Source: Lactiplantibacillus daoliensis (GTDB lineage: Bacteria; Bacillota; Bacilli; Lactobacillales; Lactobacillaceae). Taken from it: a DNA stretch of 64,000 nt. The DNA lies in NCBI RefSeq assembly GCF_005405005.1, contig NZ_BJDH01000001.1, positions 186,001-250,000 of the forward strand, given 5' to 3'. This document shows, piece after piece, positions 1 through 64,000 of the stretch. Position 1 is the stretch's first letter, and every line of letters begins with the position of its first letter. The notes under the pieces are model-generated. The model saw nothing but the letters and a program-made list of their open reading frames with translations. It did not search any database and had not been told where the DNA came from. The translations under genes were made by a program, and so were the position numbers.

Positions 1-1142
1 TCAGTGCTAAATTTGCGACACTGACCCAAGGCTCATTCTTTTTATCAGCTGGCTTCTTAGGACTTTTTATTGGCTCGCTCGTTGCTGCCTTCCTTGGCGA
101 TTTTTATGGTCGACGGCGAGCCTATCAGCTTAACCTACTTCTGTTTGGCGTCTTTACCTTATTAGGATCATTGGCACCAAACATTTACATATTAATTGGC
201 CTGCGATTAGTTGCTGCTATCGGTCTAGGTGCCGAAGCAGTGACGGGTTACGCGGTCATCAATGAGTTTGCACCAGTAAAATCACGTGGTAAATGGAGTG
301 GCGCAATGGCCGTCATTGCCAACCTAGGAGCCCCAGTGGGATTACTTCTCAGCACTTTTCTAATTGCGCCATTCGGTTGGCGCGCAATGTTTATCACCAT
401 TGGGATCTTCGCAATTCTGTTGTGGATTGCCCGTCGGCATTTTCCAGAGTCACCACGTTGGTTAATTACCCAAGGTCGGACAGCCGAAGCAGCCACTATC
501 ATCCATCAATTAGAACGTAATGGCAGCTATGAGTCGTCCTCTACTACTGACAACGTCGCTTCCAGTCAGATTAGCAAGACCCGTGGACTATTTGTCGGCA
601 TTGTGGCTGTCTCCGCAGCATTAGTTTGTCAGTATACCTTCACCTCTTGGGCACCAACCTTACTTGTTCGTCAGGGTATCAACATCGTTCATTCCATCGG
701 TTTTTCAGCGTTAATGATGGTTGGTGCTCCTTGTGGCGCTTTATTGGGCGGACTGTTAGTTGATCGTATCGGTCGTAAATGGACAATTACCCCCAGCTTT
801 TTGCTTGTCGCAATTTTGGGATTATTTTATGCACACCAAAGTACAGCTAGTGGGACAGTCATTACTGGTTTTCTACTCACGATGATGATGTATGTCTTGA
901 TTGCTAGTATTCTATCCGTCTATGTTTCTGAACTCTTTGAAACCAGTTTCCGTTTTCGTGGTGTTGGCTATGCCAATGCCGTTGGTAAATTGCTTAGCAC
1001 CTTGACGCCCTACCTCGTTGCCTTAATTTTAATAACGTTCAATCCTAGCTTCATCTTTTACATTATCGCAGCCGTAGCGGTGTTTGCCGCACTGGTTGTA
1101 GGCCTATTTGGTCCCGAGACTAAACAACGAGTCATTCATTAA
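1..1142 (+). CDS. MFS transporter, sugar-porter-like (5' end outside window)
   Basis: The frame is open from base 3, so the N-terminus lies outside the window and the first visible codons are already in a membrane segment. A loop with GDFYGRRR (codons near base 108) is the MFS motif between TM2 and TM3, and FPESPRW near base 445 is a motif typical of sugar-porter-like MFS members after TM6. About ten hydrophobic segments are visible. It should be a plasma-membrane secondary transporter; the substrate cannot be read from sequence. A strong hairpin terminator follows at 1243. No co-transcribed neighbour is visible downstream. Confidence 0.85.
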   Translation, partial: SAKFATLTQGSFFLSAGFLGLFIGSLVAAFLGDFYGRRRAYQLNLLLFGVFTLLGSLAPNIYILIGLRLVAAIGLGAEAVTGYAVINEFAPVKSRGKWSGAMAVIANLGAPVGLLLSTFLIAPFGWRAMFITIGIFAILLWIARRHFPESPRWLITQGRTAEAATIIHQLERNGSYESSSTTDNVASSQISKTRGLFVGIVAVSAALVCQYTFTSWAPTLLVRQGINIVHSIGFSALMMVGAPCGALLGGLLVDRIGRKWTITPSFLLVAILGLFYAHQSTASGTVITGFLLTMMMYVLIASILSVYVSELFETSFRFRGVGYANAVGKLLSTLTPYLVALILITFNPSFIFYIIAAVAVFAALVVGLFGPETKQRVIH

Positions 1143-1242
1143 AAACAACTTTAAAACAGTCCTATAAATGAGCTTATGATCAACTTAGCTTTACCCAGTA
1201 ATTTGGTTGATAAATAACCGTTAACTTAGTCATCACTAAAGC

Positions 1243-1306
1243 ACCGGTCAACAATTAGAATGTTTTCTCAACACTTACATTCTGATTGTTGGCCGGTATT
1301 TTTTGT
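1243..1306 (+). terminator. Rho-independent terminator after the MFS gene
   Basis: A 20-bp imperfect stem (1243-1262 with 1277-1297) is followed by a T-rich run. It explains part of the gene-free stretch 1143-1469; the remainder before the second hairpin shows nothing recognisable. Confidence 0.85.
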
Positions 1307-1409
1307 TTTAAATCATGTCACACTCAACTTGATTAGAAAACAAAGGCCTCGAAAAGTTATTTCAACTGGTGCTGCATCTCAATTGCTCATAATCACCAAT
1401 GAAAGACAA

Positions 1410-1457
1410 AGAATCTGTAATAATTGACCAAAAAATTAGTCAATTATTACAGATTCT
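1410..1457 (-). terminator. Hairpin terminator of the efflux MFS gene
   Basis: A perfect 19-bp inverted repeat (1410-1428 and 1439-1457) with a 10-nt loop lies just past the stop codon of the minus-strand MFS gene. The T run on the minus strand is modest, so termination strength is uncertain. Confidence 0.7.
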
Positions 1458-1469
1458 TATTGATTGTCT

Positions 1470-2675
1470 TTAGTCTTCACAATCCTCAGGTGTCTCATTT
1501 TCAACTGGTCGCGCTAGCCAAATCAAGCCGGCTAATAAGACCAAACTAACGACGACCATCAAAGCACCAAAAACTGGTGTCCACGCTAAACCGAATTGAG
1601 TTGTCACTTGACCCCCAATCCCCGAACCCAGCGCAATTCCAACATTAAAAGCGGAAATATTCAACGCCGATGCCATGGTAATATCTTGTGGCGTATGAAC
1701 TTCGGCCAACTGAACAATGTAGAGTTGTAGCCCCGGCACATTCATGAATGCAAAGATTCCCATCGCCAAAACGGTGAATAAGCCCAACCAATGACTGTGT
1801 GCCGTGAATGCCAGCACGAGTAATGTGATCAATAAACCGACAAACATTTTAAACAAAGCTACTAACGGGCGCTTATTTGCCCAGCGGCCACCAAGCGTAT
1901 TACCCAGCGCAACCATCAGTCCGTAAACGACTAGAATCACAACTACCGCACTGGCTGACCAACCCATCGATTGTTCCAATAATGGTGAAAGGTACGTGTA
2001 CGCCACAAAGGTTCCGCCGTAACCGAGTGCGGTGACTAATAATGCCAATAATAATTGTGGATTCGTCAACACGCGGAGAATACCACGTGCCGTGGCTTTT
2101 ACAGGTAATGGCAAATGACGTGGGATTAACCAATAATCCGCTAATAAGCCTAGAACACCGATGGCACTAATAAAGATAAATGACCAACGCCAGCCACCAA
2201 GCTGACCAATCATGGTCCCCAAAGGTACTCCAGTCACCGTCGCAACGGTCAAGCCAGTAAACATGACGGCGATTGCAGAAGCTCGTTTTTCTGGCGCAAC
2301 GACATCCGCCGCAATCACTGACGCGACGGTCATGAAGATTCCGTGTGCTAACGCGGCAACGATTCGGCCAAGTAATAAAACATTGAAAGTTGGGGCTACC
2401 GCTGCTAATAAATTTCCAACAATAAATAGTCCCATGATCAACATCATCAAGCGATGCCGATTCAAACGACCAGTTAATAATGTCATGACAGGTGCCCCCA
2501 CCATGATTCCCAACGCATAAACCGAAACGGTCAGGCCCGCTTGCGCTAAATCAATATGAAAACTGCTGACTAACATCGGCATTAAGCCGACACTAATAAA
2601 TTCCGTGGAGCCAATCGCAAACGCGCTAATCGCGAGTGCCAAGAGCGTCCAGGTTGGATTAACTTTTTTACTCAT
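1470..2675 (-). CDS. MFS efflux transporter (DHA1, AraJ/YdhP-like)
   Basis: 401 residues with twelve predicted membrane helices. The N-terminal GSTEF stretch near residue 23 and the PVMTLLTGR loop near residue 63 match the drug:H+ antiporter-1 group that includes AraJ, SotB and YdhP. It probably exports small toxic compounds or sugars. The ATG is preceded by AAGGAGG at good spacing. The gene is divergent from an HxlR-family regulator, and the shared 130-bp region carries an inverted repeat over the promoter, a usual arrangement for an inducible efflux pump. The substrate is unknown. Family assignment is firm, and the link to the regulator is inference from position. Confidence 0.88.
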   Translation of the reverse strand: MSKKVNPTWTLLALAISAFAIGSTEFISVGLMPMLVSSFHIDLAQAGLTVSVYALGIMVGAPVMTLLTGRLNRHRLMMLIMGLFIVGNLLAAVAPTFNVLLLGRIVAALAHGIFMTVASVIAADVVAPEKRASAIAVMFTGLTVATVTGVPLGTMIGQLGGWRWSFIFISAIGVLGLLADYWLIPRHLPLPVKATARGILRVLTNPQLLLALLVTALGYGGTFVAYTYLSPLLEQSMGWSASAVVVILVVYGLMVALGNTLGGRWANKRPLVALFKMFVGLLITLLVLAFTAHSHWLGLFTVLAMGIFAFMNVPGLQLYIVQLAEVHTPQDITMASALNISAFNVGIALGSGIGGQVTTQFGLAWTPVFGALMVVVSLVLLAGLIWLARPVENETPEDCED

Positions 2676-2690
2676 TTAAACTTCCTCCTT

Positions 2691-2747
2691 GTACTTGCTA
2701 ACGTGATAAATAATGATTATACTAGCAAGTAACTTAAGAACAAGTAC
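2691..2747. promoter_or_regulatory. Divergent promoter region with inverted-repeat operator
   Basis: TACTTGCTA at 2692-2700 is mirrored by TAGCAAGTA at 2723-2731, and a third CAAGTAC lies at 2741-2747. On the minus strand TTGTTC and TATAAT are spaced 16 nt, and the right arm falls between them. HxlR proteins bind short inverted repeats of this sort, so this is the likely operator for the efflux gene and the regulator. Confidence 0.55.
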
Positions 2748-2804
2748 CGACTTTAAAGTGGTATACCCACTAAAAAGTAAGTATCAATACGGAGGTTATC
2801 TTAA

Positions 2805-3187
2805 ATGCCTGAAAAAACTTATCAAATCGGCGTGGAAGCAACAATGGAAGTCATTGGTGGTAAATGGAAGTCATTGGTGGTAAATGGAAGTCGATTATTC
2901 TGTGCCATCTGCGGTTAAAGCCCATGCGGACCAGCGAGCTTGAACGCGCCATCCCACAAATTTCACAAAAAATGTTAGTCCAGCAGTTGCGTGAACTGGA
3001 AGCCGCCAACATTGTTGACCGCCACGTTTACCAAGAAGTACCACCACGCGTAGATTACCGACTAACTGAATATGGTCACAGCTTATCTGGCGTACTCCAT
3101 GACTTATGTGTTTGGGGTGAAGAAAATATCGATTTGCGGCGTGAACAAGGCGAAGAAATTACGTTGCTGCATCGAGACGATTTATAA
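2805..3187 (+). pseudogene. HxlR-family regulator disrupted by a 20-bp tandem duplication
   Basis: The start is ATG 2805 behind GGAGG. The ancestral protein would be about 120 residues with a winged helix (VIGGKWK, then LRLKPMRTSELERAI, QISQKMLVQQLRELE, and the wing PRVDYRLTEYG). A 20-bp unit occurs twice in tandem at 2844-2863 and 2864-2883, so the frame from 2805 is shifted and ends at 2916-2918 after 37 codons. The remaining 107-residue frame can start only at ATG 2864, inside the second unit, with a weak GGTGG upstream. It would lack just the first 13 residues. The copy could be dead, partly active through re-initiation, or switchable by loss of one repeat. Confidence 0.8.
2844..2883 (+). 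repeat. Perfect 20-bp tandem duplication inside the hxlR-type gene
   Basis: Two identical 20-bp units abut. The normal gene already carries a 10-bp direct repeat (AATGGAAGTC) spaced 20 bp, which gives a simple route to duplication and to its reversal by slipped-strand pairing. Confidence 0.9.
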
Positions 3188-3360
3188 GACCCACTTGTTT
3201 GTCTAATAATCAATTACGTCGGTAAATGACACTTTAATGCTAATTAAATTAATTATTTACATTTTTATTTTCAGTGTGTCCATTTTAATTTTCAAGTTTT
3301 TTCATTAGTGTGATATTATATGTATGTTCAGGAATAAATTAATTTTATGGGGGATTTTTA

Positions 3361-4122
3361 ATGGAACTACCAAAAAGTGGTACTCAAATCAAAACTGATC
3401 GTATTTTAGTAAAGGAAAATATTATTAGATTTGAAAATGTTACTTTAAATCTAAATAATGTCGCACAAGTCAACACTGGAAAAGTCAAAATACAAATTCC
3501 TATTATTCCACTTATAATTACTGCTGTTATTGGTCTCATCCTTTTAAAATTTACTGCAATGTTCGGTATTATCGTGTTATTAGCAATAGCAGGATACTCT
3601 TATTATTTATATAATGCTTCACAGAATTCTGATCACTATTTAACCTTTATTTTAAACAGTGGCACAATCTATAGAATCTCAGTGAAGGATGTAGATTTTC
3701 TTAATACAATACAGGATTATATTGAAAAAAGCTTCAATCATGATGTTAATGGATCATATACCATTAACATCGATAAAAAAGTAATCAATGGTACCAATAT
3801 TGATAATGGCAACGGAGCTATCATTGGCCAACAAAATGTTGCCGACCATCAAAGTACAGTCAATGCGTCTGCGGTCAACAATACAACGATTAACTGGTCA
3901 AAAGTAAGTAACGAAATTCAACAAAATCTGAAAAGTTTTCCCGAAAACAGTGATGAACATCAAGCCCTAGAAAACTTACTTTCTGCAAGTCAACTTTCTG
4001 ATGAAACAAAAGTTCAACAAGTGCTCCACCGTTTTAAAAACATCTTCACATCTGATTTTTGTAAAGATATTTTTAGCAACACAGTAGCAGGCTGGATACT
4101 CCATCTACTCAATATCGGTTAA
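3361..4122 (+). CDS. Membrane protein of unknown function (DUF6232-like?)
   Basis: 253 residues, AT-rich relative to the housekeeping genes. The N-terminal 50 residues are polar, two hydrophobic segments lie near residues 50-68 and 70-87, and the rest is soluble. Residues 130-180 are rich in Asn, Gly and Ile (repeats such as IDNGNGAIIG), suggesting a short beta-helical or amyloid-like linker before a helical C-terminal part. The layout recalls DUF6232 proteins, but I cannot confirm the family. The ATG follows GGGGGA at six bases. It stands alone between the broken regulator and a strong terminator at 4247. No function is assigned. Confidence 0.6.
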   Translation: MELPKSGTQIKTDRILVKENIIRFENVTLNLNNVAQVNTGKVKIQIPIIPLIITAVIGLILLKFTAMFGIIVLLAIAGYSYYLYNASQNSDHYLTFILNSGTIYRISVKDVDFLNTIQDYIEKSFNHDVNGSYTINIDKKVINGTNIDNGNGAIIGQQNVADHQSTVNASAVNNTTINWSKVSNEIQQNLKSFPENSDEHQALENLLSASQLSDETKVQQVLHRFKNIFTSDFCKDIFSNTVAGWILHLLNIG

Positions 4123-4246
4123 CACATTCCGTCATGTCAATTCTATTTTAAATTTCCAATGAATCACCTCATTACTCTCATGATTTCAAGAACTAGTCAT
4201 TAAAATACTTATTTCTAGAAGCAGCTGTAAAACAATTCCTTAAATT

Positions 4247-4295
4247 AAATGCAGGTCATAGAAAATCTTCAGGTTTTCTATGACCTGCATTTTGA
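4247..4295. terminator. Strong bidirectional hairpin terminator
   Basis: A perfect 19-bp stem (4247-4265 with 4274-4292) with A- and T-rich flanks lies downstream of the orphan membrane protein gene. Confidence 0.85.
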
Positions 4296-4352
4296 TATGA
4301 CAGATTTACAGTTAAAGTGGACAAATGATCAGAATAATTCACTATAACCTAT

Positions 4353-4520
4353 ATCATCATCTTAAAGGGTCGTAAATATCTACCTTTCAATACTAGTCTA
4401 AATCGATCCTATTCAACGATCACCAAACACATTAGATGTTCAAAAACCATTATCTCTCGTGAAGTTGGTCAAATAGTTGGTACAAGGAAAATTATAAACG
4501 ACGGTTACTTACAGGTCTGA
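4353..4520 (+). mobile_element. IS30-like transposase N-terminal remnant
   Basis: One frame reads LKGRKYLPFNTSLNRS from 4362 and continues STITKHIRCSKTIISREVGQ. The second part matches the helix-turn-helix that opens IS30-family transposases, where a CSKxTISREI-type motif is usual. There is no start, no catalytic DDE region and no terminal inverted repeat, so only a fossil is left. It lies beside decayed genes in an AT-rich stretch, which fits past insertion activity. Similarity was judged by eye. Confidence 0.45.
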
Positions 4521-4549
4521 GGCTAAGAATATCTTCACCAGGAAAATAA

Positions 4550-5037
4550 CTATTTGTCACAGTCTGACATAATCGTCCACGTAAGACCTAGGTAGAAAAA
4601 GTACAAGTTAACTTTAACAATTCCTTTTTGCCGTGAAAAGTATAGTATTACGTCAACCTCTAACATACATTTTGCTTGCACAATCGACTTGTTCACCATC
4701 AAAATTTCATATTGTGAATCACCTGGATATTCATTCACGTCCAAGTGATGCCAACACCACACTTGAAACCATTTAGCCATTCATGATTAAGCAACTCAAA
4801 AGTAATTTTATGTTGCCACCCATCTTCATTCTTTTCAACACATGTATTGCCTTCAAAAGTGTCAACTTCTATGGAGACAAAATGGTTTTCAATAATATAG
4901 TACAACCACCGATCATTTTCATTGGTATCCAAATCAAGCCCTTGTACCTTACCCCATGGGTTAAAATTAGTTTTCATCATATCACTAATGATCAATTTCT
5001 TTTCTGGTATCAATCGATAACACTCTTCAACCGGTTA
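4550..5037 (-). pseudogene. Frameshifted and truncated hypothetical gene
   Basis: Reading leftwards from a stop at 5035-5037, one frame gives a plausible soluble protein (PEKKLIISDMMKTNF, later ITFELLNHEWLNGF) ending at 4735. A second frame overlapping it continues HHLDVNEYPGDSQYEILMVN down to 4550. The two halves look like one protein split by a frameshift near 4750-4790. The upstream part has no good start: the only options are TTG at 5013 or nothing, so the N-terminus is also missing. I do not recognise the family. The gene-free stretch to the right, up to 5389, holds no other gene. Confidence 0.5.
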
Positions 5038-5389
5038 TAACTCCTATATTTTCTTACAAAGTTCATTCATTAATGATTAAAAATAGACGTGAATTTACAC
5101 AGTCAGCCCGACAGCTGCTACAATTACTCTAAGTATGAACTCCCACCAGCTGATGGGACACACCAGCTGGTATAACCGTTTCATTGAACTTTGGACATTC
5201 TTCATATGAACATACATTGTAGCCAATATTTTCAAGGAATTATCCTCCTGTTTTTATTTACTTTCTGAAGTTCGAATTGAGGACACATCCGATAAAATCG
5301 CATAAATACAACCCAACTTGACAGCTATCAAGTTATTTAATAACAAGTGTCTTTATACTTAAGTCATCAAATAAGAAGAGGTGGGCCAC

Positions 5390-5674
5390 ATGACAACAGT
5401 TAAAGCCTATTTAGACACACATTATGATAAATTAGATTTTTATACGCACGCCATCACCAACGCGCATGGTCAAAATCATCCCGAAGTTTTTGCGGTACGT
5501 GATCAATACATTAAGCTGCGCACGGATGTAAAAGCTCATCAACGGTTAGACGCTAATTTTGATGAACTACGCCGGACAACTCATAATTACGCAATTCCAA
5601 ATGACGTGTGCACTGTATTTAAAGCAACCTACCAGATGCTTGCTCAAGCTGATAAACTGAATGCGTCGGCCTAA
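5390..5674 (+). CDS. Short RIC/ScdA-like protein (Fe-S repair family, abbreviated)
   Basis: 94 residues from ATG 5390, chosen because AGAGGTG lies six bases upstream; a GTG at 5381 falls inside that ribosome-binding site. NHPEVFAVRDQY and the C-terminal NYAIPNDVCTVFKATYQML resemble parts of the hemerythrin-like RIC (ScdA/YtfE) proteins that repair iron-sulfur clusters after nitrosative damage. RIC proteins are normally over 200 residues and end in HxHLENxxLFP, supplying iron ligands. That tail is absent here, so iron binding is doubtful. It may be a specialised small member or a degenerate one. A weak TTGACA promoter-like sequence lies near 5318, and a hairpin follows the stop. Confidence 0.5.
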   Translation: MTTVKAYLDTHYDKLDFYTHAITNAHGQNHPEVFAVRDQYIKLRTDVKAHQRLDANFDELRRTTHNYAIPNDVCTVFKATYQMLAQADKLNASA

Positions 5675-5680
5675 GACACG

Positions 5681-5716
5681 AAAAGCCACACCATTTCTAT
5701 GGATGTGACTTTTTGT
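5681..5716. terminator. Hairpin terminator between convergent genes
   Basis: An imperfect stem (AAAAGCCACA paired with TGTGACTTTTT) follows the RIC-like gene and faces nadC. Confidence 0.6.
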
Positions 5717-5764
5717 GATTCATATTGTATAAGTTAAATTCGTTTCAGATAACGCTAAGACTTT

Positions 5765-6601
5765 TTATTCTGCTTCAATTTCTATCGCCAAATCCAAGGC
5801 AGTCACACTATGGGTTAAATAGCCCAGCGAGATGTAATCGACCCCAGTATGCGCATATTGTGCCAATGTTGCCGGCGTAATGCCACCCGACACTTCCACT
5901 TTGATTGGTGCAGGAATCAATTGTCGCCATGCTTTCACCGTCGCAGGCGTTTGATTATCAATCATAATCATCTCCACGTGACTAGCTACTGCGGCCTCCA
6001 ACTGTTCTTCGGTTTCAGCTTCGACCTCGATAATTTTGGTGGGACCAATCAGGTTACGCAATTGTTGGACCGTAGCTGATAAGTCATCAATTAGCGCCCA
6101 ATGATTGTCTTTAATCATCACTGCATCATCCAAACCAAATCGATGATTCTGACCGCCACCAATGACAACGGCCGCTTTATCAAATTGACGTAAGCCGGGT
6201 AACGTTTTACGCGTATCCAAAACGGCGATACTAGCATCGTTCAAAGTTTCAATCGCGGCATGCGTCGTGGTCGCAATCCCACCCATACGTTGCATCAAAT
6301 TAAGCAGCACCCGTTCACCAGCTAATAGTTCAGCAATTGGTGCCGTAATCCGACCAATGATCGTCCCAGCTTCAACCTGCGACCCGTCAGCGACCAGCTG
6401 TTCGTACTGACTATCCTCACTTAACGCTTGCAACACAACCGATGGAATCACTTGTCCAGCAATCACCCCAGCTTGTCGTGCCACAATATCGCCAGTGACG
6501 CGCCGATTAGGTAACGTCAACGTGCTTAAATCACCACGGCCGATGTCTTCAGCCAAGAAATTTTTGATTGCCGGTTCAATTTGTCTAGGAGTGAGCCTCA
6601 C
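5765..6601 (-). CDS. nadC: Nicotinate-nucleotide diphosphorylase (quinolinate phosphoribosyltransferase)
   Basis: It converts quinolinate and PRPP to nicotinate mononucleotide, CO2 and pyrophosphate. The family signatures are LLNLMQRMGGIAT, DTRKTLPGLR, GGGQNHRFGL and the IKDNH loop, with VEVSGGI near the C-terminus. I set the start at GTG 6601 (278 residues, the usual family length) because AAGAAGG lies just upstream; a longer frame to 6646 would add 15 unlikely residues. The start overlaps the end of the upstream transporter gene by 17 bases, which implies coupled translation. No nadA or nadB is seen in this window, so the enzyme may serve quinolinate taken up from outside. Confidence 0.93.
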   Translation of the reverse strand: MRLTPRQIEPAIKNFLAEDIGRGDLSTLTLPNRRVTGDIVARQAGVIAGQVIPSVVLQALSEDSQYEQLVADGSQVEAGTIIGRITAPIAELLAGERVLLNLMQRMGGIATTTHAAIETLNDASIAVLDTRKTLPGLRQFDKAAVVIGGGQNHRFGLDDAVMIKDNHWALIDDLSATVQQLRNLIGPTKIIEVEAETEEQLEAAVASHVEMIMIDNQTPATVKAWRQLIPAPIKVEVSGGITPATLAQYAHTGVDYISLGYLTHSVTALDLAIEIEAE

Positions 6602-7784
6602 CGCTAACACCTTCTTTACGCTGTGCATCGACATCTTGAATTCCAAAGGTTAAGATTGCGATTCCTAATAATAGTAGGACAACGAAAATCCCAAAGATCC
6701 CAGTTAAAGGTGTCTTCATTTGTAATAAGAGTCCGACCACGTATGGCCCAATCATGGCGCCAACTCGGCCGATTGATTGCGCCGCACCCATCCCCGTACC
6801 ACGGATGGCTTGTGGAAATTGACTTGGTGTCAAAGCGATTAAAGTTCCCCAAGCGCCTAAGTCAAAGAATGACAACCAAGCACCGCTCATTAGGACTGCA
6901 AAGTTACTGCTAGCTAAACTAAATGCCAACGCACTCACAATCGTCCCACTCAAATAAATCGTTAAGACCGATTTACGACTGATTTTGCCCATCAAGTAGG
7001 CGGCCAAATAATAACCAGGTAATTGTGCTAAGCTCATTAACAAAGTGTAGCTAAAGCTATGCACGATTGAAAAACCGCGCATCACTAGGAGGCTTGGTAA
7101 CCACAAGAACATCCCGTAATAAGTCAACATCACGATAAACCAAAGACTCCCTAATAACAGCGTCTTTTGTCGAAATACTGGTGTCCGCCATAAAACTTTA
7201 TACGATGGTCGCGTTTGTGGTTCAATCGGTGTGTCAGGTAAATGACGCCGTAACAGCAACGTGTACAAAATTGTTGCCACCGTAATTAAGACCGTCATAC
7301 GCCAGCCAATGAATGGCATGACCCAGAAAGCTAACAGTGATGCTACAATCCAGCCAATGGCCCAAAAACTATCTGCCAACACTAACATTTTTGACCGTTG
7401 CGTTCCTTGGTAACTATCCGCAACTAATGTCGCCGCCACTGGAAGTTCGCCCCCAAGACCAATCCCAGTGATAAAACGAACTACAATAAATGCAGTGATA
7501 TTTGGCGTAACCGTTAATAATAAATTACCAATTGAAAATAACGCTAACGTCAAGATCAACACATGCTTACGGCCAATCCGGTCGGCCATTGCCCCACAGA
7601 TCATTGCTCCCACGACCATCCCCATCGAAGTCGTGGCACCAACTAATCCCAATTGTGCCGACGCTAAATGCCATTCTGTTTTAATCAGTGGCATGATAAA
7701 AGACAACATTGCGACATCCATCGCGTCAAATAACCAGGCTGTCCCAATGATTGCTAACAACCGGTACTTCTTCAATAATTGCAT
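6585..7784 (-). CDS. niaP: NiaP-like MFS transporter (niacin or related pyridine acid)
   Basis: 399 residues with twelve membrane helices. The opening WLFDAMDVAMLSFI, the loop ADRIGRKHVLI and GIGLGGELPVAATLV agree closely with the NiaP (YceI) group of niacin importers. The ATG at 7784 follows GGGGGA, and a TTG one codon earlier is less likely. Its 3' end overlaps nadC, so both are co-transcribed. This pairing suggests uptake of quinolinate or nicotinate feeding NAD synthesis. AAAGTATAAAGTACTTT-like dyad symmetry near 7808-7826 overlaps the promoter region and could be an operator. The exact substrate is inference. Confidence 0.8.
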   Translation of the reverse strand: MQLLKKYRLLAIIGTAWLFDAMDVAMLSFIMPLIKTEWHLASAQLGLVGATTSMGMVVGAMICGAMADRIGRKHVLILTLALFSIGNLLLTVTPNITAFIVVRFITGIGLGGELPVAATLVADSYQGTQRSKMLVLADSFWAIGWIVASLLAFWVMPFIGWRMTVLITVATILYTLLLRRHLPDTPIEPQTRPSYKVLWRTPVFRQKTLLLGSLWFIVMLTYYGMFLWLPSLLVMRGFSIVHSFSYTLLMSLAQLPGYYLAAYLMGKISRKSVLTIYLSGTIVSALAFSLASSNFAVLMSGAWLSFFDLGAWGTLIALTPSQFPQAIRGTGMGAAQSIGRVGAMIGPYVVGLLLQMKTPLTGIFGIFVVLLLLGIAILTFGIQDVDAQRKEGVSGEAHS

Positions 7785-7996
7785 CAAAAATCCCCCAAAT
7801 TATAATAAAAGTACTTTATACTTTTATTGATTTAAAAAATAAAGGCCAATATGACCTTCATCTTCTTGTATTATAAGGTACTCATTTTTGGTGGTAATGT
7901 CAATATGGAATATTGCATTCTGTAAACTTTTCTTAGTTAGTAAGCATACTCTACTAAAAAGGGGAGATTATTATAGCCAATTTTCTGAAACCTTCA

Positions 7997-8543
7997 TTAA
8001 TGAAAATTCACATGTGGCTTTGAAGCTTTAAGTAAATCTGGATACATCGCATCATAGCGTCGTCCATCAATCATTTTAATGCTCATCATCCAATATTATT
8101 TATCATCCGTTCCTTCAAAATCCCAAGAAAGTTCATAAACTTTTCCGACAGTTCCAGCCGGTAAGAAAACCGGTGCTGAATTTAAGACCTCATCTTTTTG
8201 CAGCCATTGATATGCTTCTAGTGACTTGATCAATTCAAACTGTTGATTTTCGGTGTCCAACCATGTTTCTTGAAAAATTTGAGCTGCTGCAACCGCAGTA
8301 TGATATTCATCATTCGTTAACCAGTGAGCAACTTTTTTTCAAACTACTAAACGCTACAAGATACTCATCATCGGGGCCACTAGCGATTCTTACCCAACCT
8401 TGTAAAAAGAACGCTTCAGCTCGTCTATCCACAATTTTTCCTAGTAGGTTTTTACCAATTTGAAAAGAATCCGTATCATCCTTTTGAGCCACTGTAACAA
8501 CCGTGACTGGTTCACTCAAACGAAAGTATGTTTCTTTACACAT
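7997..8543 (-). pseudogene. Decayed hypothetical gene (poly-A frameshift plus in-frame stop)
   Basis: ATG 8543 has GGAGG upstream and opens a soluble protein (MCKETYFRLSEPVTVVTVAQ). At 8333-8339 a run of seven A on the coding strand shifts the frame. Removing one A continues it as VAHWLTNDEYHTAVAAAQIF through GKVYELSWDFEGTDDK. A TAA at 8096-8098 then stops it, but the same frame goes on with YWMMSIKMIDGRRYDAMYP to a second stop at 7997. The intact protein would be about 178 residues. I do not recognise the family. Two independent lesions argue that it is dead, not a sequencing slip. Confidence 0.6.
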
Positions 8544-8615
8544 TATCAATTTGCCTCCAGAAAAGCAATATAAATAGGCCTTGTAACAACTTTTCCAGTC
8601 TCTGTTAATCTACAC

Positions 8616-9605
8616 CTAAAAGTTATTCTTCAAACTCCCAATATTCTTAATCACGACCGAAGTACTCCCATCAGGATTCGTCTCAAATTCAATGGCCTCA
8701 CGATTTTTCAACAAGCTAATCGGAACGTTGATTTCAATACCATTATCAAGCTTGATCTTTTGACGCTCATACTTTTTTTCAAAATAGTTGGCATTTGGAA
8801 CACTAACGACCGGTTCAATGGCCTTTTTGGCTAATTCATCTTTAAATTCTGCCTTAGCTTCTTCTTTCTTATCAAAGACCATATCGGCAATATAGTCATT
8901 ATCAATGACGCCATCCGTCTCAAGACTATCATGAATCGCCTGCTGCGTCTTTGAAGTGACGGCAAAGTCATCTTCATCATCATACTTCTCAGAAATTTTT
9001 TGAATCGACTTCTTAATTTGCTTAACGTTATTCGAAACCTTGACGGGTACCGCCGCCACGTTAAGAAAGTCTCTAGACATCAGCCACTTACCACTAGTAC
9101 CAATATATGATTGCTCACGCAGTTGGACTTTATCCGCATCAATCAGGATCATGTTTTTAACGCCTTGACCGGGAGACGGCAAAATGCTGTTATTTTGAAC
9201 GATATTGTTCACCAGAACATCCTCGTCATACTCCACATTATGAATATAGCGTTGCGTGTAATCTAACTTGGCAATCCCAATCACTTGGCTTAAGTCATCC
9301 AGTTCAACGTTAAAAAATAGCAAGTCGCCACCCGGGATTTTTTCGTTTACCTTGATACTGTCAAAGTAATCCAACGCAAACTTTTCCGTCAGCTTCTGAA
9401 AATCATCACGATTGTTCCAAAATTGTTCGAGTATCGGAATCCGGGATAGCTCCAACTCCACATATTCACTTTTTTCAAATTTATCAATGACCTTTTCAAC
9501 GTACTTGGTAGTTTCCAGATTGTCCTTAGCAATCTCTTTTTGAGACAAGACGACATTGCCAGAGTCCTTATCCAAGATATGGTCGATTACATTTAAAATT
9601 CGCAT
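8616..9605 (-). CDS. Nucleoid-associated protein, NdpA/YejK family
   Basis: 329 residues. The N-terminal domain (LNVIDHILDKDSGNVVLS), central segments DLLFFNVELDDLSQVIGIAKLDYTQRYIH and the INVPISLLKNREAIEFETNPDGSTSVVIKNIG tail are characteristic of the 37-kDa NdpA nucleoid-associated family. It is expected to be cytoplasmic. The molecular role is poorly known. The ATG is preceded by GAGAGGAA at a normal distance. It sits in the accessory stretch next to a HEPN-like protein, and such proteins are often carried on variable islands. Family assignment is good; the link to defence or mobile DNA is only positional. Confidence 0.85.
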   Translation of the reverse strand: MRILNVIDHILDKDSGNVVLSQKEIAKDNLETTKYVEKVIDKFEKSEYVELELSRIPILEQFWNNRDDFQKLTEKFALDYFDSIKVNEKIPGGDLLFFNVELDDLSQVIGIAKLDYTQRYIHNVEYDEDVLVNNIVQNNSILPSPGQGVKNMILIDADKVQLREQSYIGTSGKWLMSRDFLNVAAVPVKVSNNVKQIKKSIQKISEKYDDEDDFAVTSKTQQAIHDSLETDGVIDNDYIADMVFDKKEEAKAEFKDELAKKAIEPVVSVPNANYFEKKYERQKIKLDNGIEINVPISLLKNREAIEFETNPDGSTSVVIKNIGSLKNNF

Positions 9606-10002
9606 TTAGTTTCCTCTCTTTTTCGAATATAGGTTACGCATGCCGATATTGAAAAGTCTTTTAGTTACCGATTAAAAATATCCATCTCTATATAACTTAG
9701 TGTCGGTCTAGAAATCTATCGCCACTAGCATCGTCCCTATAGAAGATGACAGACTTATAAATAAAGCAAGGTCAGGTTCATCACCTGTATGTCTATACAA
9801 ACAGATTTACACATCTATTCTGGAGCACTCCCCAATCACACTTTAATAACTTCCAAAGTAGTGATTCCAGAACGAAATCATTACAATCATAAGTAACAAA
9901 CGTGAAATAACAAAACAAAAGTCTTTAAAATCATAAGAAATCAACTGCTGATTTACATTACAAAAGTATATTAAAAACCAACGGCAACATATTAAAACCG
10001 TT
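9606..10002. other. Gene-free AT-rich stretch
   Basis: About 400 bases between the NdpA-like gene and the HEPN-like gene. A 69-codon minus-strand frame here has no ribosome-binding site, runs into the neighbouring gene and looks like chance. I see no terminator or repeat. Confidence 0.5.
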
Positions 10003-11187
10003 TTAATGATAATTTTCAGCAGCATTATCAAACAACCCATCAAGTCCTTCAAAAAAATTCACTGCACTAATAACACATTCCAATGTGTTTTGTATGTCAA
10101 TGGATTTTGGTAATTCGTGATATGCCTGATTATACTCAGTTGGATAACGGAAAAAGTCACTTTTTTTATCAAGTTGGTCAAACTCAAATATCAATTTATC
10201 AACATTTTCAACTGGATTATTCTCGGGTGTTGCATGGCCCGTTGTTTCGATTATGGGCTTCAGTTTCAACCATAGCTTATTATATAGCTTATGACTTCTG
10301 TCATCGATTCGTAAACTACTAATTTCAGAGTAATCAGAACTTGCTAATTGTTTCAATTCTAGTTCCAATGAATGTCTTAACGTAAATAATATTGGGAATA
10401 TCATCTTTCCATTATTCTCAACTGAAACTAAAAATTCACTAACCAGAATGTATCCTTGAATAACACCATAATAATCATCGATAGATTTCACAATTACATT
10501 CCAGCCACCAAGCCTGAAATTTCCAACTCCATTATGCGTGAAAGTAAAAAACGTTGGAGTAGGAAAGTCTTCAACTGGGGGGATTTCTGCTTTTTCCACA
10601 TAATTTAACGAGTTAAAAATAACATCATACGCCAACAACATTGTATTGGCAGTATTTCGTATATGCACAAACTCATTTGAATATTTATCCAGAAATTCAA
10701 GCTTAAATGGATATCGAAATAATGTTGATTTACTATCAATTTCTTCAATGTCAATTAAATATTTTTGCAGCCACGCAAATTCAGCTTCAGAAACAATACT
10801 TTCATCTTCGGCTTTAAGTTCCCGCAAAATATTAACCAAGTTATGCTTTGTCTTTTTGAAAAACTCCTGTATTTTCTTTTTTTCAGAAAACACTTCATAT
10901 ATTTTAGCTTTTAAAACAAGCTCGACTGACTGCCTTAACATAAAGATTCCTGCAAGAAACCATGTATTATCTTTAAAATTGTCATCCCCCGCTTGAACCA
11001 CTTCATTGAGTACTGTATATCCAGCCTGTTGATATTGAGTTGCTAAGCAAAGATAATCTCTCCAATACACATGGCTCCACGTAATATTCTCTAATAAATG
11101 GTTCTTTCCAGTATTCCAGATACTTAGTTCGTGGTCAGCCCAAAGTAAATCAATCTTCCTGTCATTTTCCCAGTGCCCAACTTCCAT
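10003..11187 (-). CDS. Protein with two tandem HEPN-like domains, unknown function
   Basis: 394 residues, AT-rich, soluble. Two copies of one domain are visible: residues 80-195 and 265-385. Each starts with an LR-H/Q-S-x-EL-x-LK helix (84-93 and 270-279), has a short K/S-H-x-L motif (113-117 and 298-301), then a D-x-x-S-x-x-FRYP motif ending at 160 and 349, and a final amphipathic helix. The spacing between the first helix and FRYP is 73 and 76 residues. Helical pairs with R-H pairs recall HEPN proteins, and the second copy has RIDDRSH, an Rx5H arrangement. Ribonuclease activity is not established. The ATG has GGTGAG upstream. It stands alone before the guaA terminator. Confidence 0.5.
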   Translation of the reverse strand: MEVGHWENDRKIDLLWADHELSIWNTGKNHLLENITWSHVYWRDYLCLATQYQQAGYTVLNEVVQAGDDNFKDNTWFLAGIFMLRQSVELVLKAKIYEVFSEKKKIQEFFKKTKHNLVNILRELKAEDESIVSEAEFAWLQKYLIDIEEIDSKSTLFRYPFKLEFLDKYSNEFVHIRNTANTMLLAYDVIFNSLNYVEKAEIPPVEDFPTPTFFTFTHNGVGNFRLGGWNVIVKSIDDYYGVIQGYILVSEFLVSVENNGKMIFPILFTLRHSLELELKQLASSDYSEISSLRIDDRSHKLYNKLWLKLKPIIETTGHATPENNPVENVDKLIFEFDQLDKKSDFFRYPTEYNQAYHELPKSIDIQNTLECVISAVNFFEGLDGLFDNAAENYH

Positions 11188-11247
11188 TAATAACTCACCT
11201 TCATATCGAAAAAATCTTATATAATCACAGACCTATTAATTTTACTA

Positions 11248-11291
11248 GTTACAAAAGGGACTATGACTTCCGCCATAGTCCCTTTTGTAAC
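11248..11291. terminator. Terminator of guaA (perfect 18-bp stem)
   Basis: GTTACAAAAGGGACTATG at 11248-11265 is mirrored exactly at 11274-11291, with T-rich sequence on the minus strand. Confidence 0.9.
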
Positions 11292-11299
11292 TCTATCTT

Positions 11300-12856
11300 T
11301 TATTCCCACTCAATAGTCGAAGGTGGCTTACTCGTAACATCGTACACGATCCGGTTAACGTGATCGACTTCATTGACGATCCGCACCGAGATCTTCTGTA
11401 AGACGTCCCAAGGAATCCGCGCAAAGTCAGCGGTCATGCCGTCAATTGACGTCACGGCCCGAATACCAACGGTGTAGTCGTATGTCCGACCATCACCCAT
11501 GACACCGACTGACTTGATCCCTGGTAATACGGTAAAGTATTGCCAGATTTCGCGGTCTAAGCCGGCTTTCTTGATTTCATCGCGTAAGATGTAATCACTA
11601 TCGCGGACGATTTCCAACTTATCTTCGGTAATTTCACCAATGACCCGAATCCCTAAACCAGGACCTGGGAATGGTTGACGCCAAACGAGCGCTGAAGGCA
11701 TGCCAAGCTTTTCGCCCAATTCACGAGCTTCATCCTTAAACAAAGTCCGTAATGGTTCAATCAACTTAAATTGCATGTCCTTTGGCAATCCACCAACATT
11801 ATGATGAGATTTAATCGTTTGCGCCGTGGAAGTCCCACTTTCGATAACGTCAGTGTACAACGTCCCTTGTGCTAAGAATTCCATCCCATTTAACTTAGTG
11901 GCTTCTTCATCGAAGACTTGGATAAATTCATTACCAATGATCTTTCGTTTGGTTTCGGGATCACTGACACCCTCTAATTTGCTCATAAACCGGTCTTTAG
12001 CATCAACTTTGATGATGTTCAAGCCGAATTTACCTTCTAAACTAGCCATCACTTGGTCAGCTTCACCTTTACGCAACAGACCATGATCAACGAAAATACT
12101 CGTCAATTGCGTGCCAATCGCCTTGTGCAATAAGACGCCGACAACACTAGAGTCTACCCCACCAGAAAGGCCGAGCAAGACTTTTTTGTCCCCAACTTCA
12201 GCGCGAATTTTTTCAATTTGCATGTCAATGAAATCATCCATTGACCAGTTGGCTTCAGCTTGGCAAACATCGAACGCGAAATGCCGTAAGATCTCGTTAC
12301 CATAATCGGTGTTCCGCACTTCAGCGTGGAATTGAATCCCATACATCTTGCGGTCAACATTTTGAATGGCAGCGATTGGGCAGTTCTTCGAAGTTGCGAC
12401 CACTTCAAAACCATCGGGAGCTTGAGTAACCAAGTCACCATGGCTCATCCAAACTGATTGTTCTTTAGGCGTGTCTTTGAATAAAGTGGCGTTATCACTA
12501 GTGACAGTGATGTTTGCTTTCCCATATTCGCGGTTATCAGCGGATTCAACTTTCCCACCATCGAGTGAGTAAGTCATCAGCTGCATCCCATAACAAATCC
12601 CCAAGATAGGAATCCCTAGCTTGAAAATCTCAGGATCAACCCGAAAGGCGCCATCATCGTAAACACTGTTCGGCCCACCAGAGAAAATAATTCCCTTTGG
12701 GTGGCGGGCTTTGATTTCATCAGCGGTGATCTTATTTGGAAGTAATTCCGAATAAACGCCGAAATCACGAATGCGCCGGGTAATCAATTGGTTATATTGA
12801 CTCCCAAAATCCAACACAAGAATCGAGTCGAATGACGCGGTGTCCGTTTTTGCCAA
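11300..12856 (-). CDS. guaA: GMP synthase (glutamine-hydrolysing)
   Basis: It makes GMP from XMP, ATP and glutamine in the cytoplasm. The class I glutamine amidotransferase domain is first: GICYGMQ holds the catalytic Cys and QFHAEV the His and Glu. The ATP pyrophosphatase domain follows, with the P-loop [11 protein letters not shown], and the C-terminal dimerization domain ends in KPPSTIEWE, the invariant family tail. I prefer TTG 12856 (518 residues), since AAAGGAG is eight bases upstream; the GTG at 12865 touches the ribosome-binding site. It is transcribed alone, ahead of the terminator at 11248, and coaA lies upstream on the same strand. Confidence 0.96.
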
Positions 12857-12950
12857 GTTGTTCACTCCTTTGGATTAATTGTAGCTCAATATCTCTATCA
12901 TACTGATTTCTCAAGGAACGGTCAATAACTATGAGAAATTTCTTAGCGGT

Positions 12951-13874
12951 TTAATACTTGCGGAAATAGACGGCGTCAATCAAATGATGCGCTACCTTAT
13001 GCAAAATTAAATCCGCACGATTTCGCGTTGGTAAGATATAATCATTCAAGTTTTTCAAATCGACATCTTGCCACACCCGTTTGGCCATCGCGATTGCATC
13101 GGCATGGTCGCCGATCGCCCACGGATAAAAATAATTTTGTGGGTCTTGGAACGCCGTTTTCATCAACGCTTCAAAACGATCGAGATACCAGTTTTCAATT
13201 AAGTCAGCATCCGCATCGACATACACCGAGAAGTCGGTGAAATCACTAATATAAATATGTTGATGCGTCGGCAGTTGCAACACATTGATCCCTTCGATAA
13301 TCAAAATATCAGGATGGGTAATCACGTCATAGCGATTTGGGACTACGTCATAGGTCTGATGCGAATACACCGGCGCCTTCGCAATCGGTTTGCCGCTCTT
13401 CACGTCATTTAAAAATTGAATCAGCCGTGGCATATCGTAACTTTCTGGAAAGCCCTTCCGTTCCATTAGCTGACGTTGCTTAAGCTCTGCGTTGGAATAT
13501 AAAAAGCCATCGGTCGTAATTAATTGGGTACGCCGGTCCGGATATAAATACTTAAATAAAATTTCCAATAGACGCGCGGTGGTCGTTTTACCGACCGCGA
13601 CACTCCCAGAGACGCCAATAATAAATGGGGATTGTTTATTTTTGCGTTGTAAAAAGACGGATTCCGTCTCCCGCCAGGACAAGTAGTGTTCAAACTTCGC
13701 CTGGAGTAAATGCGCTACGGGTAAATAAATCTCACGAACATCATCGATGCTGATCTGATCATTGAACGCTTTAATTTCGTGTAGATTATCGACGGTCAAT
13801 GGCACGTGACCACCACGATAGAATCGTTTCCATTGCTCTCGTGAGAAGCGATAATAGTTCAGTTGCTCTTCCAT
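12951..13874 (-). CDS. coaA: Pantothenate kinase, type I
   Basis: It phosphorylates pantothenate, the first step of coenzyme A synthesis. 307 residues, the standard type I length. The P-loop GVSGSVAVGKTT lies at residues 87-98, followed by LITTDGFLYSNAEL and ESYDMPRLIQFL. LIIEGINVLQ and the C-terminal NDYILPTRNRADLILHK are also diagnostic. The enzyme is usually feedback-inhibited by CoA. The start ATG at 13874 is preceded by only a weak ribosome-binding site. It shares strand with guaA 95 bases downstream, and no terminator was seen between them. Confidence 0.95.
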   Translation of the reverse strand: MEEQLNYYRFSREQWKRFYRGGHVPLTVDNLHEIKAFNDQISIDDVREIYLPVAHLLQAKFEHYLSWRETESVFLQRKNKQSPFIIGVSGSVAVGKTTTARLLEILFKYLYPDRRTQLITTDGFLYSNAELKQRQLMERKGFPESYDMPRLIQFLNDVKSGKPIAKAPVYSHQTYDVVPNRYDVITHPDILIIEGINVLQLPTHQHIYISDFTDFSVYVDADADLIENWYLDRFEALMKTAFQDPQNYFYPWAIGDHADAIAMAKRVWQDVDLKNLNDYILPTRNRADLILHKVAHHLIDAVYFRKY

Positions 13875-13989
13875 AATTTGTTTGCCACCATCATTAAATT
13901 AATGGGCTAATTATAGCATAAAAGCAGTGGCAATTATGCCATCCCCCGCTCAGTATTACTGGGCAACTCACAAAATTCATTGGTAAAAA

Positions 13990-14035
13990 AATCAGCGCGA
14001 CAACTAAGTAAACAGTTGTCGTGCTGATTAACTTT
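13990..14035. terminator. Terminator of helD
   Basis: A 16-bp stem (13990-14005 with 14013-14029) has a strong T run on the minus strand after the helicase gene. Confidence 0.85.
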
Positions 14036-14048
14036 TTAATGTGCTAGC

Positions 14049-16355
14049 TCAAACGGTCGTTTCATTAATCGTATACAATTCTGGCTTGACCCGCGTCAAC
14101 AATGGTGACAGCTCACCAATCGCAATCACAGTCAATTCATGCATTGCCCGCGAGCAAATTGTATAGAGTAATTGCCGTTCATCTTCACGTTGATAGTTAT
14201 CAGTGTTGGCATTCCACACGATGACCGCGTCAAATTCCAACCCTTTCGCTAAGAACGATGGCACGACAATCAGCCCAGGCGCTAAACGCTGATTTTCGGT
14301 TCGAATCAAGGTGACATGAACGCCACGAGCTTGCAAGGCTGCCGTCAATTGCTCACTCTCAGCCAAAGTTTTGCCAATAATCGCCGTCGTATCATGGTCC
14401 GAATTATTAGTGCCTAATTGCTTAACCACTTGATCGACCGCCTGCTCGAAGTTATCCGTGACCGCCATATTCGGTAAGTCACCTTGGCGATCAAACGCCG
14501 TCACCGCTTCACCGTTCACCAGAATTTCTTTGGTAAAATCAGTAATTTGTTGCGTTGACCGATACGACTTAGTTAATTGAACGACCCGCGTCTTTTCTGG
14601 ATCAAACAGGGTTTCCAATTCACCGATCAAGGTATGACTATTTTCTTTGGTGAAGATGGCTTGATTCAAGTCACCCAACATTGTAAAGCGCGCCTTCGGA
14701 AAACTAAACTTCAAAAAAGCCAGTTGGAACGCGTTGTAGTCTTGAATTTCATCTAAGAAAACAAACCGAATGTCGTTCTGACCTTTTTTACCGGTCATTA
14801 AGTCATGTAAGTACATATAGGCCGACACCGTCGTCAACGAAATATGCCGTTCCTTGATGGCTGCCAACTTGGCTTCTGTCGCCTGTTCCCAGTCATCTTT
14901 TGAAATCCCGTATTTGTCGAGATTCAAGATTTGTGGCACTTGCCGCAAGAAGTGCGCATATTGCATGTTGATACTCAAGAAACGATTACGGACAATTTGC
15001 GTCCGCGCAATGCCTAAACGTTTCATGACAATCTTGCGCGCTAAGAACTTGAATTCTTCATCGCCGTTCTTGAACTCGCGGGGCTGATTACCATACATGT
15101 CGTTCAATTCTTCTTTAGATAAGTCTTGAACAGTTTCTTCAACCCACTTCGTCCGCATTTCAGCCGCAACTTTTCGGTTCAAAATTTTGATTAATTCTTC
15201 CTTAGTCGCCGACAAGCGGTTACCTAAATGGTAGTTTTCATTAAATGAATAGTAGATTTCTTTAATTTTATCGCGTGGAATCAAGACTTCATCGTTCAGC
15301 GTGATGTTACGGAAACGCATGTCAGCGGATTCCAAATGATGGCCGTAAGCTGTAACCGCGTTGAAGAAGGCCAAGCTCCCTTCCAACTTGGTAATTTTTG
15401 CCATCGCTGGGGTATTTTCAGTCTCGAAACGCTGTTGCAACGTTTCCACCTGCATGTGTGGCAACCGGTATGAGGCATACTGGTAATACGTCATCTGGAC
15501 CATATTTTGCTCGCCCAATTCAGGGAGCACTTGGTTAATATAGTCGTTGAATAATTGGTTCGGCGAGAATAAAATCACTTGCCCAGCGTTTAAATTACCC
15601 CGATAACGGTACAAGAGGTATGCCACTCGTTGCAGTACCGACGATGTTTTCCCAGATCCCGCCGCCCCTTGAACAAATAAGAGGTCCGAGCTGGTATCCC
15701 GGATGATTGTATTTTGTTCCTTCTGAATGGTCGTGACGATACTCTTCATCTTAACGTCAGACTTTTCGTCCAACACTTCGAGTAACATCGAATCGCCCAC
15801 GGCTTCATCCGTATCGTAAACCGTCACAATCGTCCCGTCTTCGATCATCAGCTGACGCTTCAATTGAACATCGACCGCTTGTTGCCCATCTGGCGTTTGA
15901 TACGTCACGTTGCCCAAACCACCATCGTAATAGATGCTGGAAATTGGCGCTCGCCAGTCATAAATCAAGAAGTGATCCGGACTGTCAGAAAATGAACTCA
16001 GGCCAATATAGATGGTTTCGGTCGCTGGTTCGCCCGCCTCATGAAAATCAAGGCGTGCAAAATAAGCATTCTTCTCCAACTTTTTCAAGGTCGACAGTTG
16101 TTTCGTCGCGTGTTGCCAACTGTTTTGCCGTTCGTCCAACATTTGTTGTTGTTGCCGGACAGACAAACCAGTTTCCATCATGCCTTCATAACTATCGGTC
16201 TTAATATTGACGTCATTATAAAAGTTTTGCTTAATATCGGCTTGATCGTTTTCGGAACGTTCAATCGTTTCACTCTGTTTCGTTTCTTCGGTCCGAATCT
16301 TATCAACCACATAATCAAGATGTTGTTGTTCTGAAGCTTTAATCGACTTAGCCAT
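14049..16355 (-). CDS. helD: HelD-like UvrD/Rep-family ATPase, RNA polymerase recycling factor
   Basis: 768 residues. HelD proteins of Gram-positive bacteria enter RNA polymerase channels and use ATP to free stalled enzyme. The N-terminal region to about residue 105 is charged and coiled-coil-like, as expected for the channel-inserting arm. Walker A GAAGSGKTSS is at about 231-240, and Walker B VFLDEIQDYNAFQ and TKSYRSTQQI (motif IV-like) follow. The start is ATG 16355 with GGAGGA upstream; a TTG one codon earlier is unlikely. It is monocistronic, with its own terminator. It could also be called a generic superfamily I helicase, but the N-terminal arm favours HelD. Confidence 0.85.
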   Translation of the reverse strand: MAKSIKASEQQHLDYVVDKIRTEETKQSETIERSENDQADIKQNFYNDVNIKTDSYEGMMETGLSVRQQQQMLDERQNSWQHATKQLSTLKKLEKNAYFARLDFHEAGEPATETIYIGLSSFSDSPDHFLIYDWRAPISSIYYDGGLGNVTYQTPDGQQAVDVQLKRQLMIEDGTIVTVYDTDEAVGDSMLLEVLDEKSDVKMKSIVTTIQKEQNTIIRDTSSDLLFVQGAAGSGKTSSVLQRVAYLLYRYRGNLNAGQVILFSPNQLFNDYINQVLPELGEQNMVQMTYYQYASYRLPHMQVETLQQRFETENTPAMAKITKLEGSLAFFNAVTAYGHHLESADMRFRNITLNDEVLIPRDKIKEIYYSFNENYHLGNRLSATKEELIKILNRKVAAEMRTKWVEETVQDLSKEELNDMYGNQPREFKNGDEEFKFLARKIVMKRLGIARTQIVRNRFLSINMQYAHFLRQVPQILNLDKYGISKDDWEQATEAKLAAIKERHISLTTVSAYMYLHDLMTGKKGQNDIRFVFLDEIQDYNAFQLAFLKFSFPKARFTMLGDLNQAIFTKENSHTLIGELETLFDPEKTRVVQLTKSYRSTQQITDFTKEILVNGEAVTAFDRQGDLPNMAVTDNFEQAVDQVVKQLGTNNSDHDTTAIIGKTLAESEQLTAALQARGVHVTLIRTENQRLAPGLIVVPSFLAKGLEFDAVIVWNANTDNYQREDERQLLYTICSRAMHELTVIAIGELSPLLTRVKPELYTINETTV

Positions 16356-16585
16356 CAAGCGTCCTCCATTCCTAAAACTCGATAAACAATCTTATCACTA
16401 TCCAAGGTCCGACTCAATCAATAACCTGTTAAAATGCATCAAATTCAATATTTTAGTTAAGGAAGTATGAACATTCTATTATCAAAGTTATGATTCGTTT
16501 AATTCAATAAAAATGTTTCCGCTTACACTAGCATTTACATAGGAATCCGACTAAACTAGATTTAACTTTACTGGAGGTGGCGCCG

Positions 16586-17221
16586 TTGGCCAATTTAATT
16601 GAAATCATGACCCATTTGGAAGATGTCATCGTGCCGTTATTAACGACACTCGGTAATTGGAGTTACATTACCCTATTTGCCGTTATCTTCCTTGAAACTG
16701 GTATGGTGATTTTTCCTTTTCTACCCGGAGAATCACTGATTTTTCTCGCGAGTACCATGGCTGCGACCCACACGAGCCTAAATATTCAAGTGCTCGTACC
16801 AGTTTTCTTCGCCGCGGCAGTCATCGGTGATACCGTTAATTTTGAAATCGGTCGCCATTTAATCAACCTGCCCTGGCTACAACGCCATTTACCCCAGGAT
16901 AAACAACTCAAAGCCCAACATTTTTTCGCTAAGTATGGCAGTAAGGCCGTCATGTTCGGTCGCTTCGTGCCGCTCATTCGAACCTTCGTCCCATTGAGCG
17001 CTGGCGCAGCTAAAATGCCACAAAAATCATTTGCCTTTTGGAATTTGCTGGGCGTGGGCGTCTGGGTCGCTGTTGGCTGTTCACTCGGTTACTTCTTCGG
17101 TTCCATCAGTTTTGTGCAAGATCACTTATCGCTATTCTTCTTAGGAATTCTTGCCTGTGCGTTAATTCCAGCCGCGGTGATTACGTTAGCCAAAACACTA
17201 CGACGCCATCCGGTCGCTTAA
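16586..17221 (+). CDS. DedA-family membrane protein
   Basis: 211 residues, polytopic, with the DedA/SNARE-associated signatures FPFLPGESLIFLAS near residue 46 and GRFVPLIRTFVPLSAGAAKM near residue 130. Members are proton-dependent transporters linked to flipping of lipid carriers such as undecaprenyl phosphate, and to membrane homeostasis. The start TTG 16586 is chosen because GGAGGTGG lies seven bases upstream; the GTG at 16577 overlaps it. It stands alone, with a hairpin terminator immediately after the stop. Confidence 0.9.
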   Translation: MANLIEIMTHLEDVIVPLLTTLGNWSYITLFAVIFLETGMVIFPFLPGESLIFLASTMAATHTSLNIQVLVPVFFAAAVIGDTVNFEIGRHLINLPWLQRHLPQDKQLKAQHFFAKYGSKAVMFGRFVPLIRTFVPLSAGAAKMPQKSFAFWNLLGVGVWVAVGCSLGYFFGSISFVQDHLSLFFLGILACALIPAAVITLAKTLRRHPVA

Positions 17222-17232
17222 ATCTAACTTGG

Positions 17233-17260
17233 ATAACTGTCAGTTGACAGTTATTTTTTT
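17233..17260 (+). terminator. Terminator after the DedA gene
   Basis: ATAACTGTCA and TGACAGTTAT form a 10-bp stem followed by seven T. Confidence 0.85.
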
Positions 17261-17388
17261 ATGCCAAATACGCTGATCAATCCAAGCCCAACAACTTTTC
17301 TCTTTTCAATCGCCAGCAAATTCTTTCATTAAATAAGTAAAAAGTGTATCCTTTCATAGAAGCAAACTCACGGAGGTGTCCATTCACA

Positions 17389-18339
17389 ATGACAACCAAA
17401 AAGCTCGTCAGTTACCAGCCGGCTTGGCAATCACTGGCGACTGACCTGCAAACAGAACTCAAACAACTTTTGAGCACTGACCTAATTAAAGCTAGTCATG
17501 TTGGCAGTACGGCGATGCCGAAAGTACCCGCCCGACCAATCATCGACATTGCCCTCTTGGTCGCAGATTCTAAAAAAGCGTTAACGACGCTAAAGTCGAC
17601 GTTTGATTTAACCACGGTCACAACACAACCGGCCATTTACCAGCTTGACTGGCACGACCAAGCTTTCAATTTACTACTTTTCACGGACTCTGACGCCTAT
17701 CAAACAGTCATCAATTTCCGTGACTACATCAATGCGCATCGCACCGACAGTCGCAAATATACCGCCGTACGGCAAACCGCACTCACCAGTGATGATTATT
17801 ACGCTGCGAAGACTGACTTTGTGACTAGCATTAATGGAAAAGCTAGCGATTGGTTGGCCACCAAAGATGCACACGAAACGCATGACCGGACCGTGCGCGC
17901 TGAACTCGTCAACATGTGCCTGATTATGAATCCTAAGACCCACGAAGTCATCGTCGAAAACAAGATTGATGCCAAATGGACCGGGTTGACTTTTCCCGGT
18001 GGTCACGTTGACCCTGGCGAATCGCAAATCCACGCCATGCAACGGGAAGTGCTTGAAGAAACCGGTTTAACTGTTACTAATTTAAAACTAGTCGGCACGG
18101 TCACCTGGGTCGAAAATGACGCTGGCGACGTGTCACTCGGCACGCTCTACACCACGACTGATTACAGCGGTGACTTACTCGCGGGGTCATATGAGGGCGC
18201 CATTAGTTGGCAACCACTCAGTGCTCTGACACCCGACAAACTCGCACCAGGTATCGAACCTATCTTAAAAGTCTTCACCAACCCTAACCTTAACGAAGCG
18301 TTTTGGGGCTTTGATGACGACCAACTCAATGTTTATTAG
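17389..18339 (+). CDS. GrpB/UPF0157 nucleotidyltransferase-like domain fused to NUDIX hydrolase
   Basis: 316 residues from ATG 17389, which has GGAGG upstream; the frame is open further left but without signals. Residues 1-150 are a GrpB-type domain (VSYQPAWQSLATDLQTEL, SHVGSTAMPKVPARPIIDIAL), a nucleotidyltransferase fold. Residues 170-300 are a NUDIX domain with the box GGHVDPGESQIHAMQREVLEETGL, which keeps REVLEETG. The fusion suggests a two-step handling of a nucleotide, for instance sanitation of an altered NTP, but the substrate is unknown. The stop is 17 bases before the cation antiporter gene, so they are probably co-transcribed. Confidence 0.85.
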   Translation: MTTKKLVSYQPAWQSLATDLQTELKQLLSTDLIKASHVGSTAMPKVPARPIIDIALLVADSKKALTTLKSTFDLTTVTTQPAIYQLDWHDQAFNLLLFTDSDAYQTVINFRDYINAHRTDSRKYTAVRQTALTSDDYYAAKTDFVTSINGKASDWLATKDAHETHDRTVRAELVNMCLIMNPKTHEVIVENKIDAKWTGLTFPGGHVDPGESQIHAMQREVLEETGLTVTNLKLVGTVTWVENDAGDVSLGTLYTTTDYSGDLLAGSYEGAISWQPLSALTPDKLAPGIEPILKVFTNPNLNEAFWGFDDDQLNVY

Positions 18340-18356
18340 CAAAGAGAGGATTTATT

Positions 18357-20213
18357 ATGGATCAAGTATCATTAGTCATTATTTTATTTGCGGCCTTACT
18401 AATCCCATTAGTGATGGCAAAATTCAAGATCAACAGCCTGCCCACGGCCGTGATGGAAATCATCGTCGGGATTATTCTGGGACCGAGCTTGCTCAACATC
18501 GTCACGATGACGACGTCAATCTCCCAACTCTCAACCATCGGGGTCATCGTCCTCCTATTCTTGAGTGGGCTCGAAATCGACTTCAGCCTGTTCAAAAAAC
18601 GTCGAACCGCGCTCACGCCCCTCGAACAGAAACAGGCTGGCAATTTGCCTAAATACTCGCCAGTCCGTTTATCGGTCTACGCGTACAGCACCGTCATCAT
18701 CCTATCTCTACTGCTTGCGGCGGCGTTCAAAGTCAGTGGCCTGTTCAGCGACTTTTGGCTCGCCACGATCTTATTTGGCACCATTTCACTAGGTATCGTG
18801 ATTGCGGCCTTGAAGGAAAAAGAACTCTTGAGTAAAGCGTTCGGCCAAACCATTTTGCTTATCTCAGTCTTTGGTGAACTTATTCCAATGATGGGCTTAA
18901 CACTCTACGCTTCAATCTTTGGCAGCAATTCGCAAAGCCTCTGGTTATTACTACTCATTTTGGCGGTAGCGGCCCTACTCCTATTGCGGTTCAAACCGTT
19001 CTTTAACTTCTACCAAAATATTAATAAATCGACGACGCAACTAGATATCCGCCTCGCCTTTTTCTTAATCGTGACGATGGTCACCGTCGCTGAAACGGTT
19101 GGTGCCGAAAACATTCTCGGCGCCTTTGTCGCTGGGATTGTCTTGAAATTATTACAACCTAGCGAAAGTACGCGTGAACGATTGGATTCCATCGGCTACG
19201 GCTTCTTTATTCCAATTTTCTTCATCTCAACCGGGGTCGATCTGAACCTGCGGACTATTTTAACCAGTGGTAAGACGCTACTCTTAATTCCGTTATTTTT
19301 CGTGGCCTACATGGTTGCCAAACTCGGTGGTTACTGGGTTTTGAAGTTGCGATTCAAGCAGGCCAATGCCATCGCTGGTACGGCTTTAACTGCCACAACG
19401 ATGACCATGGTTTTAGCCGTTTTACGGGTTGCTAAATCCATGAAGACCATCACGAGTGACCAGTCTGGCGCCTTTTTATTGGCCGCCCTGCTCACCTGCA
19501 TCGTTTCACCGTTAATTTTCAACAAGTTCTATTCTGCTGAAAAAGAAGATCTCGTCAAAACAGCGGTCCACTTTATTGGCGCCAACTTGAGTACAGTGCC
19601 GGTTGCGCAACAGTTACGCAAAGGTTGGTATGACGTCAAAATGTATACTAATCATCCGCAAAACTACGAAACCTATCATGCCCAGGCGCCTGTTCAGTTA
19701 ATGGAAAACTTTTCCGCTGAACAGCTGGAAGCTCAGGGCGTCTTTGACGCTGACATTCTCGTTCTCGGCCATATGGATGCTGAACGCAACTACACTTTAG
19801 CCAAAGCGGCGAAGGATTATGGGGTCAAGCGAATCATTGTTCGTTTTGAAGACCGGAACGTGTTAAACGAACACGAAGATGAACTCCGCGACATGGGAAT
19901 TGAAGTTTACAATACCCCCGAAGCGAACATCACTTTGTTACGGTCACTAATTGAATCACCATCAACCTTATTGATGTTACAAGATACCGAAAACAGTATC
20001 TACGAAGTCCGTGTCGTCAACCACTTGTACACTAATGTGCAGATCAAGAATCTTCAATTTGCCAAAGATATTACAATCAGCGAAGTGATCCGCAATCGCA
20101 AGATTATCGTACCTAATGGGAATACCTTGATTCAGTATGGTGACCGGTTAATCTTTACTGGGAGTAAACAGGATGCCCCTCGGATTCGCCAAGCTTTAGC
20201 GACTGCTAATTAA
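18357..20213 (+). CDS. Monovalent cation:proton antiporter-2 (CPA2) with RCK domain
   Basis: 618 residues. The first 390 form about twelve membrane helices of the CPA2/KefB type (INSLPTAVMEIIVGIILGPSLL, later AETVGAENILGAFVAGIVLKLL). Residues 450-530 look like an RCK/TrkA-N nucleotide-binding domain (ADILVLGHMDAERNYTLAKAAKDYGVKRIIVR), and the end (ITISEVIRNRKIIVPNGNTLIQYGDRLIFTG) is a TrkA-C domain. It should exchange K+ or Na+ for protons, gated by a nucleotide. It follows the GrpB-NUDIX gene closely, with AGAGAGG before its ATG. Confidence 0.92.
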   Translation: MDQVSLVIILFAALLIPLVMAKFKINSLPTAVMEIIVGIILGPSLLNIVTMTTSISQLSTIGVIVLLFLSGLEIDFSLFKKRRTALTPLEQKQAGNLPKYSPVRLSVYAYSTVIILSLLLAAAFKVSGLFSDFWLATILFGTISLGIVIAALKEKELLSKAFGQTILLISVFGELIPMMGLTLYASIFGSNSQSLWLLLLILAVAALLLLRFKPFFNFYQNINKSTTQLDIRLAFFLIVTMVTVAETVGAENILGAFVAGIVLKLLQPSESTRERLDSIGYGFFIPIFFISTGVDLNLRTILTSGKTLLLIPLFFVAYMVAKLGGYWVLKLRFKQANAIAGTALTATTMTMVLAVLRVAKSMKTITSDQSGAFLLAALLTCIVSPLIFNKFYSAEKEDLVKTAVHFIGANLSTVPVAQQLRKGWYDVKMYTNHPQNYETYHAQAPVQLMENFSAEQLEAQGVFDADILVLGHMDAERNYTLAKAAKDYGVKRIIVRFEDRNVLNEHEDELRDMGIEVYNTPEANITLLRSLIESPSTLLMLQDTENSIYEVRVVNHLYTNVQIKNLQFAKDITISEVIRNRKIIVPNGNTLIQYGDRLIFTGSKQDAPRIRQALATAN

Positions 20214-20254
20214 TATGCTAAGATAGACCTATCATTATTTTAAGGGAGACCCAT

Positions 20255-20911
20255 ATGTCTACATTTTCAGTTTACATGATTCGTCATGGACAAACTTACT
20301 TTAACAAGTACCGCCGGATGCAAGGTTGGTGTGACTCACCATTGACCGAAGTCGGCAAACAGGATGCCCGTAACGCCGGTAAAATGTTAGCTGGCATTCA
20401 CTTTGATGCGGCTTACGCCAGCGATATGACCCGCGCGATGGACACGGCCAAATTAATCTTGCCCAATAGTGGCAATGGCGATTTAGACGTGACCCCCATG
20501 CCGGCTTTTCGCGAAGCCTTCTATGGTTACTTTGAAGGTGGCGACACCTCGCAAACTTGGTACATGATTGGCGCGCCCCACCAAGCCCCATCATTGTCGG
20601 ACATCATCGAAAAGTACGGCATCCACAAAGCCAAAGATTTCGCCAAGGAAGCAGACCCTTTCCATCAAGCAGAAAACAATGCTGAGTTCTGGGAACGGGT
20701 CAATGGCGGTATTGCTGAGCTACGTGCCAAATCACATGATGGCGATAAAGTCCTGCTCGTCAGTCATGGCAATACGATCTTTAGTATTGCCGCAGAAGTC
20801 ATGACTTTAAACTCGCCAGCCCGGCCCCAAAATGGCAGCGTGACGAAGTTCACTATTTCTGACGATGCGATTCGCGTGGACTACTTTGGTAAAAAAGACC
20901 ATATTGTCTAA
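20255..20911 (+). CDS. Histidine phosphatase (phosphoglycerate-mutase-like), copy 1
   Basis: 218 residues. MIRHGQTYFNK holds the phospho-accepting His at the N-terminus, YASDMTRAMDTAKLI the conserved Arg, FREAFYGYFEG the acid, and LLVSHGNTIFS the second His. Such enzymes are usually broad phosphatases, not true mutases. A paralogue of equal length lies 15 bases downstream, and the pair is probably one operon that arose by tandem duplication. The ATG follows AAGGGAGA. The substrate is unknown. Confidence 0.9.
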   Translation: MSTFSVYMIRHGQTYFNKYRRMQGWCDSPLTEVGKQDARNAGKMLAGIHFDAAYASDMTRAMDTAKLILPNSGNGDLDVTPMPAFREAFYGYFEGGDTSQTWYMIGAPHQAPSLSDIIEKYGIHKAKDFAKEADPFHQAENNAEFWERVNGGIAELRAKSHDGDKVLLVSHGNTIFSIAAEVMTLNSPARPQNGSVTKFTISDDAIRVDYFGKKDHIV

Positions 20912-20926
20912 TTTAAGGAGTTTAAC

Positions 20927-21583
20927 ATGTCTCAACTTTCAATCTATCTCGTCCGGCATGGCCAGACTTATTTCAATTTATTCAATCGCATGCAGGGCTG
21001 GTCAGACTCACCATTAACTGACCAGGGTAAAAACACCGCTAAACAGGTCGGCAAAGCCTTAGCCAACGTTGACTTTGCCCACTACTACTCTAGTGATTCT
21101 AAACGGGCGATGGATACCGCCAAGCTCATTCAATCGGCAGCGGGTAAAGCCACCGGCGTACTAACCACGTTACCAAGTTTCCGCGAAGAATTCTACGGTT
21201 ACTATGAAGGTGACGATTCCAGTCGAACTTGGTCGTTAGTCGGTAAAGATTACGGCGTAACTAGTCTCCATGAATTACTCGACCGTGTTTCAATTGAAAC
21301 GACCAAGGATTTAATGCATGAAATTGACCCTTTTCATGAAGCTGAAGACAATCAAACCTATTGGGAACGCGTTAATCAGGGCTTTGATTATTTGAAAGCC
21401 CATCATGACAACCACGAAAAAGTGCTCGTTGCCACTCATGGCACGACGATTCGTAGTATTGTGTCGCGCTTTGGCCCTGAATTTGACATTTCGCGAGGGC
21501 CAAAAAATGGTAGTGTGACCCGTTTGGACATCGATGGTGACCAAATCAAGGTGCAGAGTTATGCGGAAGATTTAGCTGAATAA
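20927..21583 (+). CDS. Histidine phosphatase (phosphoglycerate-mutase-like), copy 2
   Basis: 218 residues, identical in length to the preceding gene and alignable throughout: LVRHGQTYFNLFNRMQGWSDS against IRHGQTYFNKYRRMQGWCDS, and EIDPFHEAEDNQTYWERVN against EADPFHQAENNAEFWERVN. All catalytic elements are kept (RHG, SSDSKRAMDTA, FREEFYGYYEG, VATHGTTI). Divergence outside the active site suggests a different substrate from copy 1. AAGGAG precedes the ATG, and a good terminator follows. Confidence 0.9.
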   Translation: MSQLSIYLVRHGQTYFNLFNRMQGWSDSPLTDQGKNTAKQVGKALANVDFAHYYSSDSKRAMDTAKLIQSAAGKATGVLTTLPSFREEFYGYYEGDDSSRTWSLVGKDYGVTSLHELLDRVSIETTKDLMHEIDPFHEAEDNQTYWERVNQGFDYLKAHHDNHEKVLVATHGTTIRSIVSRFGPEFDISRGPKNGSVTRLDIDGDQIKVQSYAEDLAE

Positions 21584-21588
21584 CAATC

Positions 21589-21621
21589 AACTGCTGCGCA
21601 AATTTGCGTGGCAGTTTTTTT
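21589..21621. terminator. Bidirectional terminator between phosphatase operon and SMR gene
   Basis: An AACTGCTGCGCAAATTTGCG-type stem with one mismatch ends in seven T on the plus strand. It serves convergent genes. Confidence 0.85.
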
Positions 21622-21934
21622 AACTCGTGACTTTAATCCCAATAATGCCAATGATTAACATCGCAATAAATACCCAAGTGATTGGCGCAATCTGGTCTTT
21701 AAAGATAATCACCCCAACTAAGATGGCCCCAACTGCACCAATTCCTGTCCAGATGGGATAGGCAATACTCAACGGTAAATGTTTCGTTGCCAAAGCTAAG
21801 AATCCGAAACTCAGAACCATGCCAACAATGTTCGCCGCCGTATAGCCTAGCTGACTAAACCCATTGCTTAACTTCATCATCGTTGCCCAAACCACTTCAA
21901 AAATACCTGCAACCACTAAATAAATCCATGTCAT
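21620..21934 (-). CDS. SMR-family small exporter (SugE/EmrE-like)
   Basis: 104 residues, four membrane helices. The glutamate of VAGIFEVVWATMMK in helix 1 is the proton/substrate-coupling residue of the small multidrug resistance family, and PLSIAYPIWTGIGAVGAI is the helix 3 motif. Gdx/SugE members export guanidinium, while EmrE members export quaternary ammonium drugs. The helix 1 sequence leaves both possible. The ATG follows GAGGAGG. About 100 nt of structured leader with terminator-like form precede it, indicating conditional expression. Confidence 0.9.
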   Translation of the reverse strand: MTWIYLVVAGIFEVVWATMMKLSNGFSQLGYTAANIVGMVLSFGFLALATKHLPLSIAYPIWTGIGAVGAILVGVIIFKDQIAPITWVFIAMLIIGIIGIKVTS

Positions 21935-21958
21935 ACTTTTTCCTCCTCAAAATAAAAA

Positions 21959-22036
21959 GACAGCGCCCCGTCAACTTCCGCAATGACCTAAGGAAGTTAA
22001 CGACACGCTGTCCGGTGACAGTTCTGTTTAATTAAT
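21959..22036 (-). promoter_or_regulatory. Attenuator or riboswitch-like leader of the SMR gene
   Basis: From a promoter at 22044-22072 the RNA would begin near 22036. A small hairpin CTGTC-ACCG-GACAG (22021 to 22008) is followed by a long hairpin closed by GACAGCG and CGCTGTC (22012-22006 with 21965-21959) and containing a 10-bp inner stem (22001-21992 with 21979-21970), then TTTTTATTTT. The GACAG segment belongs to both structures, so they exclude each other, the signature of transcription attenuation. SMR genes are often under guanidine riboswitches; I do not see a class I, II or III consensus by eye. Confidence 0.6.
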
Positions 22037-22043
22037 TCAGTTC

Positions 22044-22072
22044 AATATAGCAAATCTCAGCCAATCGGTCAA
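22044..22072 (-). promoter_or_regulatory. Sigma-A-type promoter of the SMR gene
   Basis: On the minus strand TTGACC (22072-22067) and TATATT (22049-22044) are spaced by exactly 17 bases. Confidence 0.7.
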
Positions 22073-22074
22073 GA

Positions 22075-22512
22075 TTACTGATCTCGTAATAACCATTTTG
22101 TGAGTGGTGTTAACGTTGACGGTAGCGTCTCACGGGCAAAGAATTGTGCCGCACTAGTCTCGTTGGTTGTGGTCTTCAATGTCCCACCGACGATCCGACC
22201 TCGATACAAGGTTGTCACACTATCAATGACATCGCCATTCGGATACACATAGTGCATCTGTGGCCCACTGAATACATCAATCAGTTCCAACGCACCAACC
22301 GTCAACCCCGTTTCTTCACGACATTCACGCTGAGCGGTTTGCTGGACCGTCTCGCCAGGTTCGGTTGATCCTGCTGGCAATCCCCACAACTGATTGTCGG
22401 TTCGCTTAACCAACAAGATTTCATCCGCAGCATTACACGCAATTACTGCCGCACCCGCAACGACTAGCGGCTGATGTCCCACTTTTTGGCGCAGATCTAA
22501 GACATAGCCCAT
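22075..22512 (-). CDS. NUDIX hydrolase
   Basis: 145 residues from ATG 22512 (GGAAGGTG upstream). The NUDIX box GSTEPGETVQQTAQRECREETGL is intact, with the metal-binding REETG part as RECREETG. The N-terminal RQKVGHQPLVVAGAAVIACNAADEILLVKRTDN recalls lactobacillar NUDIX proteins that process ADP-ribose or damaged nucleotides. The substrate is unknown. It is divergent from hflX, with about 90 bases shared between the starts. Confidence 0.88.
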   Translation of the reverse strand: MGYVLDLRQKVGHQPLVVAGAAVIACNAADEILLVKRTDNQLWGLPAGSTEPGETVQQTAQRECREETGLTVGALELIDVFSGPQMHYVYPNGDVIDSVTTLYRGRIVGGTLKTTTNETSAAQFFARETLPSTLTPLTKWLLRDQ

Positions 22513-22600
22513 TGCTATCACCTTCCTAATCCCCTAATCATTAATAATCTGATTAGACATGTTATACTTAACCTAACTATAACACGTCAGGAGTGATTGA

Positions 22601-23887
22601 ATGTCCGAACCAAGCGTTCAAAATGTCATTATTGCCGGCATGTCCAAAACTGTGACTAACTATGACTACGCAATGTCTGAACTTGAAGCCTTAGTTGAAG
22701 CCAACAACATGCACGCCGCTTTACGAATTGATCAGGGCCTAGAAAAGCCTAATCCCGCAACCTACTTTGGTAAAGGAAAAGTCGTTGAAATCAAAGAGAT
22801 GGGTGAAGCTAACGATCTCGACATCATGATTGTTAACGCTGACTTAACCCCAAGCCAAGTGCGTAACTTGGAAACTGAAACCGGTCTGCAAATTATCGAT
22901 CGGACCGGCTTAATTCTCGAAATTTTTGGGAATCGCGCTCGGAGTAAAGAAGCCAAACTGCAAGTTAAAATTGCCCAACTGCAATATCAATTACCACGCT
23001 TACGGACCAGTATGGCCAACCGGCTGGACCAACAAGCTGGGGCCGCTGCTGGTGGTGGCGGTGGCTATACCAACCGTGGTGCTGGTGAAACTCAGATTGA
23101 ATTGAACCGGCGAACGATTCAAGATCGCATCAGTCACGCCAAACACGAGCTCAAGGAACTCAACAAAGATGAAGAAGTTCGTCGCGCGCAACGGGACAAA
23201 GCTGATTTACCAAATGTTGCCTTAGTAGGTTATACCAACGCAGGTAAATCAACCACCATGAACGGGTTAGTCCGCTTATTTGGTAAAGGTGAAGATAAGC
23301 AAGTCTTCGAAAAGGATATGCTGTTCGCCACCTTGGATACTAGCATCCGCCAACTCACCTTCCCTGATAACAAACAATTGTTATTAAGTGATACCGTCGG
23401 CTTCGTTAGCAACTTGCCACATAACTTGATCAACGCCTTCCGTTCCACTTTGTCCGAAGCCGCGAACGCCGATTTGTTGATTCAAGTCATTGATTACTCA
23501 GATCCACATTACAAAGAAATGATGGATACGACCGAAACGACTTTGAAAGCTATTGGCGTGCATGATGTGCCAATGATTTATGCTTATAACAAAGCCGATT
23601 TAACGGAAGCCAGTTATCCAAATGTGCAAGATGACCAATTGATCTACGCTGCCAAAGATGAAAAATCCTTACAGCTTTTAACGAAAATCATTAAAGAAAA
23701 AGTCTTCAAAAATTACGTGACGACAACATTGTTGATTCCATTCAGCGATGGTGAGGTCGTCGCCTACTTGAATGATCATGCTAACATTCTTAAGACTGAT
23801 TACTTGGCAGATGGGACCCAACTTAAAGTGGAACTAAATGCGGTGGATGCCCAACGATATGCCCATTACGAAGTGACCCCAGCCTAA
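22601..23887 (+). CDS. hflX: Ribosome-associated GTPase HflX
   Basis: 428 residues. HflX splits stalled 70S ribosomes after heat or antibiotic stress. The N-terminal HflX domain (KPNPATYFGKGKVVEI, DLTPSQVRNLE) is followed by a glycine-rich linker (AGAAAGGGGGYTNRGAGETQIE), a coiled coil, and the G domain with G1 GYTNAGKST at 210-218, G3 DTVGFV and G4 NKAD. The ATG has AGGAG upstream. A terminator follows directly. Structured repeat copy A lies downstream. Confidence 0.95.
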   Translation: MSEPSVQNVIIAGMSKTVTNYDYAMSELEALVEANNMHAALRIDQGLEKPNPATYFGKGKVVEIKEMGEANDLDIMIVNADLTPSQVRNLETETGLQIIDRTGLILEIFGNRARSKEAKLQVKIAQLQYQLPRLRTSMANRLDQQAGAAAGGGGGYTNRGAGETQIELNRRTIQDRISHAKHELKELNKDEEVRRAQRDKADLPNVALVGYTNAGKSTTMNGLVRLFGKGEDKQVFEKDMLFATLDTSIRQLTFPDNKQLLLSDTVGFVSNLPHNLINAFRSTLSEAANADLLIQVIDYSDPHYKEMMDTTETTLKAIGVHDVPMIYAYNKADLTEASYPNVQDDQLIYAAKDEKSLQLLTKIIKEKVFKNYVTTTLLIPFSDGEVVAYLNDHANILKTDYLADGTQLKVELNAVDAQRYAHYEVTPA

Positions 23888-23895
23888 TTAAACGA

Positions 23896-23935
23896 TCAAG
23901 GCTCTCAATTCCAACGAATTGGGGCCTTTTTTTTG
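23896..23935 (+). terminator. Terminator of hflX
   Basis: AAGGCTCTCAATT pairs with AATTGGGGCCTT, followed by eight T. Confidence 0.85.
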
Positions 23936-23953
23936 CAAACACACACACAAATA

Positions 23954-24416
23954 TCGCAATACCAGTAACCGTCACATCTAAAGTAGATTCACCCAAATTG
24001 AGCGCTCCGTCAGTCAAAATCGGTGTGCTGTGGGGGACGTCGCCAGCCACAGCACGGTCTGGCGTCTCAATTCCAAGCCGATAAAACACGTCTTTGAATT
24101 GCCCCGTAAGATTAGCCAGCCAAGAACGCCGACTAATCTTACTGACACTGCACACCAATTTTGACTGACTCCACTAAGCGTAAATAACGAATTTGTGAAA
24201 AAATAGGTACTGATTAGCTAGAGGTTATTGCCGGTAGCATCGGACGTGCAGGTGGCGTTTGACCGGCGTTCTTTGCCGGCCTTACACCACGGACGGTCTG
24301 AAAGATTTGCGATTTTTACAAGACTTCCAGACGAGGCTCAAGACGTTCCTGAAGCTTGAACCGGTCCCTCGTCCGCATGTTATCAGCAACAACCGGAAAC
24401 GGTAGTAATTTACTAG
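23954..24416 (+). repeat. About 460-bp structured repeat, copy A
   Basis: One of four imperfect copies of the same non-coding element in this window. Left half: arms GTCAGTCAAAATCGGTGTGC near 24009 and GCACACCAATTTTGACTGAC near 24152 form a long stem enclosing at least two smaller hairpins (GTAAGATTAGT with ACTAATCTTAC among them). Right half: GAGGTTATTGCCGGTAGCATC-like and CATGTTATCAGCAACAACC arms enclose a CCGGC/GCCGG hairpin. Similarity to copy D continues about 50 bases further, to near 24470. No ribosome-binding site or conserved frame is present. It lies between hflX and the iron-type ABC operon. Confidence 0.85.
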
Positions 24417-24579
24417 TTTCACCGCCTGATTATTGACATAGTGGTGCGGAACAGCAATTTTCAACTTGCAACCTTTTGCAAAAAATACATAATCTTTACC
24501 CCTTGTTTACCAGAAATATACTTTTAAGGCGCTAAATCTCGATACAATACGAGCAGATTAATAACAAAGGAGTCTGCTT

Positions 24580-25533
24580 GTGGTTCAAATACAATTAAGC
24601 AACATTCGGAAAAGTTATGAACAAACGACCGTCATTGACCAACTGGATCTGACTCTCCCAGATCAGCAGATCACGACCTTGATTGGGCCGTCCGGTTCGG
24701 GTAAATCAACCCTGCTCAATATGATCGCCGGTTTGCAAGTTCCAACCGCTGGTCAAATCAAATTTGATGAGACCGTCGTTTTTGATGCGACCCAACAGGT
24801 CAATTTGGCCCCGGCCAAGCGCGATTTAGCTATGGTCTTCCAAGACTTTGCCCTCTGGCCACATATGACCGTCTTCAAAAACGTGGCCTTCGCACTTGAA
24901 CCTAAGCTCAGTAAATCAGCCATTGCCGAACGCGTGCAGTGGGCCTTGGCTCAAGTTGGGCTGGTCGATTTTAGCAGTCGTTACCCTGGCGAGTTGTCTG
25001 GTGGTCAACAGCAGCGAGTCTCGTTAGCTCGCGCACTCGCCGTTCAGCCCAAGCTAATTCTCTTTGATGAAGCATTGAGTGCCTTGGATCCACAATTACG
25101 TGAGTCTCTGCAACTTGAGATCAGTGAGTTGATTCATCGTAATCATCTGACGGCCATCTTCGTGACCCATGATCGCAACGAAGCGCTCCGAATTTCAGAT
25201 CATCTGGTTCTGATCAAGGACGGCAAAATTGTGCAAACGGGTACGGCAACTGAACTCTATCAGCGACCCGTCAATCTGTTTGCAGCTAACTTCATTGGAC
25301 CTTTAAACTATCTAGACGACCACACTGGCGTTCGGCCAGAACACGTGAGTTTAACCCCACAGCCTAATTGGCAAACTTTCGACGGACAGGTCGTCAGTTC
25401 TACTTTTGCTGGGAATCATTTTGACACCGTTGTCCAGTTGCCCAAGCAACAGTGGCACGTCAACACCGACCGTGGTTATCAGCCACAAGCCACAAAAATT
25501 TTTGTCGACCCTCAAGCCATTCTAACTAATTAG
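24580..25533 (+). CDS. ABC transporter ATP-binding protein, Fe3+-type (FbpC-like)
   Basis: 317 residues. Walker A GPSGSGKST, signature LSGGQQQRVSLARALA, Walker B LILFDEALSALD and the H-loop THDRNEA are all intact, and the roughly 70-residue C-terminal part resembles the regulatory TOBE-type domain of the CUT1/Fe/polyamine group. It powers the permease encoded two genes downstream. The start GTG 24580 has AAAGGAG upstream. The three genes (15-bp gap, then 8-bp overlap) form one operon, flanked by structured repeat copies A and B. Confidence 0.9.
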   Translation: MVQIQLSNIRKSYEQTTVIDQLDLTLPDQQITTLIGPSGSGKSTLLNMIAGLQVPTAGQIKFDETVVFDATQQVNLAPAKRDLAMVFQDFALWPHMTVFKNVAFALEPKLSKSAIAERVQWALAQVGLVDFSSRYPGELSGGQQQRVSLARALAVQPKLILFDEALSALDPQLRESLQLEISELIHRNHLTAIFVTHDRNEALRISDHLVLIKDGKIVQTGTATELYQRPVNLFAANFIGPLNYLDDHTGVRPEHVSLTPQPNWQTFDGQVVSSTFAGNHFDTVVQLPKQQWHVNTDRGYQPQATKIFVDPQAILTN

Positions 25534-25547
25534 GAGTTATTTAAACC

Positions 25548-26561
25548 ATGCCAAACAAAAAAATCGTTCTCTCACTCTCTGCACTTGCCGTATTAGCCTT
25601 AGGTTCTGGCGTCTATTTCGCCAATTCCCACGGCCAAGCAACGACTGCCAAGCAAGGTGACACCAAGACATTAACCGTCTACGCTGCTGGTCCAAAACCA
25701 CTTTCAGATAAAATCGTCAAAGGGTTTGAAAAAAAGTCTGGTATTAAAGTTAAAACCTTTGATGGTACGACCGGTAAGATTTTGAGCAAGTTGAAAGCCG
25801 AAGAAAGTAATCCCCAAGCCGATGTTCTAGTACTTGCTTCCATGGCTGCCGGCGTGGATTTACAAACTCACAAAAAACTGCTGACTTATGACGCTAAAAA
25901 TGTCGATCAGTTGAACGCCCAATTTAAAGACAGCAAGCACCAACTCTTCAACTACAGTGCCTCCGCCGTCGGAATTACTTACAATACCAAAGAAGTTAAA
26001 ACAGCCCCAACCGATTGGGCAGATTTAACTACAGAAACCTACAAAAACAGTCTCACAATTCCAGATCCCAAAACTTCTGGTTCTAGCTTAGACTTTATCA
26101 ACGTCTACCAAATGCAGCACGGTCAGAGTTATCTCAAACAATTGAAACAAAACGGCGCTGAAATCGGGGGTGCCAATAAAGAAGTCCTCGATGCCGTCGT
26201 CACTGGTCAAAAGAAGGCCGTAGTTGGTGGGGTGGATTACATGAGTATTGCCGCAATTAAGAAGGGTGAAAAGATTGGCTTCACCTATCCTAAGAGTGGC
26301 ACGTTGGTTAATCCCCGACCGGCAATGATCTTAAAATCTACGAAGCATGCGGCCGCTGCTAAACAGTTTATCGATTACTTGCTTTCAGACACCGTTCAAA
26401 AGCAACTTAAAAAGAGCTATTTGATTCCTGGGACCGCTGATAAACTGACTAGTCCACTGAATAACGCCCCAATTAAGAGTTACACCGTAAACTGGAACGA
26501 TGCGAATAAGGCCTTGGAAGCTAACATTAAAAAATTCAATCAGGTCTTAGGTCATGACTAA
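25548..26561 (+). CDS. Extracellular substrate-binding protein of Fe3+-type ABC transporter
   Basis: 337 residues. An N-terminal hydrophobic segment at residues 6-24 exports it, but there is no lipobox cysteine, so it is probably membrane-anchored by an uncleaved signal or released. The core (LTVYAAGPKPLSDKIVKGFEKKSGIKVKTFDGTTGKIL, ADVLVLASMAAGVDLQ, NPRPAMILKSTKHAAAAKQFIDYLLSD) is the family 1 fold shared by Fe3+, thiamine and 2-aminoethylphosphonate binders. The substrate is uncertain: ferric iron or an organic phosphonate are both possible. It is the second gene of the operon. Confidence 0.85.
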   Translation: MPNKKIVLSLSALAVLALGSGVYFANSHGQATTAKQGDTKTLTVYAAGPKPLSDKIVKGFEKKSGIKVKTFDGTTGKILSKLKAEESNPQADVLVLASMAAGVDLQTHKKLLTYDAKNVDQLNAQFKDSKHQLFNYSASAVGITYNTKEVKTAPTDWADLTTETYKNSLTIPDPKTSGSSLDFINVYQMQHGQSYLKQLKQNGAEIGGANKEVLDAVVTGQKKAVVGGVDYMSIAAIKKGEKIGFTYPKSGTLVNPRPAMILKSTKHAAAAKQFIDYLLSDTVQKQLKKSYLIPGTADKLTSPLNNAPIKSYTVNWNDANKALEANIKKFNQVLGHD

Positions 26562-28209
26562 GCATCGTTCTTGGACTGGATTAGTCATAATCTTTGCCCT
26601 GCTATTGGCCTTGATTATTGCCGGACCATTAGTTGCATTAATTGGCCAGACGCTGTTAGGTTCTCATCCAGCTGAACTTATTCACCGGCTTTCGACGCCT
26701 ACCATTCTGACTAGTCTTGGGCACAGTTTAATGTTGGGATTAGGGACAATCATTGGCACCACCGTGATTGCCACCCCACTCGCCTTTATCATGACGCGAA
26801 CCAAGCTAGCCCAATATATGTGGTTACATTGGCTATTACTCGTCCCATTTATGACACCACCATATATCAACGCCATGGGCTGGATCTACTTTTTCCAACC
26901 TCATGGGCTCTTGGCACAAGTTTTTCCTAGCAGCTCACTAAATTTCAAAGGTCTGTTTTCGCCCTTTGGGATTATTTTAATCATGAGCTTGCACCTATAT
27001 CCTTTTGCCTACTTGCTGTTACGTAATGCCTTGGCACAGTTTAATCAGCGTTGGACCCAAGCCGCATTCGTCCATGGTGTCTCGCGCATCCGGACGCTTA
27101 CACGGATAACCTTGCCAATCCTGCTAGTCCCCTATCTTGCCATGTGGGTATTAGTATTTACGAAGACCTTAGCGGAATTCGGGACCCCGGCAACCTTTGG
27201 CCGGACGATTCACTTTGAGGTCCTTACGACAACGATTCAAAAAGATTTAAGTCAATGGCCACTGGACTTCAAGGGCGGCGTTCTAGCCGGTACGATTTTA
27301 TTAAGCCTCGCGTTATTTGCTTGGGTCGCTCAACAACTGTTACTCAAACAACCTAAGATTCAGATGGCGCATAATCAACATCCAGTCATTAATCACCGCT
27401 GGACAGTTACGTTGGCTGCAACTTTAATCGTTGGTACCTTATTGCTAGTTGCGATTGGGATTCCATACGTTTCAATTATCTTCCAATCCCTACTAAAACA
27501 ACGTAGCGCTGGCCTGACGATAGGAAACTGGACGGCGGAACACTATTTGGCACTGTTGCGCTTTGACAGTCCGGCTTTCAAAGCCTTAGTCAATACCTTT
27601 GGCTTAGCAATCGTCATCAGTATCGCTAACCTCATTATTGGGACTTTAATCAGTGTCGCCAGTACAACCAAACGTTTGCCAAAAAGCCTGCGGAAAATTT
27701 TTCACTTATTGGGTTCCTTACCATTAGCTATCCCCAATGTCGTGTTAGCCTTAAGCTTGATGATTTTTTTCTCACAGCTATTAGCGTTTACGAAACTTTA
27801 CGGGACTATTTCGGTTCTAATTATTGCGGACATCATGCTATTTTTACCCACAACGGTCCAATATATGACGACTGCTCTACAAGAATTTAATGATAATTTT
27901 CTCAATAGTGCTCGTATTTTTGAAACGAGTCCCAACCGCATTATCTTCAAAATTATTATCCCAGTCTTGATGCCGGCGCTCGTCAATAGTTTTGCCATGT
28001 CGTTCATCGCCACCAGTCGAGAACTGGTCGTCGCACTCTTGTTATTACCATCTGGAATGACGACCATTTCATCGTTCATCTATCAGGCCTTCGAACAAGG
28101 CGATGCGTCGCAAGGCATGGCGCTCGCTGTCATTACCGTGATGATTACCTTCATTATCTTGCTAATTTCAAATAGTCTGCTGGATAAACAGCTAAAAACG
28201 GACCACTAA
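26554..28209 (+). CDS. ABC permease, fused two-domain (FbpB-like)
   Basis: 551 residues with about twelve membrane helices. Two homologous halves each carry a permease EAA-like loop (AAFVHGVSRIRTLTRITLPIL near residue 170 and SARIFETSPNRIIFKIIIPVL near residue 450). Fused permeases of this kind are usual for ferric iron transporters. The ATG overlaps the end of the binding-protein gene by eight bases. It completes the transporter. No regulator is adjacent. Confidence 0.9.
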   Translation: MTKHRSWTGLVIIFALLLALIIAGPLVALIGQTLLGSHPAELIHRLSTPTILTSLGHSLMLGLGTIIGTTVIATPLAFIMTRTKLAQYMWLHWLLLVPFMTPPYINAMGWIYFFQPHGLLAQVFPSSSLNFKGLFSPFGIILIMSLHLYPFAYLLLRNALAQFNQRWTQAAFVHGVSRIRTLTRITLPILLVPYLAMWVLVFTKTLAEFGTPATFGRTIHFEVLTTTIQKDLSQWPLDFKGGVLAGTILLSLALFAWVAQQLLLKQPKIQMAHNQHPVINHRWTVTLAATLIVGTLLLVAIGIPYVSIIFQSLLKQRSAGLTIGNWTAEHYLALLRFDSPAFKALVNTFGLAIVISIANLIIGTLISVASTTKRLPKSLRKIFHLLGSLPLAIPNVVLALSLMIFFSQLLAFTKLYGTISVLIIADIMLFLPTTVQYMTTALQEFNDNFLNSARIFETSPNRIIFKIIIPVLMPALVNSFAMSFIATSRELVVALLLLPSGMTTISSFIYQAFEQGDASQGMALAVITVMITFIILLISNSLLDKQLKTDH

Positions 28210-28309
28210 GCTGAAATATCAATATTTTGTTAAAATTGCGACATAACTTGTCGTTACCTATTGCAATTGTTACCCCTGTTCGATTACACTAAGAGTGCAA
28301 TCAGGCGTG

Positions 28310-28384
28310 ATGAACCTGGTTGTGGGACCTGGTTGTTTTAGCATGTGGATCCTATTGAAAAATCCCATAATGATACAACCTTAA
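28310..28384 (+). CDS. Possible 24-residue peptide or small RNA just before a terminator
   Basis: A promoter-like pair (TTGCAA at 28261, TACACT at 28285, spacing 18) is followed by a 24-codon frame, MNLVVGPGCFSMWILLKNP and five more residues, ending against the terminator at 28383. The ribosome-binding site is poor (AGGCG, only three bases from the ATG). The direct repeat ACCTGGTTGT (28314 and 28327) lies within. It may be a small RNA with no protein, or nothing. Confidence 0.25.
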   Translation: MNLVVGPGCFSMWILLKNPIMIQP

Positions 28385-28420
28385 AAAAGACCGCTGACTT
28401 AATTGCCAGCGGCCTTTTTG
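28383..28420 (+). terminator. Terminator after the ABC operon region
   Basis: A GACCGCTG/CAGCGGCC-type stem is flanked by A and T runs. Confidence 0.8.
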
Positions 28421-28487
28421 TCTTAAACTAAGAATTATTAACTAAGATTGAAAACTAAAGGTCGAAAGACCCAAAAACATCACAAAT

Positions 28488-28953
28488 GTCGCAGTACCAG
28501 TGACCTTTACGTCTAAAGTAGACTTGCCCGAATTCAGCGCTCCGTCAGTCAAAATCGGTGTGCTGTGGGGGTACGGTGCCAGCCAAAGATCGGTCTGGCG
28601 CCTCAACTCAAAGCCGATAACCCCCGTCTTTGAATTGCCCCGCGAGCTTAGTCAGCCCAGAACGCCAACTAATCTTACCGACACTGCACACCGATTTTGA
28701 CTGACTCCGCTAAACGTAACTAACGGATTTATCCCCCAAAAAACTACTGATTAGCTGGAAGTTGTTGCTGATAGCAGCGGACGTGCAGGTGGCGTTTGAA
28801 CGGCGCTTTTTGCCGGCCTTACACCGCGGACGGTCCGGGAGATTTGCGGTTTTAGCAAAGCTTTCGGGCGAGGTTCAAGACGCTTCTAAGGCTCGAACCG
28901 GTCCCTCGTCCGCATGTTATCAGCAACAACCGGAAGCGACAGTAATTGACTAG
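28488..28953 (+). repeat. About 460-bp structured repeat, copy B
   Basis: Same orientation as copy A and alignable along its whole length. It keeps CGTCAGTCAAAATCGGTGTGC (from 28546) and its mirror near 28697, and the right-half arms with CATGTTATCAGCAACAACC near 28912. The inner left hairpin is degraded here (GCGAGCTTAGTC against CTAATCTTACCG). It lies between the convergent 3' ends of the ABC operon and the TSUP gene. Confidence 0.85.
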
Positions 28954-29006
28954 TCTTCAGCTGAAAAAACTTGCTAACCTGCCCACCATTGTCAATCTTT
29001 GACTTA

Positions 29007-29888
29007 TTAATTTAAAAGACTTTTCTGTCTGATTGCGGCTCGCCACAATGATTGTGCCGTCCACAAACTTACCACCACGATGAGCCAGCTCAGTGCTGTC
29101 ATCGACAATGACTTTACAAACATCGCCGCCACAATAACACCAAGAATACCGCCAAGAATTATGCCAAAGATGCCCCGATATGCAACCCGGTCACGGCGAA
29201 TAAAGTTGACTGCCGAACTCGGCATCAACAACGCACAGGATAACATCATGATTGGAAAGGCAGCAATGGGTGTTAACCCTAAGAAATAGACCATCACCAT
29301 ACATGGGGCGTACAGCCCAACGCCAGCTGCCATCAGTAACCCCAAAATAAAATTACCAATAATTCCAACGACTAGTGGCCAACCTCGCAGACTAGTCGCC
29401 TGATTGGCCACCCCTAACAGGCTCACCCAACCGGCTAACTTGGCAGTCATCAAAATTGCCGTCACAACTAAGGCAACCGCCATAATCCGCTGAATACGCT
29501 GTTGATTAAGTTTAACCATGAACTCGCTCCCAAGTACCGCGCCGATTGCGGCCGCAACGACTAAACTAATTAATGTCCAGGGATCAACCTGAATCGCCGT
29601 CACAAAAAATAAAGCTTCAAATGCAGTTGGAATCGCATGCATCGTGTTCAAGGTCCCCGGGAGCTGCCGTTCATCTTTCAAATAATGAGTAGCCTGAAAA
29701 ATGGCTGTTGAGGTTACAAAACTCCCGATTCCCAACGTATCCAGAAAATCAGTTACACCACCAATCAGCATGCCAATCCCAAATTGCCGCGCAGTCGGCC
29801 GATAATGTTGTCGTCTTGCCCCGCGCACCAACAAAACAAATAACCCCACACTACTTAGTGTTAGGATCGTCACAATTGCAATAATCAT
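29007..29888 (-). CDS. TSUP-family membrane protein (TauE/SafE, DUF81)
   Basis: 293 residues with about eight membrane helices in two inverted halves. GMLIGGVTDFLDTLGIGS and GVGLYAPCMVMVYFLGLTPIAAFPIMM are the paired motifs of the TauE/SafE sulfite/sulfonate exporter family. The substrate is likely a small organic or sulfur-containing anion, but the sequence does not settle it. The ATG has GAGAGGAA upstream. It is monocistronic and convergent with the ABC operon. Confidence 0.88.
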   Translation of the reverse strand: MIIAIVTILTLSSVGLFVLLVRGARRQHYRPTARQFGIGMLIGGVTDFLDTLGIGSFVTSTAIFQATHYLKDERQLPGTLNTMHAIPTAFEALFFVTAIQVDPWTLISLVVAAAIGAVLGSEFMVKLNQQRIQRIMAVALVVTAILMTAKLAGWVSLLGVANQATSLRGWPLVVGIIGNFILGLLMAAGVGLYAPCMVMVYFLGLTPIAAFPIMMLSCALLMPSSAVNFIRRDRVAYRGIFGIILGGILGVIVAAMFVKSLSMTALSWLIVVVSLWTAQSLWRAAIRQKSLLN

Positions 29889-30175
29889 CTCTGTTCCTCT
29901 CTCTCATTCTGTTAGCATTATACCCGTCTTGACCAAGACTGCCAAAAGAAGGGATACTCTGACAATATCAATATATTTATCAAAGACGAACTTCATAAGC
30001 TAGTTATTGCTCAAAATCGATATTTGTCGAACTTTATAATATTAGTTTTTCGTTTATGTTCGTAAATAACGGCAAATCAGCAAATTTACAAGGCTTTCAC
30101 GATTGCGGCTCACTGAAATCTCTGGTATTCTAAAAACAGTAAAAATTACTAGCACCTTTGAAAGCGAGGACGTCC

Positions 30176-31501
30176 ATGCAATCAGCACAAAATGAGACCA
30201 AGCTTAACCGTTCGTTGGGCTTTTGGTCTGCTTTATCGCTCGTGGTCGGGACCGTGATTGGCTCCGGTATCTTTTTCAAACAATCATCCGTTTTAGATAG
30301 TGCTGGTTCTACGACCAATGCGCTATTAGCTTGGCTACTTGGCGGGGTTATTACCCTCACCGCCGGCTTAACGATTGCCGAAGTCGGCGCACAAATGCCA
30401 CATACCGGTGGCCTCTACGTCTACATGGAAAATATCTATGGCAAGATTTGGGGATTCCTATCTGGTTGGATGCAAATTGCCGTCTATGGGCCAGCCATTA
30501 TTGCCTCAATTGCCGCTTATTTAGGCATTTTGCTCGTTGGCTTCTTCCATCTTAGCAACGGTTGGCAAGCACCGCTCTCGATCGCTGTTATTGTCCTAAT
30601 CGGGTTACTGAACATGGTGGAAAATCGCTGGGGAGCAGCATTTCAAATTGCCACGACCCTTGGTAAATTATTACCCATTGCGGCAATTATCATTTTTGGG
30701 CTATTTTTCGGGGACCAAAATGCTTTTGGTCAAACCTTACACACCGTGCAGCAGTCAACTGGTAGTTTCGGCGTCGCAGTGCTTGCCACCCTCTTCGCCT
30801 ATGACGGTTGGATTTTAGTTGCCAATCTTGGTGGTGAGATCAAGGAACCTCAAAAGTTATTACCACGTGCGATTATTTTAGGAATTTCACTGGTCTTAGT
30901 TGCCTACACACTTGTTACATATGGGATTCTCCATTTTATTCCCGCTGATACGATTCACAAACTCGGTCAGCAAACGACGCTCTATTTCGCCCAAGCCGCT
31001 TTTGGGACAATTGGTGGTCGCCTACTCAATATCGGTATTATCATTTCAATGGTCGGCTGTTTAAACGGAAAAATCATGACTTTTCCACGCATCATCTATG
31101 CCATGGCGGAGCGTCAACAACTGCCATTTTCAAAACAACTACGCTACTTGAATCCCAAGTCCCACGAACCCATTGTGGCGACCTTGTTCATTCTAGTCTA
31201 TGCCAGCATTATGATTATCTTCTTTGATCCAGACCGTTTATCGGATCTCTGCATCTTTACAGTCTATTGTTTCTATGTTGCAACTTTCATTGGGGTCTTC
31301 TTACTCCGGAAACGTCACCGTGGTGAAAAGCGGCCCTTCTCGACGCCGGCTTTCCCAATTACGCCCTTAATTGCTATTCTCGGGGCACTCTTCGTAATTA
31401 TCAGCGAAATCGGTTCCGACTTACCAGGGGTTATTCTATCCTTGGTCATCGTGGCTTTGGGCATTCCTGTCTACTACTACAAACAACGACGTGCTAACTA
31501 A
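30176..31501 (+). CDS. APC-superfamily amino acid permease, LAT/SteT-like
   Basis: 441 residues, twelve membrane helices. GTVIGSGIFFK in helix 1 is the substrate backbone-binding motif, and TGGLYVYMENIYGKIWGFLSGWMQ the following loop. The similarity is to SteT-type Ser/Thr exchangers. The start ATG 30176 is chosen over a TTG at 30158 since GCGAGGA lies just upstream. It stands alone before a strong terminator. Confidence 0.88.
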   Translation: MQSAQNETKLNRSLGFWSALSLVVGTVIGSGIFFKQSSVLDSAGSTTNALLAWLLGGVITLTAGLTIAEVGAQMPHTGGLYVYMENIYGKIWGFLSGWMQIAVYGPAIIASIAAYLGILLVGFFHLSNGWQAPLSIAVIVLIGLLNMVENRWGAAFQIATTLGKLLPIAAIIIFGLFFGDQNAFGQTLHTVQQSTGSFGVAVLATLFAYDGWILVANLGGEIKEPQKLLPRAIILGISLVLVAYTLVTYGILHFIPADTIHKLGQQTTLYFAQAAFGTIGGRLLNIGIIISMVGCLNGKIMTFPRIIYAMAERQQLPFSKQLRYLNPKSHEPIVATLFILVYASIMIIFFDPDRLSDLCIFTVYCFYVATFIGVFLLRKRHRGEKRPFSTPAFPITPLIAILGALFVIISEIGSDLPGVILSLVIVALGIPVYYYKQRRAN

Positions 31502-31504
31502 ATT

Positions 31505-31540
31505 AAAAAACGACTTCCGCAAATTGGAAGTCGTTTTTTA
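31505..31540. terminator. Bidirectional terminator (14-bp stem)
   Basis: AAAAAACGACTTCC and GGAAGTCGTTTTTT form a perfect stem between convergent genes. Confidence 0.92.
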
Positions 31541-31545
31541 CGTCC

Positions 31546-32307
31546 TTATTTCAAAGCTTGCCGATAGCTATAATAATACAGCGCGCCGACCAGCACGGCA
31601 CCACCAATCACATTGCCTAAATACACTGGCAATAAATTCATGCCAAATTGTACCCAAGTCGCGCCACCTTCAAAGATCGCTGCCGGAATCAGAAACGCAT
31701 TCGCAATACTATGCTGAAAGCCAGTCACCACGAAAATCATAATTGGAAACCAGATTCCCATTATCTTGCCAGCGGCATCTTTAGCCCCAAATGATAACCA
31801 AACAGCGAGACCAACGAACCAATTACAGCCCACGCCAGAAACAAAGCTTTGCCAAAAGTTAGGTTGAATTTTCCCTTGCGCCATCGTAATTACCGCGGTT
31901 TTAAAAACACCCGTGTGCGTCAAGCCAACGAAGTGACCGAAGAAAAAAGCGACTGCCACAGCGCCAATCACATTAGCCACCGTGATAATTGCCAAATTTT
32001 GCCAGAATGCAGACCATTTGAGCCGTTTGGCAAACGCTGCTGTACTGACAGCCATCATATTTCCGGTAACGAGTTCACCACCGGCTAGCAAAATGACAAT
32101 CAAACCGATTGGAAAAACGCTCGCACCAATTAGTGTACTCCCACCACTCGCTGGAATCGCAGCTGAGACCCGAATATCAGCCAAGAAACCCAACGCGATC
32201 ATCGCCCCACCGACAAATCCCAACAGCCACTTAGCTAACCACGTTTTTTCGACCTTGCCAACGCCCTTTTCGATGCTAGTTTGCAAAATTACTTCTGGAT
32301 TACTCAT
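31546..32307 (-). CDS. Formate/nitrite transporter (FNT) family channel
   Basis: 253 residues from ATG 32307, which has GGGGG seven bases upstream; the ATG five codons earlier overlaps that site. Six membrane helices are visible. Family motifs are GGSTLIGASVFPIGLI, GELVTGNMM and GFQHSIANAFLIP. FNT channels carry formate, nitrite or lactate as pentamers. In a lactic acid bacterium formate or lactate is most likely. Confidence 0.9.
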   Translation of the reverse strand: MSNPEVILQTSIEKGVGKVEKTWLAKWLLGFVGGAMIALGFLADIRVSAAIPASGGSTLIGASVFPIGLIVILLAGGELVTGNMMAVSTAAFAKRLKWSAFWQNLAIITVANVIGAVAVAFFFGHFVGLTHTGVFKTAVITMAQGKIQPNFWQSFVSGVGCNWFVGLAVWLSFGAKDAAGKIMGIWFPIMIFVVTGFQHSIANAFLIPAAIFEGGATWVQFGMNLLPVYLGNVIGGAVLVGALYYYSYRQALK

Positions 32308-32378
32308 CCGATAGACCCCCATATTGTTTTGATAAGTCTACTATACCGGAATCGTTCGTCATTTTCAGCAATTACCCT

Positions 32379-32418
32379 AAAAAAATCAGTAATCGCTTTG
32401 TCTTAATTACCGATTTTC
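32379..32418 (-). terminator. Terminator of the arylsulfotransferase-like gene
   Basis: A stem of AATCGGTAAT with ATTACTGATT is followed by seven T on the minus strand. Confidence 0.7.
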
Positions 32419-32424
32419 CGAACT

Positions 32425-34104
32425 TTAGTCTTTATTTGCATTAAATTGATAATTATTATTATAAAAGGCGATGCGATAAGCCCGATAGGCATAAGCCTTT
32501 GAGGAAGCATTCTTAATGGTTGCATTGAACACCTGATTACCCGCCTGGTCAACTTCAATCAGATTGCTTTCTTGACCATTATTTTTCATGCCAAAGTCAA
32601 TCAAGACATTGCCATTGGACTGTTCTTCCGCGTAACCAATGATACTCGTAAAGTTCGCTTTACCTAGCGCTTTTCCATAAGCCCAAGTCTGGTCAATTGT
32701 CATTTTGGTCGTATCAATATGATACTTCACCGCCTGGGAATATTTACCGGATGTGGACTTATCACCATTCGTCACTGCAATATTATTATCATATAGCATG
32801 ATATTCTCACTGCTAGCAGAACTACTACCGTTATTGAGTAAGGTCAGCCCATGTTGCCCACCAGTAATCGTCGTGCCACTCGTTGGGGTTAAAAGATACT
32901 TTCTGTATGCTTTCGGCCAGCTCGACTTCTTTTTGCCACTATAGATCCATTTAATTTTCTTGGTTGCGTAATCAATCTTCATAATCATATCTTGGTTCCG
33001 ACCAGAGATGAGAATGCTATTATCATTTTTGTCATATTCGATCGAATTCTGATGGAACCAATCGATTTTACCATCAGCCCCCTTCTCGTACGCTGCCCAC
33101 ATTGATTTCGGTAAGAGCTTTTTCAAATCAATGACTTTCACAATTTTTCCGGTTTGATGAGAAATTTCCACCATCGTATCTTCTTTGTACTTGGACCCAT
33201 CCGACACCGTTGCCAATAAATTATGGTTGGGTAACTCAATCAGATCATGATGAATGACCGTGGTTTCCGTGCCACCATCCGTACTGCTGGCGCCACTACC
33301 AAACGTGTACTCTTGATAAACGCGCCCCAGATAGTCGGTTTCGATCAAGTCATTGTACACATCGGAGGACTGTTTTTTCTTTGTCAGCATCATGAAATGC
33401 CCGCCAGTCCACTGTTCAATCGTATGTTGTGAGTAATTTGTGCTGTACCAGCGAACATTACCGTCAGCGTCAATGGCAAAGGGTTGTTTCGTCGTTCGAT
33501 CAATCATCGTCAGCTTATTCTGGCCAATTGACATTTTAGTTTTATCCGCTTTAGATACCGTCACTGTGGCATTTTTAACGTATGTCGGTAAGGCACCGGT
33601 TTTCAACTGCAAAGTCTTTTTCAAAACCTCGCCGTTCTTCAAGGTTACCGTCAGCTTCACCGTATTGGTCGTATTCGCGTATAGCCCAACGACTGGTACT
33701 TGGTGAGTCTTCTGATAACCACCATTGACCGTATTCGTGATACTCGTTTTGGCAGACTTACCAACAACAGTATAGCTGACTTTGGCCGCTTGTGATGTCT
33801 TAAAAATGACCAATGCCGTCAGTGGTGAAGTGCCATAAGGATTTACTTTCACATATGGTCTGGCCAACGTGTAAGCAGAATTTGCGGTGGCCTTTTGATA
33901 CGTCACGGTAGCTGCCTTTTGCTGGGTTGCCCGCGTGTTGACCTTTTTGGTCGCGAGATTTTTCTTAATCTGTGCTTCAGTTAAAGGGGCCTGGTTCGCG
34001 CTTGCCTTTGAGGAACGCTCAATTTGAAACCAAGTTAAGCCTCCGACAATCAGCACAATACTCGTGAGTACCGCTAAAATGAGTTGCTTGCGTTTACTTG
34101 TCAT
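32425..34104 (-). CDS. Arylsulfate sulfotransferase-like protein, membrane-anchored
   Basis: 559 residues. A signal-anchor lies at residues 8-26, then a beta-rich N-terminal domain to about 170, then a six-bladed propeller-like region. HHDLIELPNHNLLATVSD, DWFHQNSIEYDKNDNSILISGRNQD and GGQHGLTLLNNG carry the spaced histidines expected of the ASST family, which moves sulfate between phenolic compounds without a nucleotide cofactor. The donor and acceptor here are unknown. It is extracellular, monocistronic, and unrelated to the adjacent lar genes as far as can be seen. Confidence 0.85.
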   Translation of the reverse strand: MTSKRKQLILAVLTSIVLIVGGLTWFQIERSSKASANQAPLTEAQIKKNLATKKVNTRATQQKAATVTYQKATANSAYTLARPYVKVNPYGTSPLTALVIFKTSQAAKVSYTVVGKSAKTSITNTVNGGYQKTHQVPVVGLYANTTNTVKLTVTLKNGEVLKKTLQLKTGALPTYVKNATVTVSKADKTKMSIGQNKLTMIDRTTKQPFAIDADGNVRWYSTNYSQHTIEQWTGGHFMMLTKKKQSSDVYNDLIETDYLGRVYQEYTFGSGASSTDGGTETTVIHHDLIELPNHNLLATVSDGSKYKEDTMVEISHQTGKIVKVIDLKKLLPKSMWAAYEKGADGKIDWFHQNSIEYDKNDNSILISGRNQDMIMKIDYATKKIKWIYSGKKKSSWPKAYRKYLLTPTSGTTITGGQHGLTLLNNGSSSASSENIMLYDNNIAVTNGDKSTSGKYSQAVKYHIDTTKMTIDQTWAYGKALGKANFTSIIGYAEEQSNGNVLIDFGMKNNGQESNLIEVDQAGNQVFNATIKNASSKAYAYRAYRIAFYNNNYQFNANKD

Positions 34105-34226
34105 CTGATTACTCCTGTCACTAATTACTGCCCCGATCGTTCATACGTTCACCTAACCAACTAGTCTAGTTTAAAACGCAGATATGAAAATGTTATGACC
34201 AGCATTTGACAATTTTACAAGACGAC

Positions 34227-34261
34227 AAAAAAAGCCTGAGATTTTCATCTCAGACTTTTTT
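34227..34261. terminator. Terminator of the larABCDE operon
   Basis: GCCTGAGAT and ATCTCAGAC form the stem, with A and T runs on both sides. Confidence 0.85.
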
Positions 34262-34271
34262 CAAAAATTAC

Positions 34272-35102
34272 TTAGGCAAAAGTTGCAAGTTGTTTCTTTG
34301 TTAAGGTGTCGTTCATCCGACCACTCCGGAAACCGCCTAAATCTAAGGTAACATAACGGAAACCAAGTGATTGTAATTGACGGTTAACGCGATCATTGAA
34401 GACCAAGAAATCACCAATGCGAGCTTCTGGTAATTCGATCCGTGCAATGTCTTCGTGGAAACGAACCCGAACCGTTGGGAAACCAAGACTACGTAAGTAA
34501 CTTTCAGCGGCCATAACTTGAGCAATGTTCTCATGAGTCAAAGTAGTCCCGTATGGGAAGCGTGAGGCAACTGAACATGAAGCAACTTTGTTCCAGTTAG
34601 TTAAGCCTAATTTTTGTGATAAGGCCCGTACATCAACCTTGTAGAAGTCAGCTTCTTGTAACAAACTCCGTGCACCAGCTTCAGTCCGAGCTTTCATCCC
34701 TGGACGGTAATCTTGTTCATCGTTCTTGATCAAGCCATCTAAAACGGCGTTGCTACCATCAGCAGCTGCCATTTCGTTCAAACGATCGTAGAACATCTTT
34801 TTAGCATAGTACCAGCTGTCTGGCGTGTTGTGTTCGATATGAGTTTCGCTAAGATAATCCAAAGTAGTTGTCTTAACATTAGCACCTAATTCTTCGGCTA
34901 AACTAACGGCCTTGTCGAATTCTTCGTCAGTGAATAATTCAGAGTTGGCAACCACAGCAGTCACATTGTCGCGACCTAAAGTTTCCAAAGCCATCTTCAA
35001 AACTAAGGTACTATCAATCCCACCAGAGAAGGCAACTGTAACCTTCTTTAATTCTTTTAATGAATCCATCAATGTTGCTTTTTTCGTTGCTAATCCTGTC
35101 AT
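34272..35102 (-). CDS. larE: LarE, sacrificial sulfur transferase for the nickel-pincer cofactor
   Basis: 276 residues. LarE converts the carboxylates of the pyridinium intermediate to thiocarboxylates, giving up sulfur from its own cysteine. The PP-loop AFSGGIDST is at residues 24-32 and adenylates the substrate; the sacrificial Cys is at position 176 in NKVASCSVASRFPYG, the same number as in L. plantarum. Last gene of larABCDE, followed by a terminator. The protein differs at many surface positions from the L. plantarum sequence I remember, which suggests another species. Confidence 0.95.
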   Translation of the reverse strand: MTGLATKKATLMDSLKELKKVTVAFSGGIDSTLVLKMALETLGRDNVTAVVANSELFTDEEFDKAVSLAEELGANVKTTTLDYLSETHIEHNTPDSWYYAKKMFYDRLNEMAAADGSNAVLDGLIKNDEQDYRPGMKARTEAGARSLLQEADFYKVDVRALSQKLGLTNWNKVASCSVASRFPYGTTLTHENIAQVMAAESYLRSLGFPTVRVRFHEDIARIELPEARIGDFLVFNDRVNRQLQSLGFRYVTLDLGGFRSGRMNDTLTKKQLATFA

Positions 35103-35189
35103 TATAATGACCCTCTTCTAATTTATTTGTTTGATTCCAAAAGTAACTTTTAAAACTAATCAATTCAATCGTTCCCGGTATTTGCCGTC

Positions 35190-35906
35190 TTAACTAATGC
35201 CGAAAAAGCCATGCATGAACCATGCAGCTAATGCGGCGCCTAAGAATGGCGCAATCCCTGGAACTAAAATTCCATATTGCCAATCGTTATCCGCTTTATT
35301 CGCAATTGGTAAAATTGCGTGGGCAATTCTTGGTCCCATGTCTCGCGCTAAGTTCATCGCGAATCCAGTTGGACCACCGAGTCCCATCCCGATTGCCCAA
35401 ACAAGTAACCCAACACCAATTGGAACGACCCCTGGCGTCTTAACAGTCGAAATTGCTAAAATACCAGCAATAAAAATAAATGTATCAAAACATTCTACAA
35501 AAAAGTTCCGTGGTAAATTACGAATTGCTGGTGACGTACTGAATAAATTACGAATCGTAATTGGTGAAATCTCGCCAGCCGAAGCCTTGAAATGATCGGC
35601 ATACATGATCCAAACGATGACTGATCCTGCCACCCCACCTAAAACTTCCGCGATTGAATATGGCACAAACGCTGTCCAAGGAATATTTCCCAACAGACAT
35701 TGTGCTAAAACCATGGCCGGATTAATTGACACATTTCCAAAGATAAATAACGAAATGGTGATCCCAAATCCCCAAGTCGTAATTGCGAAAATGTGACCAG
35801 AGCCACGATACTTGGTGCCTTTTAGCACCGTACTACAATGAACTCCGACCCCAAAGATAATCATGAGGGCCGTGCCCATAAATTCTGCAATTAATTGATG
35901 TAACAA
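35190..35906 (-). CDS. larD: LarD, aquaglyceroporin-type lactic acid channel
   Basis: 238 residues, six membrane helices plus two half-helices. The first NPA box is intact (SINPAMVLAQ) and the second is NLA (AMNLARDMGPR). LarD (GlpF1) carries undissociated D- and L-lactic acid across the membrane, so both isomers reach the racemase. It lies three bases after larC2 and before larE in the operon. Confidence 0.93.
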   Translation of the reverse strand: MLHQLIAEFMGTALMIIFGVGVHCSTVLKGTKYRGSGHIFAITTWGFGITISLFIFGNVSINPAMVLAQCLLGNIPWTAFVPYSIAEVLGGVAGSVIVWIMYADHFKASAGEISPITIRNLFSTSPAIRNLPRNFFVECFDTFIFIAGILAISTVKTPGVVPIGVGLLVWAIGMGLGGPTGFAMNLARDMGPRIAHAILPIANKADNDWQYGILVPGIAPFLGAALAAWFMHGFFGIS

Positions 35907-35909
35907 AAC

Positions 35910-36383
35910 TCAGCACTCCTTATCTGCTTGGTCAGCGGCGGCTAAAGCCGCCTGATAAACGGTCATAAATGGAACCTGACTTTGCTTGGCTAACCGAACA
36001 CAATCGGCATACTCCGGCGTTTTTTTCTCAATATCGTCGTAGGTTGCAACTTTAAGCTGCACCGCACCAAAAGTCGTTTGCACCTCAATAAAGTGGCGCC
36101 GCATAATGGTCCGTTGCCAAGTTTGATAACGAACCCCAACGGTACTCGTCTCAACCAAAATAATCTTAGTCAGTGACTCTCGCGCCTGAGGGTCACCCAG
36201 AACAGACAATTTGGTGGCGGGACGATTTTTCTTCATTTGAATCGGCGTAAAGTAAACGTCAAATGCACCAGCGTCTAACAACTGAGCCATGACATAGCCT
36301 AAGCCTTCACCTGTCTGATCGTCTAGATTTGCTTCGATCAACAAGACGGCATCTTTAGTCTGCGTAATAACTTGCTTGCTTAG
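35910..36383 (-). CDS. larC2: LarC2, C-terminal part of LarC made by -1 frameshift
   Basis: The frame runs on from the A10 run at the end of larC1 and gives about 157 codons (LSKQVITQTKDAVLLIEANLDDQTGEGLGY onward). A TTG at 36344 has no ribosome-binding site, so separate initiation is unlikely. LarC is the nickel insertase that metallates the thiolated pyridinium cofactor with CTP. In L. plantarum the two halves are fused by programmed ribosomal frameshifting, and the same layout is kept here. Confidence 0.9.
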   Translation of the reverse strand, partial: LSKQVITQTKDAVLLIEANLDDQTGEGLGYVMAQLLDAGAFDVYFTPIQMKKNRPATKLSVLGDPQARESLTKIILVETSTVGVRYQTWQRTIMRRHFIEVQTTFGAVQLKVATYDDIEKKTPEYADCVRLAKQSQVPFMTVYQAALAAADQADKEC

Positions 36384-37177
36384 TTTTTTTTTTCAAAAAG
36401 CACTGCTCGCAAGGCATTAAACCCACCGGTATCACGTTTACCAAAGCCATAACCAATCTTGACTGGGGTCGCATCGGCTGGAAGTGGTCCAAATTCTGAA
36501 ACCAAGGTCTTCACCAAGCCCATCCCAGTTGGGGTGATTAATTCGGTATGAATGTCCAAGCGTTGATTGATTGGCACCTTACTGCCCACTCGCATCTGCA
36601 TCACAGCAGGCACGGGGACCGGCATTTGCCCATGCGCCACATTAATGAAACCTGAACCATCTGTTAACGGTGACGCAATCAACTGATCAATCTTCATCAG
36701 TTCCAATGCCACACAACAACCCACGATGTCCACGATTGAATCCAATGCCCCGACTTCATGAAAATGAACTTCGGCCAGTGGCATTTGATGAACAGTGGCT
36801 TCTGCTTGCGCAATTTCAGTAAAAATCGCTTTAGCGTGCGCAATTACGACTGGTGATAAGTCGCTAGCATCAATCAGTGCCAAGATGTCATTCAAGTGGC
36901 GGGCATCATGGTGATGATGCCCGGCATCTACTGTGTGACCAGCGTGATGATGAGTTTCAACAAAACCGTGGTCTTTACCACCGTCAACTTCAACATCGAA
37001 GCTGGTCCCGTAAATACTACTTTTTGCCAAGCGTTCTTGAGTCAACTGATAGCCTTTGACGTGCAACTTTTCAAGTTCTTGTTTTAACGCGTCGAAATCG
37101 AGGCCCAAATCTAACATAGCGCCCAGAAACATATCGCCGCTAATGCCGGAAAAGGCGTCCAAATAAAGTGTTCTCAT
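36380..37177 (-). CDS. larC1: LarC1, N-terminal part of nickel insertase LarC
   Basis: 265 residues. The family opening RTLYLDAFSGISGDMFLGAMLDLG is clear. A His-rich stretch near residues 74-94 (HHHAGHTVDAGHHHHDARH) is a natural nickel-binding segment. The frame ends right after an A10 run (36384-36393), in codons GAA AAA AAA AAC TAA. A slip of -1 there joins larC2. Third gene of the operon. The start ATG 37177 has GAGGAG somewhat far upstream. Confidence 0.94.
   Translation of the reverse strand: MRTLYLDAFSGISGDMFLGAMLDLGLDFDALKQELEKLHVKGYQLTQERLAKSSIYGTSFDVEVDGGKDHGFVETHHHAGHTVDAGHHHHDARHLNDILALIDASDLSPVVIAHAKAIFTEIAQAEATVHQMPLAEVHFHEVGALDSIVDIVGCCVALELMKIDQLIASPLTDGSGFINVAHGQMPVPVPAVMQMRVGSKVPINQRLDIHTELITPTGMGLVKTLVSEFGPLPADATPVKIGYGFGKRDTGGFNALRAVLFEKKN
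36384..36393 (-). promoter_or_regulatory. A10 slippery run for -1 programmed frameshift
   Basis: Ten A in the mRNA precede CTAAG. The zero frame meets UAA four codons into the run, and the -1 frame continues into larC2. The run can support slippage of both tRNALys and the polymerase. Confidence 0.8.
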
Positions 37178-37194
37178 TTTTAATTCGTACTCCT

Positions 37195-37935
37195 CTACAA
37201 TTGATTAATCATACTAGCGGAATAGGCCGCGCCAAAGCCATTATCAATATTCACAACCGTAATTCCTGACGCACAACTATTTAGCATCGTCAGCAATGCC
37301 GTCATGCCTTGAAAATTAGTTCCGTAGCCAATACTCGTTGGCACTGCAATCAGTGGTTTGTCGATCAAGCCACCAACGACACTAGCTAAGGCCCCTTCCA
37401 TCCCAGCAATGACAATCACAACCTTCGCTTGGCGAATCACATCTAGTCGGGCAAATAACCGCTGAATACCCGCAACGCCTACATCGTAGACTCGCTCAAC
37501 CCGATTGCCGAACGTTTCAGCAGTAATTGCGGCTTCTTCGGCAATCGGCATATCCGACGTCCCAGCCGTCACAATGGCAATATAGTCATCGCGCTTAGGT
37601 GTCGGAATGGTCCCAACTGTCATACACTGCGCCGTTTCATGATAAACCGCCTGTGGCAGCTCCGGCTTGATCACTGCAAATTTTTCAGCGGTCAATCGCG
37701 TCGTCAAGATTGGTTCAGTTTGCGCCGTCATAGCTTGAATAATGCCAGTGATCTGAGCGGCTGTTTTTCCGGCGCCATAGACAACTTCTGGGAAGCCGTT
37801 ACGACGTTGACGGTCCAAGTCCACCGATGCAAAACCCAAATCAGCGACTTGATTTCCAGCCAATTGTTTGGTTGCCGTGGCCGGACTGAGTTGTCCAGCA
37901 GCGACCGCTTGTAAAATTTCCAGTGTCGTTTTCAT
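37195..37935 (-). CDS. larB: LarB, nicotinic acid adenine dinucleotide carboxylase/hydrolase
   Basis: 246 residues. LarB carboxylates the pyridinium ring of nicotinic acid adenine dinucleotide at C5 and cleaves off AMP, giving pyridinium-3,5-dicarboxylate mononucleotide. The C-terminal half is PurE-like ([41 protein letters not shown]). The ATG overlaps the larA stop by one base (TAATG), so translation is coupled to larA. Confidence 0.95.
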
Positions 37936-39209
37936 TATTTAACGATAACTCCTAAACCATCTGGCACAACCGTGACCTTGGCATCCTTGCCTTCACGGGC
38001 ATAGGCTTTAGCCATCGCTTCTTCGATCGAAGTTGCCAATTCCATATGCATCCCAGTAATTAAGTCTGGATCAACTAAATCTGACACAAAGATCACATGA
38101 TGATGCACAAGAATCCGTGCAAAAATTTGGGCAGTCCATTGGTCTGGAATCGTTTTTAACCGTGGCGTATTAATTGCTTGATCCAAAAATTCTTTTGGAT
38201 CATCAACATCTGCTAAGTTATGGAAGAAGCCTTCACCACCATGACCATCACGTGCACCAGCAACCATGACGATCGTGCCGCCTTCTTTGTTGGTTGCTTC
38301 GGCGGCGGTCATCCCTTTAACAGCTTGATAAATGTTTTGATCAAGTGGGTAACCACCATTGGTTGAAATGGCAATATCACAATCTACACCGGGAACACTG
38401 GACAAGTCTTTGACAAAGTCACAGCCTACCTTATGAGCAGCTTCCATATCACCAGCAAATGACCCGATAATTTTCTTATCTTCGTCTAAAACAACATTCA
38501 AAATAAAGGCCAATTTAGCGGTCCGAGCAGCATAAACCATATCTTTATGAATTGGATTATGCATTAGGTTCCCAGTCCGGGCCTTTGGTGAATTAATGAA
38601 TTCACCAGAATGGTTCGCCATGATTGTCTTATATGAGGCAACCCCAGGTAAAACGGATTTACGACCACCAGAGAAACCGGCAAAGAAATGCGATTCAATA
38701 AAGCCTTCTGAAATTAATAAATCGGCATCCGCAGCGACTTTATTAATAATGCAATCACCACCCGAAGGTAACTGGCCAATTTTAACCATGGCGTCATCAT
38801 CAGTAGACACATGCATGACGATCTCTTCATTAGCAACGATATCCGCACCATATTTGTTAACTAACTCTTCATGAGTTGAAGGGCGATGGAAACCAGTCGC
38901 AACCAAGATACGAATACGAGCGTCTGGCGCAACAGAACGCAAGCGACGTAATAAGATTGGTGTAATGATATGTGATGGGACAGGACGTGTATGGTCAGAA
39001 CTAATAATGACGATATTTTTCTTACCCTTGGCGAGCGCTTCTAATGAGTCAGAACCGATGGGATTATCTAATGATTTCTCCACCGTTTCTTCTTCTGACA
39101 ACTTGTTATGATATGTTGCTGCTTCGGAAACAAGCTTACCAGCGAAGTTTTCATCCGGTATTTCAACAGTAATGGTCTTTTTATCATATGGTAAATTAAT
39201 TTTAACCAT
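37935..39209 (-). CDS. larA: LarA, nickel-pincer lactate racemase
   Basis: 424 residues from ATG 39209 (a second ATG at 39221 touches the ribosome-binding site). LarA interconverts L- and D-lactate by hydride transfer on a covalently bound nickel-pincer nucleotide. The [11 protein letters not shown] loop, the catalytic His of GFHRPST, the His of [11 protein letters not shown], the cofactor-anchoring Lys of GGRKSVLPG and the metal-ligand His of MANHSG are all present. First gene of the operon, which lies opposite larR. Confidence 0.96.
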
Positions 39210-39221
39210 GTTTATGGGCAT

Positions 39222-39453
39222 CCTCTTTCAAAAAATGATTTTTTGCGCATGTCAATTGTTATACACGTCCTATTAATCGTTGTCTGTTACATTTAAAGTT
39301 TTCAAAAACGATTAACAAATGTATACTTTAAATGCGGTAGTCATCATTACAAAAGATTAGTATGCTTTTCTAAAGTAATTTGGCCCGTGAATGACAACTA
39401 AAAATTTACCGTCACTTGACACCCAAATTTACTAATGAAAGAACTGACCTAAG
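39222..39453. promoter_or_regulatory. larA-larR divergent control region
   Basis: The 232-bp region between larA and larR holds the inverted repeat CATTTAAAG (39290-39298) and CTTTAAATG (39326-39334), plus TGTCAATTGTTATACA-like dyad symmetry near 39250-39265. In L. plantarum LarR binds a palindromic Lar box here in response to L-lactate. I cannot say which of these two is the box. Confidence 0.5.
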
Positions 39454-40119
39454 ATGGTTTTAACTGATATTGAATATTTATTGAGTTATTTGGAAGTTCA
39501 TAATGTTCCCAAGATTCGCAAAAAACGCCATACCTACTTGACCTATCATGGTCTCGCAGAACACTATACTTACGTGCTAAAAGACGGCGTCATCAAGAAC
39601 AGTATCATTTTGCAAGACGGTCGTGAATTTAACTTATCCTACATTGCCAAACCTGATGTCATCTCCTTACTGCGAGATGAAGTATCCCGTTCGACGGATC
39701 AACCGTTCAACGTACGGATCGAATCAGATTATGCAACGTTCTACCAGATTAACCGAGTAGATTTTTGGAAATATGTTAACAGTACCGATGAATTGCAAAA
39801 TTATGTCAAAAACTACTATCGAAAAAAGTTATCCGAAAATATTTCTCGCCTGCAACGAATGGTGATGAATGGTAAAAAAGGAGCAATTTGTGCTTTTATT
39901 TATAGTTTAGTGGATCTCTTTGGCCGCAAGACACCGGAAGGCCTGCTGATTGATTTCGTGGTAACCAATGATGATATTGCTGGTTTTTGTGGCATTAGTT
40001 CTCGGAGCAGTGTGAACCGGATGTTATCTGAACTCCGTGCCGATGGTGTTATCTCGGTGAAGAATCATAAATTCATTATTCAAGACCTCAGTTACCTCTT
40101 AGATCAAATCGCAAATTAG
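39454..40119 (+). CDS. larR: LarR, Crp/Fnr-family activator of the lar genes
   Basis: 221 residues. An N-terminal cyclic-nucleotide-binding-type beta domain without cAMP residues (KDGVIKNSIILQDGREFNLSYIAKPD) precedes a helix-turn-helix (DDIAGFCGISSRSSVNRMLSELRADGVI, residues 172-199). LarR activates larABCDE and larR-MN-Q-O when L-lactate is high relative to D-lactate. The ribosome-binding site is weak, and a five-codon upstream frame (39434-39451) ends just before it. The nickel transporter follows in the same operon. Confidence 0.93.
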   Translation: MVLTDIEYLLSYLEVHNVPKIRKKRHTYLTYHGLAEHYTYVLKDGVIKNSIILQDGREFNLSYIAKPDVISLLRDEVSRSTDQPFNVRIESDYATFYQINRVDFWKYVNSTDELQNYVKNYYRKKLSENISRLQRMVMNGKKGAICAFIYSLVDLFGRKTPEGLLIDFVVTNDDIAGFCGISSRSSVNRMLSELRADGVISVKNHKFIIQDLSYLLDQIAN

Positions 40120-40133
40120 AGAGGTGCTCATCC

Positions 40134-41117
40134 GTGCATATCCCGGATAATTATTTAAGTCCTGCAACTTGTGGCACACTAGTTTTAGCCGTGGCCCCCG
40201 TCTGGACCGTTGCTGTCATCAAAGTCAAAGCGCAAATTAAAGAAAAACGAGAGACGTTACCGATGCTCGGTATTGCCGCTTCATTAGCTTTCTTAATCAT
40301 GATGTTTAACTTGCCAATTCCAGGTGGGACAACTGCCCATGCCGTGGGTGGGACCCTACTAGCGGTTCTAATTGGGCCGTGGGCGGCGGTTCTGGCGCTG
40401 ACCGTGACCGTGTTGCTACAGGCATTATTATTCGGTGATGGTGGCATCTTGGCCTTTGGTGCGAATGCCTTCAACATGGCGGTAATTATGCCGATGGTTG
40501 GTTATGCCTGCTACCGCGTCGGCGTTAAATTCAAACATCCTAAAGTCGGCTTATTCATTGGCGCCTATTTAGGCATTAATGTGGCCGCGTTAGTCGCTGG
40601 TATCGAACTTGGCTTACAACCTTTACTAGCGCACACCGCCAGCGGCGCGCCTTTATACTGTCCTTACGGCTTAAACGTGACTGTTCCAGCCATGTTAGCC
40701 GCCCACCTGCTAGTGGCTGGCTGGGTAGAAGCAATCTTCACCGTACTGGTGTATCAATTCGTCCACAAAGTTGCGCCGACTAACCTCTATCAAGTCACCC
40801 CGCAACGGTCACGGCGCCCATGGGCATACTTATTAGGTGGCCTGGTCGTGCTGTCACCACTCGGACTACTTGCCAGCAATACGGCTTGGGGCGAATGGAG
40901 TCCCGCTGAACTTAAACAACGCTTAGCCGAACAACATATTAGCCAACAAGCACCACAAGGCATGGTGCAAGGATTACATTTCAAGGCTCTCTTCCAAGAC
41001 TATACGATTGGTAATTTACCAATTAGTGTCGGTTACATTTTATCGGCGATTACGGCAGTTTTGATCTTCTTGCTTTTAATGCGGGGGCTACAACATGACA
41101 ACCAAACAACCAAATAA
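40134..41117 (+). CDS. larMN: LarMN, substrate-specific fused CbiM-CbiN nickel transport protein
   Basis: 327 residues. MHIPDNYLSP at the N-terminus is the CbiM metal-binding start, here with a GTG codon behind GAGAGGTG. Seven or so membrane helices follow. The final 80 residues (LGLLASNTAWGEWSPAELK onward) are a CbiN-like two-helix domain, giving the fused M-N type of nickel energy-coupling transporter. It supplies Ni for the cofactor made by LarB, LarC and LarE. Confidence 0.92.
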   Translation: MHIPDNYLSPATCGTLVLAVAPVWTVAVIKVKAQIKEKRETLPMLGIAASLAFLIMMFNLPIPGGTTAHAVGGTLLAVLIGPWAAVLALTVTVLLQALLFGDGGILAFGANAFNMAVIMPMVGYACYRVGVKFKHPKVGLFIGAYLGINVAALVAGIELGLQPLLAHTASGAPLYCPYGLNVTVPAMLAAHLLVAGWVEAIFTVLVYQFVHKVAPTNLYQVTPQRSRRPWAYLLGGLVVLSPLGLLASNTAWGEWSPAELKQRLAEQHISQQAPQGMVQGLHFKALFQDYTIGNLPISVGYILSAITAVLIFLLLMRGLQHDNQTTK

Positions 41118-41925
41118 TTTACCGACTTGGCTCGAACAACCTAATCAGCTGACCAGTCAGCCACAACGTCATAATTTTTTGGCGCATAACCAACAACATT
41201 TACAACATTTGTTGGCTCGGCTATCACAACCATTACCCGCAGTTCAATCAAAGCGATGGCAACTCAGTCCCTCAATTAGTTTGCTTCGCTTAGGTATTTT
41301 GATCCTATTGATTGCTTTAACCAACAATACAGGTTGGCTCTGGGTTCTGGGGTTGTTACTTGCAGGACACCTTCTCCAGCTATCTCCCTCCCAACTACGC
41401 CGCTTCAGTCGTAGTTGGTTGTTGAGTACATTGATTGCGCTGCTCGTGGTATTACCTAGCTATTGGCTCGTTGGACCCGCCACGGTTTTGTTATTTGGCT
41501 TTAAAACCGGCTTAATCTTAGCCAGTACACAATATTATCGATTAACCACAACTTTTCAAGAACTCTTATCAGGTTTAAAAACCTTACACTGTCCCAATAT
41601 ATTTATCATGACGCTGGCCATCGCCATCACCTACTTACGAATGCTGGGTCATTATCTGCTGCAAACAATGATGGCGCTAGATATGCGGATGGTTGCGCCA
41701 GCCAAACATCCTTACCGCTTGATTGGTACCCTCTTTGGTAATCTCTTTCTAAAGAGTCACGCATATGCACTAGAACTGTACGCTGCCATGGAAGCACGAG
41801 GTTTTAATGGCCATTATGTCAATCAACCGGCAACCACTAATCGTTGGCATGATATGTTAACCTTGACCCCTTACTTAGTTTTAGTCGCTGTGTTTATTTT
41901 TGGGAGAACTTATGGCATTAATTAA
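41095..41925 (+). CDS. larQ: LarQ, energy-coupling transmembrane protein (CbiQ-like)
   Basis: 276 residues. The first 55 are polar and Gln/His-rich, then five membrane helices. The coupling-helix motif ALDMRMVAPAKHPYR and AMEARGFNG are the CbiQ signatures which contact the ATPase. The ATG overlaps larMN by 23 bases and the gene overlaps larO by 14 bases, so all three are translated together. Confidence 0.93.
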   Translation: MTTKQPNNLPTWLEQPNQLTSQPQRHNFLAHNQQHLQHLLARLSQPLPAVQSKRWQLSPSISLLRLGILILLIALTNNTGWLWVLGLLLAGHLLQLSPSQLRRFSRSWLLSTLIALLVVLPSYWLVGPATVLLFGFKTGLILASTQYYRLTTTFQELLSGLKTLHCPNIFIMTLAIAITYLRMLGHYLLQTMMALDMRMVAPAKHPYRLIGTLFGNLFLKSHAYALELYAAMEARGFNGHYVNQPATTNRWHDMLTLTPYLVLVAVFIFGRTYGIN

Positions 41926-42643
41926 ATTAACCAATATTAGTTATGATTATCCAAATACTTGTGGCTTAGACCACCTCAACCTTGAGATCAATACCGGTGA
42001 CTTCATTTGCTTAATGGGGCCCAATGGTTCCGGTAAATCAACGCTGTTGCGCATCTTAAGCGGCCTCGAAACCGCCAGCCAAGGCGACTACCAGTTTGAT
42101 GATCAAGCGATTACAGCGGCTTATTTAGCTGATCCACAAGACCGTCAACGGCTACATCAGCAGATTGGCCTGGTCTTTCAAAATACGGATGTACAACTTT
42201 TTAACACTTCTGTCGCAGACGAAGTTGCCTTTGGGCCTCGTCAACTGGGCTTACCAGAAGCTGAAATTGCCCAACGCGTCACGGATTGTCTGGAGTTAAC
42301 GCATAGTTCAGAACTCCGTGACCGCGTGCCTTATCAGTTATCTGGTGGCGAAAAAAAGCGCGTTGCTTTAGCAAGCGTCCTCGCCTTAAATCCGACCGTC
42401 TTACTTTTAGACGAACCGCTGAACGGCTTAACAATTGCCGCACAACAACAAATGTTGACCTTGCTGCAAACATTACAGGCTGCCGGTAAAACAATTATTA
42501 TGGCAAGCCACAATTTTAAACAGGTTCAAGCCGTTGAACCACGGTTCGTTATCTTCAACGCTGATCATCAAATTCAAGCAGATCTCACTGCTGCGGAATT
42601 GGCTACTCAGCCAGAGCAACAAGCGGAATTACTAACCTTATAA
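41912..42643 (+). CDS. larO: LarO, energy-coupling ATPase (CbiO-like)
   Basis: 243 residues from ATG 41912 (GGGAGAA upstream; a TTG at 41900 is unlikely). Walker A GPNGSGKST, Q-loop FQNTDVQLFN with the extra residues of CbiO ATPases, signature LSGGEKKRVALASVLA, and Walker B VLLLDEPLNGL are intact. It completes the nickel importer and ends just before a strong terminator. Confidence 0.94.
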   Translation: MALIKLTNISYDYPNTCGLDHLNLEINTGDFICLMGPNGSGKSTLLRILSGLETASQGDYQFDDQAITAAYLADPQDRQRLHQQIGLVFQNTDVQLFNTSVADEVAFGPRQLGLPEAEIAQRVTDCLELTHSSELRDRVPYQLSGGEKKRVALASVLALNPTVLLLDEPLNGLTIAAQQQMLTLLQTLQAAGKTIIMASHNFKQVQAVEPRFVIFNADHQIQADLTAAELATQPEQQAELLTL

Positions 42644-42644
42644 T

Positions 42645-42684
42645 AAAAATCGTCCCGATCAATTATTGATCAGGACGATTTTTT
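42645..42684. terminator. Terminator of the larR-MN-Q-O operon
   Basis: A 17-bp stem with one mismatch (42645-42661 with 42667-42683) ends in a T run. Confidence 0.9.
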
Positions 42685-42735
42685 GCTTTTAATTGAAAGC
42701 TGGAATAGCCTGTTACGCTACGTAGGCCAGAGGAA

Positions 42736-43182
42736 ATACCCGATTACTGCCGCTTCCGGTTGTTGCCGATAACATGCGGACGAGGGACCAGTCCAAGCCT
42801 CAGAAACGTCTTGAACCTCGCCCGGAAACTTTGCTAAGACCGCAAATCTCCCGAACCATCCGTGTGGTGTAAGGCCGGCTAAAAGAACGCCGGTCAAACG
42901 CCACCTTCACGTTCGATGCTATCAGCACACCCTCCAGTTAACCAGTAATTCTTTTTTATCAATCTGTTATTTACACTTAGCGGAGTCAGTCAAAATCGGT
43001 ATGCAGTGTCGGTAAGATTAGTCGGCGTTCTTGGCTGACTAATCTTACGGGGCAGTTCAAAGACGTGTTTTTCCGGCTTTGAATTGAGGCACTAGAACGC
43101 ACTTCGGCTGGCACCGTCCCCCACAGCACACCGATTTTAACTGACGGAGCGCTGAGCTTGGACGTAACCGATTACTGGTAGG
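42736..43182 (-). repeat. About 450-bp structured repeat, copy C (inverted)
   Basis: Opposite orientation to copies A, B and D. The right-half arm CGGTTGTTGCCGATAACATG starts at 42758, and the left-half mirror arms are near 42975 (GAGTCAGTCAAAATCGGTATGC) and 43125 (GCACACCGATTTTAACTGACGG). The GTAAGATTAGTC/GACTAATCTTAC hairpin is perfect here (near 43010-43045). It fills most of the gap between the convergent larO and amino acid permease genes. Confidence 0.85.
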
Positions 43183-43210
43183 ACTTGTTTTTTTGATACT
43201 TTCATAGTTT

Positions 43211-43864
43211 TTAAGCTAATTTCTTATCTAGGATTCGAGATAACACGGATAACGCATAGCAGATCACGAAGTACATCAATGCGACCATCAAGAACATCGG
43301 AATGATGAACGCTGAATTTTGGCCGTAAATGATTTGGGCATGGTTTAATAACTCCGGTAGCACAATGATCGTTGCCAAAGACGTATCCTTAATCAGTGAA
43401 ATAAATTGGCTCACAATGGTCGGAATCGTCTTCTTAATCGCTTGTGGAAAGACAATGTGCCACAACGCTTGCACATAGGTCATCCCGTTGGCTCTAGCGC
43501 CTTCCATTTGACCATAGTCAACGGCTAAAATCCCTGAACGAACGATTTCTGCTAACATTGCCGATTCAAAAATTGTCATTGCAAGCATCGCCGCAAACAA
43601 GATTCCGGGTTTAAAACCAAGGTGTGGCAAACCGAAATACGTGAAGAAAATAATCAAGATTAATGGTAAATTACGGACAATGTCCACTACAAAACCAACA
43701 ATCGCGGACAGATATTTAATTTTAACGTACCGCAATACTCCTAAAATTGAGCCAATAATAAAACTCGCAATAATCGAGATTAACGACACTTCAACGGTCA
43801 CCCAGAGGCCATCGAGTAAGAATAGAATATTAACCCAAGAATAAGCATCAATAAAATTTTGCAT
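43211..43864 (-). CDS. Polar amino acid ABC permease (GlnP/GltK-like)
   Basis: 217 residues, five membrane helices. The EAA-type loop MEGARANGMTYVQALWHIVFPQAIKKTIP near residue 120 is that of the HisM/GlnP family. It is the last gene of a four-gene operon in which a second, similar permease lies 15 bases upstream. Together they form a heterodimeric channel for polar amino acids, probably glutamate, glutamine or aspartate. It ends directly beside structured repeat copy C, with no separate terminator seen. Confidence 0.9.
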   Translation of the reverse strand: MQNFIDAYSWVNILFLLDGLWVTVEVSLISIIASFIIGSILGVLRYVKIKYLSAIVGFVVDIVRNLPLILIIFFTYFGLPHLGFKPGILFAAMLAMTIFESAMLAEIVRSGILAVDYGQMEGARANGMTYVQALWHIVFPQAIKKTIPTIVSQFISLIKDTSLATIIVLPELLNHAQIIYGQNSAFIIPMFLMVALMYFVICYALSVLSRILDKKLA

Positions 43865-43879
43865 ATTTGGCCACCTCCT

Positions 43880-44518
43880 TTAAGCTAACCGTTTTTCTAA
43901 GTGCCGCATGTAATAACTTAATGGTAACGTGATGATCAAATAAAAGACCCCCACGACCATATAACTATTGATGGTATCCAATGATAATGATGCAATCGAA
44001 TTACCTTGATACATCAGATCAAAACCAGCAACGAACGCCAGCACGGATGAGTTTTTAACCAAGTTGATGAATTGGTTACCCAACGGTGGAATCACGATCT
44101 TAAACGCTTGTGGCAACACAATATGCTGCATCGCTTGCCAATAGGTTAACCCATTCGACCGCGCGCCTTCCATCTGACCAGTATCAACAGATTGAATCCC
44201 GGCCCGAACTGTTTCAGCAATGAAAGACGACGTGTAGATGGTCAACCCAATCGTTCCCGCGGTGAAGCCATCAATTTTAGCAACGTACATCGGAATGATG
44301 ACATAGAAGAACATCGCAATGACTAGCAACGGAATGTTTCGGAACAACTCGATATAAATTCGACCGATAATCCGCATTGCCCGATTTGGTAAGACTTCAA
44401 AGATCGCAAACATCGTCCCAATAATCGTACTGAAGACCAGTGCAATCAGACTAGACAGTAAGGTATAGCCGAGCCCCTGAATCAACTCTGACCAGTAGTG
44501 CGTTAGAATATACCACAT
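43880..44518 (-). CDS. Polar amino acid ABC permease (GlnP/GltJ-like)
   Basis: 212 residues, homologous to the next permease (MEGARSNGLTYWQAMQHIVLPQAFKIVIP is its coupling loop). Start ATG 44518 touches the stop of the binding-protein gene. The two permeases probably pair as a heterodimer. Confidence 0.9.
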   Translation of the reverse strand: MWYILTHYWSELIQGLGYTLLSSLIALVFSTIIGTMFAIFEVLPNRAMRIIGRIYIELFRNIPLLVIAMFFYVIIPMYVAKIDGFTAGTIGLTIYTSSFIAETVRAGIQSVDTGQMEGARSNGLTYWQAMQHIVLPQAFKIVIPPLGNQFINLVKNSSVLAFVAGFDLMYQGNSIASLSLDTINSYMVVGVFYLIITLPLSYYMRHLEKRLA

Positions 44519-45354
44519 TAGCGCGACGCCTCCTTATAGTCAAAGCCAGCGACATTACCAAACCACTTCTTTAAGATGCGGTTATACGTGCCATCAGCTT
44601 CAATTTCTATTAATGCTTGATTAACTTCCTTTTTGAATGGTGCTTGGCCCTTATTGATGGCAATCCCATACGGTTCCTTGGTGAAGGTTCCCCCAACAAC
44701 TTCGTAACCTGGATTTTGTGAGGCCATCCCATATAAAATCCCATTATCAGTTGTTAAAGCGACCCCTTGACCAGATTTCAATGCCGTCATGGCCTGCGCA
44801 TAATCCGATAATTCAAGCACTTTCGCTTTCGGTGCGAACTTTTTAATGTTCGCAACTGAGTTGGCCCCCGTGACACCGATTACCTTGGTACCAGTTTTAT
44901 TCAAGTCTTGAACTGACTTGATTGAGCTACCCTTTTTGACTAATAAGGATTGACCAGCATCAAAATAGGACTTTGAAAAATCAACTTGCTTTTCGCGTTC
45001 TGGCGTAATGGTCATCGTTGCAATAATTGCATCGATATTTCCATTCTTCAGCAATGGAATTCGTGTTTGACTCGTGACTTGCACAAATTTAGCCTTACCG
45101 TTCTTGCCTAAAATCTTCTTAGTAATCGCAGTTGCGATGTCCGCATCGAAACCTTTAATCGTATTATCCTTCACGTCCATCAACCCGAATAACTTGGTGT
45201 CGGCTTTGACACCCCAGGTAATCGTGTTGCTGGCGCGATCATTGGTTAACACGTCTTGTTGTGATAATGATTTTCGTGAGCCACAGGCGGTTAAAAATAC
45301 TGTCAGCAGGCCTAACATGCCAATGACCACGAGATATCGTGTAAACTTTTTCAT
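44518..45354 (-). CDS. Amino acid ABC transporter substrate-binding lipoprotein
   Basis: 278 residues. The signal peptide ends in the lipobox LTAC (Cys at about residue 24), so it is anchored to the outer face of the membrane. ITWGVKADTKLFGLMDVKDNTIKGFDADIATAITKKI and AIIATMTITPEREKQVDFSKSYFDAG are the family 3 (polar amino acid) binding motifs. Acidic substrates such as Glu or Asp are likely, though Gln cannot be excluded. Confidence 0.93.
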   Translation of the reverse strand: MKKFTRYLVVIGMLGLLTVFLTACGSRKSLSQQDVLTNDRASNTITWGVKADTKLFGLMDVKDNTIKGFDADIATAITKKILGKNGKAKFVQVTSQTRIPLLKNGNIDAIIATMTITPEREKQVDFSKSYFDAGQSLLVKKGSSIKSVQDLNKTGTKVIGVTGANSVANIKKFAPKAKVLELSDYAQAMTALKSGQGVALTTDNGILYGMASQNPGYEVVGGTFTKEPYGIAINKGQAPFKKEVNQALIEIEADGTYNRILKKWFGNVAGFDYKEASR

Positions 45355-45374
45355 AGACGACCCTCCCCGGCTGA

Positions 45375-46115
45375 CTAGTGTGTGATAATTTTGCTCAAGA
45401 ATTGACGCGCTCGTTCATTAGTTGGTTCACCATCAAAGAATTGTTCCTTACGGTCATCCTCTAAGATCTCGCCATCTGCCATGAAGATTACTCGGTCAGC
45501 AACTTCACGGGCAAAACCCATTTCATGGGTAACGACCAGCATCGTCATACTGGAATCCTCAGCAACATTCTTCATCACGTTTAACACGTCATCGATCATT
45601 TCGGGATCTAGTGCGGAGGTTGGTTCGTCAAATAACAAACATTTTGGCTTCATTGCTAATGACCGTGCAATGGCAATTCGTTGCGATTGACCACCAGAGA
45701 GTTGACTCGGCAAATTGCCGGCCTTATCTGCTAACCCAACACTGTCTAGCAAATCCATCGCCAACTTTTTATTTTCAGCTTCTGGTCGTTTTAAAACTAA
45801 CCGTGGTGCAATCATGATATTTTCTAAGACAGTCTTATTCGCATAGAGGTTAAAGTGCTGGAACACCATGCCGACATTTTTACGAATCTTATTCATATCA
45901 GTCTTTTTATCGGCTAAATCAAAACCCGTGACTAATAACTGACCCGATTGAACGCGTTCCAAACCATTAACGGTCCGAATCAAAGTACTTTTACCGGAAC
46001 CAGACGGTCCAATCAAAACCACTTTTTCGCCTTCGTTAATTGTTAAATTAATATTTTTTAGGGCGTGGAATTCTCCGTAATACTTTTCCACGTTATGAAA
46101 TTCGATCATTGACAT
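45375..46115 (-). CDS. Amino acid ABC transporter ATPase (GlnQ-like)
   Basis: 246 residues from ATG 46115, chosen because GGTGA lies just upstream and homologues start with MIEFHNV; the frame stays open to 46157. Walker A GPSGSGKST, signature LSGGQSQRIAIARSLA, Walker B LLFDEPTSALDPE and H-loop THEMGFA are intact. First gene of the operon. Confidence 0.93.
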   Translation of the reverse strand: MSMIEFHNVEKYYGEFHALKNINLTINEGEKVVLIGPSGSGKSTLIRTVNGLERVQSGQLLVTGFDLADKKTDMNKIRKNVGMVFQHFNLYANKTVLENIMIAPRLVLKRPEAENKKLAMDLLDSVGLADKAGNLPSQLSGGQSQRIAIARSLAMKPKCLLFDEPTSALDPEMIDDVLNVMKNVAEDSSMTMLVVTHEMGFAREVADRVIFMADGEILEDDRKEQFFDGEPTNERARQFLSKIITH

Positions 46116-46343
46116 GGCGTCACCATCGCTTTCTTTTGCCAGACATTTACCTGACATTTTTATTTAATCGCATTAATCTTTTTGTTAATAAATCCTTATT
46201 CTTCGTTAATGCTATTTAAATAGTTTAATACATAATTAGTAAATCTGTCAAAAAACAAGCAAATATTGGCCGTAATCAACAAAATTGTGGGTCTTCTTGT
46301 CGTATTTTTAGGCTAATTTGACCGAAAATAATGTGAATTATTC

Positions 46344-46651
46344 GTGATTATTGAACAAGTCAGGCTAATCACCGGATTAATATTCGGTTTTGCGGTTCAA
46401 AAAATTTTTTATTGGAAATATTTAACTGTTTTGAAACCTGCCTTACTCAAATTGAACAGTATTCAACCAGTTAGTCCTCTCAGAGGTGATGTGATAAACG
46501 TCATCAAACGGCTCATAATGGCGCATCAGATAATTTGATCACCGCCAGTCTCAAGATGTTGATTCAGGGCACATTGATGATCTTTTCAGGACCAATCCTG
46601 TTAGTCGTCTGTTACCAACATGGCTTAAGAAAACTGCGCCGTAAAAACTAA
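46344..46651 (+). pseudogene. Possible degenerate small membrane protein
   Basis: A 64-codon frame from 46344 (GTG; hydrophobic RLITGLIFGFAVQKIFYW) has no good ribosome-binding site. Overlapping it, another frame gives DNLITASLKMLIQGTLMIFSGP and a basic tail ending at 46651. They could be halves of one small protein split by a frameshift near 46520, or chance. The rest of the 610-bp gap upstream of glnQ shows only AT-rich promoter-like sequence. Confidence 0.25.
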
Positions 46652-46660
46652 ATTAACGTA

Positions 46661-46707
46661 AAAAGCAGACCATAATCAACAATATTTGCTGATTATGGTC
46701 TGCTTTA
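46661..46707. terminator. Terminator of the aminotransferase-dehydrogenase operon
   Basis: A perfect 17-bp stem (46662-46678 with 46690-46706), A- and T-rich on both sides. Confidence 0.9.
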
Positions 46708-46728
46708 AGCTAACGGCCAATGACGTCA

Positions 46729-47721
46729 TTAAAATGCATGTTCAGTTTTCTGACCATTTAAAATTGTTAAAACATCATCTAAACTAATATCGACCATATT
46801 TTTAACGGCCAAGTTCGTGTAGAACCCAACGTGGGGAGTCAAAATGACGTTTGGCATTTGCATTAATTGCGCAATCAAGCTATCAGTCAAGACTTCACCT
46901 TGATGGTTCTGGTTGAATAAGGCTGCTTCGCCCTCAACTGTATCCAAGGCCGCACCGGCAATTTCACCAGCTTTCAAGGCAGCAACTAAATCGGCCGTGA
47001 CAATTACTGGGCCACGGGACGCATTAATAATGAACGCGTCTGACTTCATCAATTTCAACGCCGAAGCGTCAATCAAGGCCTTCGAGGTCTCATTTAAATC
47101 AACATGTAACGTCACTACGTCAGCTTGCTTCAACAAGTCTTCCTTAGTATCAACATAAGTCAACACATCCGTTAACTCGTCGTGATGGACAACATCGTAA
47201 GCAATCACTTTGGCCCCTAAACCGTGGAATAACTTGGCGACCGTCCCGCCAATCCGGCCAGCCCCAATCACACCAACAGTCAACGAGCGAATTTCACGTG
47301 CTTGCAACCCGGCCCACTGGAAGTTTTGTTGACTAATGCGACTGTCAAATAGTTCTAGGTTCCGAATCAAACGCATTGTCTGGGTCACAGCCATTTCGGC
47401 AACAGAGTTCGGTGAGTAGGCTGGAACGTTGGTGACCGTTAAGCCCGCAGCTTTGGCGGCTGGAATATCAATCGTATCCACACCAGCGGTCCGACTCGTA
47501 ATTTGTTTCAAACCGTAGTCGGCTAATTTTTGATAAACGGTTGGATCGTCCCCAATCGCACTACGTTGTTGAATCACGACCCCATCGTAGCCCTTCGTTA
47601 AGTCCGCCGTTTCTGGGTGAAATTCTAAATCGTTGGTATCCACTTGGACGTCATTCTTAGCAGCCCAATCTTTAATCGCACTTTCTTCATCATCGCGTAC
47701 ACTGTACATTAAAATTTTCAT
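46729..47721 (-). CDS. D-2-hydroxyacid dehydrogenase
   Basis: 330 residues of the D-LDH/D-hydroxyisocaproate dehydrogenase family. The Rossmann motif GAGRIGG is near residue 151, and the catalytic Arg (NASRGP), Glu (DTVEGE) and His (LTPHVGFYT) are present. It reduces 2-keto acids to D-2-hydroxy acids with NADH; bulky keto acids such as phenylpyruvate or ketoisocaproate are plausible. Its start overlaps the aminotransferase stop by one base, so the two enzymes act in series: amino acid to keto acid to D-hydroxy acid. Confidence 0.9.
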   Translation of the reverse strand: MKILMYSVRDDEESAIKDWAAKNDVQVDTNDLEFHPETADLTKGYDGVVIQQRSAIGDDPTVYQKLADYGLKQITSRTAGVDTIDIPAAKAAGLTVTNVPAYSPNSVAEMAVTQTMRLIRNLELFDSRISQQNFQWAGLQAREIRSLTVGVIGAGRIGGTVAKLFHGLGAKVIAYDVVHHDELTDVLTYVDTKEDLLKQADVVTLHVDLNETSKALIDASALKLMKSDAFIINASRGPVIVTADLVAALKAGEIAGAALDTVEGEAALFNQNHQGEVLTDSLIAQLMQMPNVILTPHVGFYTNLAVKNMVDISLDDVLTILNGQKTEHAF

Positions 47722-48920
47722 TAATTCGTCTCCGTTTCAGTTTCTTTACTAGCAACATAGTCGCCAATGCGTTGAACAGCCGTTTGTAGATTTTCCATTG
47801 AAGCCGCGTAACTAATCCGTACATAGCCTTCACCACCAGGGCCAAATGAACTCCCAGGAATCAAGGCAACCCGAGCATCATGGGCCAATTCACGACAGAA
47901 TGCCATACTATCTTGTGGCAAACCAGCTGGAATTTTACTGAACAGGTAGAAGGCCCCTTCTGGCTTAGCTGACTTGAAACCAAGTTTGTTTAAGGCTTCA
48001 TACAAGTAATCCCGCCGTGCCAAGTATTCCTTCTTCATGACTTGCGCATCATCCATCCCGTTGCTTAAGGCTTCCGCAGCTGCGGCCTGTGCATTGGCGG
48101 TCGTAGTCGTCACTGTAAATTGATGAATTTTACCAAGTTGCGCCGTAATTGCTTTCGGTGCGCACATGATCCCAATTCTCCAGCCTGTCATCGCGTGGGA
48201 TTTTGAGACCCCATTTAATAGAATCGTTTGTTCTGGCAAGTATTTGGCAATTGACACATGGGCTGCACCATAAGTCAATTCACTGTAGATTTCATCGGAT
48301 AGCACAAAGATTGGTTTATCAGCTAAGACGTCCGCCAATGCCTTCAAATCAGCATCACGGTAGGTGACACCAGTTGGATTGGATGGGAAGTTTAGAACAA
48401 CCGCCTTGGCCTTGGGATGATCAGCCAATGTCTGAGTCAATTGTTCCGGCGACAAAACAAAGTCATTCTTTGAGGTATCCATGAAGACCGGCACCGCACC
48501 ATTGAGTTTGGCGATAGCAATGTACAATGGGAAGATCGGTGTTGGAATCAGCACTTCATCGCCGGGGTTTAAAATTGAACTCAACGCGGTGTAAATCCCG
48601 CCGGTCGCGCCGGCGGTAATAATGACTTCATTTTCAGGATCATAGTGGACATCGTACTTCTCCGCTAAGAAATTCGCAGCAGCAGTCCGTAAGGCCATCG
48701 TCCCATTTGATGGCGCATAATGACTTTCGTTATTTTTAATACTTTGAATGGCCGCGTCTTTAACGTGTTCAGGAGTGTTAAAGTCAGGTTCGCCAAGGGT
48801 TAAACGAACAATTCCGGGAATATTTGCGATTTCTGCGTTAAACGCGAGGATATCGGATGGTTGAATGGCACTAAGCTGGTTGTTCATGTGTTGCACTAAT
48901 GTTTCAGAATCAATTGACAT
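47721..48920 (-). CDS. PLP-dependent class I aminotransferase (aromatic/aspartate type)
   Basis: 399 residues from ATG 48920 (GGAGG seven bases upstream). The frame is open for 33 more codons, but that part is leader RNA. The PLP-binding Lys lies in NGVSKSHAMTGWRIG, with NFPSNPTG and SDEIYSELTY also diagnostic. It belongs to the PatA/AraT/aspartate group. The aromatic run in the upstream leader peptide suggests aromatic amino acids as substrates. Confidence 0.9.
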   Translation of the reverse strand: MSIDSETLVQHMNNQLSAIQPSDILAFNAEIANIPGIVRLTLGEPDFNTPEHVKDAAIQSIKNNESHYAPSNGTMALRTAAANFLAEKYDVHYDPENEVIITAGATGGIYTALSSILNPGDEVLIPTPIFPLYIAIAKLNGAVPVFMDTSKNDFVLSPEQLTQTLADHPKAKAVVLNFPSNPTGVTYRDADLKALADVLADKPIFVLSDEIYSELTYGAAHVSIAKYLPEQTILLNGVSKSHAMTGWRIGIMCAPKAITAQLGKIHQFTVTTTTANAQAAAAEALSNGMDDAQVMKKEYLARRDYLYEALNKLGFKSAKPEGAFYLFSKIPAGLPQDSMAFCRELAHDARVALIPGSSFGPGGEGYVRISYAASMENLQTAVQRIGDYVASKETETETN

Positions 48921-48989
48921 ATGGGTTTCCTCCCAGAATTTTTTTGTTGGTTTGGGGTCTGATCTGTGACCATGACGTGATTTCTGTGA

Positions 48990-49166
48990 AAACAAAAAAC
49001 ACACCCGCTGAAAATTCAAAGGGTGTGTTGCTTAAAAATCTTATTTATAGCCACCCTTGGAATTTTCGAACATCCATGGGCGCCATTGAATCGCAAAAAG
49101 CCTTTGGCAAGCCGCATCGATGCAAACATCGGATTCGTGTTTGCACCTATGCAGCAGGCACAAACA
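48990..49166 (-). promoter_or_regulatory. Attenuator leader with competing GGGTG/CACCC arms
   Basis: In transcript order: hairpin GTGTTTG/CAAACAC (49167-49161 with 49143-49137), hairpin GATG/CATC (49130-49119), arm GCGATTCAAT (49094-49085) that pairs with codons 4-7 of the leader peptide, then GGGTGG (49056-49051), CACACCC (49027-49021) and GGGTGTG (49006-49000) with T6. The middle arm can pair with the first (antiterminator) or the last (terminator), never both. Confidence 0.75.
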
Positions 49167-49229
49167 CTAGCGAAAATACCAAAAGTAAAAGCTAGTTGAA
49201 GTTTTTGGGCGATTCAATCGTAATGACAT
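49167..49229 (-). CDS. Aromatic leader peptide (20 residues), putative attenuator sensor
   Basis: ATG 49229 has GAGGAG eight bases upstream. The peptide ends SFYFWYFR, six aromatic codons in a row (TTT TAC TTT TGG TAT TTT, codons 14-19, 49190-49173). Those codons form exactly the loop of a CTAGC/GCTAG hairpin (49195-49191 with 49171-49167), whose right arm includes the stop codon. Codons 4-7 supply the left arm of a 10-bp stem with 49094-49085. A ribosome slowed on Phe, Tyr or Trp codons would change which downstream hairpins form. Such peptides are typical sensors in ribosome-mediated attenuation. Confidence 0.8.
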   Translation of the reverse strand: MSLRLNRPKTSTSFYFWYFR

Positions 49230-49259
49230 ATCATTAGCTCCTCATCAATTATTAATCTA

Positions 49260-49288
49260 ACTATAACAATCCAAATAATCACTGTCAA
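49260..49288 (-). promoter_or_regulatory. Promoter of the leader-aminotransferase-dehydrogenase operon
   Basis: On the minus strand TTGACA (49288-49283) and TATAGT (49265-49260) are spaced by 17 bases. The leader to the aminotransferase ATG is then about 330 nt. Confidence 0.85.
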
Positions 49289-49339
49289 CGGTTAATTTGA
49301 TATACTGAAAGTAAATTATGGTTGAAAGGATGATACTCA

Positions 49340-49963
49340 ATGACTTATCAAGCAATCATGTTTGATATCGACGGCACCCTCACCAATAGCCAACCAGCCT
49401 ATGCCAAGGTGATGGGACAAGTTTTAAGTGAATATGGCAAACCCTTTACAGTAACGGATGCGCAAGCAACTTTCCCAATGGCGGCCGAACAAGCAATGGC
49501 CCACCTTGGCATCGCCGCGGATGACTTTGACCATTTTCAAGCGCGCTACGAAGCCGTGATGGCCGACCATTATCAAGATATTACCTTGTATCCTGGAATT
49601 GCCGCTCTCTTGCAACAGTTACCGACCGACGTAAAACTAGGCATTGTGACTTCACAACGTCGCAACGAAATGGAAAGCGGGATGGCCCAATATGACTTTA
49701 TGGACCAGCTCGCTGTCACCATTAGTGCCGATGACACGCCAAAACGAAAGCCAGATCCATTGCCATTGTTGACAGCGTTAGCCCGGATCGGTGTTCAACC
49801 TAGCGACGCCCTATTCGTTGGGGATTCTCTGAGCGATGAACAAACGGCCGCGGCAGCCAAGGTTGCTTTTGGCTTAGCCGTTTGGGGCATGGACCCGAAC
49901 GCGGATCATCAACAAACCGCCTATCGTTTTAAACAACCTTTAGATATTTTGACACTCTTTTAA
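49340..49963 (+). CDS. HAD-superfamily hydrolase (phosphatase-like)
   Basis: 207 residues. Motif I FDIDGTLTNS, motif II VTSQRR, motif III with Lys in DTPKRKPDPLP, and motif IV FVGDSLSDEQTA are all intact, with an alpha-helical cap between I and II. It resembles phosphoglycolate phosphatase/beta-phosphoglucomutase-like enzymes. The substrate is not readable. ATG has GAAAGGATG-type spacing upstream. It is monocistronic. Confidence 0.9.
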   Translation: MTYQAIMFDIDGTLTNSQPAYAKVMGQVLSEYGKPFTVTDAQATFPMAAEQAMAHLGIAADDFDHFQARYEAVMADHYQDITLYPGIAALLQQLPTDVKLGIVTSQRRNEMESGMAQYDFMDQLAVTISADDTPKRKPDPLPLLTALARIGVQPSDALFVGDSLSDEQTAAAAKVAFGLAVWGMDPNADHQQTAYRFKQPLDILTLF

Positions 49964-50003
49964 TCAGCTAACAGATTTCGGGATATAATTCAGATTCTAT
50001 AAG

Positions 50004-50053
50004 AAAATGAGGTAATAAATTCTCGATTTGAGAATTTATTACCTCATTTTTTC
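50004..50053. terminator. Strong terminator after the HAD gene
   Basis: A perfect stem of at least 20 bp (50004-50024 with 50030-50050) with flanking A and T runs. Confidence 0.92.
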
Positions 50054-50136
50054 TTTTGTGAACTTTTTTTAGAATCTAGGTCTTTTTTCCCAGACTCGCG
50101 AGTAAGAAAATTTTAAATGCAGATACTTCTGAAATT

Positions 50137-50385
50137 TCAGAAATTATTTCGATGATTTAAGAGGATCTCTTTAAGTGCCTCTTTAACAAGACGGGTTTGC
50201 GTTGCAGAAACAACGAGAGCAATCTCCGTAATTTCCTGAATCTGATCGTCATTAAGCGAGGAACTATCGGAAGTTGCTTTTTTAATATGTTCAGCGAATT
50301 TACTTTGAAGATTAGAATCTTTAGCTGTTCTTTCCAAGGCAGAGCTAAATGCATTATTAATATCATTAGCGGTTAATTGGTTCAA
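50137..50385 (-). CDS. Small helical protein of unknown function
   Basis: 82 residues from TTG 50385, chosen because AAGGAGG lies eight bases upstream; the ATG at 50391 is too close to it. Acidic-to-neutral, all-helical in appearance (FSSALERTAKDSNLQSKFAEHIKK, VVSATQTRLVKEALKEILL), no membrane segment, no cysteine. It is divergent from a cysteine-rich peptide gene with 51 bases between starts, so their promoters must overlap each other's 5' ends. Unrecognised family. The strong ribosome-binding site supports a real gene. Confidence 0.55.
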   Translation of the reverse strand: MNQLTANDINNAFSSALERTAKDSNLQSKFAEHIKKATSDSSSLNDDQIQEITEIALVVSATQTRLVKEALKEILLNHRNNF

Positions 50386-50436
50386 AATCATCACCTCCTT
50401 AAGCTAATTATCGCATAAAGAACGGAGGCGGTAGTG

Positions 50437-50574
50437 ATGGAAGCTTGTCGTAAAAAAGTAAAAGAAGTCCACGTGTCTTGCCCTTCAAAAGTGACTGAGC
50501 GCTATTTCCGCTTGGATGAAAACGGGGTGGTTGCTGTCACCGTCAGCTGTGCATCCGCAGCATGTCCAAAATAG
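50437..50574 (+). CDS. 45-residue cysteine-rich peptide, unknown
   Basis: The ATG at 50437 follows GGAGG with eight bases spacing. The peptide is MEACRKKVKEVHVSC at the N-terminus and TVSCASAACPK at the C-terminus, with cysteines at 4, 15, 38 and 43. There is no signal peptide and no double-Gly leader. Four cysteines in a small basic protein suggest metal binding or disulfides. No modification enzyme gene is near, so a RiPP precursor is not supported. The tail after the stop shows no clear terminator. Confidence 0.55.
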   Translation: MEACRKKVKEVHVSCPSKVTERYFRLDENGVVAVTVSCASAACPK

Positions 50575-50622
50575 TTTTGTAGGGCCGTAAAGGTCGCGTT
50601 TAAAAAGCCCGGATACCCGTTT

Positions 50623-50712
50623 TTAAATCATTTGATTATCAGCAGTGAGTTGAATGACGTCATCTAAAGCCACGTCCGTGACAGTCAGAAAACGTCCCGG
50701 TCTGTTTTTTTA
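50623..50712 (-). pseudogene. Possible C-terminal remnant of a D-2-hydroxyacid dehydrogenase
   Basis: The minus strand reads GRFLTVTDVALDDVIQLTADNQMI before a stop at 50623. It resembles the final helix of the dehydrogenase gene in this window (NMVDISLDDVLTILNGQK). There is no start and nothing upstream, so it would be a fossil end. Similarity is short and could be chance. Confidence 0.3.
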
Positions 50713-50753
50713 ATTCAAAAAATTGACAATCACAAGCTAACTTCACAGAAATC

Positions 50754-51599
50754 TTACTGTGCTAAAAAGGCATTAGCTCTTCTAACAAAGTCAGAACCAT
50801 TTTGAAAAATACTGCCATGGCCAGCATCCGGATAGATAACCAATTCACTGTTGGTTAATTGCCGATGCAAGTCATAGGTATTCGGATCAGTCGGTACCAT
50901 GCGGTCATGGTCACCGTTCAAGATTAATACTGGTTGTGTAATTCCAGAAAGATCAGCTGGTTCGGCACGTCCCCAACGGTTAATCGCTTTTAGCTGCCGG
51001 CGATACGCCACCCATGAAATCGTGCGATCCCGCTGTTGTTGTCGCCGTTTCAGCCGTTTTAAAAACTGTTTTGCGCTAGTTTTCCCATTTTCCGTTCGCG
51101 TGAAAAATAAGGTCGTTTTGATATCTGTTAAGGTGAAAATTGCGCGAACCAAGTCCATGTCTGAAATCTTAGTCACATTCTCAATGCCTTCGCCACCCCG
51201 AGGACCAGTCCCCGCCAAAATCACATGCTGCGCGAGCTTAGGTTGTTGTAATAACATTTCTTGCACAACCATGCCACCCATTGAAAAACCGAGCAGATTA
51301 ACTTTAGTCAAATGCATGGCCTTAATGAAATTCAGCGTGTCACTAGCCATCCCTTGGATACTCGTTGGCACGTGCCCACTTGAACTCCCGACACCTTGAT
51401 AATCAAACGTAATCACGCGTTGATTTTGGGCTAAACCATCGATCACTTCCGGATCCCAATTATCCAAATTTGCAGAAAGATGCGTTACCGCAACTAGTGG
51501 CACGCCAACTGGATCGCCTAAATCACGATAAGCATAAGTGACGCCATTGCTGGCCGTTATTTTTTGAGTAGGAACTTTTGTATAAGTCGTATTTTTCAT
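50754..51599 (-). CDS. Alpha/beta hydrolase
   Basis: 281 residues from ATG 51599 (AAAGGTG upstream). The nucleophile elbow GFSMGG holds the catalytic Ser, HGPR-type oxyanion residues precede it, and NGDHDRMVP and DAGHGS supply the Asp and His. It is similar to proline iminopeptidase/haloperoxidase-like esterases. It lies 13 bases downstream of the oxidoreductase gene and is probably co-transcribed with it, under the divergent TetR regulator. Confidence 0.88.
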   Translation of the reverse strand: MKNTTYTKVPTQKITASNGVTYAYRDLGDPVGVPLVAVTHLSANLDNWDPEVIDGLAQNQRVITFDYQGVGSSSGHVPTSIQGMASDTLNFIKAMHLTKVNLLGFSMGGMVVQEMLLQQPKLAQHVILAGTGPRGGEGIENVTKISDMDLVRAIFTLTDIKTTLFFTRTENGKTSAKQFLKRLKRRQQQRDRTISWVAYRRQLKAINRWGRAEPADLSGITQPVLILNGDHDRMVPTDPNTYDLHRQLTNSELVIYPDAGHGSIFQNGSDFVRRANAFLAQ

Positions 51600-51612
51600 C
51601 TTAATCACCTTT

Positions 51613-52614
51613 CTAGAAACGAATCAGGACTTTACCCTTAGGATGACCATTGGCCACTAGCTCTAGGGCTTCATTGACTTGCGCTAAACTGAACTCAGTT
51701 GGATCAATCGCAGGCACGATATTTTCACGTTCCACGATTTTAGTAATCTTGGCTAATTGCGCACCGTCACTGCGGACAAAAATAAAATGATATTGGACAC
51801 CCGCTTTTTTTGCTTGCCGGTCAAGTTGCATACCAGCCATTGAGAAGAGCATCGTTTTGAAGAATGATAACTGATGATCTTGTGCGAAGCGGCGATTAGG
51901 TCCCATTCGTAATGAAAGTAAGCGGCCACCTGGTTTTAAAACTGACAACTCGTGTGCCAATTCTCGCTTGCCAATCGTATCAATCACATAGTCTACTGGG
52001 GCGAGCTTTTCCCAATAATTTTCTTTTTTATAATTGAAATATTGTGAAATACCCATTGCAGCCGCAGTTTCTTCACCACGGGCATTCCCACTCACCATCA
52101 CTTTCAAGCCCAATTCTTTCGCAATTGGAATGGCCAATTGACCAAAGGAACCGGAGCCACCTGGAATCATCACACTTTGACCAGGTTGTGCGCCTAATTC
52201 TTCTTTGAACCCCTGATATGCAGTCAAGCCGGTTAAAGCAACCGCAGCGGCATGTTCAAAATCAAGATTCTTAGGCTTTAAAGCAACTGCTTGTTCATCA
52301 ATCGTCACGAATTCCGCAAAGGCACCAATTTTAGTCAGCGGCAACCGTGAATAGATTTCTTCACCAACGTGAAAACGTTGGACCTTTGACCCAACCGCAG
52401 TCACAATGCCAGATAACTCATTTCCCATTGTGACTGGCATGGGATAATTCTGAATCAACTTCACACTGCCACTACCAATCAGATGTTCGATTGGATTGAC
52501 GGCGGCGACTTTAACTTGCACTAAAACTTCATTTTCACTTGGCGTTGGGGTCGGAATGTCACGAACGACCAACTTAAAATCTGACTCGTATTTGGTTAAC
52601 TGCGCTGCTTTCAT
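51613..52614 (-). CDS. Medium-chain NADP-dependent oxidoreductase (quinone-reductase type)
   Basis: 333 residues. The GroES-like N-terminal domain lacks the zinc-ligand cysteines, and the nucleotide motif GGSGSFGQLAIPIAKELG is near residue 153, as in zinc-free quinone oxidoreductases. It probably reduces enones or quinones with NADPH. ATG 52614 has GAGGAG upstream. Divergent from a TetR gene across an operator-like inverted repeat, so likely induced by an electrophile. Confidence 0.88.
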   Translation of the reverse strand: MKAAQLTKYESDFKLVVRDIPTPTPSENEVLVQVKVAAVNPIEHLIGSGSVKLIQNYPMPVTMGNELSGIVTAVGSKVQRFHVGEEIYSRLPLTKIGAFAEFVTIDEQAVALKPKNLDFEHAAAVALTGLTAYQGFKEELGAQPGQSVMIPGGSGSFGQLAIPIAKELGLKVMVSGNARGEETAAAMGISQYFNYKKENYWEKLAPVDYVIDTIGKRELAHELSVLKPGGRLLSLRMGPNRRFAQDHQLSFFKTMLFSMAGMQLDRQAKKAGVQYHFIFVRSDGAQLAKITKIVERENIVPAIDPTEFSLAQVNEALELVANGHPKGKVLIRF

Positions 52615-52664
52615 ATTTTTAAGCTCCTCTTAATTGTTATAATGATTAAGTAACTTTTATCTAG

Positions 52665-52705
52665 TTTTGTAACTCAAAATCAGTTTAACAAACTAAGTTA
52701 CAAAA
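52665..52705. promoter_or_regulatory. Operator-like inverted repeat between oxidoreductase and tetR
   Basis: TTTTGTAACT (52665-52674) and AGTTACAAAA (52696-52705) are perfect mirror images. AAGTAACTTT-like half sites recur near 52649 and 52715. TetR proteins bind such palindromes; this is the likely site. Confidence 0.65.
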
Positions 52706-52779
52706 ATCAAATAAAGTAACTTTTTTTATTTTTTGTGTTAAACTATTGAAAAGCACCAGACGTTGAAAGGAGAATCCAC

Positions 52780-53322
52780 ATGGCACAAAAGACTCGTGAC
52801 AAAATTATTGCCACCGCCCAAAACTTAATTGACCAGACCGGTGATGCTGGAATCACTTTAAACCAAATCGCCGAAACGCTGGGCATGACCCACGCAGCGA
52901 TTTATAAACATTTCCGAAATAAACAAGCTCTTTGGGAAGCCGTTGCGGCAACTTGGTTCAAGCGCGAAATTATCGATAAAATCAAACTTGTTAAGAGTGA
53001 TGAGCCAAAAAACCAATTGCACGATTGGTTGTGGGCTTTCGCCAAGGCTAAAAAAGAGACCTATAACACTAACCCGCGAATGTTTACACTCAACACGGAA
53101 TACATTGACAACAATCCGGAGGCCCTCCGACAAGTTCTCCTCGATGCCGACCAGATCATCGATGACATTATGGACTACCATGACCCCCACCATGAACGTG
53201 CTGAAATGATCCTCGCTGCCTTCGCAATTTTCAGTTTGCCCAACTTTAAAGAAACTTGGAATGAGCCTGACTACCAAGTCCGCTTTGAACGCCTCTGGAA
53301 ATTGATTGAAAATGGGCTCTAA
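52780..53322 (+). CDS. TetR-family transcriptional regulator
   Basis: 180 residues. The N-terminal helix-turn-helix (GITLNQIAETLGMTHAAIYKHFRNKQALWEAV, residues 24-55) is textbook TetR. The C-terminal ligand domain is unassigned. The ATG has AAAGGAG upstream. It most likely represses the divergent oxidoreductase/hydrolase operon and itself. Confidence 0.92.
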   Translation: MAQKTRDKIIATAQNLIDQTGDAGITLNQIAETLGMTHAAIYKHFRNKQALWEAVAATWFKREIIDKIKLVKSDEPKNQLHDWLWAFAKAKKETYNTNPRMFTLNTEYIDNNPEALRQVLLDADQIIDDIMDYHDPHHERAEMILAAFAIFSLPNFKETWNEPDYQVRFERLWKLIENGL

Positions 53323-53324
53323 TA

Positions 53325-53370
53325 AAAAGCAAGCAGCTGAGTCCAAAATTGACTCAGTTGCTTGCTTTTC
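53325..53370. terminator. Bidirectional terminator after tetR
   Basis: A 19-bp stem (53325-53343 with 53351-53369) is flanked by A and T runs. Confidence 0.92.
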
Positions 53371-53373
53371 ATG

Positions 53374-54192
53374 CTAATTTTCACGATTCTCAAACGCAAC
53401 TTGCGCCGTAATCTGATAATCACCAGGTTGTTCAATCGTCGCTGAACGTCCAGCAATCTTTTCCATCCCACCGGTAATCACCGTGGATGCTAGGTATAAC
53501 TTATAATCCTCATGGGCATCATGTACATCCGTCAGCCCAACACGGGTCAAGTGTCCAACCGGTAATTGATCAATTTGATTAATCCCAGCGTAGACCGTCA
53601 TTCGATGATCCTCGAGTTTCAATTGTGAATAGGGAATCTGGATGCCTTGACCAATCGCTGATACAGGCTCGCCAGTTGTCTTAACTTGCGCCATGATTTC
53701 TTTATCGCTCAAGCCACCGTAATCCAGACGAACAATATTGGCTGCTTGGAGTTGATCCACAATCTGATGGACATTACGTTGCTCTTCATGTGATGTTTTA
53801 ACCGCTGCCGGCAACAATTCTTGACCATCAAAAATCCCATTGGCCGGAATATACGGCTGTTGGGCCCCTTGACGCGCTTGCTTTTCAGCCGCAAGTGCCT
53901 CTTTGGGCTTCCCACCTAATATCTTTTCAATTTTTGGCGATAAATCATACTTCGCCTTTTTATTGGTATAGTAATAAATCACATTCAAGGTAATGAAGTA
54001 AATCAGTACTAAGAAAACGAGCATATACAGCAAGCCCCGCATCCAAGCACCATTCCGCATCAATTGAATCGCCACATAGCCGAGATATAAGTTTCCGGCA
54101 ATCCCAATGGCAATATAAATTTGGTTTTTGATTTTTAAATTAACGTTAACATAACCGAGGGCGTGGTTGATCATATCTAAGATACTAAACAT
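53374..54192 (-). CDS. Membrane protein of unknown function (DUF6681-like?)
   Basis: 272 residues. Two hydrophobic segments lie near residues 26-45 and 52-73, followed by a cytoplasmic or external soluble part of about 200 residues with a beta-rich end (GDYQITAQVAFENREN). I recall similar proteins in lactobacilli as DUF6681, without certainty. It lies three bases from the serine-rich protein gene upstream, and the two are probably translated together. No function is known. Confidence 0.65.
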   Translation of the reverse strand: MFSILDMINHALGYVNVNLKIKNQIYIAIGIAGNLYLGYVAIQLMRNGAWMRGLLYMLVFLVLIYFITLNVIYYYTNKKAKYDLSPKIEKILGGKPKEALAAEKQARQGAQQPYIPANGIFDGQELLPAAVKTSHEEQRNVHQIVDQLQAANIVRLDYGGLSDKEIMAQVKTTGEPVSAIGQGIQIPYSQLKLEDHRMTVYAGINQIDQLPVGHLTRVGLTDVHDAHEDYKLYLASTVITGGMEKIAGRSATIEQPGDYQITAQVAFENREN

Positions 54193-54195
54193 TGA

Positions 54196-54657
54196 TTACT
54201 CGCCCCCATTAGTTGTGGTGTCGTTCGCGTTTTCCGTAGTTGTCGCAGAACTTGAATTCGTTGTGGAAGACGATTCTTCGGCGCCATTGTCACTGGTCGA
54301 ACTTTCTTCGGAACTGGAGCTACTCTCAGTCGTCGAGCTTGCGGAATGGTTATTCGTCGCTGAAGAACTGTTAGTATCTTGATTATCAGTATTAGTACTA
54401 CTGCTCTCTTGTGAGCTTTGATTATCTGAATTAGACGACGCACTACTTTCGTCGGATGAACTATTATCACTATTTTTATCGCTAATGTTTTTGTCACTGG
54501 TAGCACTACTAGAAGTCGATACGACTTGACTGCTGCTAGCCTTCGCACCGTTGACCGTGTTCGTTGTTTTATTCACAACCACGTTGGTGGCACCCAACGC
54601 TAAAACGATCGAAACAATTGCAAATGGTGTAATAAATGGTGGTGTTCGATAAGCCAT
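54196..54657 (-). CDS. Serine/asparagine-rich secreted or surface protein
   Basis: 153 residues from ATG 54657. One hydrophobic segment at about 10-28 acts as signal or anchor, and the remaining 110 residues are mostly Ser, Asn, Asp, Glu and Thr with no hydrophobic core. Such low-complexity tails extend from the wall or are glycosylated. The codons are mixed (TCA, AGT, AGC, TCT), so the repeat is not a recent DNA duplication. It may partner the membrane protein encoded directly downstream. Confidence 0.7.
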   Translation of the reverse strand: MAYRTPPFITPFAIVSIVLALGATNVVVNKTTNTVNGAKASSSQVVSTSSSATSDKNISDKNSDNSSSDESSASSNSDNQSSQESSSTNTDNQDTNSSSATNNHSASSTTESSSSSEESSTSDNGAEESSSTTNSSSATTTENANDTTTNGGE

Positions 54658-54797
54658 CGATGTCATTCCCTTCCAATCTTTCTATGCGATATTCTCAATC
54701 TCTAATTAAACCATGGTTAACCATCAAATGCATTAAAAGTGGTCGAAATTAATAAAGTCTTTAGGACAAGTCTACCACGGTCCGACCGACTTTTGCG

Positions 54798-54826
54798 CAA
54801 AAAAAAAGCCGACCTCGTGTCGACTA
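54798..54826 (-). terminator. Terminator of the Fur-family gene
   Basis: AGTCGAC and GTCGGCT form a short stem around ACGAG, with nine T on the minus strand. It overlaps the stop codon. Confidence 0.75.
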
Positions 54827-55267
54827 ATTTGCCTGGACCCCTTTTGCCGTACATTGATCACACAAGCCATAGATTTCCATCCGATGACCGGTAATCGTAC
54901 AACCAGGGAGTTGGGCTTCGTAGGCATCCAATGGGCAAGCTTGTAACTCGATCACGCGCCCACAATTTGAACACACAAAATGATGGTGGTGCTGATGCTC
55001 AAAATCACATTGGTATTTCACTAAAGTTTGATTATCTGCTGATTTTACTTCTAACAAACCCAGCGTTTCAAATTCTTTGATATTGCGATAGATCGTATTA
55101 TGACTCATGCCGGCAAACAAGGTCCGCATATGTTCATCGACAGCTGAAATCGCCACATAGTGATCTTGATAGGTCACTAGATAGTCTAACAATGCGTGCC
55201 GTTGCTTGGTTATTTTTAATTGGTTTCGTCTCAAAATTGATACCGCTTGTTCCAATGTTGCTTCCAT
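54824..55267 (-). CDS. Fur-family metal-responsive repressor (Fur/PerR/Zur type)
   Basis: 147 residues. The winged helix (ITKQRHALLDYL, SHNTIYRNIKEFETLGLLEV) is followed by the dimerization/metal domain with HQHHHHFVCSNCG and a second pair CDQC, four structural-zinc cysteines in all. The regulatory site residues do not tell Fur, PerR and Zur apart by eye. The ATG has GGAGG upstream. A box at 55286 suggests autoregulation. Confidence 0.9.
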   Translation of the reverse strand: MEATLEQAVSILRRNQLKITKQRHALLDYLVTYQDHYVAISAVDEHMRTLFAGMSHNTIYRNIKEFETLGLLEVKSADNQTLVKYQCDFEHQHHHHFVCSNCGRVIELQACPLDAYEAQLPGCTITGHRMEIYGLCDQCTAKGVQAN

Positions 55268-55285
55268 GGCGCCGGCCTCCGTTCA

Positions 55286-55310
55286 CTAAATCATAATCAT
55301 TACTATTTAG
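55286..55310. promoter_or_regulatory. Fur/Zur-box-like palindrome upstream of the Fur-family gene
   Basis: CTAAATCATAATCATTACTATTTAG is AT-rich with 7-1-7-type dyad symmetry like Fur-family boxes, and lies over the probable promoter. Confidence 0.6.
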
Positions 55311-55337
55311 TTTAGCATACCCACCATGGAAAGTGAA

Positions 55338-55916
55338 TTAATTCGCCGACTGTGGGTCGGACTGATATTGCATAATCAATTGATCTAATTCCTGTTGCGT
55401 CTGTGACCAATCATCATTGACGATGACTTGAGCGTGACCGACCAATCCAGCTGGCAATTGTTGATCACGTAAATATTCTTTACTGGCAACCCGTCGCTCA
55501 ATCCGGACTTGTTGATCGCCACGTTTGGTTAACCGATCGATCAAGGCTTGCTGATTGCTGACTTCCAAATAAATGATGACAGCTTGCTCACCAAGCTCAC
55601 GCGCGTATGTCACCGCGCCCGCTGTATCGAGAACGATACTAATGAAAGGCGCCTTTTTCCAACCAGCCGCCAGTCCTTCACGCGACGAACCATACTGGTT
55701 GCCACTGTATGTCACGTGCTCCAAATAATGCTTCGTTGGAAAGCTCGCGGCCGTTTCAAAATAATAGTCTACCCCATCCTGTTCACCCGTTCTTGGCAAG
55801 CGAGTTGTGTGCGTTATGACTTGTGGTATGTTATAGTGTTCTTTCAAATACTGGCTGACGGTCGTTTTACCACTGCCAGTCGGGCCAGTAATGACGAAAA
55901 CTTTGTTATGGGTCAT
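55338..55916 (-). CDS. Guanylate-kinase-like nucleoside-phosphate kinase
   Basis: 192 residues. The P-loop GPTGSGKTT is at 11-19, and TTRLPRTGEQDGVDYYF is the GMP-binding region of guanylate kinases. The lid and C-terminus are shorter and divergent from housekeeping Gmk, so this is a paralogue with perhaps another substrate. The ATG follows AGGAG. Divergent from a small HicB-like gene. Confidence 0.8.
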   Translation of the reverse strand: MTHNKVFVITGPTGSGKTTVSQYLKEHYNIPQVITHTTRLPRTGEQDGVDYYFETAASFPTKHYLEHVTYSGNQYGSSREGLAAGWKKAPFISIVLDTAGAVTYARELGEQAVIIYLEVSNQQALIDRLTKRGDQQVRIERRVASKEYLRDQQLPAGLVGHAQVIVNDDWSQTQQELDQLIMQYQSDPQSAN

Positions 55917-55989
55917 GGTTTTAATTCTCCTAATTTTACATTTTCTGTAAGGCTTTTCATTTGCATTACACCGCGGAACCGTGTATAGT

Positions 55990-56030
55990 TATCAATCTGT
56001 AAGGTTCACAGATGATGTAAGCATCTCGTA
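55990..56030 (+). promoter_or_regulatory. Promoter region and leader of the HicB-like gene
   Basis: TTGCAT (55961) and TATAGT (55984) are spaced by 17 bases, and the RNA would begin near 55994. The leader to the ATG is about 70 nt. Confidence 0.6.
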
Positions 56031-56067
56031 GCAAAACCAAACAATTTTCAGAAGGAGGTTTTGTCAC

Positions 56068-56217
56068 ATGAAATTTCAAACGACAAACAGCTGGTTCAGT
56101 ATCGTTCTGGATACCCAGCGTCAATTATTCGTTGCAACTGACAAACTTCATCCAGAATTGCGCGCTGAAGGCGTTACAATCGAAGATGCAGTTGCTAACT
56201 TGAAAACTCAAGCCTAA
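56068..56217 (+). CDS. 49-residue HicB-like small protein
   Basis: The ATG at 56068 has the strong site AAGGAGG eight bases upstream. The small fold (WFSIVLDTQRQLFVATDK then GVTIEDAVANLKTQA) resembles the core of HicB antitoxins, where a GxTxEEAxxNxKEA helix follows two beta strands. There is no DNA-binding tail and no hicA gene beside it, so if related it is an orphan. A real, well-expressed gene is likely given the promoter and terminator. Confidence 0.55.
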   Translation: MKFQTTNSWFSIVLDTQRQLFVATDKLHPELRAEGVTIEDAVANLKTQA

Positions 56218-56278
56218 AAATCGTTCATTATAATTAAAAAATTGATGTACCTTTTATCTTGCTCTAGTTTCATAGTTT

Positions 56279-56324
56279 AAAAATTACTGGTAGCCGTTTA
56301 TGCGACGGTGCCAGTAATTTTTTT
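56279..56324 (+). terminator. Terminator of the HicB-like gene
   Basis: AAAAATTACTGG and CCAGTAATTTTT pair, with an inner CCGT/ACGG extension, and a T run follows. The rest of the gap to 56534 shows nothing. Confidence 0.85.
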
Positions 56325-56534
56325 GTGCTCAATTAAGCTCGTCGCTTCAGTTATTCTGGACTGACGCCGCAACCAATTGTGCTGACCAGATAGGCTAAAA
56401 CGCCGAAACTAGTGCGACTTGGCTTTGAAAACCCGCAAAGTTTCGTTTCAAAAACATTTTTAGGCTGTCATTATTTTTCAACTTACGAACACAATTTTCA
56501 TAACACTTTTTTCAACAATCATTCAACCGAATCG

Positions 56535-56954
56535 TCAGTTTAACTTTTTCTCAATATAGTCATTGGCTTGATCCAACAATTCTTTCAAATTATCATAAGT
56601 CAACCGTTCACGAGCCGTCGCATAATCGAACCAACCGTTGGCGCTGATTTCAATTTTTTGACGGGTCACCGCAACGCCAGCTGGCACTTCACTGACAAAT
56701 AACGTCATTTGTTTCCGATTGCCGTTTGGCAAATCATATTCGGTGTACCCTTTAAATTTGGTATCCAAGGTAACTTCTAGTTGCGTTTCTTCACGAATTT
56801 CACGTAGGGCCGCTTCTGCTAACGTTTCTTCGCCCTCAACGTGCCCCTTTGGAAAGCCCCAAAAATCGCTGGTAGCACTTTGTAATAAGAGATATGCGGG
56901 ATGACCATCCTTTTGCTGATAAATCACGGCACCGCTGGTTACTTCAATACTCAT
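56535..56954 (-). CDS. NUDIX hydrolase, Ap4A pyrophosphatase type
   Basis: 139 residues. The box GHVEGEETLAEAALREIREETQL is intact, and the FWGFPKGHVE start marks asymmetrical diadenosine tetraphosphate hydrolases. It degrades Ap4A to ATP and AMP, a stress-dinucleotide clean-up. ATG 56954 has AGGAGG upstream. Alone on its strand. Confidence 0.9.
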   Translation of the reverse strand: MSIEVTSGAVIYQQKDGHPAYLLLQSATSDFWGFPKGHVEGEETLAEAALREIREETQLEVTLDTKFKGYTEYDLPNGNRKQMTLFVSEVPAGVAVTRQKIEISANGWFDYATARERLTYDNLKELLDQANDYIEKKLN

Positions 56955-57015
56955 TCAACCAATTCCTCCTAAGTTCAATCTCAACTAACTACCTAGTAGT
57001 ATAACATCTTCATTG

Positions 57016-57831
57016 TTAGCCTAACGTTAAAATTGCGCGCAAAAGTCCACCTAACGCCACACCTTGCCGTGCATCCGATCGACTTTCAGCCAACGTTTCC
57101 GCTACCGCAATATGCAGCCATTGATTCGCTAATTCCAAACTCCGTGTTAACGAAAAGCCACGTCCCAACAATCCGGCGATGACCGCCGCTAAGGTATCGC
57201 CTGTGCCATTATAGTGACCAGCTAACCGCGGTTCTCCAACAAATTGTACCCCATCAGCGGTTAGCCAGGCGCAGCCAATCTGATCATTTTTCGTCACATC
57301 TGTAATCACGGCATGCGCACCCGGCTTTAACAATTTTTGTAATTGACGCAAGACACTCGGTAAATTCGGCTCAGCTGTATAAGGCACCCCCGCCAGTAAA
57401 CTCGCTTCAGTCACATTTGGCAAGATCACATCTGCTAATTGGATCAATTGGCGCATTGCCGCCACGTAGTCGTCATCGAAACCAGAATATAATTGACCCA
57501 GGTCACCCATAACGGGGTCAACGACTAACAGGTCTAATTTTTGTTGTGCCAGATAATTATGTAGCAACTGGCAAAGTTCGACCGTGCCGACATAACCAAT
57601 CAGACCTTGTTGAAAATCCAACTGGGCTTGCGTCCAATGGTCAAAAACTCGTGGTAACCAGTCCGCTAAATTCACCACTGCGGGGACACCGTAACCACTC
57701 GTATGCGTTGATAATAAGCTGGTTGGCAACGCTGCCACCTGATAATTCATCGCGGTCAATACTGGGACCGCTGCACTCAACGAAATCCCACCGACTGCCG
57801 ATAAATCTTCTGCCACTAACATTGATGACAT
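57016..57831 (-). CDS. Pyridoxal kinase-like (PdxK/PdxY)
   Basis: 271 residues. VAEDLSAVGGISLSAAVPVL and ALPTSLLSTHTSGYG at the N-terminus, VVDPVMGDLG, and the GTGDT motif (YNGTGDTLAAVIAGLL, with catalytic Asp) define the ribokinase-fold pyridoxal kinase group. It phosphorylates pyridoxal or pyridoxamine to make the PLP cofactor, needed by the aminotransferase among others. ATG 57831 has GAGGAGG upstream. Confidence 0.88.
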   Translation of the reverse strand: MSSMLVAEDLSAVGGISLSAAVPVLTAMNYQVAALPTSLLSTHTSGYGVPAVVNLADWLPRVFDHWTQAQLDFQQGLIGYVGTVELCQLLHNYLAQQKLDLLVVDPVMGDLGQLYSGFDDDYVAAMRQLIQLADVILPNVTEASLLAGVPYTAEPNLPSVLRQLQKLLKPGAHAVITDVTKNDQIGCAWLTADGVQFVGEPRLAGHYNGTGDTLAAVIAGLLGRGFSLTRSLELANQWLHIAVAETLAESRSDARQGVALGGLLRAILTLG

Positions 57832-58067
57832 TTAAATTGCCTCCTCACAGACCGTTTTTCACTAATCATCTTATCAGAATTCATCCCTATTGTAACGACT
57901 AAAAGTTCGGTTTGCTGGGCTAATAAACCAGTTAGCGCAGTCACTTTTTAAATTAAAGCCAAATTCTAATTGACTTTTAATAATCAGTCACGGTATTATG
58001 TGAGCATAGTAAATTGTCGAATAGTTACAATGAGCTGTTAATAATAACTAAAAAGGAGACACTGTTT

Positions 58068-59465
58068 ATGGGGATTCGTCAGCGCTTGTTTCAGAAAGAA
58101 AATCTGTCGCGCTATTTACAAAAAGACAGTCAATTTGAGCGGACCCTATCCGCCATTGACTTAATTGCACTAGGGATTGGTGCGGTGATTGGGACTGGAA
58201 TTTTTATTTTACCTGGGACCGTTGCTGCCACTAAGGCCGGTCCAGGAATCATTTTATCCTTCGTCGTGGCGGCCATTGTATGCGCCCTAGCCGCCATGTG
58301 TTACGCGGAATTTGCATCCGTGCTACCAGTTGCTGGTTCCGCTTATTCCTATGGGAACATCGTTTATGGTGAGTTAGTTGGTTGGATTATCGGTTGGGCC
58401 TTGGTCCTGGAATACGTCCTAGCGGTGGCGGCTGTCGCCGTTGGTTGGGCAGCCTACTTTAATTCATTTATCGCCGGCTTTGGCTTGAAGTTACCCAAAG
58501 CCATCACCGGTTCTTTTGACCCAGCACATGGCACTTACGTCAACCTGGTCGCGATTTTAATCGTTTGCCTGATTGCTTGGATTATTGACGAAGGGCTTAA
58601 AACTTCTGTCCGTTTAAACAATATTATTGTTGCGGTGAAATTAGCCATTATTGTTATTTTCTTATTGGTCGGCTCATTCTACGTGAAGCCGTCAAACTGG
58701 ACGCCATTTGCACCATTTGGCGTGTCAGGGATTTTCAAAGGCGCCGCCGTCGTCTTCTTCGCTTATTTAGGATTTGACGCGGTTTCCTCTTCCGCAGCGG
58801 AAGTTAAGAACGCTAAAAAGAATATGCCGATTGGGATTATCGGGACCTTAGTCGTTTGTACCATCTTCTATATTATGGTCTCCGGTGTCTTGACTGGGAT
58901 GGTTTCTTACAAATTGTTGAACGTTGACGATGCGGTTACCTTCGCCCTACAACTCGTCCATCAAAACTTTGTCGCCGGAATTGTTTCTATCGGGGCCTTA
59001 GCTGGCATGTTCACGATGATGGTCACCATGATCTACAGTAGTTCACGGTTACTCTACTCCATTGGTCGTGACGGCTTGTTACCAAGTTTTTTGGGCAAAA
59101 TTGACAAACATCATGCGCCCAAACATGCGATGATCACAGTCACGGTGGTTATTTCACTGCTGGCGGGCTTCATTCCACTTGATCAGTTAGCTAACTTGGT
59201 TAATATTGGGACCTTAATTGCCTTTACCTTCGTTTCATTCGGAATTATCTTATTACGTCAGAATCCGACCTTGAATAAAATTAAGGGATTCCGGGTGCCA
59301 TTTTACCCCGTTCTCCCAATTGTTTCTGGTTTGTTGTGTCTCTTCATGATGACCCAACTTTCCATCGAAACTTGGGCGGCTTCACTAGCTTGGTTCGTTT
59401 TCGGACTAGTCATCTACTTTAGCTACGGCATGCATCACAGTAAAATGAATCAAAAATTGGATTAA
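58068..59465 (+). CDS. APC-superfamily amino acid permease (CAT/YfnA-like)
   Basis: 465 residues from ATG 58068 (AAAGGAG upstream; the frame is open further left without a site). Twelve or more membrane helices. GIGAVIGTGIFILPG is the substrate-binding helix 1 motif, and AYLGFDAVSSSAAEVKN the family's mid-protein signature. CAT-type permeases import branched-chain or cationic amino acids. Monocistronic with a good terminator. Confidence 0.9.
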   Translation: MGIRQRLFQKENLSRYLQKDSQFERTLSAIDLIALGIGAVIGTGIFILPGTVAATKAGPGIILSFVVAAIVCALAAMCYAEFASVLPVAGSAYSYGNIVYGELVGWIIGWALVLEYVLAVAAVAVGWAAYFNSFIAGFGLKLPKAITGSFDPAHGTYVNLVAILIVCLIAWIIDEGLKTSVRLNNIIVAVKLAIIVIFLLVGSFYVKPSNWTPFAPFGVSGIFKGAAVVFFAYLGFDAVSSSAAEVKNAKKNMPIGIIGTLVVCTIFYIMVSGVLTGMVSYKLLNVDDAVTFALQLVHQNFVAGIVSIGALAGMFTMMVTMIYSSSRLLYSIGRDGLLPSFLGKIDKHHAPKHAMITVTVVISLLAGFIPLDQLANLVNIGTLIAFTFVSFGIILLRQNPTLNKIKGFRVPFYPVLPIVSGLLCLFMMTQLSIETWAASLAWFVFGLVIYFSYGMHHSKMNQKLD

Positions 59466-59482
59466 GAAATCCTTTGCACTAG

Positions 59483-59515
59483 CAAACGCTCAGGCCAATT
59501 GTCTGAGCGTTTTTA
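59483..59515 (+). terminator. Terminator of the CAT-type permease gene
   Basis: AAACGCTCAG and CTGAGCGTTTTT form the stem and T run. Confidence 0.9.
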
Positions 59516-59587
59516 ATCGGCGTTAATGACAGCGGTTACAATAACCGTTATACTAAGGGCAACTATCTTAAAGGAGCGTGATTTTCA

Positions 59588-59866
59588 ATGTTACCACCTA
59601 AAGAAATGCACGAAGCTTGGAAGATCCATCACGAACGCGTTTATAACATTGCCCACGACTACCCTTGGTTGATTCCAGCCTTGACCATCTTACACACGAT
59701 TCCGGTAGCCATCGCAATTAGTGGCTTTTATAAGACCCATCGTAAATATCTCGAGCTTAAGATTGAACGAGAAAAAACTAAACGTGAAGCTTTAGAAAAG
59801 GTTGATAAAGTGGAAAATGTCGTTAAATCCGTCCATTCACATCACCCAATGCACCATGGTTGCTAA
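59588..59866 (+). CDS. Small membrane protein with His-rich ends, unknown
   Basis: 92 residues. One membrane segment (LIPALTILHTIPVAIAISGFY, residues 27-47), a charged helix 50-80, and a His/Cys tail (VHSHHPMHHGC) that could bind a metal. AAGGAG precedes the ATG. ATGACA and TATACT spaced 17 bases lie upstream as a promoter candidate. Lone gene, function unknown. Confidence 0.75.
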   Translation: MLPPKEMHEAWKIHHERVYNIAHDYPWLIPALTILHTIPVAIAISGFYKTHRKYLELKIEREKTKREALEKVDKVENVVKSVHSHHPMHHGC

Positions 59867-59880
59867 TTAACAGTCATTCA

Positions 59881-59928
59881 AAAAAGGATCTGATTGATGA
59901 GACAGAACTGTCATCAAACAGATCCTTT
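59881..59928 (+). terminator. Long hairpin terminator
   Basis: AAAGGATCTG and CAGATCCTTT close an 18-bp stem with the inner TTGATGA/TCATCAA. Confidence 0.88.
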
Positions 59929-59948
59929 AGCTTAGAAAACACCAAGAA

Positions 59949-60376
59949 TGTAGTAGTACCAGTAACGACTCACCTAAATTTAGCGCTCCCTCAGTCAAAA
60001 TCGGTGTGCCGTGGGGGACGGCGCCAGCCACAGTACGGTCTGCCACCTCCATTCAAAGCCGATAAAACACGTCTTTGAACTGCCCCGTAAGATTAGTCAG
60101 CCAAGAACGCCGACTAATCTTACTGACACCGCACACCGATTTTGACTGACTCCGCTAAACATAAATAACTACTGACTTGGCTGGAGGTTGTTGTTGATAA
60201 CATCAGACGTGCAGGTGGCGTTTGTCCGACGTTTTTGGTCGGACTTACACCACGAACGGTCTGGAGATTTGCGGTATTGGCAATGCTTCCGGGCGAGGCT
60301 CAAGACGTTTCTGAGGCTTGAACCAGCCCTCATCCGCGTGTTATCAGCAACAACCGAAAGCGGCCGTAATTGACTA
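59949..60376 (+). repeat. About 430-bp structured repeat, copy D
   Basis: Same orientation as A and B. Left arms TCAGTCAAAATCGGTGTGC (59991) and GCACACCGATTTTGACTGA (60131), and the right-half arm GTTATCAGCAACAACC (60341). The inner hairpin has CCGAC/GTCGG in place of CCGGC/GCCGG of copy A, a compensatory change. It lies between convergent genes. Confidence 0.85.
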
Positions 60377-60437
60377 TCAACACCTGCTTATTGACATAGT
60401 GGCACAAACCGGCAATTTTTAACTTTCACCCTTTAGC

Positions 60438-60839
60438 TTACACATGAATCTTAACGTTCACATTATCGCCCAACAATTTGGCCACCGGGCACCGAGTTTC
60501 CGCAATCGCCAACCAGTGAGCCGCAGTGTCCAGATCTACTTCTGGCACCGTGACTTTAGCATCCAAGAAAAATTGATAGCCAAAACGATCACGGGACATT
60601 TTGACAGTCGTTTCAACCTTGCTTTGGTGCGGCACATCGTGTTCTTTTTCAATTGCCTCAAGGGTCGCGTTTAAACAGGTACTTAACGCTAACCCAATCA
60701 ATTGTTCCGGGTTCGAACCAGGATCGGGTTTAGTGGGGCTAGCCACTGGCACCCGCATGCCATCTTCAATATAGGCTTCACCATGAATACCATCTTCATT
60801 AATTGCTTTCGTCGTATACAAAATTGGGAATTCAGCCAT
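60438..60839 (-). CDS. OsmC/Ohr-family peroxide-detoxifying protein
   Basis: 133 residues from ATG 60839 (GGAG upstream; the frame is open further). The two redox cysteines are in STCLNATL and ETRCPVAK. These proteins reduce organic hydroperoxides in the cytoplasm. Monocistronic, divergent from pepX. Confidence 0.88.
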   Translation of the reverse strand: MAEFPILYTTKAINEDGIHGEAYIEDGMRVPVASPTKPDPGSNPEQLIGLALSTCLNATLEAIEKEHDVPHQSKVETTVKMSRDRFGYQFFLDAKVTVPEVDLDTAAHWLAIAETRCPVAKLLGDNVNVKIHV

Positions 60840-60984
60840 CTTTGCCATCTCCAAATTCAAGTTATTCTCAATGTAGCACAGGCTGACCACCATGTCAGTA
60901 CTTAGGTCTAATCCTTGACCATTCCGTCCTTAAATAGCGTTATAATAATAGCTAAAACTAATAATAATTATGAAGGATAATCCT

Positions 60985-63429
60985 ATGAAAAATAATCAAT
61001 TTGCAATCGTACCCACCGATTCAGAAGCGGCCATTGCAGAACTCACTAAAATTCATTTTATCACCGCAGACATGGCTGACTTAACGACCGTTCCAGCGGT
61101 TTATCGTGCTCTATTGGCAAAAAGTTTTCCAGAAGTTCACTCCGATGCTGGTTTGAGACACAAATTCGCTAATTTGATGGCTACCAGCCAACACACTTTG
61201 GCAGAGTGGTTAACTACTGCTACCGTCGTCAACAATCAAGTCTTTTACAACGTTGGCTTACAATTATTAGGCTTCCTACCCGGTCATGATTTTGACCTGG
61301 CTGATCCGTTGCTTGCCATGCGTGATATCCATCTCCCCATGGTTGGCGAATCCGCCTTTGACCGCGAATCACTCTACTACGCTTGGTACCTCCTCTTAAA
61401 CACGCGGGGTGTTCAAGGCCAGACCTTGATCGAACTACTGACGACACGAGGATTCTTTGCACCATTTTATCAGGTCGACAATAGTCAAAAACCGTTATTC
61501 TTTAATGGTAAGGCCCAAGCGGTCTTTGATACCGACAAACTCATCCGTGAGGTCGTCTATGTCGAAGCGCCACTGGATACTGACAACGATGGTCAACGAG
61601 ACTTATTGAAAGTCGAAATTTTACGGCCAGCGGAAACTAATCATGGCTTAAAGGTGCCAGTATTATATACGGCCAGCCCTTATAACCAAGGGATCGACGA
61701 CCAGGCTGGCAAAGCCCAGATGCACAATGTCGATGTCCCGTTGACTGCGAAAACGCCGGACAACCACAGTTATGCCGATATTGAATTCAAATCAGCAGCA
61801 CCTAAATTACCGGCAAGTCGTCCTGTCGATGAAACCACCACTGAAGCGGAAGAAAGCTTTGGCCGTGAACGTTCTTACACCTTGAACGACTACTTCTTAG
61901 CGCGTGGCTTTGCGGTCGTTTATGCCGCTGGGATTGGTTCGGTAGATTCCGATGGACTGGCACCTACTGGCGATGAAGATGAGACCACGTCAACGATTGC
62001 CATCATCGAATGGCTGACTGGCAAACGAAACGCCTTCACCACGCGTGATGGTGATGTCGCTATTAAAGCTTGGTGGACAAACGGTTCCGTTGCCATGACG
62101 GGACGCTCTTATCTAGGCACCCTGGCCACCGCGGCCGCAACCACTGGCGTCGACGGGCTCAAGACCATCATCTCAGAAGCAGCGATTTCCAGTTGGTATG
62201 ATTACTACCGTGATAACGGCTTGGTCGTTGCGCCCGATACTTTCCAAGGTGAAGATACCGACGTGCTCGCCGCCGAAGTCTTTTCACGAAGTCTCAAGGC
62301 TGGTGATGCCCATCATATTCAGGTTAAATTTGACCAAAAGCTGGCCGAATTAACCGCTGATCAAGACCGTGAAACTGGGAGTTATAATCGTTTCTGGGAC
62401 GAACGGAACTATCTGAAGAATGTCGACAAAATTAAGGCTGATATCGTGATGGTCCATGGTCTCAATGACTGGAACGTCAAGCCGCGCAATGTCGCTAATT
62501 TATGGGATAAGCTTCAAGACGTCCCTGTCGCTAAAAAGTTGATTCTACATCAAGGACAACATATTTACATTAACAATTTGCAGTCGCTCGACTTTACCGA
62601 CATGATGAATCTCTGGCTCAGTCACGAGCTCTACGATTTGAATAATCATGCCGAAGCGCTCTTACCAAATGTCTTGGTTCAAGACAACACAGCCGCTGAA
62701 ACTTGGACCGCGCACGATAATTGGTGGGAAGATGCCGATCAATCACTTGATTTCAAAGTGCAATATAAAGAACTCGTCCCCGCCGACCACCCAGTTGATC
62801 AACGGGCGGCTCACTTTACCGACAAATTGCCTGACAAATTGTTCAAACACTATCAACAACATTTGGATGATTGGCAAAATGACTTACTCAGTGAAGATAA
62901 AACGAATCCGTTATATAATCACCGATTATTATTCAAATCATGGCAAACGCCCGCGGATCAGCTTCTAGTTGGTCGACCACGGGTCAGTGGATCAGTGGCA
63001 GTCAATCAAAGCTTTGGGATGTTGAGTTTCATGTTGATTGACTTTGGTTTAGCGCAACGGTTAACGGTTAGTCCGCAATTGATTGCCGCTAAAGCACTCG
63101 ACCTCGGCTACCATTGGCGTGAAGACGACCTGAAGGACTTCAAGTTAGCCCCCGAAACGCCATTCAAAATGATCACAAAAGGTCATTTGAATTTGCAAAA
63201 TCGGCATGAACCTTGGCACGCTGAGACCATTCAGCCTAACCAATTCAATGACTTTAGCGTTGAACTCCAGCCAATCTTTCATCGCCTACTTGCCGGCCAT
63301 CAACTAGGTCTCGTGATTTATGCGACCGACATGAAGATGACAGTGCGTGGCAATCAGGATTTACAGTACTCATTGAACTTAAATGATATTAAACTCCAGA
63401 TTCCATTGAAAACATTAAAAGCTAAATAA
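60985..63429 (+). CDS. pepX: Xaa-Pro dipeptidyl-peptidase
   Basis: 814 residues from ATG 60985 (AAGGA upstream). PepX removes Xaa-Pro dipeptides from casein and other proline-rich peptides. The catalytic Ser is in TGRSYLGTLATAAATTG, the Asp in VHGLNDWNVKP, and the His in HQGQHIY. The N-terminal helical domain and the C-terminal jelly-roll are present. Full family length. Confidence 0.96.
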   Translation: MKNNQFAIVPTDSEAAIAELTKIHFITADMADLTTVPAVYRALLAKSFPEVHSDAGLRHKFANLMATSQHTLAEWLTTATVVNNQVFYNVGLQLLGFLPGHDFDLADPLLAMRDIHLPMVGESAFDRESLYYAWYLLLNTRGVQGQTLIELLTTRGFFAPFYQVDNSQKPLFFNGKAQAVFDTDKLIREVVYVEAPLDTDNDGQRDLLKVEILRPAETNHGLKVPVLYTASPYNQGIDDQAGKAQMHNVDVPLTAKTPDNHSYADIEFKSAAPKLPASRPVDETTTEAEESFGRERSYTLNDYFLARGFAVVYAAGIGSVDSDGLAPTGDEDETTSTIAIIEWLTGKRNAFTTRDGDVAIKAWWTNGSVAMTGRSYLGTLATAAATTGVDGLKTIISEAAISSWYDYYRDNGLVVAPDTFQGEDTDVLAAEVFSRSLKAGDAHHIQVKFDQKLAELTADQDRETGSYNRFWDERNYLKNVDKIKADIVMVHGLNDWNVKPRNVANLWDKLQDVPVAKKLILHQGQHIYINNLQSLDFTDMMNLWLSHELYDLNNHAEALLPNVLVQDNTAAETWTAHDNWWEDADQSLDFKVQYKELVPADHPVDQRAAHFTDKLPDKLFKHYQQHLDDWQNDLLSEDKTNPLYNHRLLFKSWQTPADQLLVGRPRVSGSVAVNQSFGMLSFMLIDFGLAQRLTVSPQLIAAKALDLGYHWREDDLKDFKLAPETPFKMITKGHLNLQNRHEPWHAETIQPNQFNDFSVELQPIFHRLLAGHQLGLVIYATDMKMTVRGNQDLQYSLNLNDIKLQIPLKTLKAK

Positions 63430-63440
63430 TCATACAATCT

Positions 63441-63478
63441 AAAAGCACCAACCACGTCAAATTGTGGTTGGTGCTTTG
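63441..63478. terminator. Bidirectional terminator after pepX
   Basis: AAAAGCACCAACCAC and GTGGTTGGTGCTTT form a perfect stem between convergent genes. Confidence 0.92.
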
Positions 63479-63481
63479 CTA

Positions 63482-64000
63482 TCAATTATTATTCACTTTC
63501 GCAATCTGATTAGCAATCAGAGCCGTTAACTTCTTGTTCCCAGTTGGATTGGGATGAACATTATCACTTGCAAACCAGGTACTCTGATTCAACGATTCAG
63601 TATACCAATCGATGACATGCACATTCGAATACTTGCTACCCGTCGCATTTATCTGGCGGTTCACTTGATTTTGCCAGCTTTGGGTTGGCACGTGCGCGGT
63701 CACCCAGAAAATCTGATGGTCACTACCAATCGCATTGACAACTTGGTCCGCCTGCTGACCCGTAATCGAACCATTCGTCCCAATGTTAATCAACACATTG
63801 TGTGCCAGCTGACCTTGTGATTTCAAGGCACCGATAATCCCAGGAACCTCTGTCACTTGGCGACCCACTTTGCCTTGGACCGTGGTTGCCGGAATCACTT
63901 GCTGTAAATCACTCGAAACGTCCAACAAGACTGAATCTCCAACCGCCGTTAAGGCCGTGTTATTCATTGCCAAAACAACTTGTGGCTTCAATTGATAATC
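63482..64000 (-). CDS. C-terminal SGNH domain of an OatA-like acyltransferase (5' end outside window)
   Basis: The frame runs out of the window at 64000. The visible 170 residues form an SGNH hydrolase domain: AVGDSVLLDV has the nucleophile Ser, INIGTNG the Asn block, and DNVHPNPTGN the Asp-His pair. This domain ends the peptidoglycan O-acetyltransferase OatA and related wall acyltransferases, whose N-terminal membrane part would lie beyond the window. Confidence 0.8.
   Translation of the reverse strand, partial: DYQLKPQVVLAMNNTALTAVGDSVLLDVSSDLQQVIPATTVQGKVGRQVTEVPGIIGALKSQGQLAHNVLINIGTNGSITGQQADQVVNAIGSDHQIFWVTAHVPTQSWQNQVNRQINATGSKYSNVHVIDWYTESLNQSTWFASDNVHPNPTGNKKLTALIANQIAKVNNN

Follow-up and report, generated by a model that had tools for sequence, protein, structure and literature searches.

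The genome of Lactiplantibacillus daoliensis carries an operon for an aminotransferase and a 2-hydroxyacid dehydrogenase, and the question raised by this locus is whether the RNA transcribed ahead of the two genes controls them and, if so, which signal it reads and what the operon is for. We analysed a window of 64,000 nucleotides (the whole stretch of DNA, 64 kb), in which the locus is encoded on the minus strand. A preliminary description had proposed a leader-peptide attenuator that senses aromatic amino acids and sets the output of phenyllactate. The elements from the promoter to the end of the operon are the following:

49260..49288, minus strand: sigma-70 type promoter TTGACA-17-TATAGT (11/12 matches; TG before the -10 hexamer)
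49232..49243, minus strand: Shine-Dalgarno site GAGGAG of the leader peptide, kept within the genus
49167..49229, minus strand: leader peptide frame of 20 codons, MSLRLNRPKTSTSFYFWYFR-stop, ending in SFYFWYFR-stop in 21/21 genus genomes
49173..49190, minus strand: regulatory codons, six consecutive aromatic ones (Phe-Tyr-Phe-Trp-Tyr-Phe)
47721..48920, minus strand: class I/II aminotransferase, operon gene 1 (PF00155, 3e-70)
46729..47721, minus strand: D-isomer-specific 2-hydroxyacid dehydrogenase, operon gene 2, overlapping gene 1 (PF02826, PF00389)
46663..46705, minus strand: strong terminator with a 20-pair stem 3′ of gene 2, which closes the two-gene operon

The promoter, the frame (49229-49167) with its GAGGAG site and the six aromatic codons (49190-49173) had been pointed out before and are all present. 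When all six frames were scanned, this was the only run of at least six Phe, Trp or Tyr codons in the 64 kb window. Among solved structures, the aminotransferase is closest to chain 4my5, a putative amino acid aminotransferase, followed by the aromatic aminotransferase 1dju and by aspartate aminotransferases; its score against NF005588 (570.8 bits) lies slightly below the cut-off of 576. The best solved chain for the dehydrogenase is the D-lactate dehydrogenase 4xkj (1.2e-126).

The leader RNA is strongly structured, with a folding z-score of -5.55 and none of 200 shuffled sequences equally stable. The aromatic codons take part in this structure: CUUUUGGUA pairs with UGCCAAAG, and their complement lies 50-60 nt further 3′. 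We distinguish a codon helix, a stem A and seven consecutive strands (the swap tests compare genera and are defined below):

49209..49220, minus strand: 5′ strand of stem A, codons 4-7, covariation within the genus
49170..49185, minus strand: strand X, CUUUUGGUAuuuUCGC, codon side of the codon helix (swap test 0/2000)
49157..49167, minus strand: strand 1, GUGUUUGUGCC, starting at the last base of the stop codon (1:2 swap test 0/2000)
49137..49147, minus strand: strand 2, GGUGCAAACAC, partner of strand 1 or strand 3 (swap tests and covariation)
49112..49128, minus strand: strand 3, UGUUUGCAUCGAUGCGG, pairing with strand 2 or, via its tail, with strand 4 (2:3 swap test 0/2000; 3:4 31/2000)
49102..49115, minus strand: strand X′, GCGGcUUGCCAAAG, complement of the aromatic codons (codon-helix swap test 0/2000)
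49083..49094, minus strand: 3′ strand of stem A, covariation within the genus
49071..49084, minus strand: strand 4, GGCGCCCAUGGAUG, anti-antiterminator (4:5 swap test 0/5000)
49050..49067, minus strand: strand 5, GAAAAUUCCAAGGGUGGC, partner of strand 4 or strand 6 (4:5 and 5:6 swap tests)
49010..49027, minus strand: strand 6, CACACCCUUUGAAUUUUC, shared by the antiterminator and, as its 5′ arm, by the terminator (5:6 swap test 0/5000)
48994..49006, minus strand: strand 7, GGGUGUG plus U6, 3′ arm and tail of the terminator (double changes in the genus, 9/12 terminator pairs)

Several of these pairings exclude one another, namely 1:2 and 2:3 just 3′ of the stop codon, and 4:5, 5:6 and the terminator 6:7 further downstream. 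Strand 2 of the hairpin GUGUUUGUGCC/GGUGCAAACAC has an alternative downstream partner, UGUUUGCAUC. These two exclusive partners of the internal hairpin, as well as the pairing of the aromatic codons with 49115-49102, go beyond the preliminary description. The latter had noted three arms (GGGTGG, CACACCC and GGGTGTG) followed by T6; arms and T-run are there, but the antiterminator, which pairs GAAAAUUCcAAGGGUG (49067-49052) with CACCCUUUGAAUUUUC (49025-49010), is far longer than GGGTGG/CACACCC. In the window leader the helix energies are -14.4 (1:2), -11.7 (2:3), -7.5 (3:4), about -13 (4:5), -18.7 (5:6) and -11.1 kcal/mol (6:7), helix 3:4 being the weakest link when set against 4:5.

The head of the operon was found in 21/21 Lactiplantibacillus genomes, each of which keeps the order of promoter, Shine-Dalgarno site, frame, structured leader, terminator and aminotransferase gene. 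Both promoter hexamers are unchanged throughout (21/21), and the Shine-Dalgarno site is followed in every genome by a frame of 19-20 codons whose end is constant and whose preceding codons are variable (21/21). Conservation of frame and aromatic run among related leaders had been named as a check on the attenuator proposal, and both are kept in 21/21 genomes. Leader nucleotides 40-73, which comprise the run, the stop codon and the next strand, are identical in 21/21 genomes, third codon positions included. The RNAalifold consensus of the genus leaders contains 64 pairs, and its covariation term is -3.66 kcal/mol; 97.3% of the cells are paired on it (94.6% in shuffled alignments), and 52 double changes are seen as compared to 15.6 after shuffling. 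The double changes are located in stem A (three pairs) and in the terminator (9/12 pairs). As for the remaining helices, 4:5 shows a G-U/G-C/A-U exchange at one pair, all nine pairs of 3:4 are invariant, and the changes seen in the antiterminator within the genus are all one-sided. No leader of this kind precedes three paralogous aminotransferase genes of the genus.

The helices were also compared between genera. In the swap test, the aromatic codons of each leader were paired with the complement of every other leader, and the permuted means were compared with the observed one. The codon helix X reaches -15.5 kcal/mol with its own partners and -9.8 kcal/mol (sd 0.6) with swapped ones, and none of 2000 permutations attains the observed mean; codon changes between genera are tracked by the complement (for instance UUUUGGUA, UAUUGGUU, UUUCGUUU and UUUAGCUA). 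The same holds for helices 1:2 and 2:3 (0/2000 each), for 4:5 (0/5000) and for the antiterminator 5:6 (0/5000; -17.7 with own against -11.0 kcal/mol with swapped partners), while the observed value of 3:4 is reached by 31/2000 permutations. With stem A it is reached by 427/2000, which makes this stem a negative control for the method and also limits an earlier claim: the 10-bp stem between codons 4-7 and 49094-49085 is present and covaries in the genus, but no covariation of it was detected between genera, and we retain stem A as a genus feature rather than as a family-wide element. Pairs were also counted on a multi-genus alignment of 20 sequences. The codon helix and 1:2 together are 97.6% paired, with a covariation score of 0.425 as compared to 0.228 after shuffling (0/500), and 2:3 scores 0.247 against 0.164. 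Helices 1:2 and 2:3 compete for a shared strand and cannot coexist, and covariation in both of them marks a switch.

The CTAGC/GCTAG hairpin, whose loop had been said to be exactly the aromatic run, does exist, with a loop of 19 nt that consists of the run plus one C. It was considered as the main element and set aside: it is near-invariant in the genus, but it is the codon helix that persists between genera. In some genera a short form of the leader occurs (six loci), with a loop of a few bases under the codon helix and the same operon downstream; here the codon hairpin measures 38-44 nt and a separate 1:2 hairpin is absent, so that the seven-strand scheme is not universal.

How far does this RNA extend beyond the window and its operon? 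A first covariance model (R1), built from 16 genus leaders, matches 79/398 genomes of the family and 18/40 genera, and 40 of its loci were read for leader and downstream gene. Their aromatic leaders include NTYFYFWFFHKCL, NAYYYFRFFR and NTYYYYWFFK, and they precede the aminotransferase operon, transketolase plus shikimate dehydrogenase, chorismate synthase, or an ABC transporter that was typed as TrpX with a score of 338.7 bits, below the cut-off of 390. Two weak R1 matches ahead of APC permease genes, at which no leader peptide was found, were left out. A separate locus (L173) places an aromatic leader, MNNWHTMQNFFNFAYFM (FFNFAYFM), before an APC-family amino acid permease, which suggests a further class of target.

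A second model (R2) was derived from the 20-sequence multi-genus alignment. It matches 241/395 Lactobacillales genomes and 62/80 genera (E up to 0.01). In the class it matches 25/300 genomes (E up to 1e-4), all of them Lactobacillales except 4 genomes of two genera; the loci read outside the order are genuine by context, with transketolase, the same aminotransferase or DAHP synthase downstream, and in Sporolactobacillus the same leader stands ahead of the same aminotransferase/dehydrogenase operon. An aromatic leader was found in 17/17 loci of a first order-level sample, followed by shikimate-pathway genes, TrpX-type transporters, or a transporter gene adjoining chorismate synthase. Sixty further loci comprise 29 with TrpX-type genes downstream, 13 with shikimate dehydrogenase, 3 with DAHP synthase and 9 with branched-chain genes, the aromatic classes being assigned by tblastn to reference proteins and the branched-chain ones, provisionally, by reading protein starts. 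At the branched-chain loci the scaffold is kept and the codons are those of Ile (NIIISIIR, LIISIIR). The nine Ile-coded leaders precede what appear to be genes for threonine dehydratase, branched-chain aminotransferase, acetolactate synthase and a branched-chain ABC transporter. At the 29 TrpX-type loci, the last nine leader residues add up to 80 Phe and 58 Tyr, with no Trp; the presence of Phe and Tyr codons and the lack of Trp codons before these genes call their assigned tryptophan specificity into question.

Within the genus, R2 finds a single copy in the window's own genome and a second match in 13/20 of the others, 8 of these being strong. Two strong second copies precede a TrpX-type operon; a weak one precedes a major-facilitator-like gene and chorismate synthase.

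In the trp and pheA attenuators of E. coli, the regulatory codons lie in the first alternating strand and the position of the ribosome decides the outcome. The leader studied here likewise has its regulatory codons within alternating helices; unlike the E. coli systems, it has extra alternating helices between the codon helix and the terminator, and its scaffold serves both Phe/Tyr/Trp and Ile. The Proteobacterial Trp and Phe leader families of Rfam do not match it, and at gathering thresholds no Rfam family matched anywhere in the window. Aromatic regulation in low-GC Gram-positives has reportedly been treated by Panina and colleagues in 2003 (as cited in PMC2494555). A closer likeness in mechanism is Rli60 of Listeria, a leader-peptide attenuator of ilvD whose expression rises when branched-chain amino acids fall (PMC5864092). 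Rli60 shares the leader peptide, the terminator/antiterminator switch, the on state at starvation and even an initial description as a small RNA; it differs in its 13-residue peptide, in sensing branched-chain amino acids and in a published model of four segments. Leader peptides before hisS and hisZ were found by Naville and Gautheret in bacilli, where T-boxes are usual (PMC2965389). Those leaders contain histidine codons and belong to aminoacyl-tRNA synthetase type genes, and the main text of that survey has no aromatic example (PMC2965389).

One Rfam family does bear on the RNA. Four relatives of the window leader reach the gathering score of RF02863 (70-89 bits as compared to 61), while the window leader itself, at 18.2 bits, is a non-member by that model although R1 and R2 link both. 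The RF02863 model (sRNA_2410, Enterococcus sRNA 2410) starts inside the regulatory codons, leaving the start of the leader frame outside, and holds the codon helix, the 1:2 hairpin and strand 3; the entry lists it as a small RNA gene and gives it no function. Judged by these shared elements, RF02863 is the same RNA core as the attenuator. Its seed, to go by the name, was probably taken from sRNA_2410 of E. faecium Aus0004, a 195-nt RNA with two transcripts on Northern blots and no known function (PMC5593968), which, in our reading, would be an attenuated leader that passed for a small RNA. The earlier statement that no example had been described for this operon stands for the open-licence PubMed Central literature, with the qualification that the RNA class has this functionless Rfam entry.

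The filing of RF02863 suggests an alternative, namely a small RNA acting in trans on targets of its own, with a frame that is incidental or a peptide that is the active product. The description of the family and the bands of sRNA_2410 agree with it (PMC5593968), but a leader transcript that ends at the terminator would give the same appearance. Moreover, nearly every locus read stands upstream of amino acid genes, codon content tracks the downstream pathway and the terminator/antiterminator pair covaries, all of which makes a trans-acting RNA very improbable. A T-box riboswitch (RF00230), or a derivative of one, shares the niche of antitermination of Firmicutes amino acid genes and would respond to uncharged tRNA rather than to the ribosome; AAGGGUGGC resembles the T-box sequence AGGGUGG and sits, as in T-boxes, in the 5′ strand of the antiterminator. 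The tRNA-binding architecture was not detected in the window leader, and cmscan, with E allowed up to 10, did not match it to RF00230. In addition, the motif becomes GGGCGGC in several members of the genus and is missing from strand 5 of most other genera, and a conserved frame and codon helix are foreign to T-boxes; we regard this explanation as scarcely credible.

By sequence, the leader has these features of a ribosome-dependent switch: a frame with Shine-Dalgarno site and codon run, a terminator, a compensated antiterminator, and regulatory codons inside an alternating helix. The proposal of a leader-peptide attenuator sensing aromatic amino acids is borne out to the extent that frame, codons, codon helix, terminator and antiterminator are kept with compensatory changes across genera. 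We estimate at roughly 80% the probability that the leader is a ribosome-mediated transcription attenuator which turns the operon on during a shortage of charged tRNA for Phe, Tyr or Trp. If the aromatic supply is ample, the ribosome would reach the stop codon, cover strand 1 and depart; 2:3 or the codon helix would then hold strand 3 off strand 4, and 4:5 would form and leave the terminator 6:7 to halt transcription. An early stall in the aromatic run would keep the codon helix open and strand 1 uncovered, 1:2 would form, strand 3 would hold strand 4, and strand 5 would pair with strand 6, so that transcription continues. A ribosome covers about 15 nt on each side. Strand 1 starts with the final base of the stop codon; a ribosome at the stop would mask it, and a ribosome halted on the first four aromatic codons would leave it unmasked. 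The helix energies agree with this scheme but do not settle it.

The sign of this response, on at starvation, is predicted from gene content and precedent: relatives of the leader precede biosynthesis and uptake genes, and induction at aromatic shortage is therefore to be expected. The same attenuator could in principle work the other way round, with finished translation giving read-through, so that an abundance of aromatic amino acids would turn on their conversion into D-hydroxy acids, phenyllactate among them. In textbooks the two enzymes together lead from amino acids to hydroxy acids, the chain of seven strands can be read in the other parity, and equilibrium folding is compatible with it. 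Such a sign, however, would be perverse for the biosynthesis and uptake genes under the same RNA core, and the position of strand 1 at the stop codon, where it would be masked by a finishing but not by an early-stalled ribosome, points to the other parity; we consider the inverted response unlikely. At equilibrium the terminator is preferred in all ribosome states modelled (stalled, free and at the stop), which are not separated in this way, and the choice would have to be kinetic if the starvation-induced model is right. Across the order, the RNA is most likely a sensor of amino acid starvation.

What the operon contributes is the least certain step. The expected sign is opposite to the disposal of surplus amino acid, and the idea of phenyllactate as the output fares poorly on gene content as well. 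Prephenate dehydratase was found in 0/21 genus genomes and in 14/14 control genomes, and chorismate synthase was not found in the window's own genome nor in three others; Lactiplantibacillus thus appears unable to make Phe de novo. Leader and operon are nevertheless kept in 21/21 genomes. Given induction by lack of aromatic amino acids and no synthesis of phenylpyruvate, the aminotransferase is most simply a recovery enzyme: the dehydrogenase would supply the keto acid from the hydroxy acid, and the aminotransferase would then make the amino acid. The operon thus most likely works toward aromatic amino acid recovery rather than toward phenyllactate. More tentatively, and at somewhat less than even odds, a recodable amino acid sensor (Phe/Tyr/Trp or Ile) may be ancestral to the Lactobacillales and may govern aromatic recovery from D-hydroxy acids in Lactiplantibacillus, in which case phenyllactate, besides being an antifungal waste product, would serve as a reserve that can be recovered; codons and paired complement would have been exchanged together and the sensor placed before biosynthesis, uptake and recovery genes.

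Ribosome-mediated attenuation is itself a mechanism of known kind. New, as far as we searched the open-licence literature, are the order-wide class, the aromatic/Ile recoding, the additional alternating helices, the interpretation given here to RF02863 and the occurrence of such a leader ahead of this operon. According to a 2010 survey, no leader-peptide system had been known outside Proteobacteria and Actinobacteria until it added its histidine cases (PMC2965389). Such attenuation is held to be rare in Firmicutes, the territory of T-boxes, and here one covariance model covers 62/80 of the Lactobacillales genera sampled. The assignment would give a function to an Rfam family lacking one, and it would let transporter specificity be read off leader codons, as with the Phe- and Tyr-coded TrpX-type leaders. 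It would also open the physiological role of phenyllactate in lactobacilli to direct testing.

Two further occurrences of the downstream genes were noted. Three Bifidobacterium genomes have an aminotransferase that is 57-58% identical and stands without the leader, which suggests gene exchange with lactobacilli. At a locus of another genus (L155), a D-2-hydroxyacid dehydrogenase gene followed directly by a TrpX-type transporter gene lies behind the aromatic leader AVFFNSNFR.
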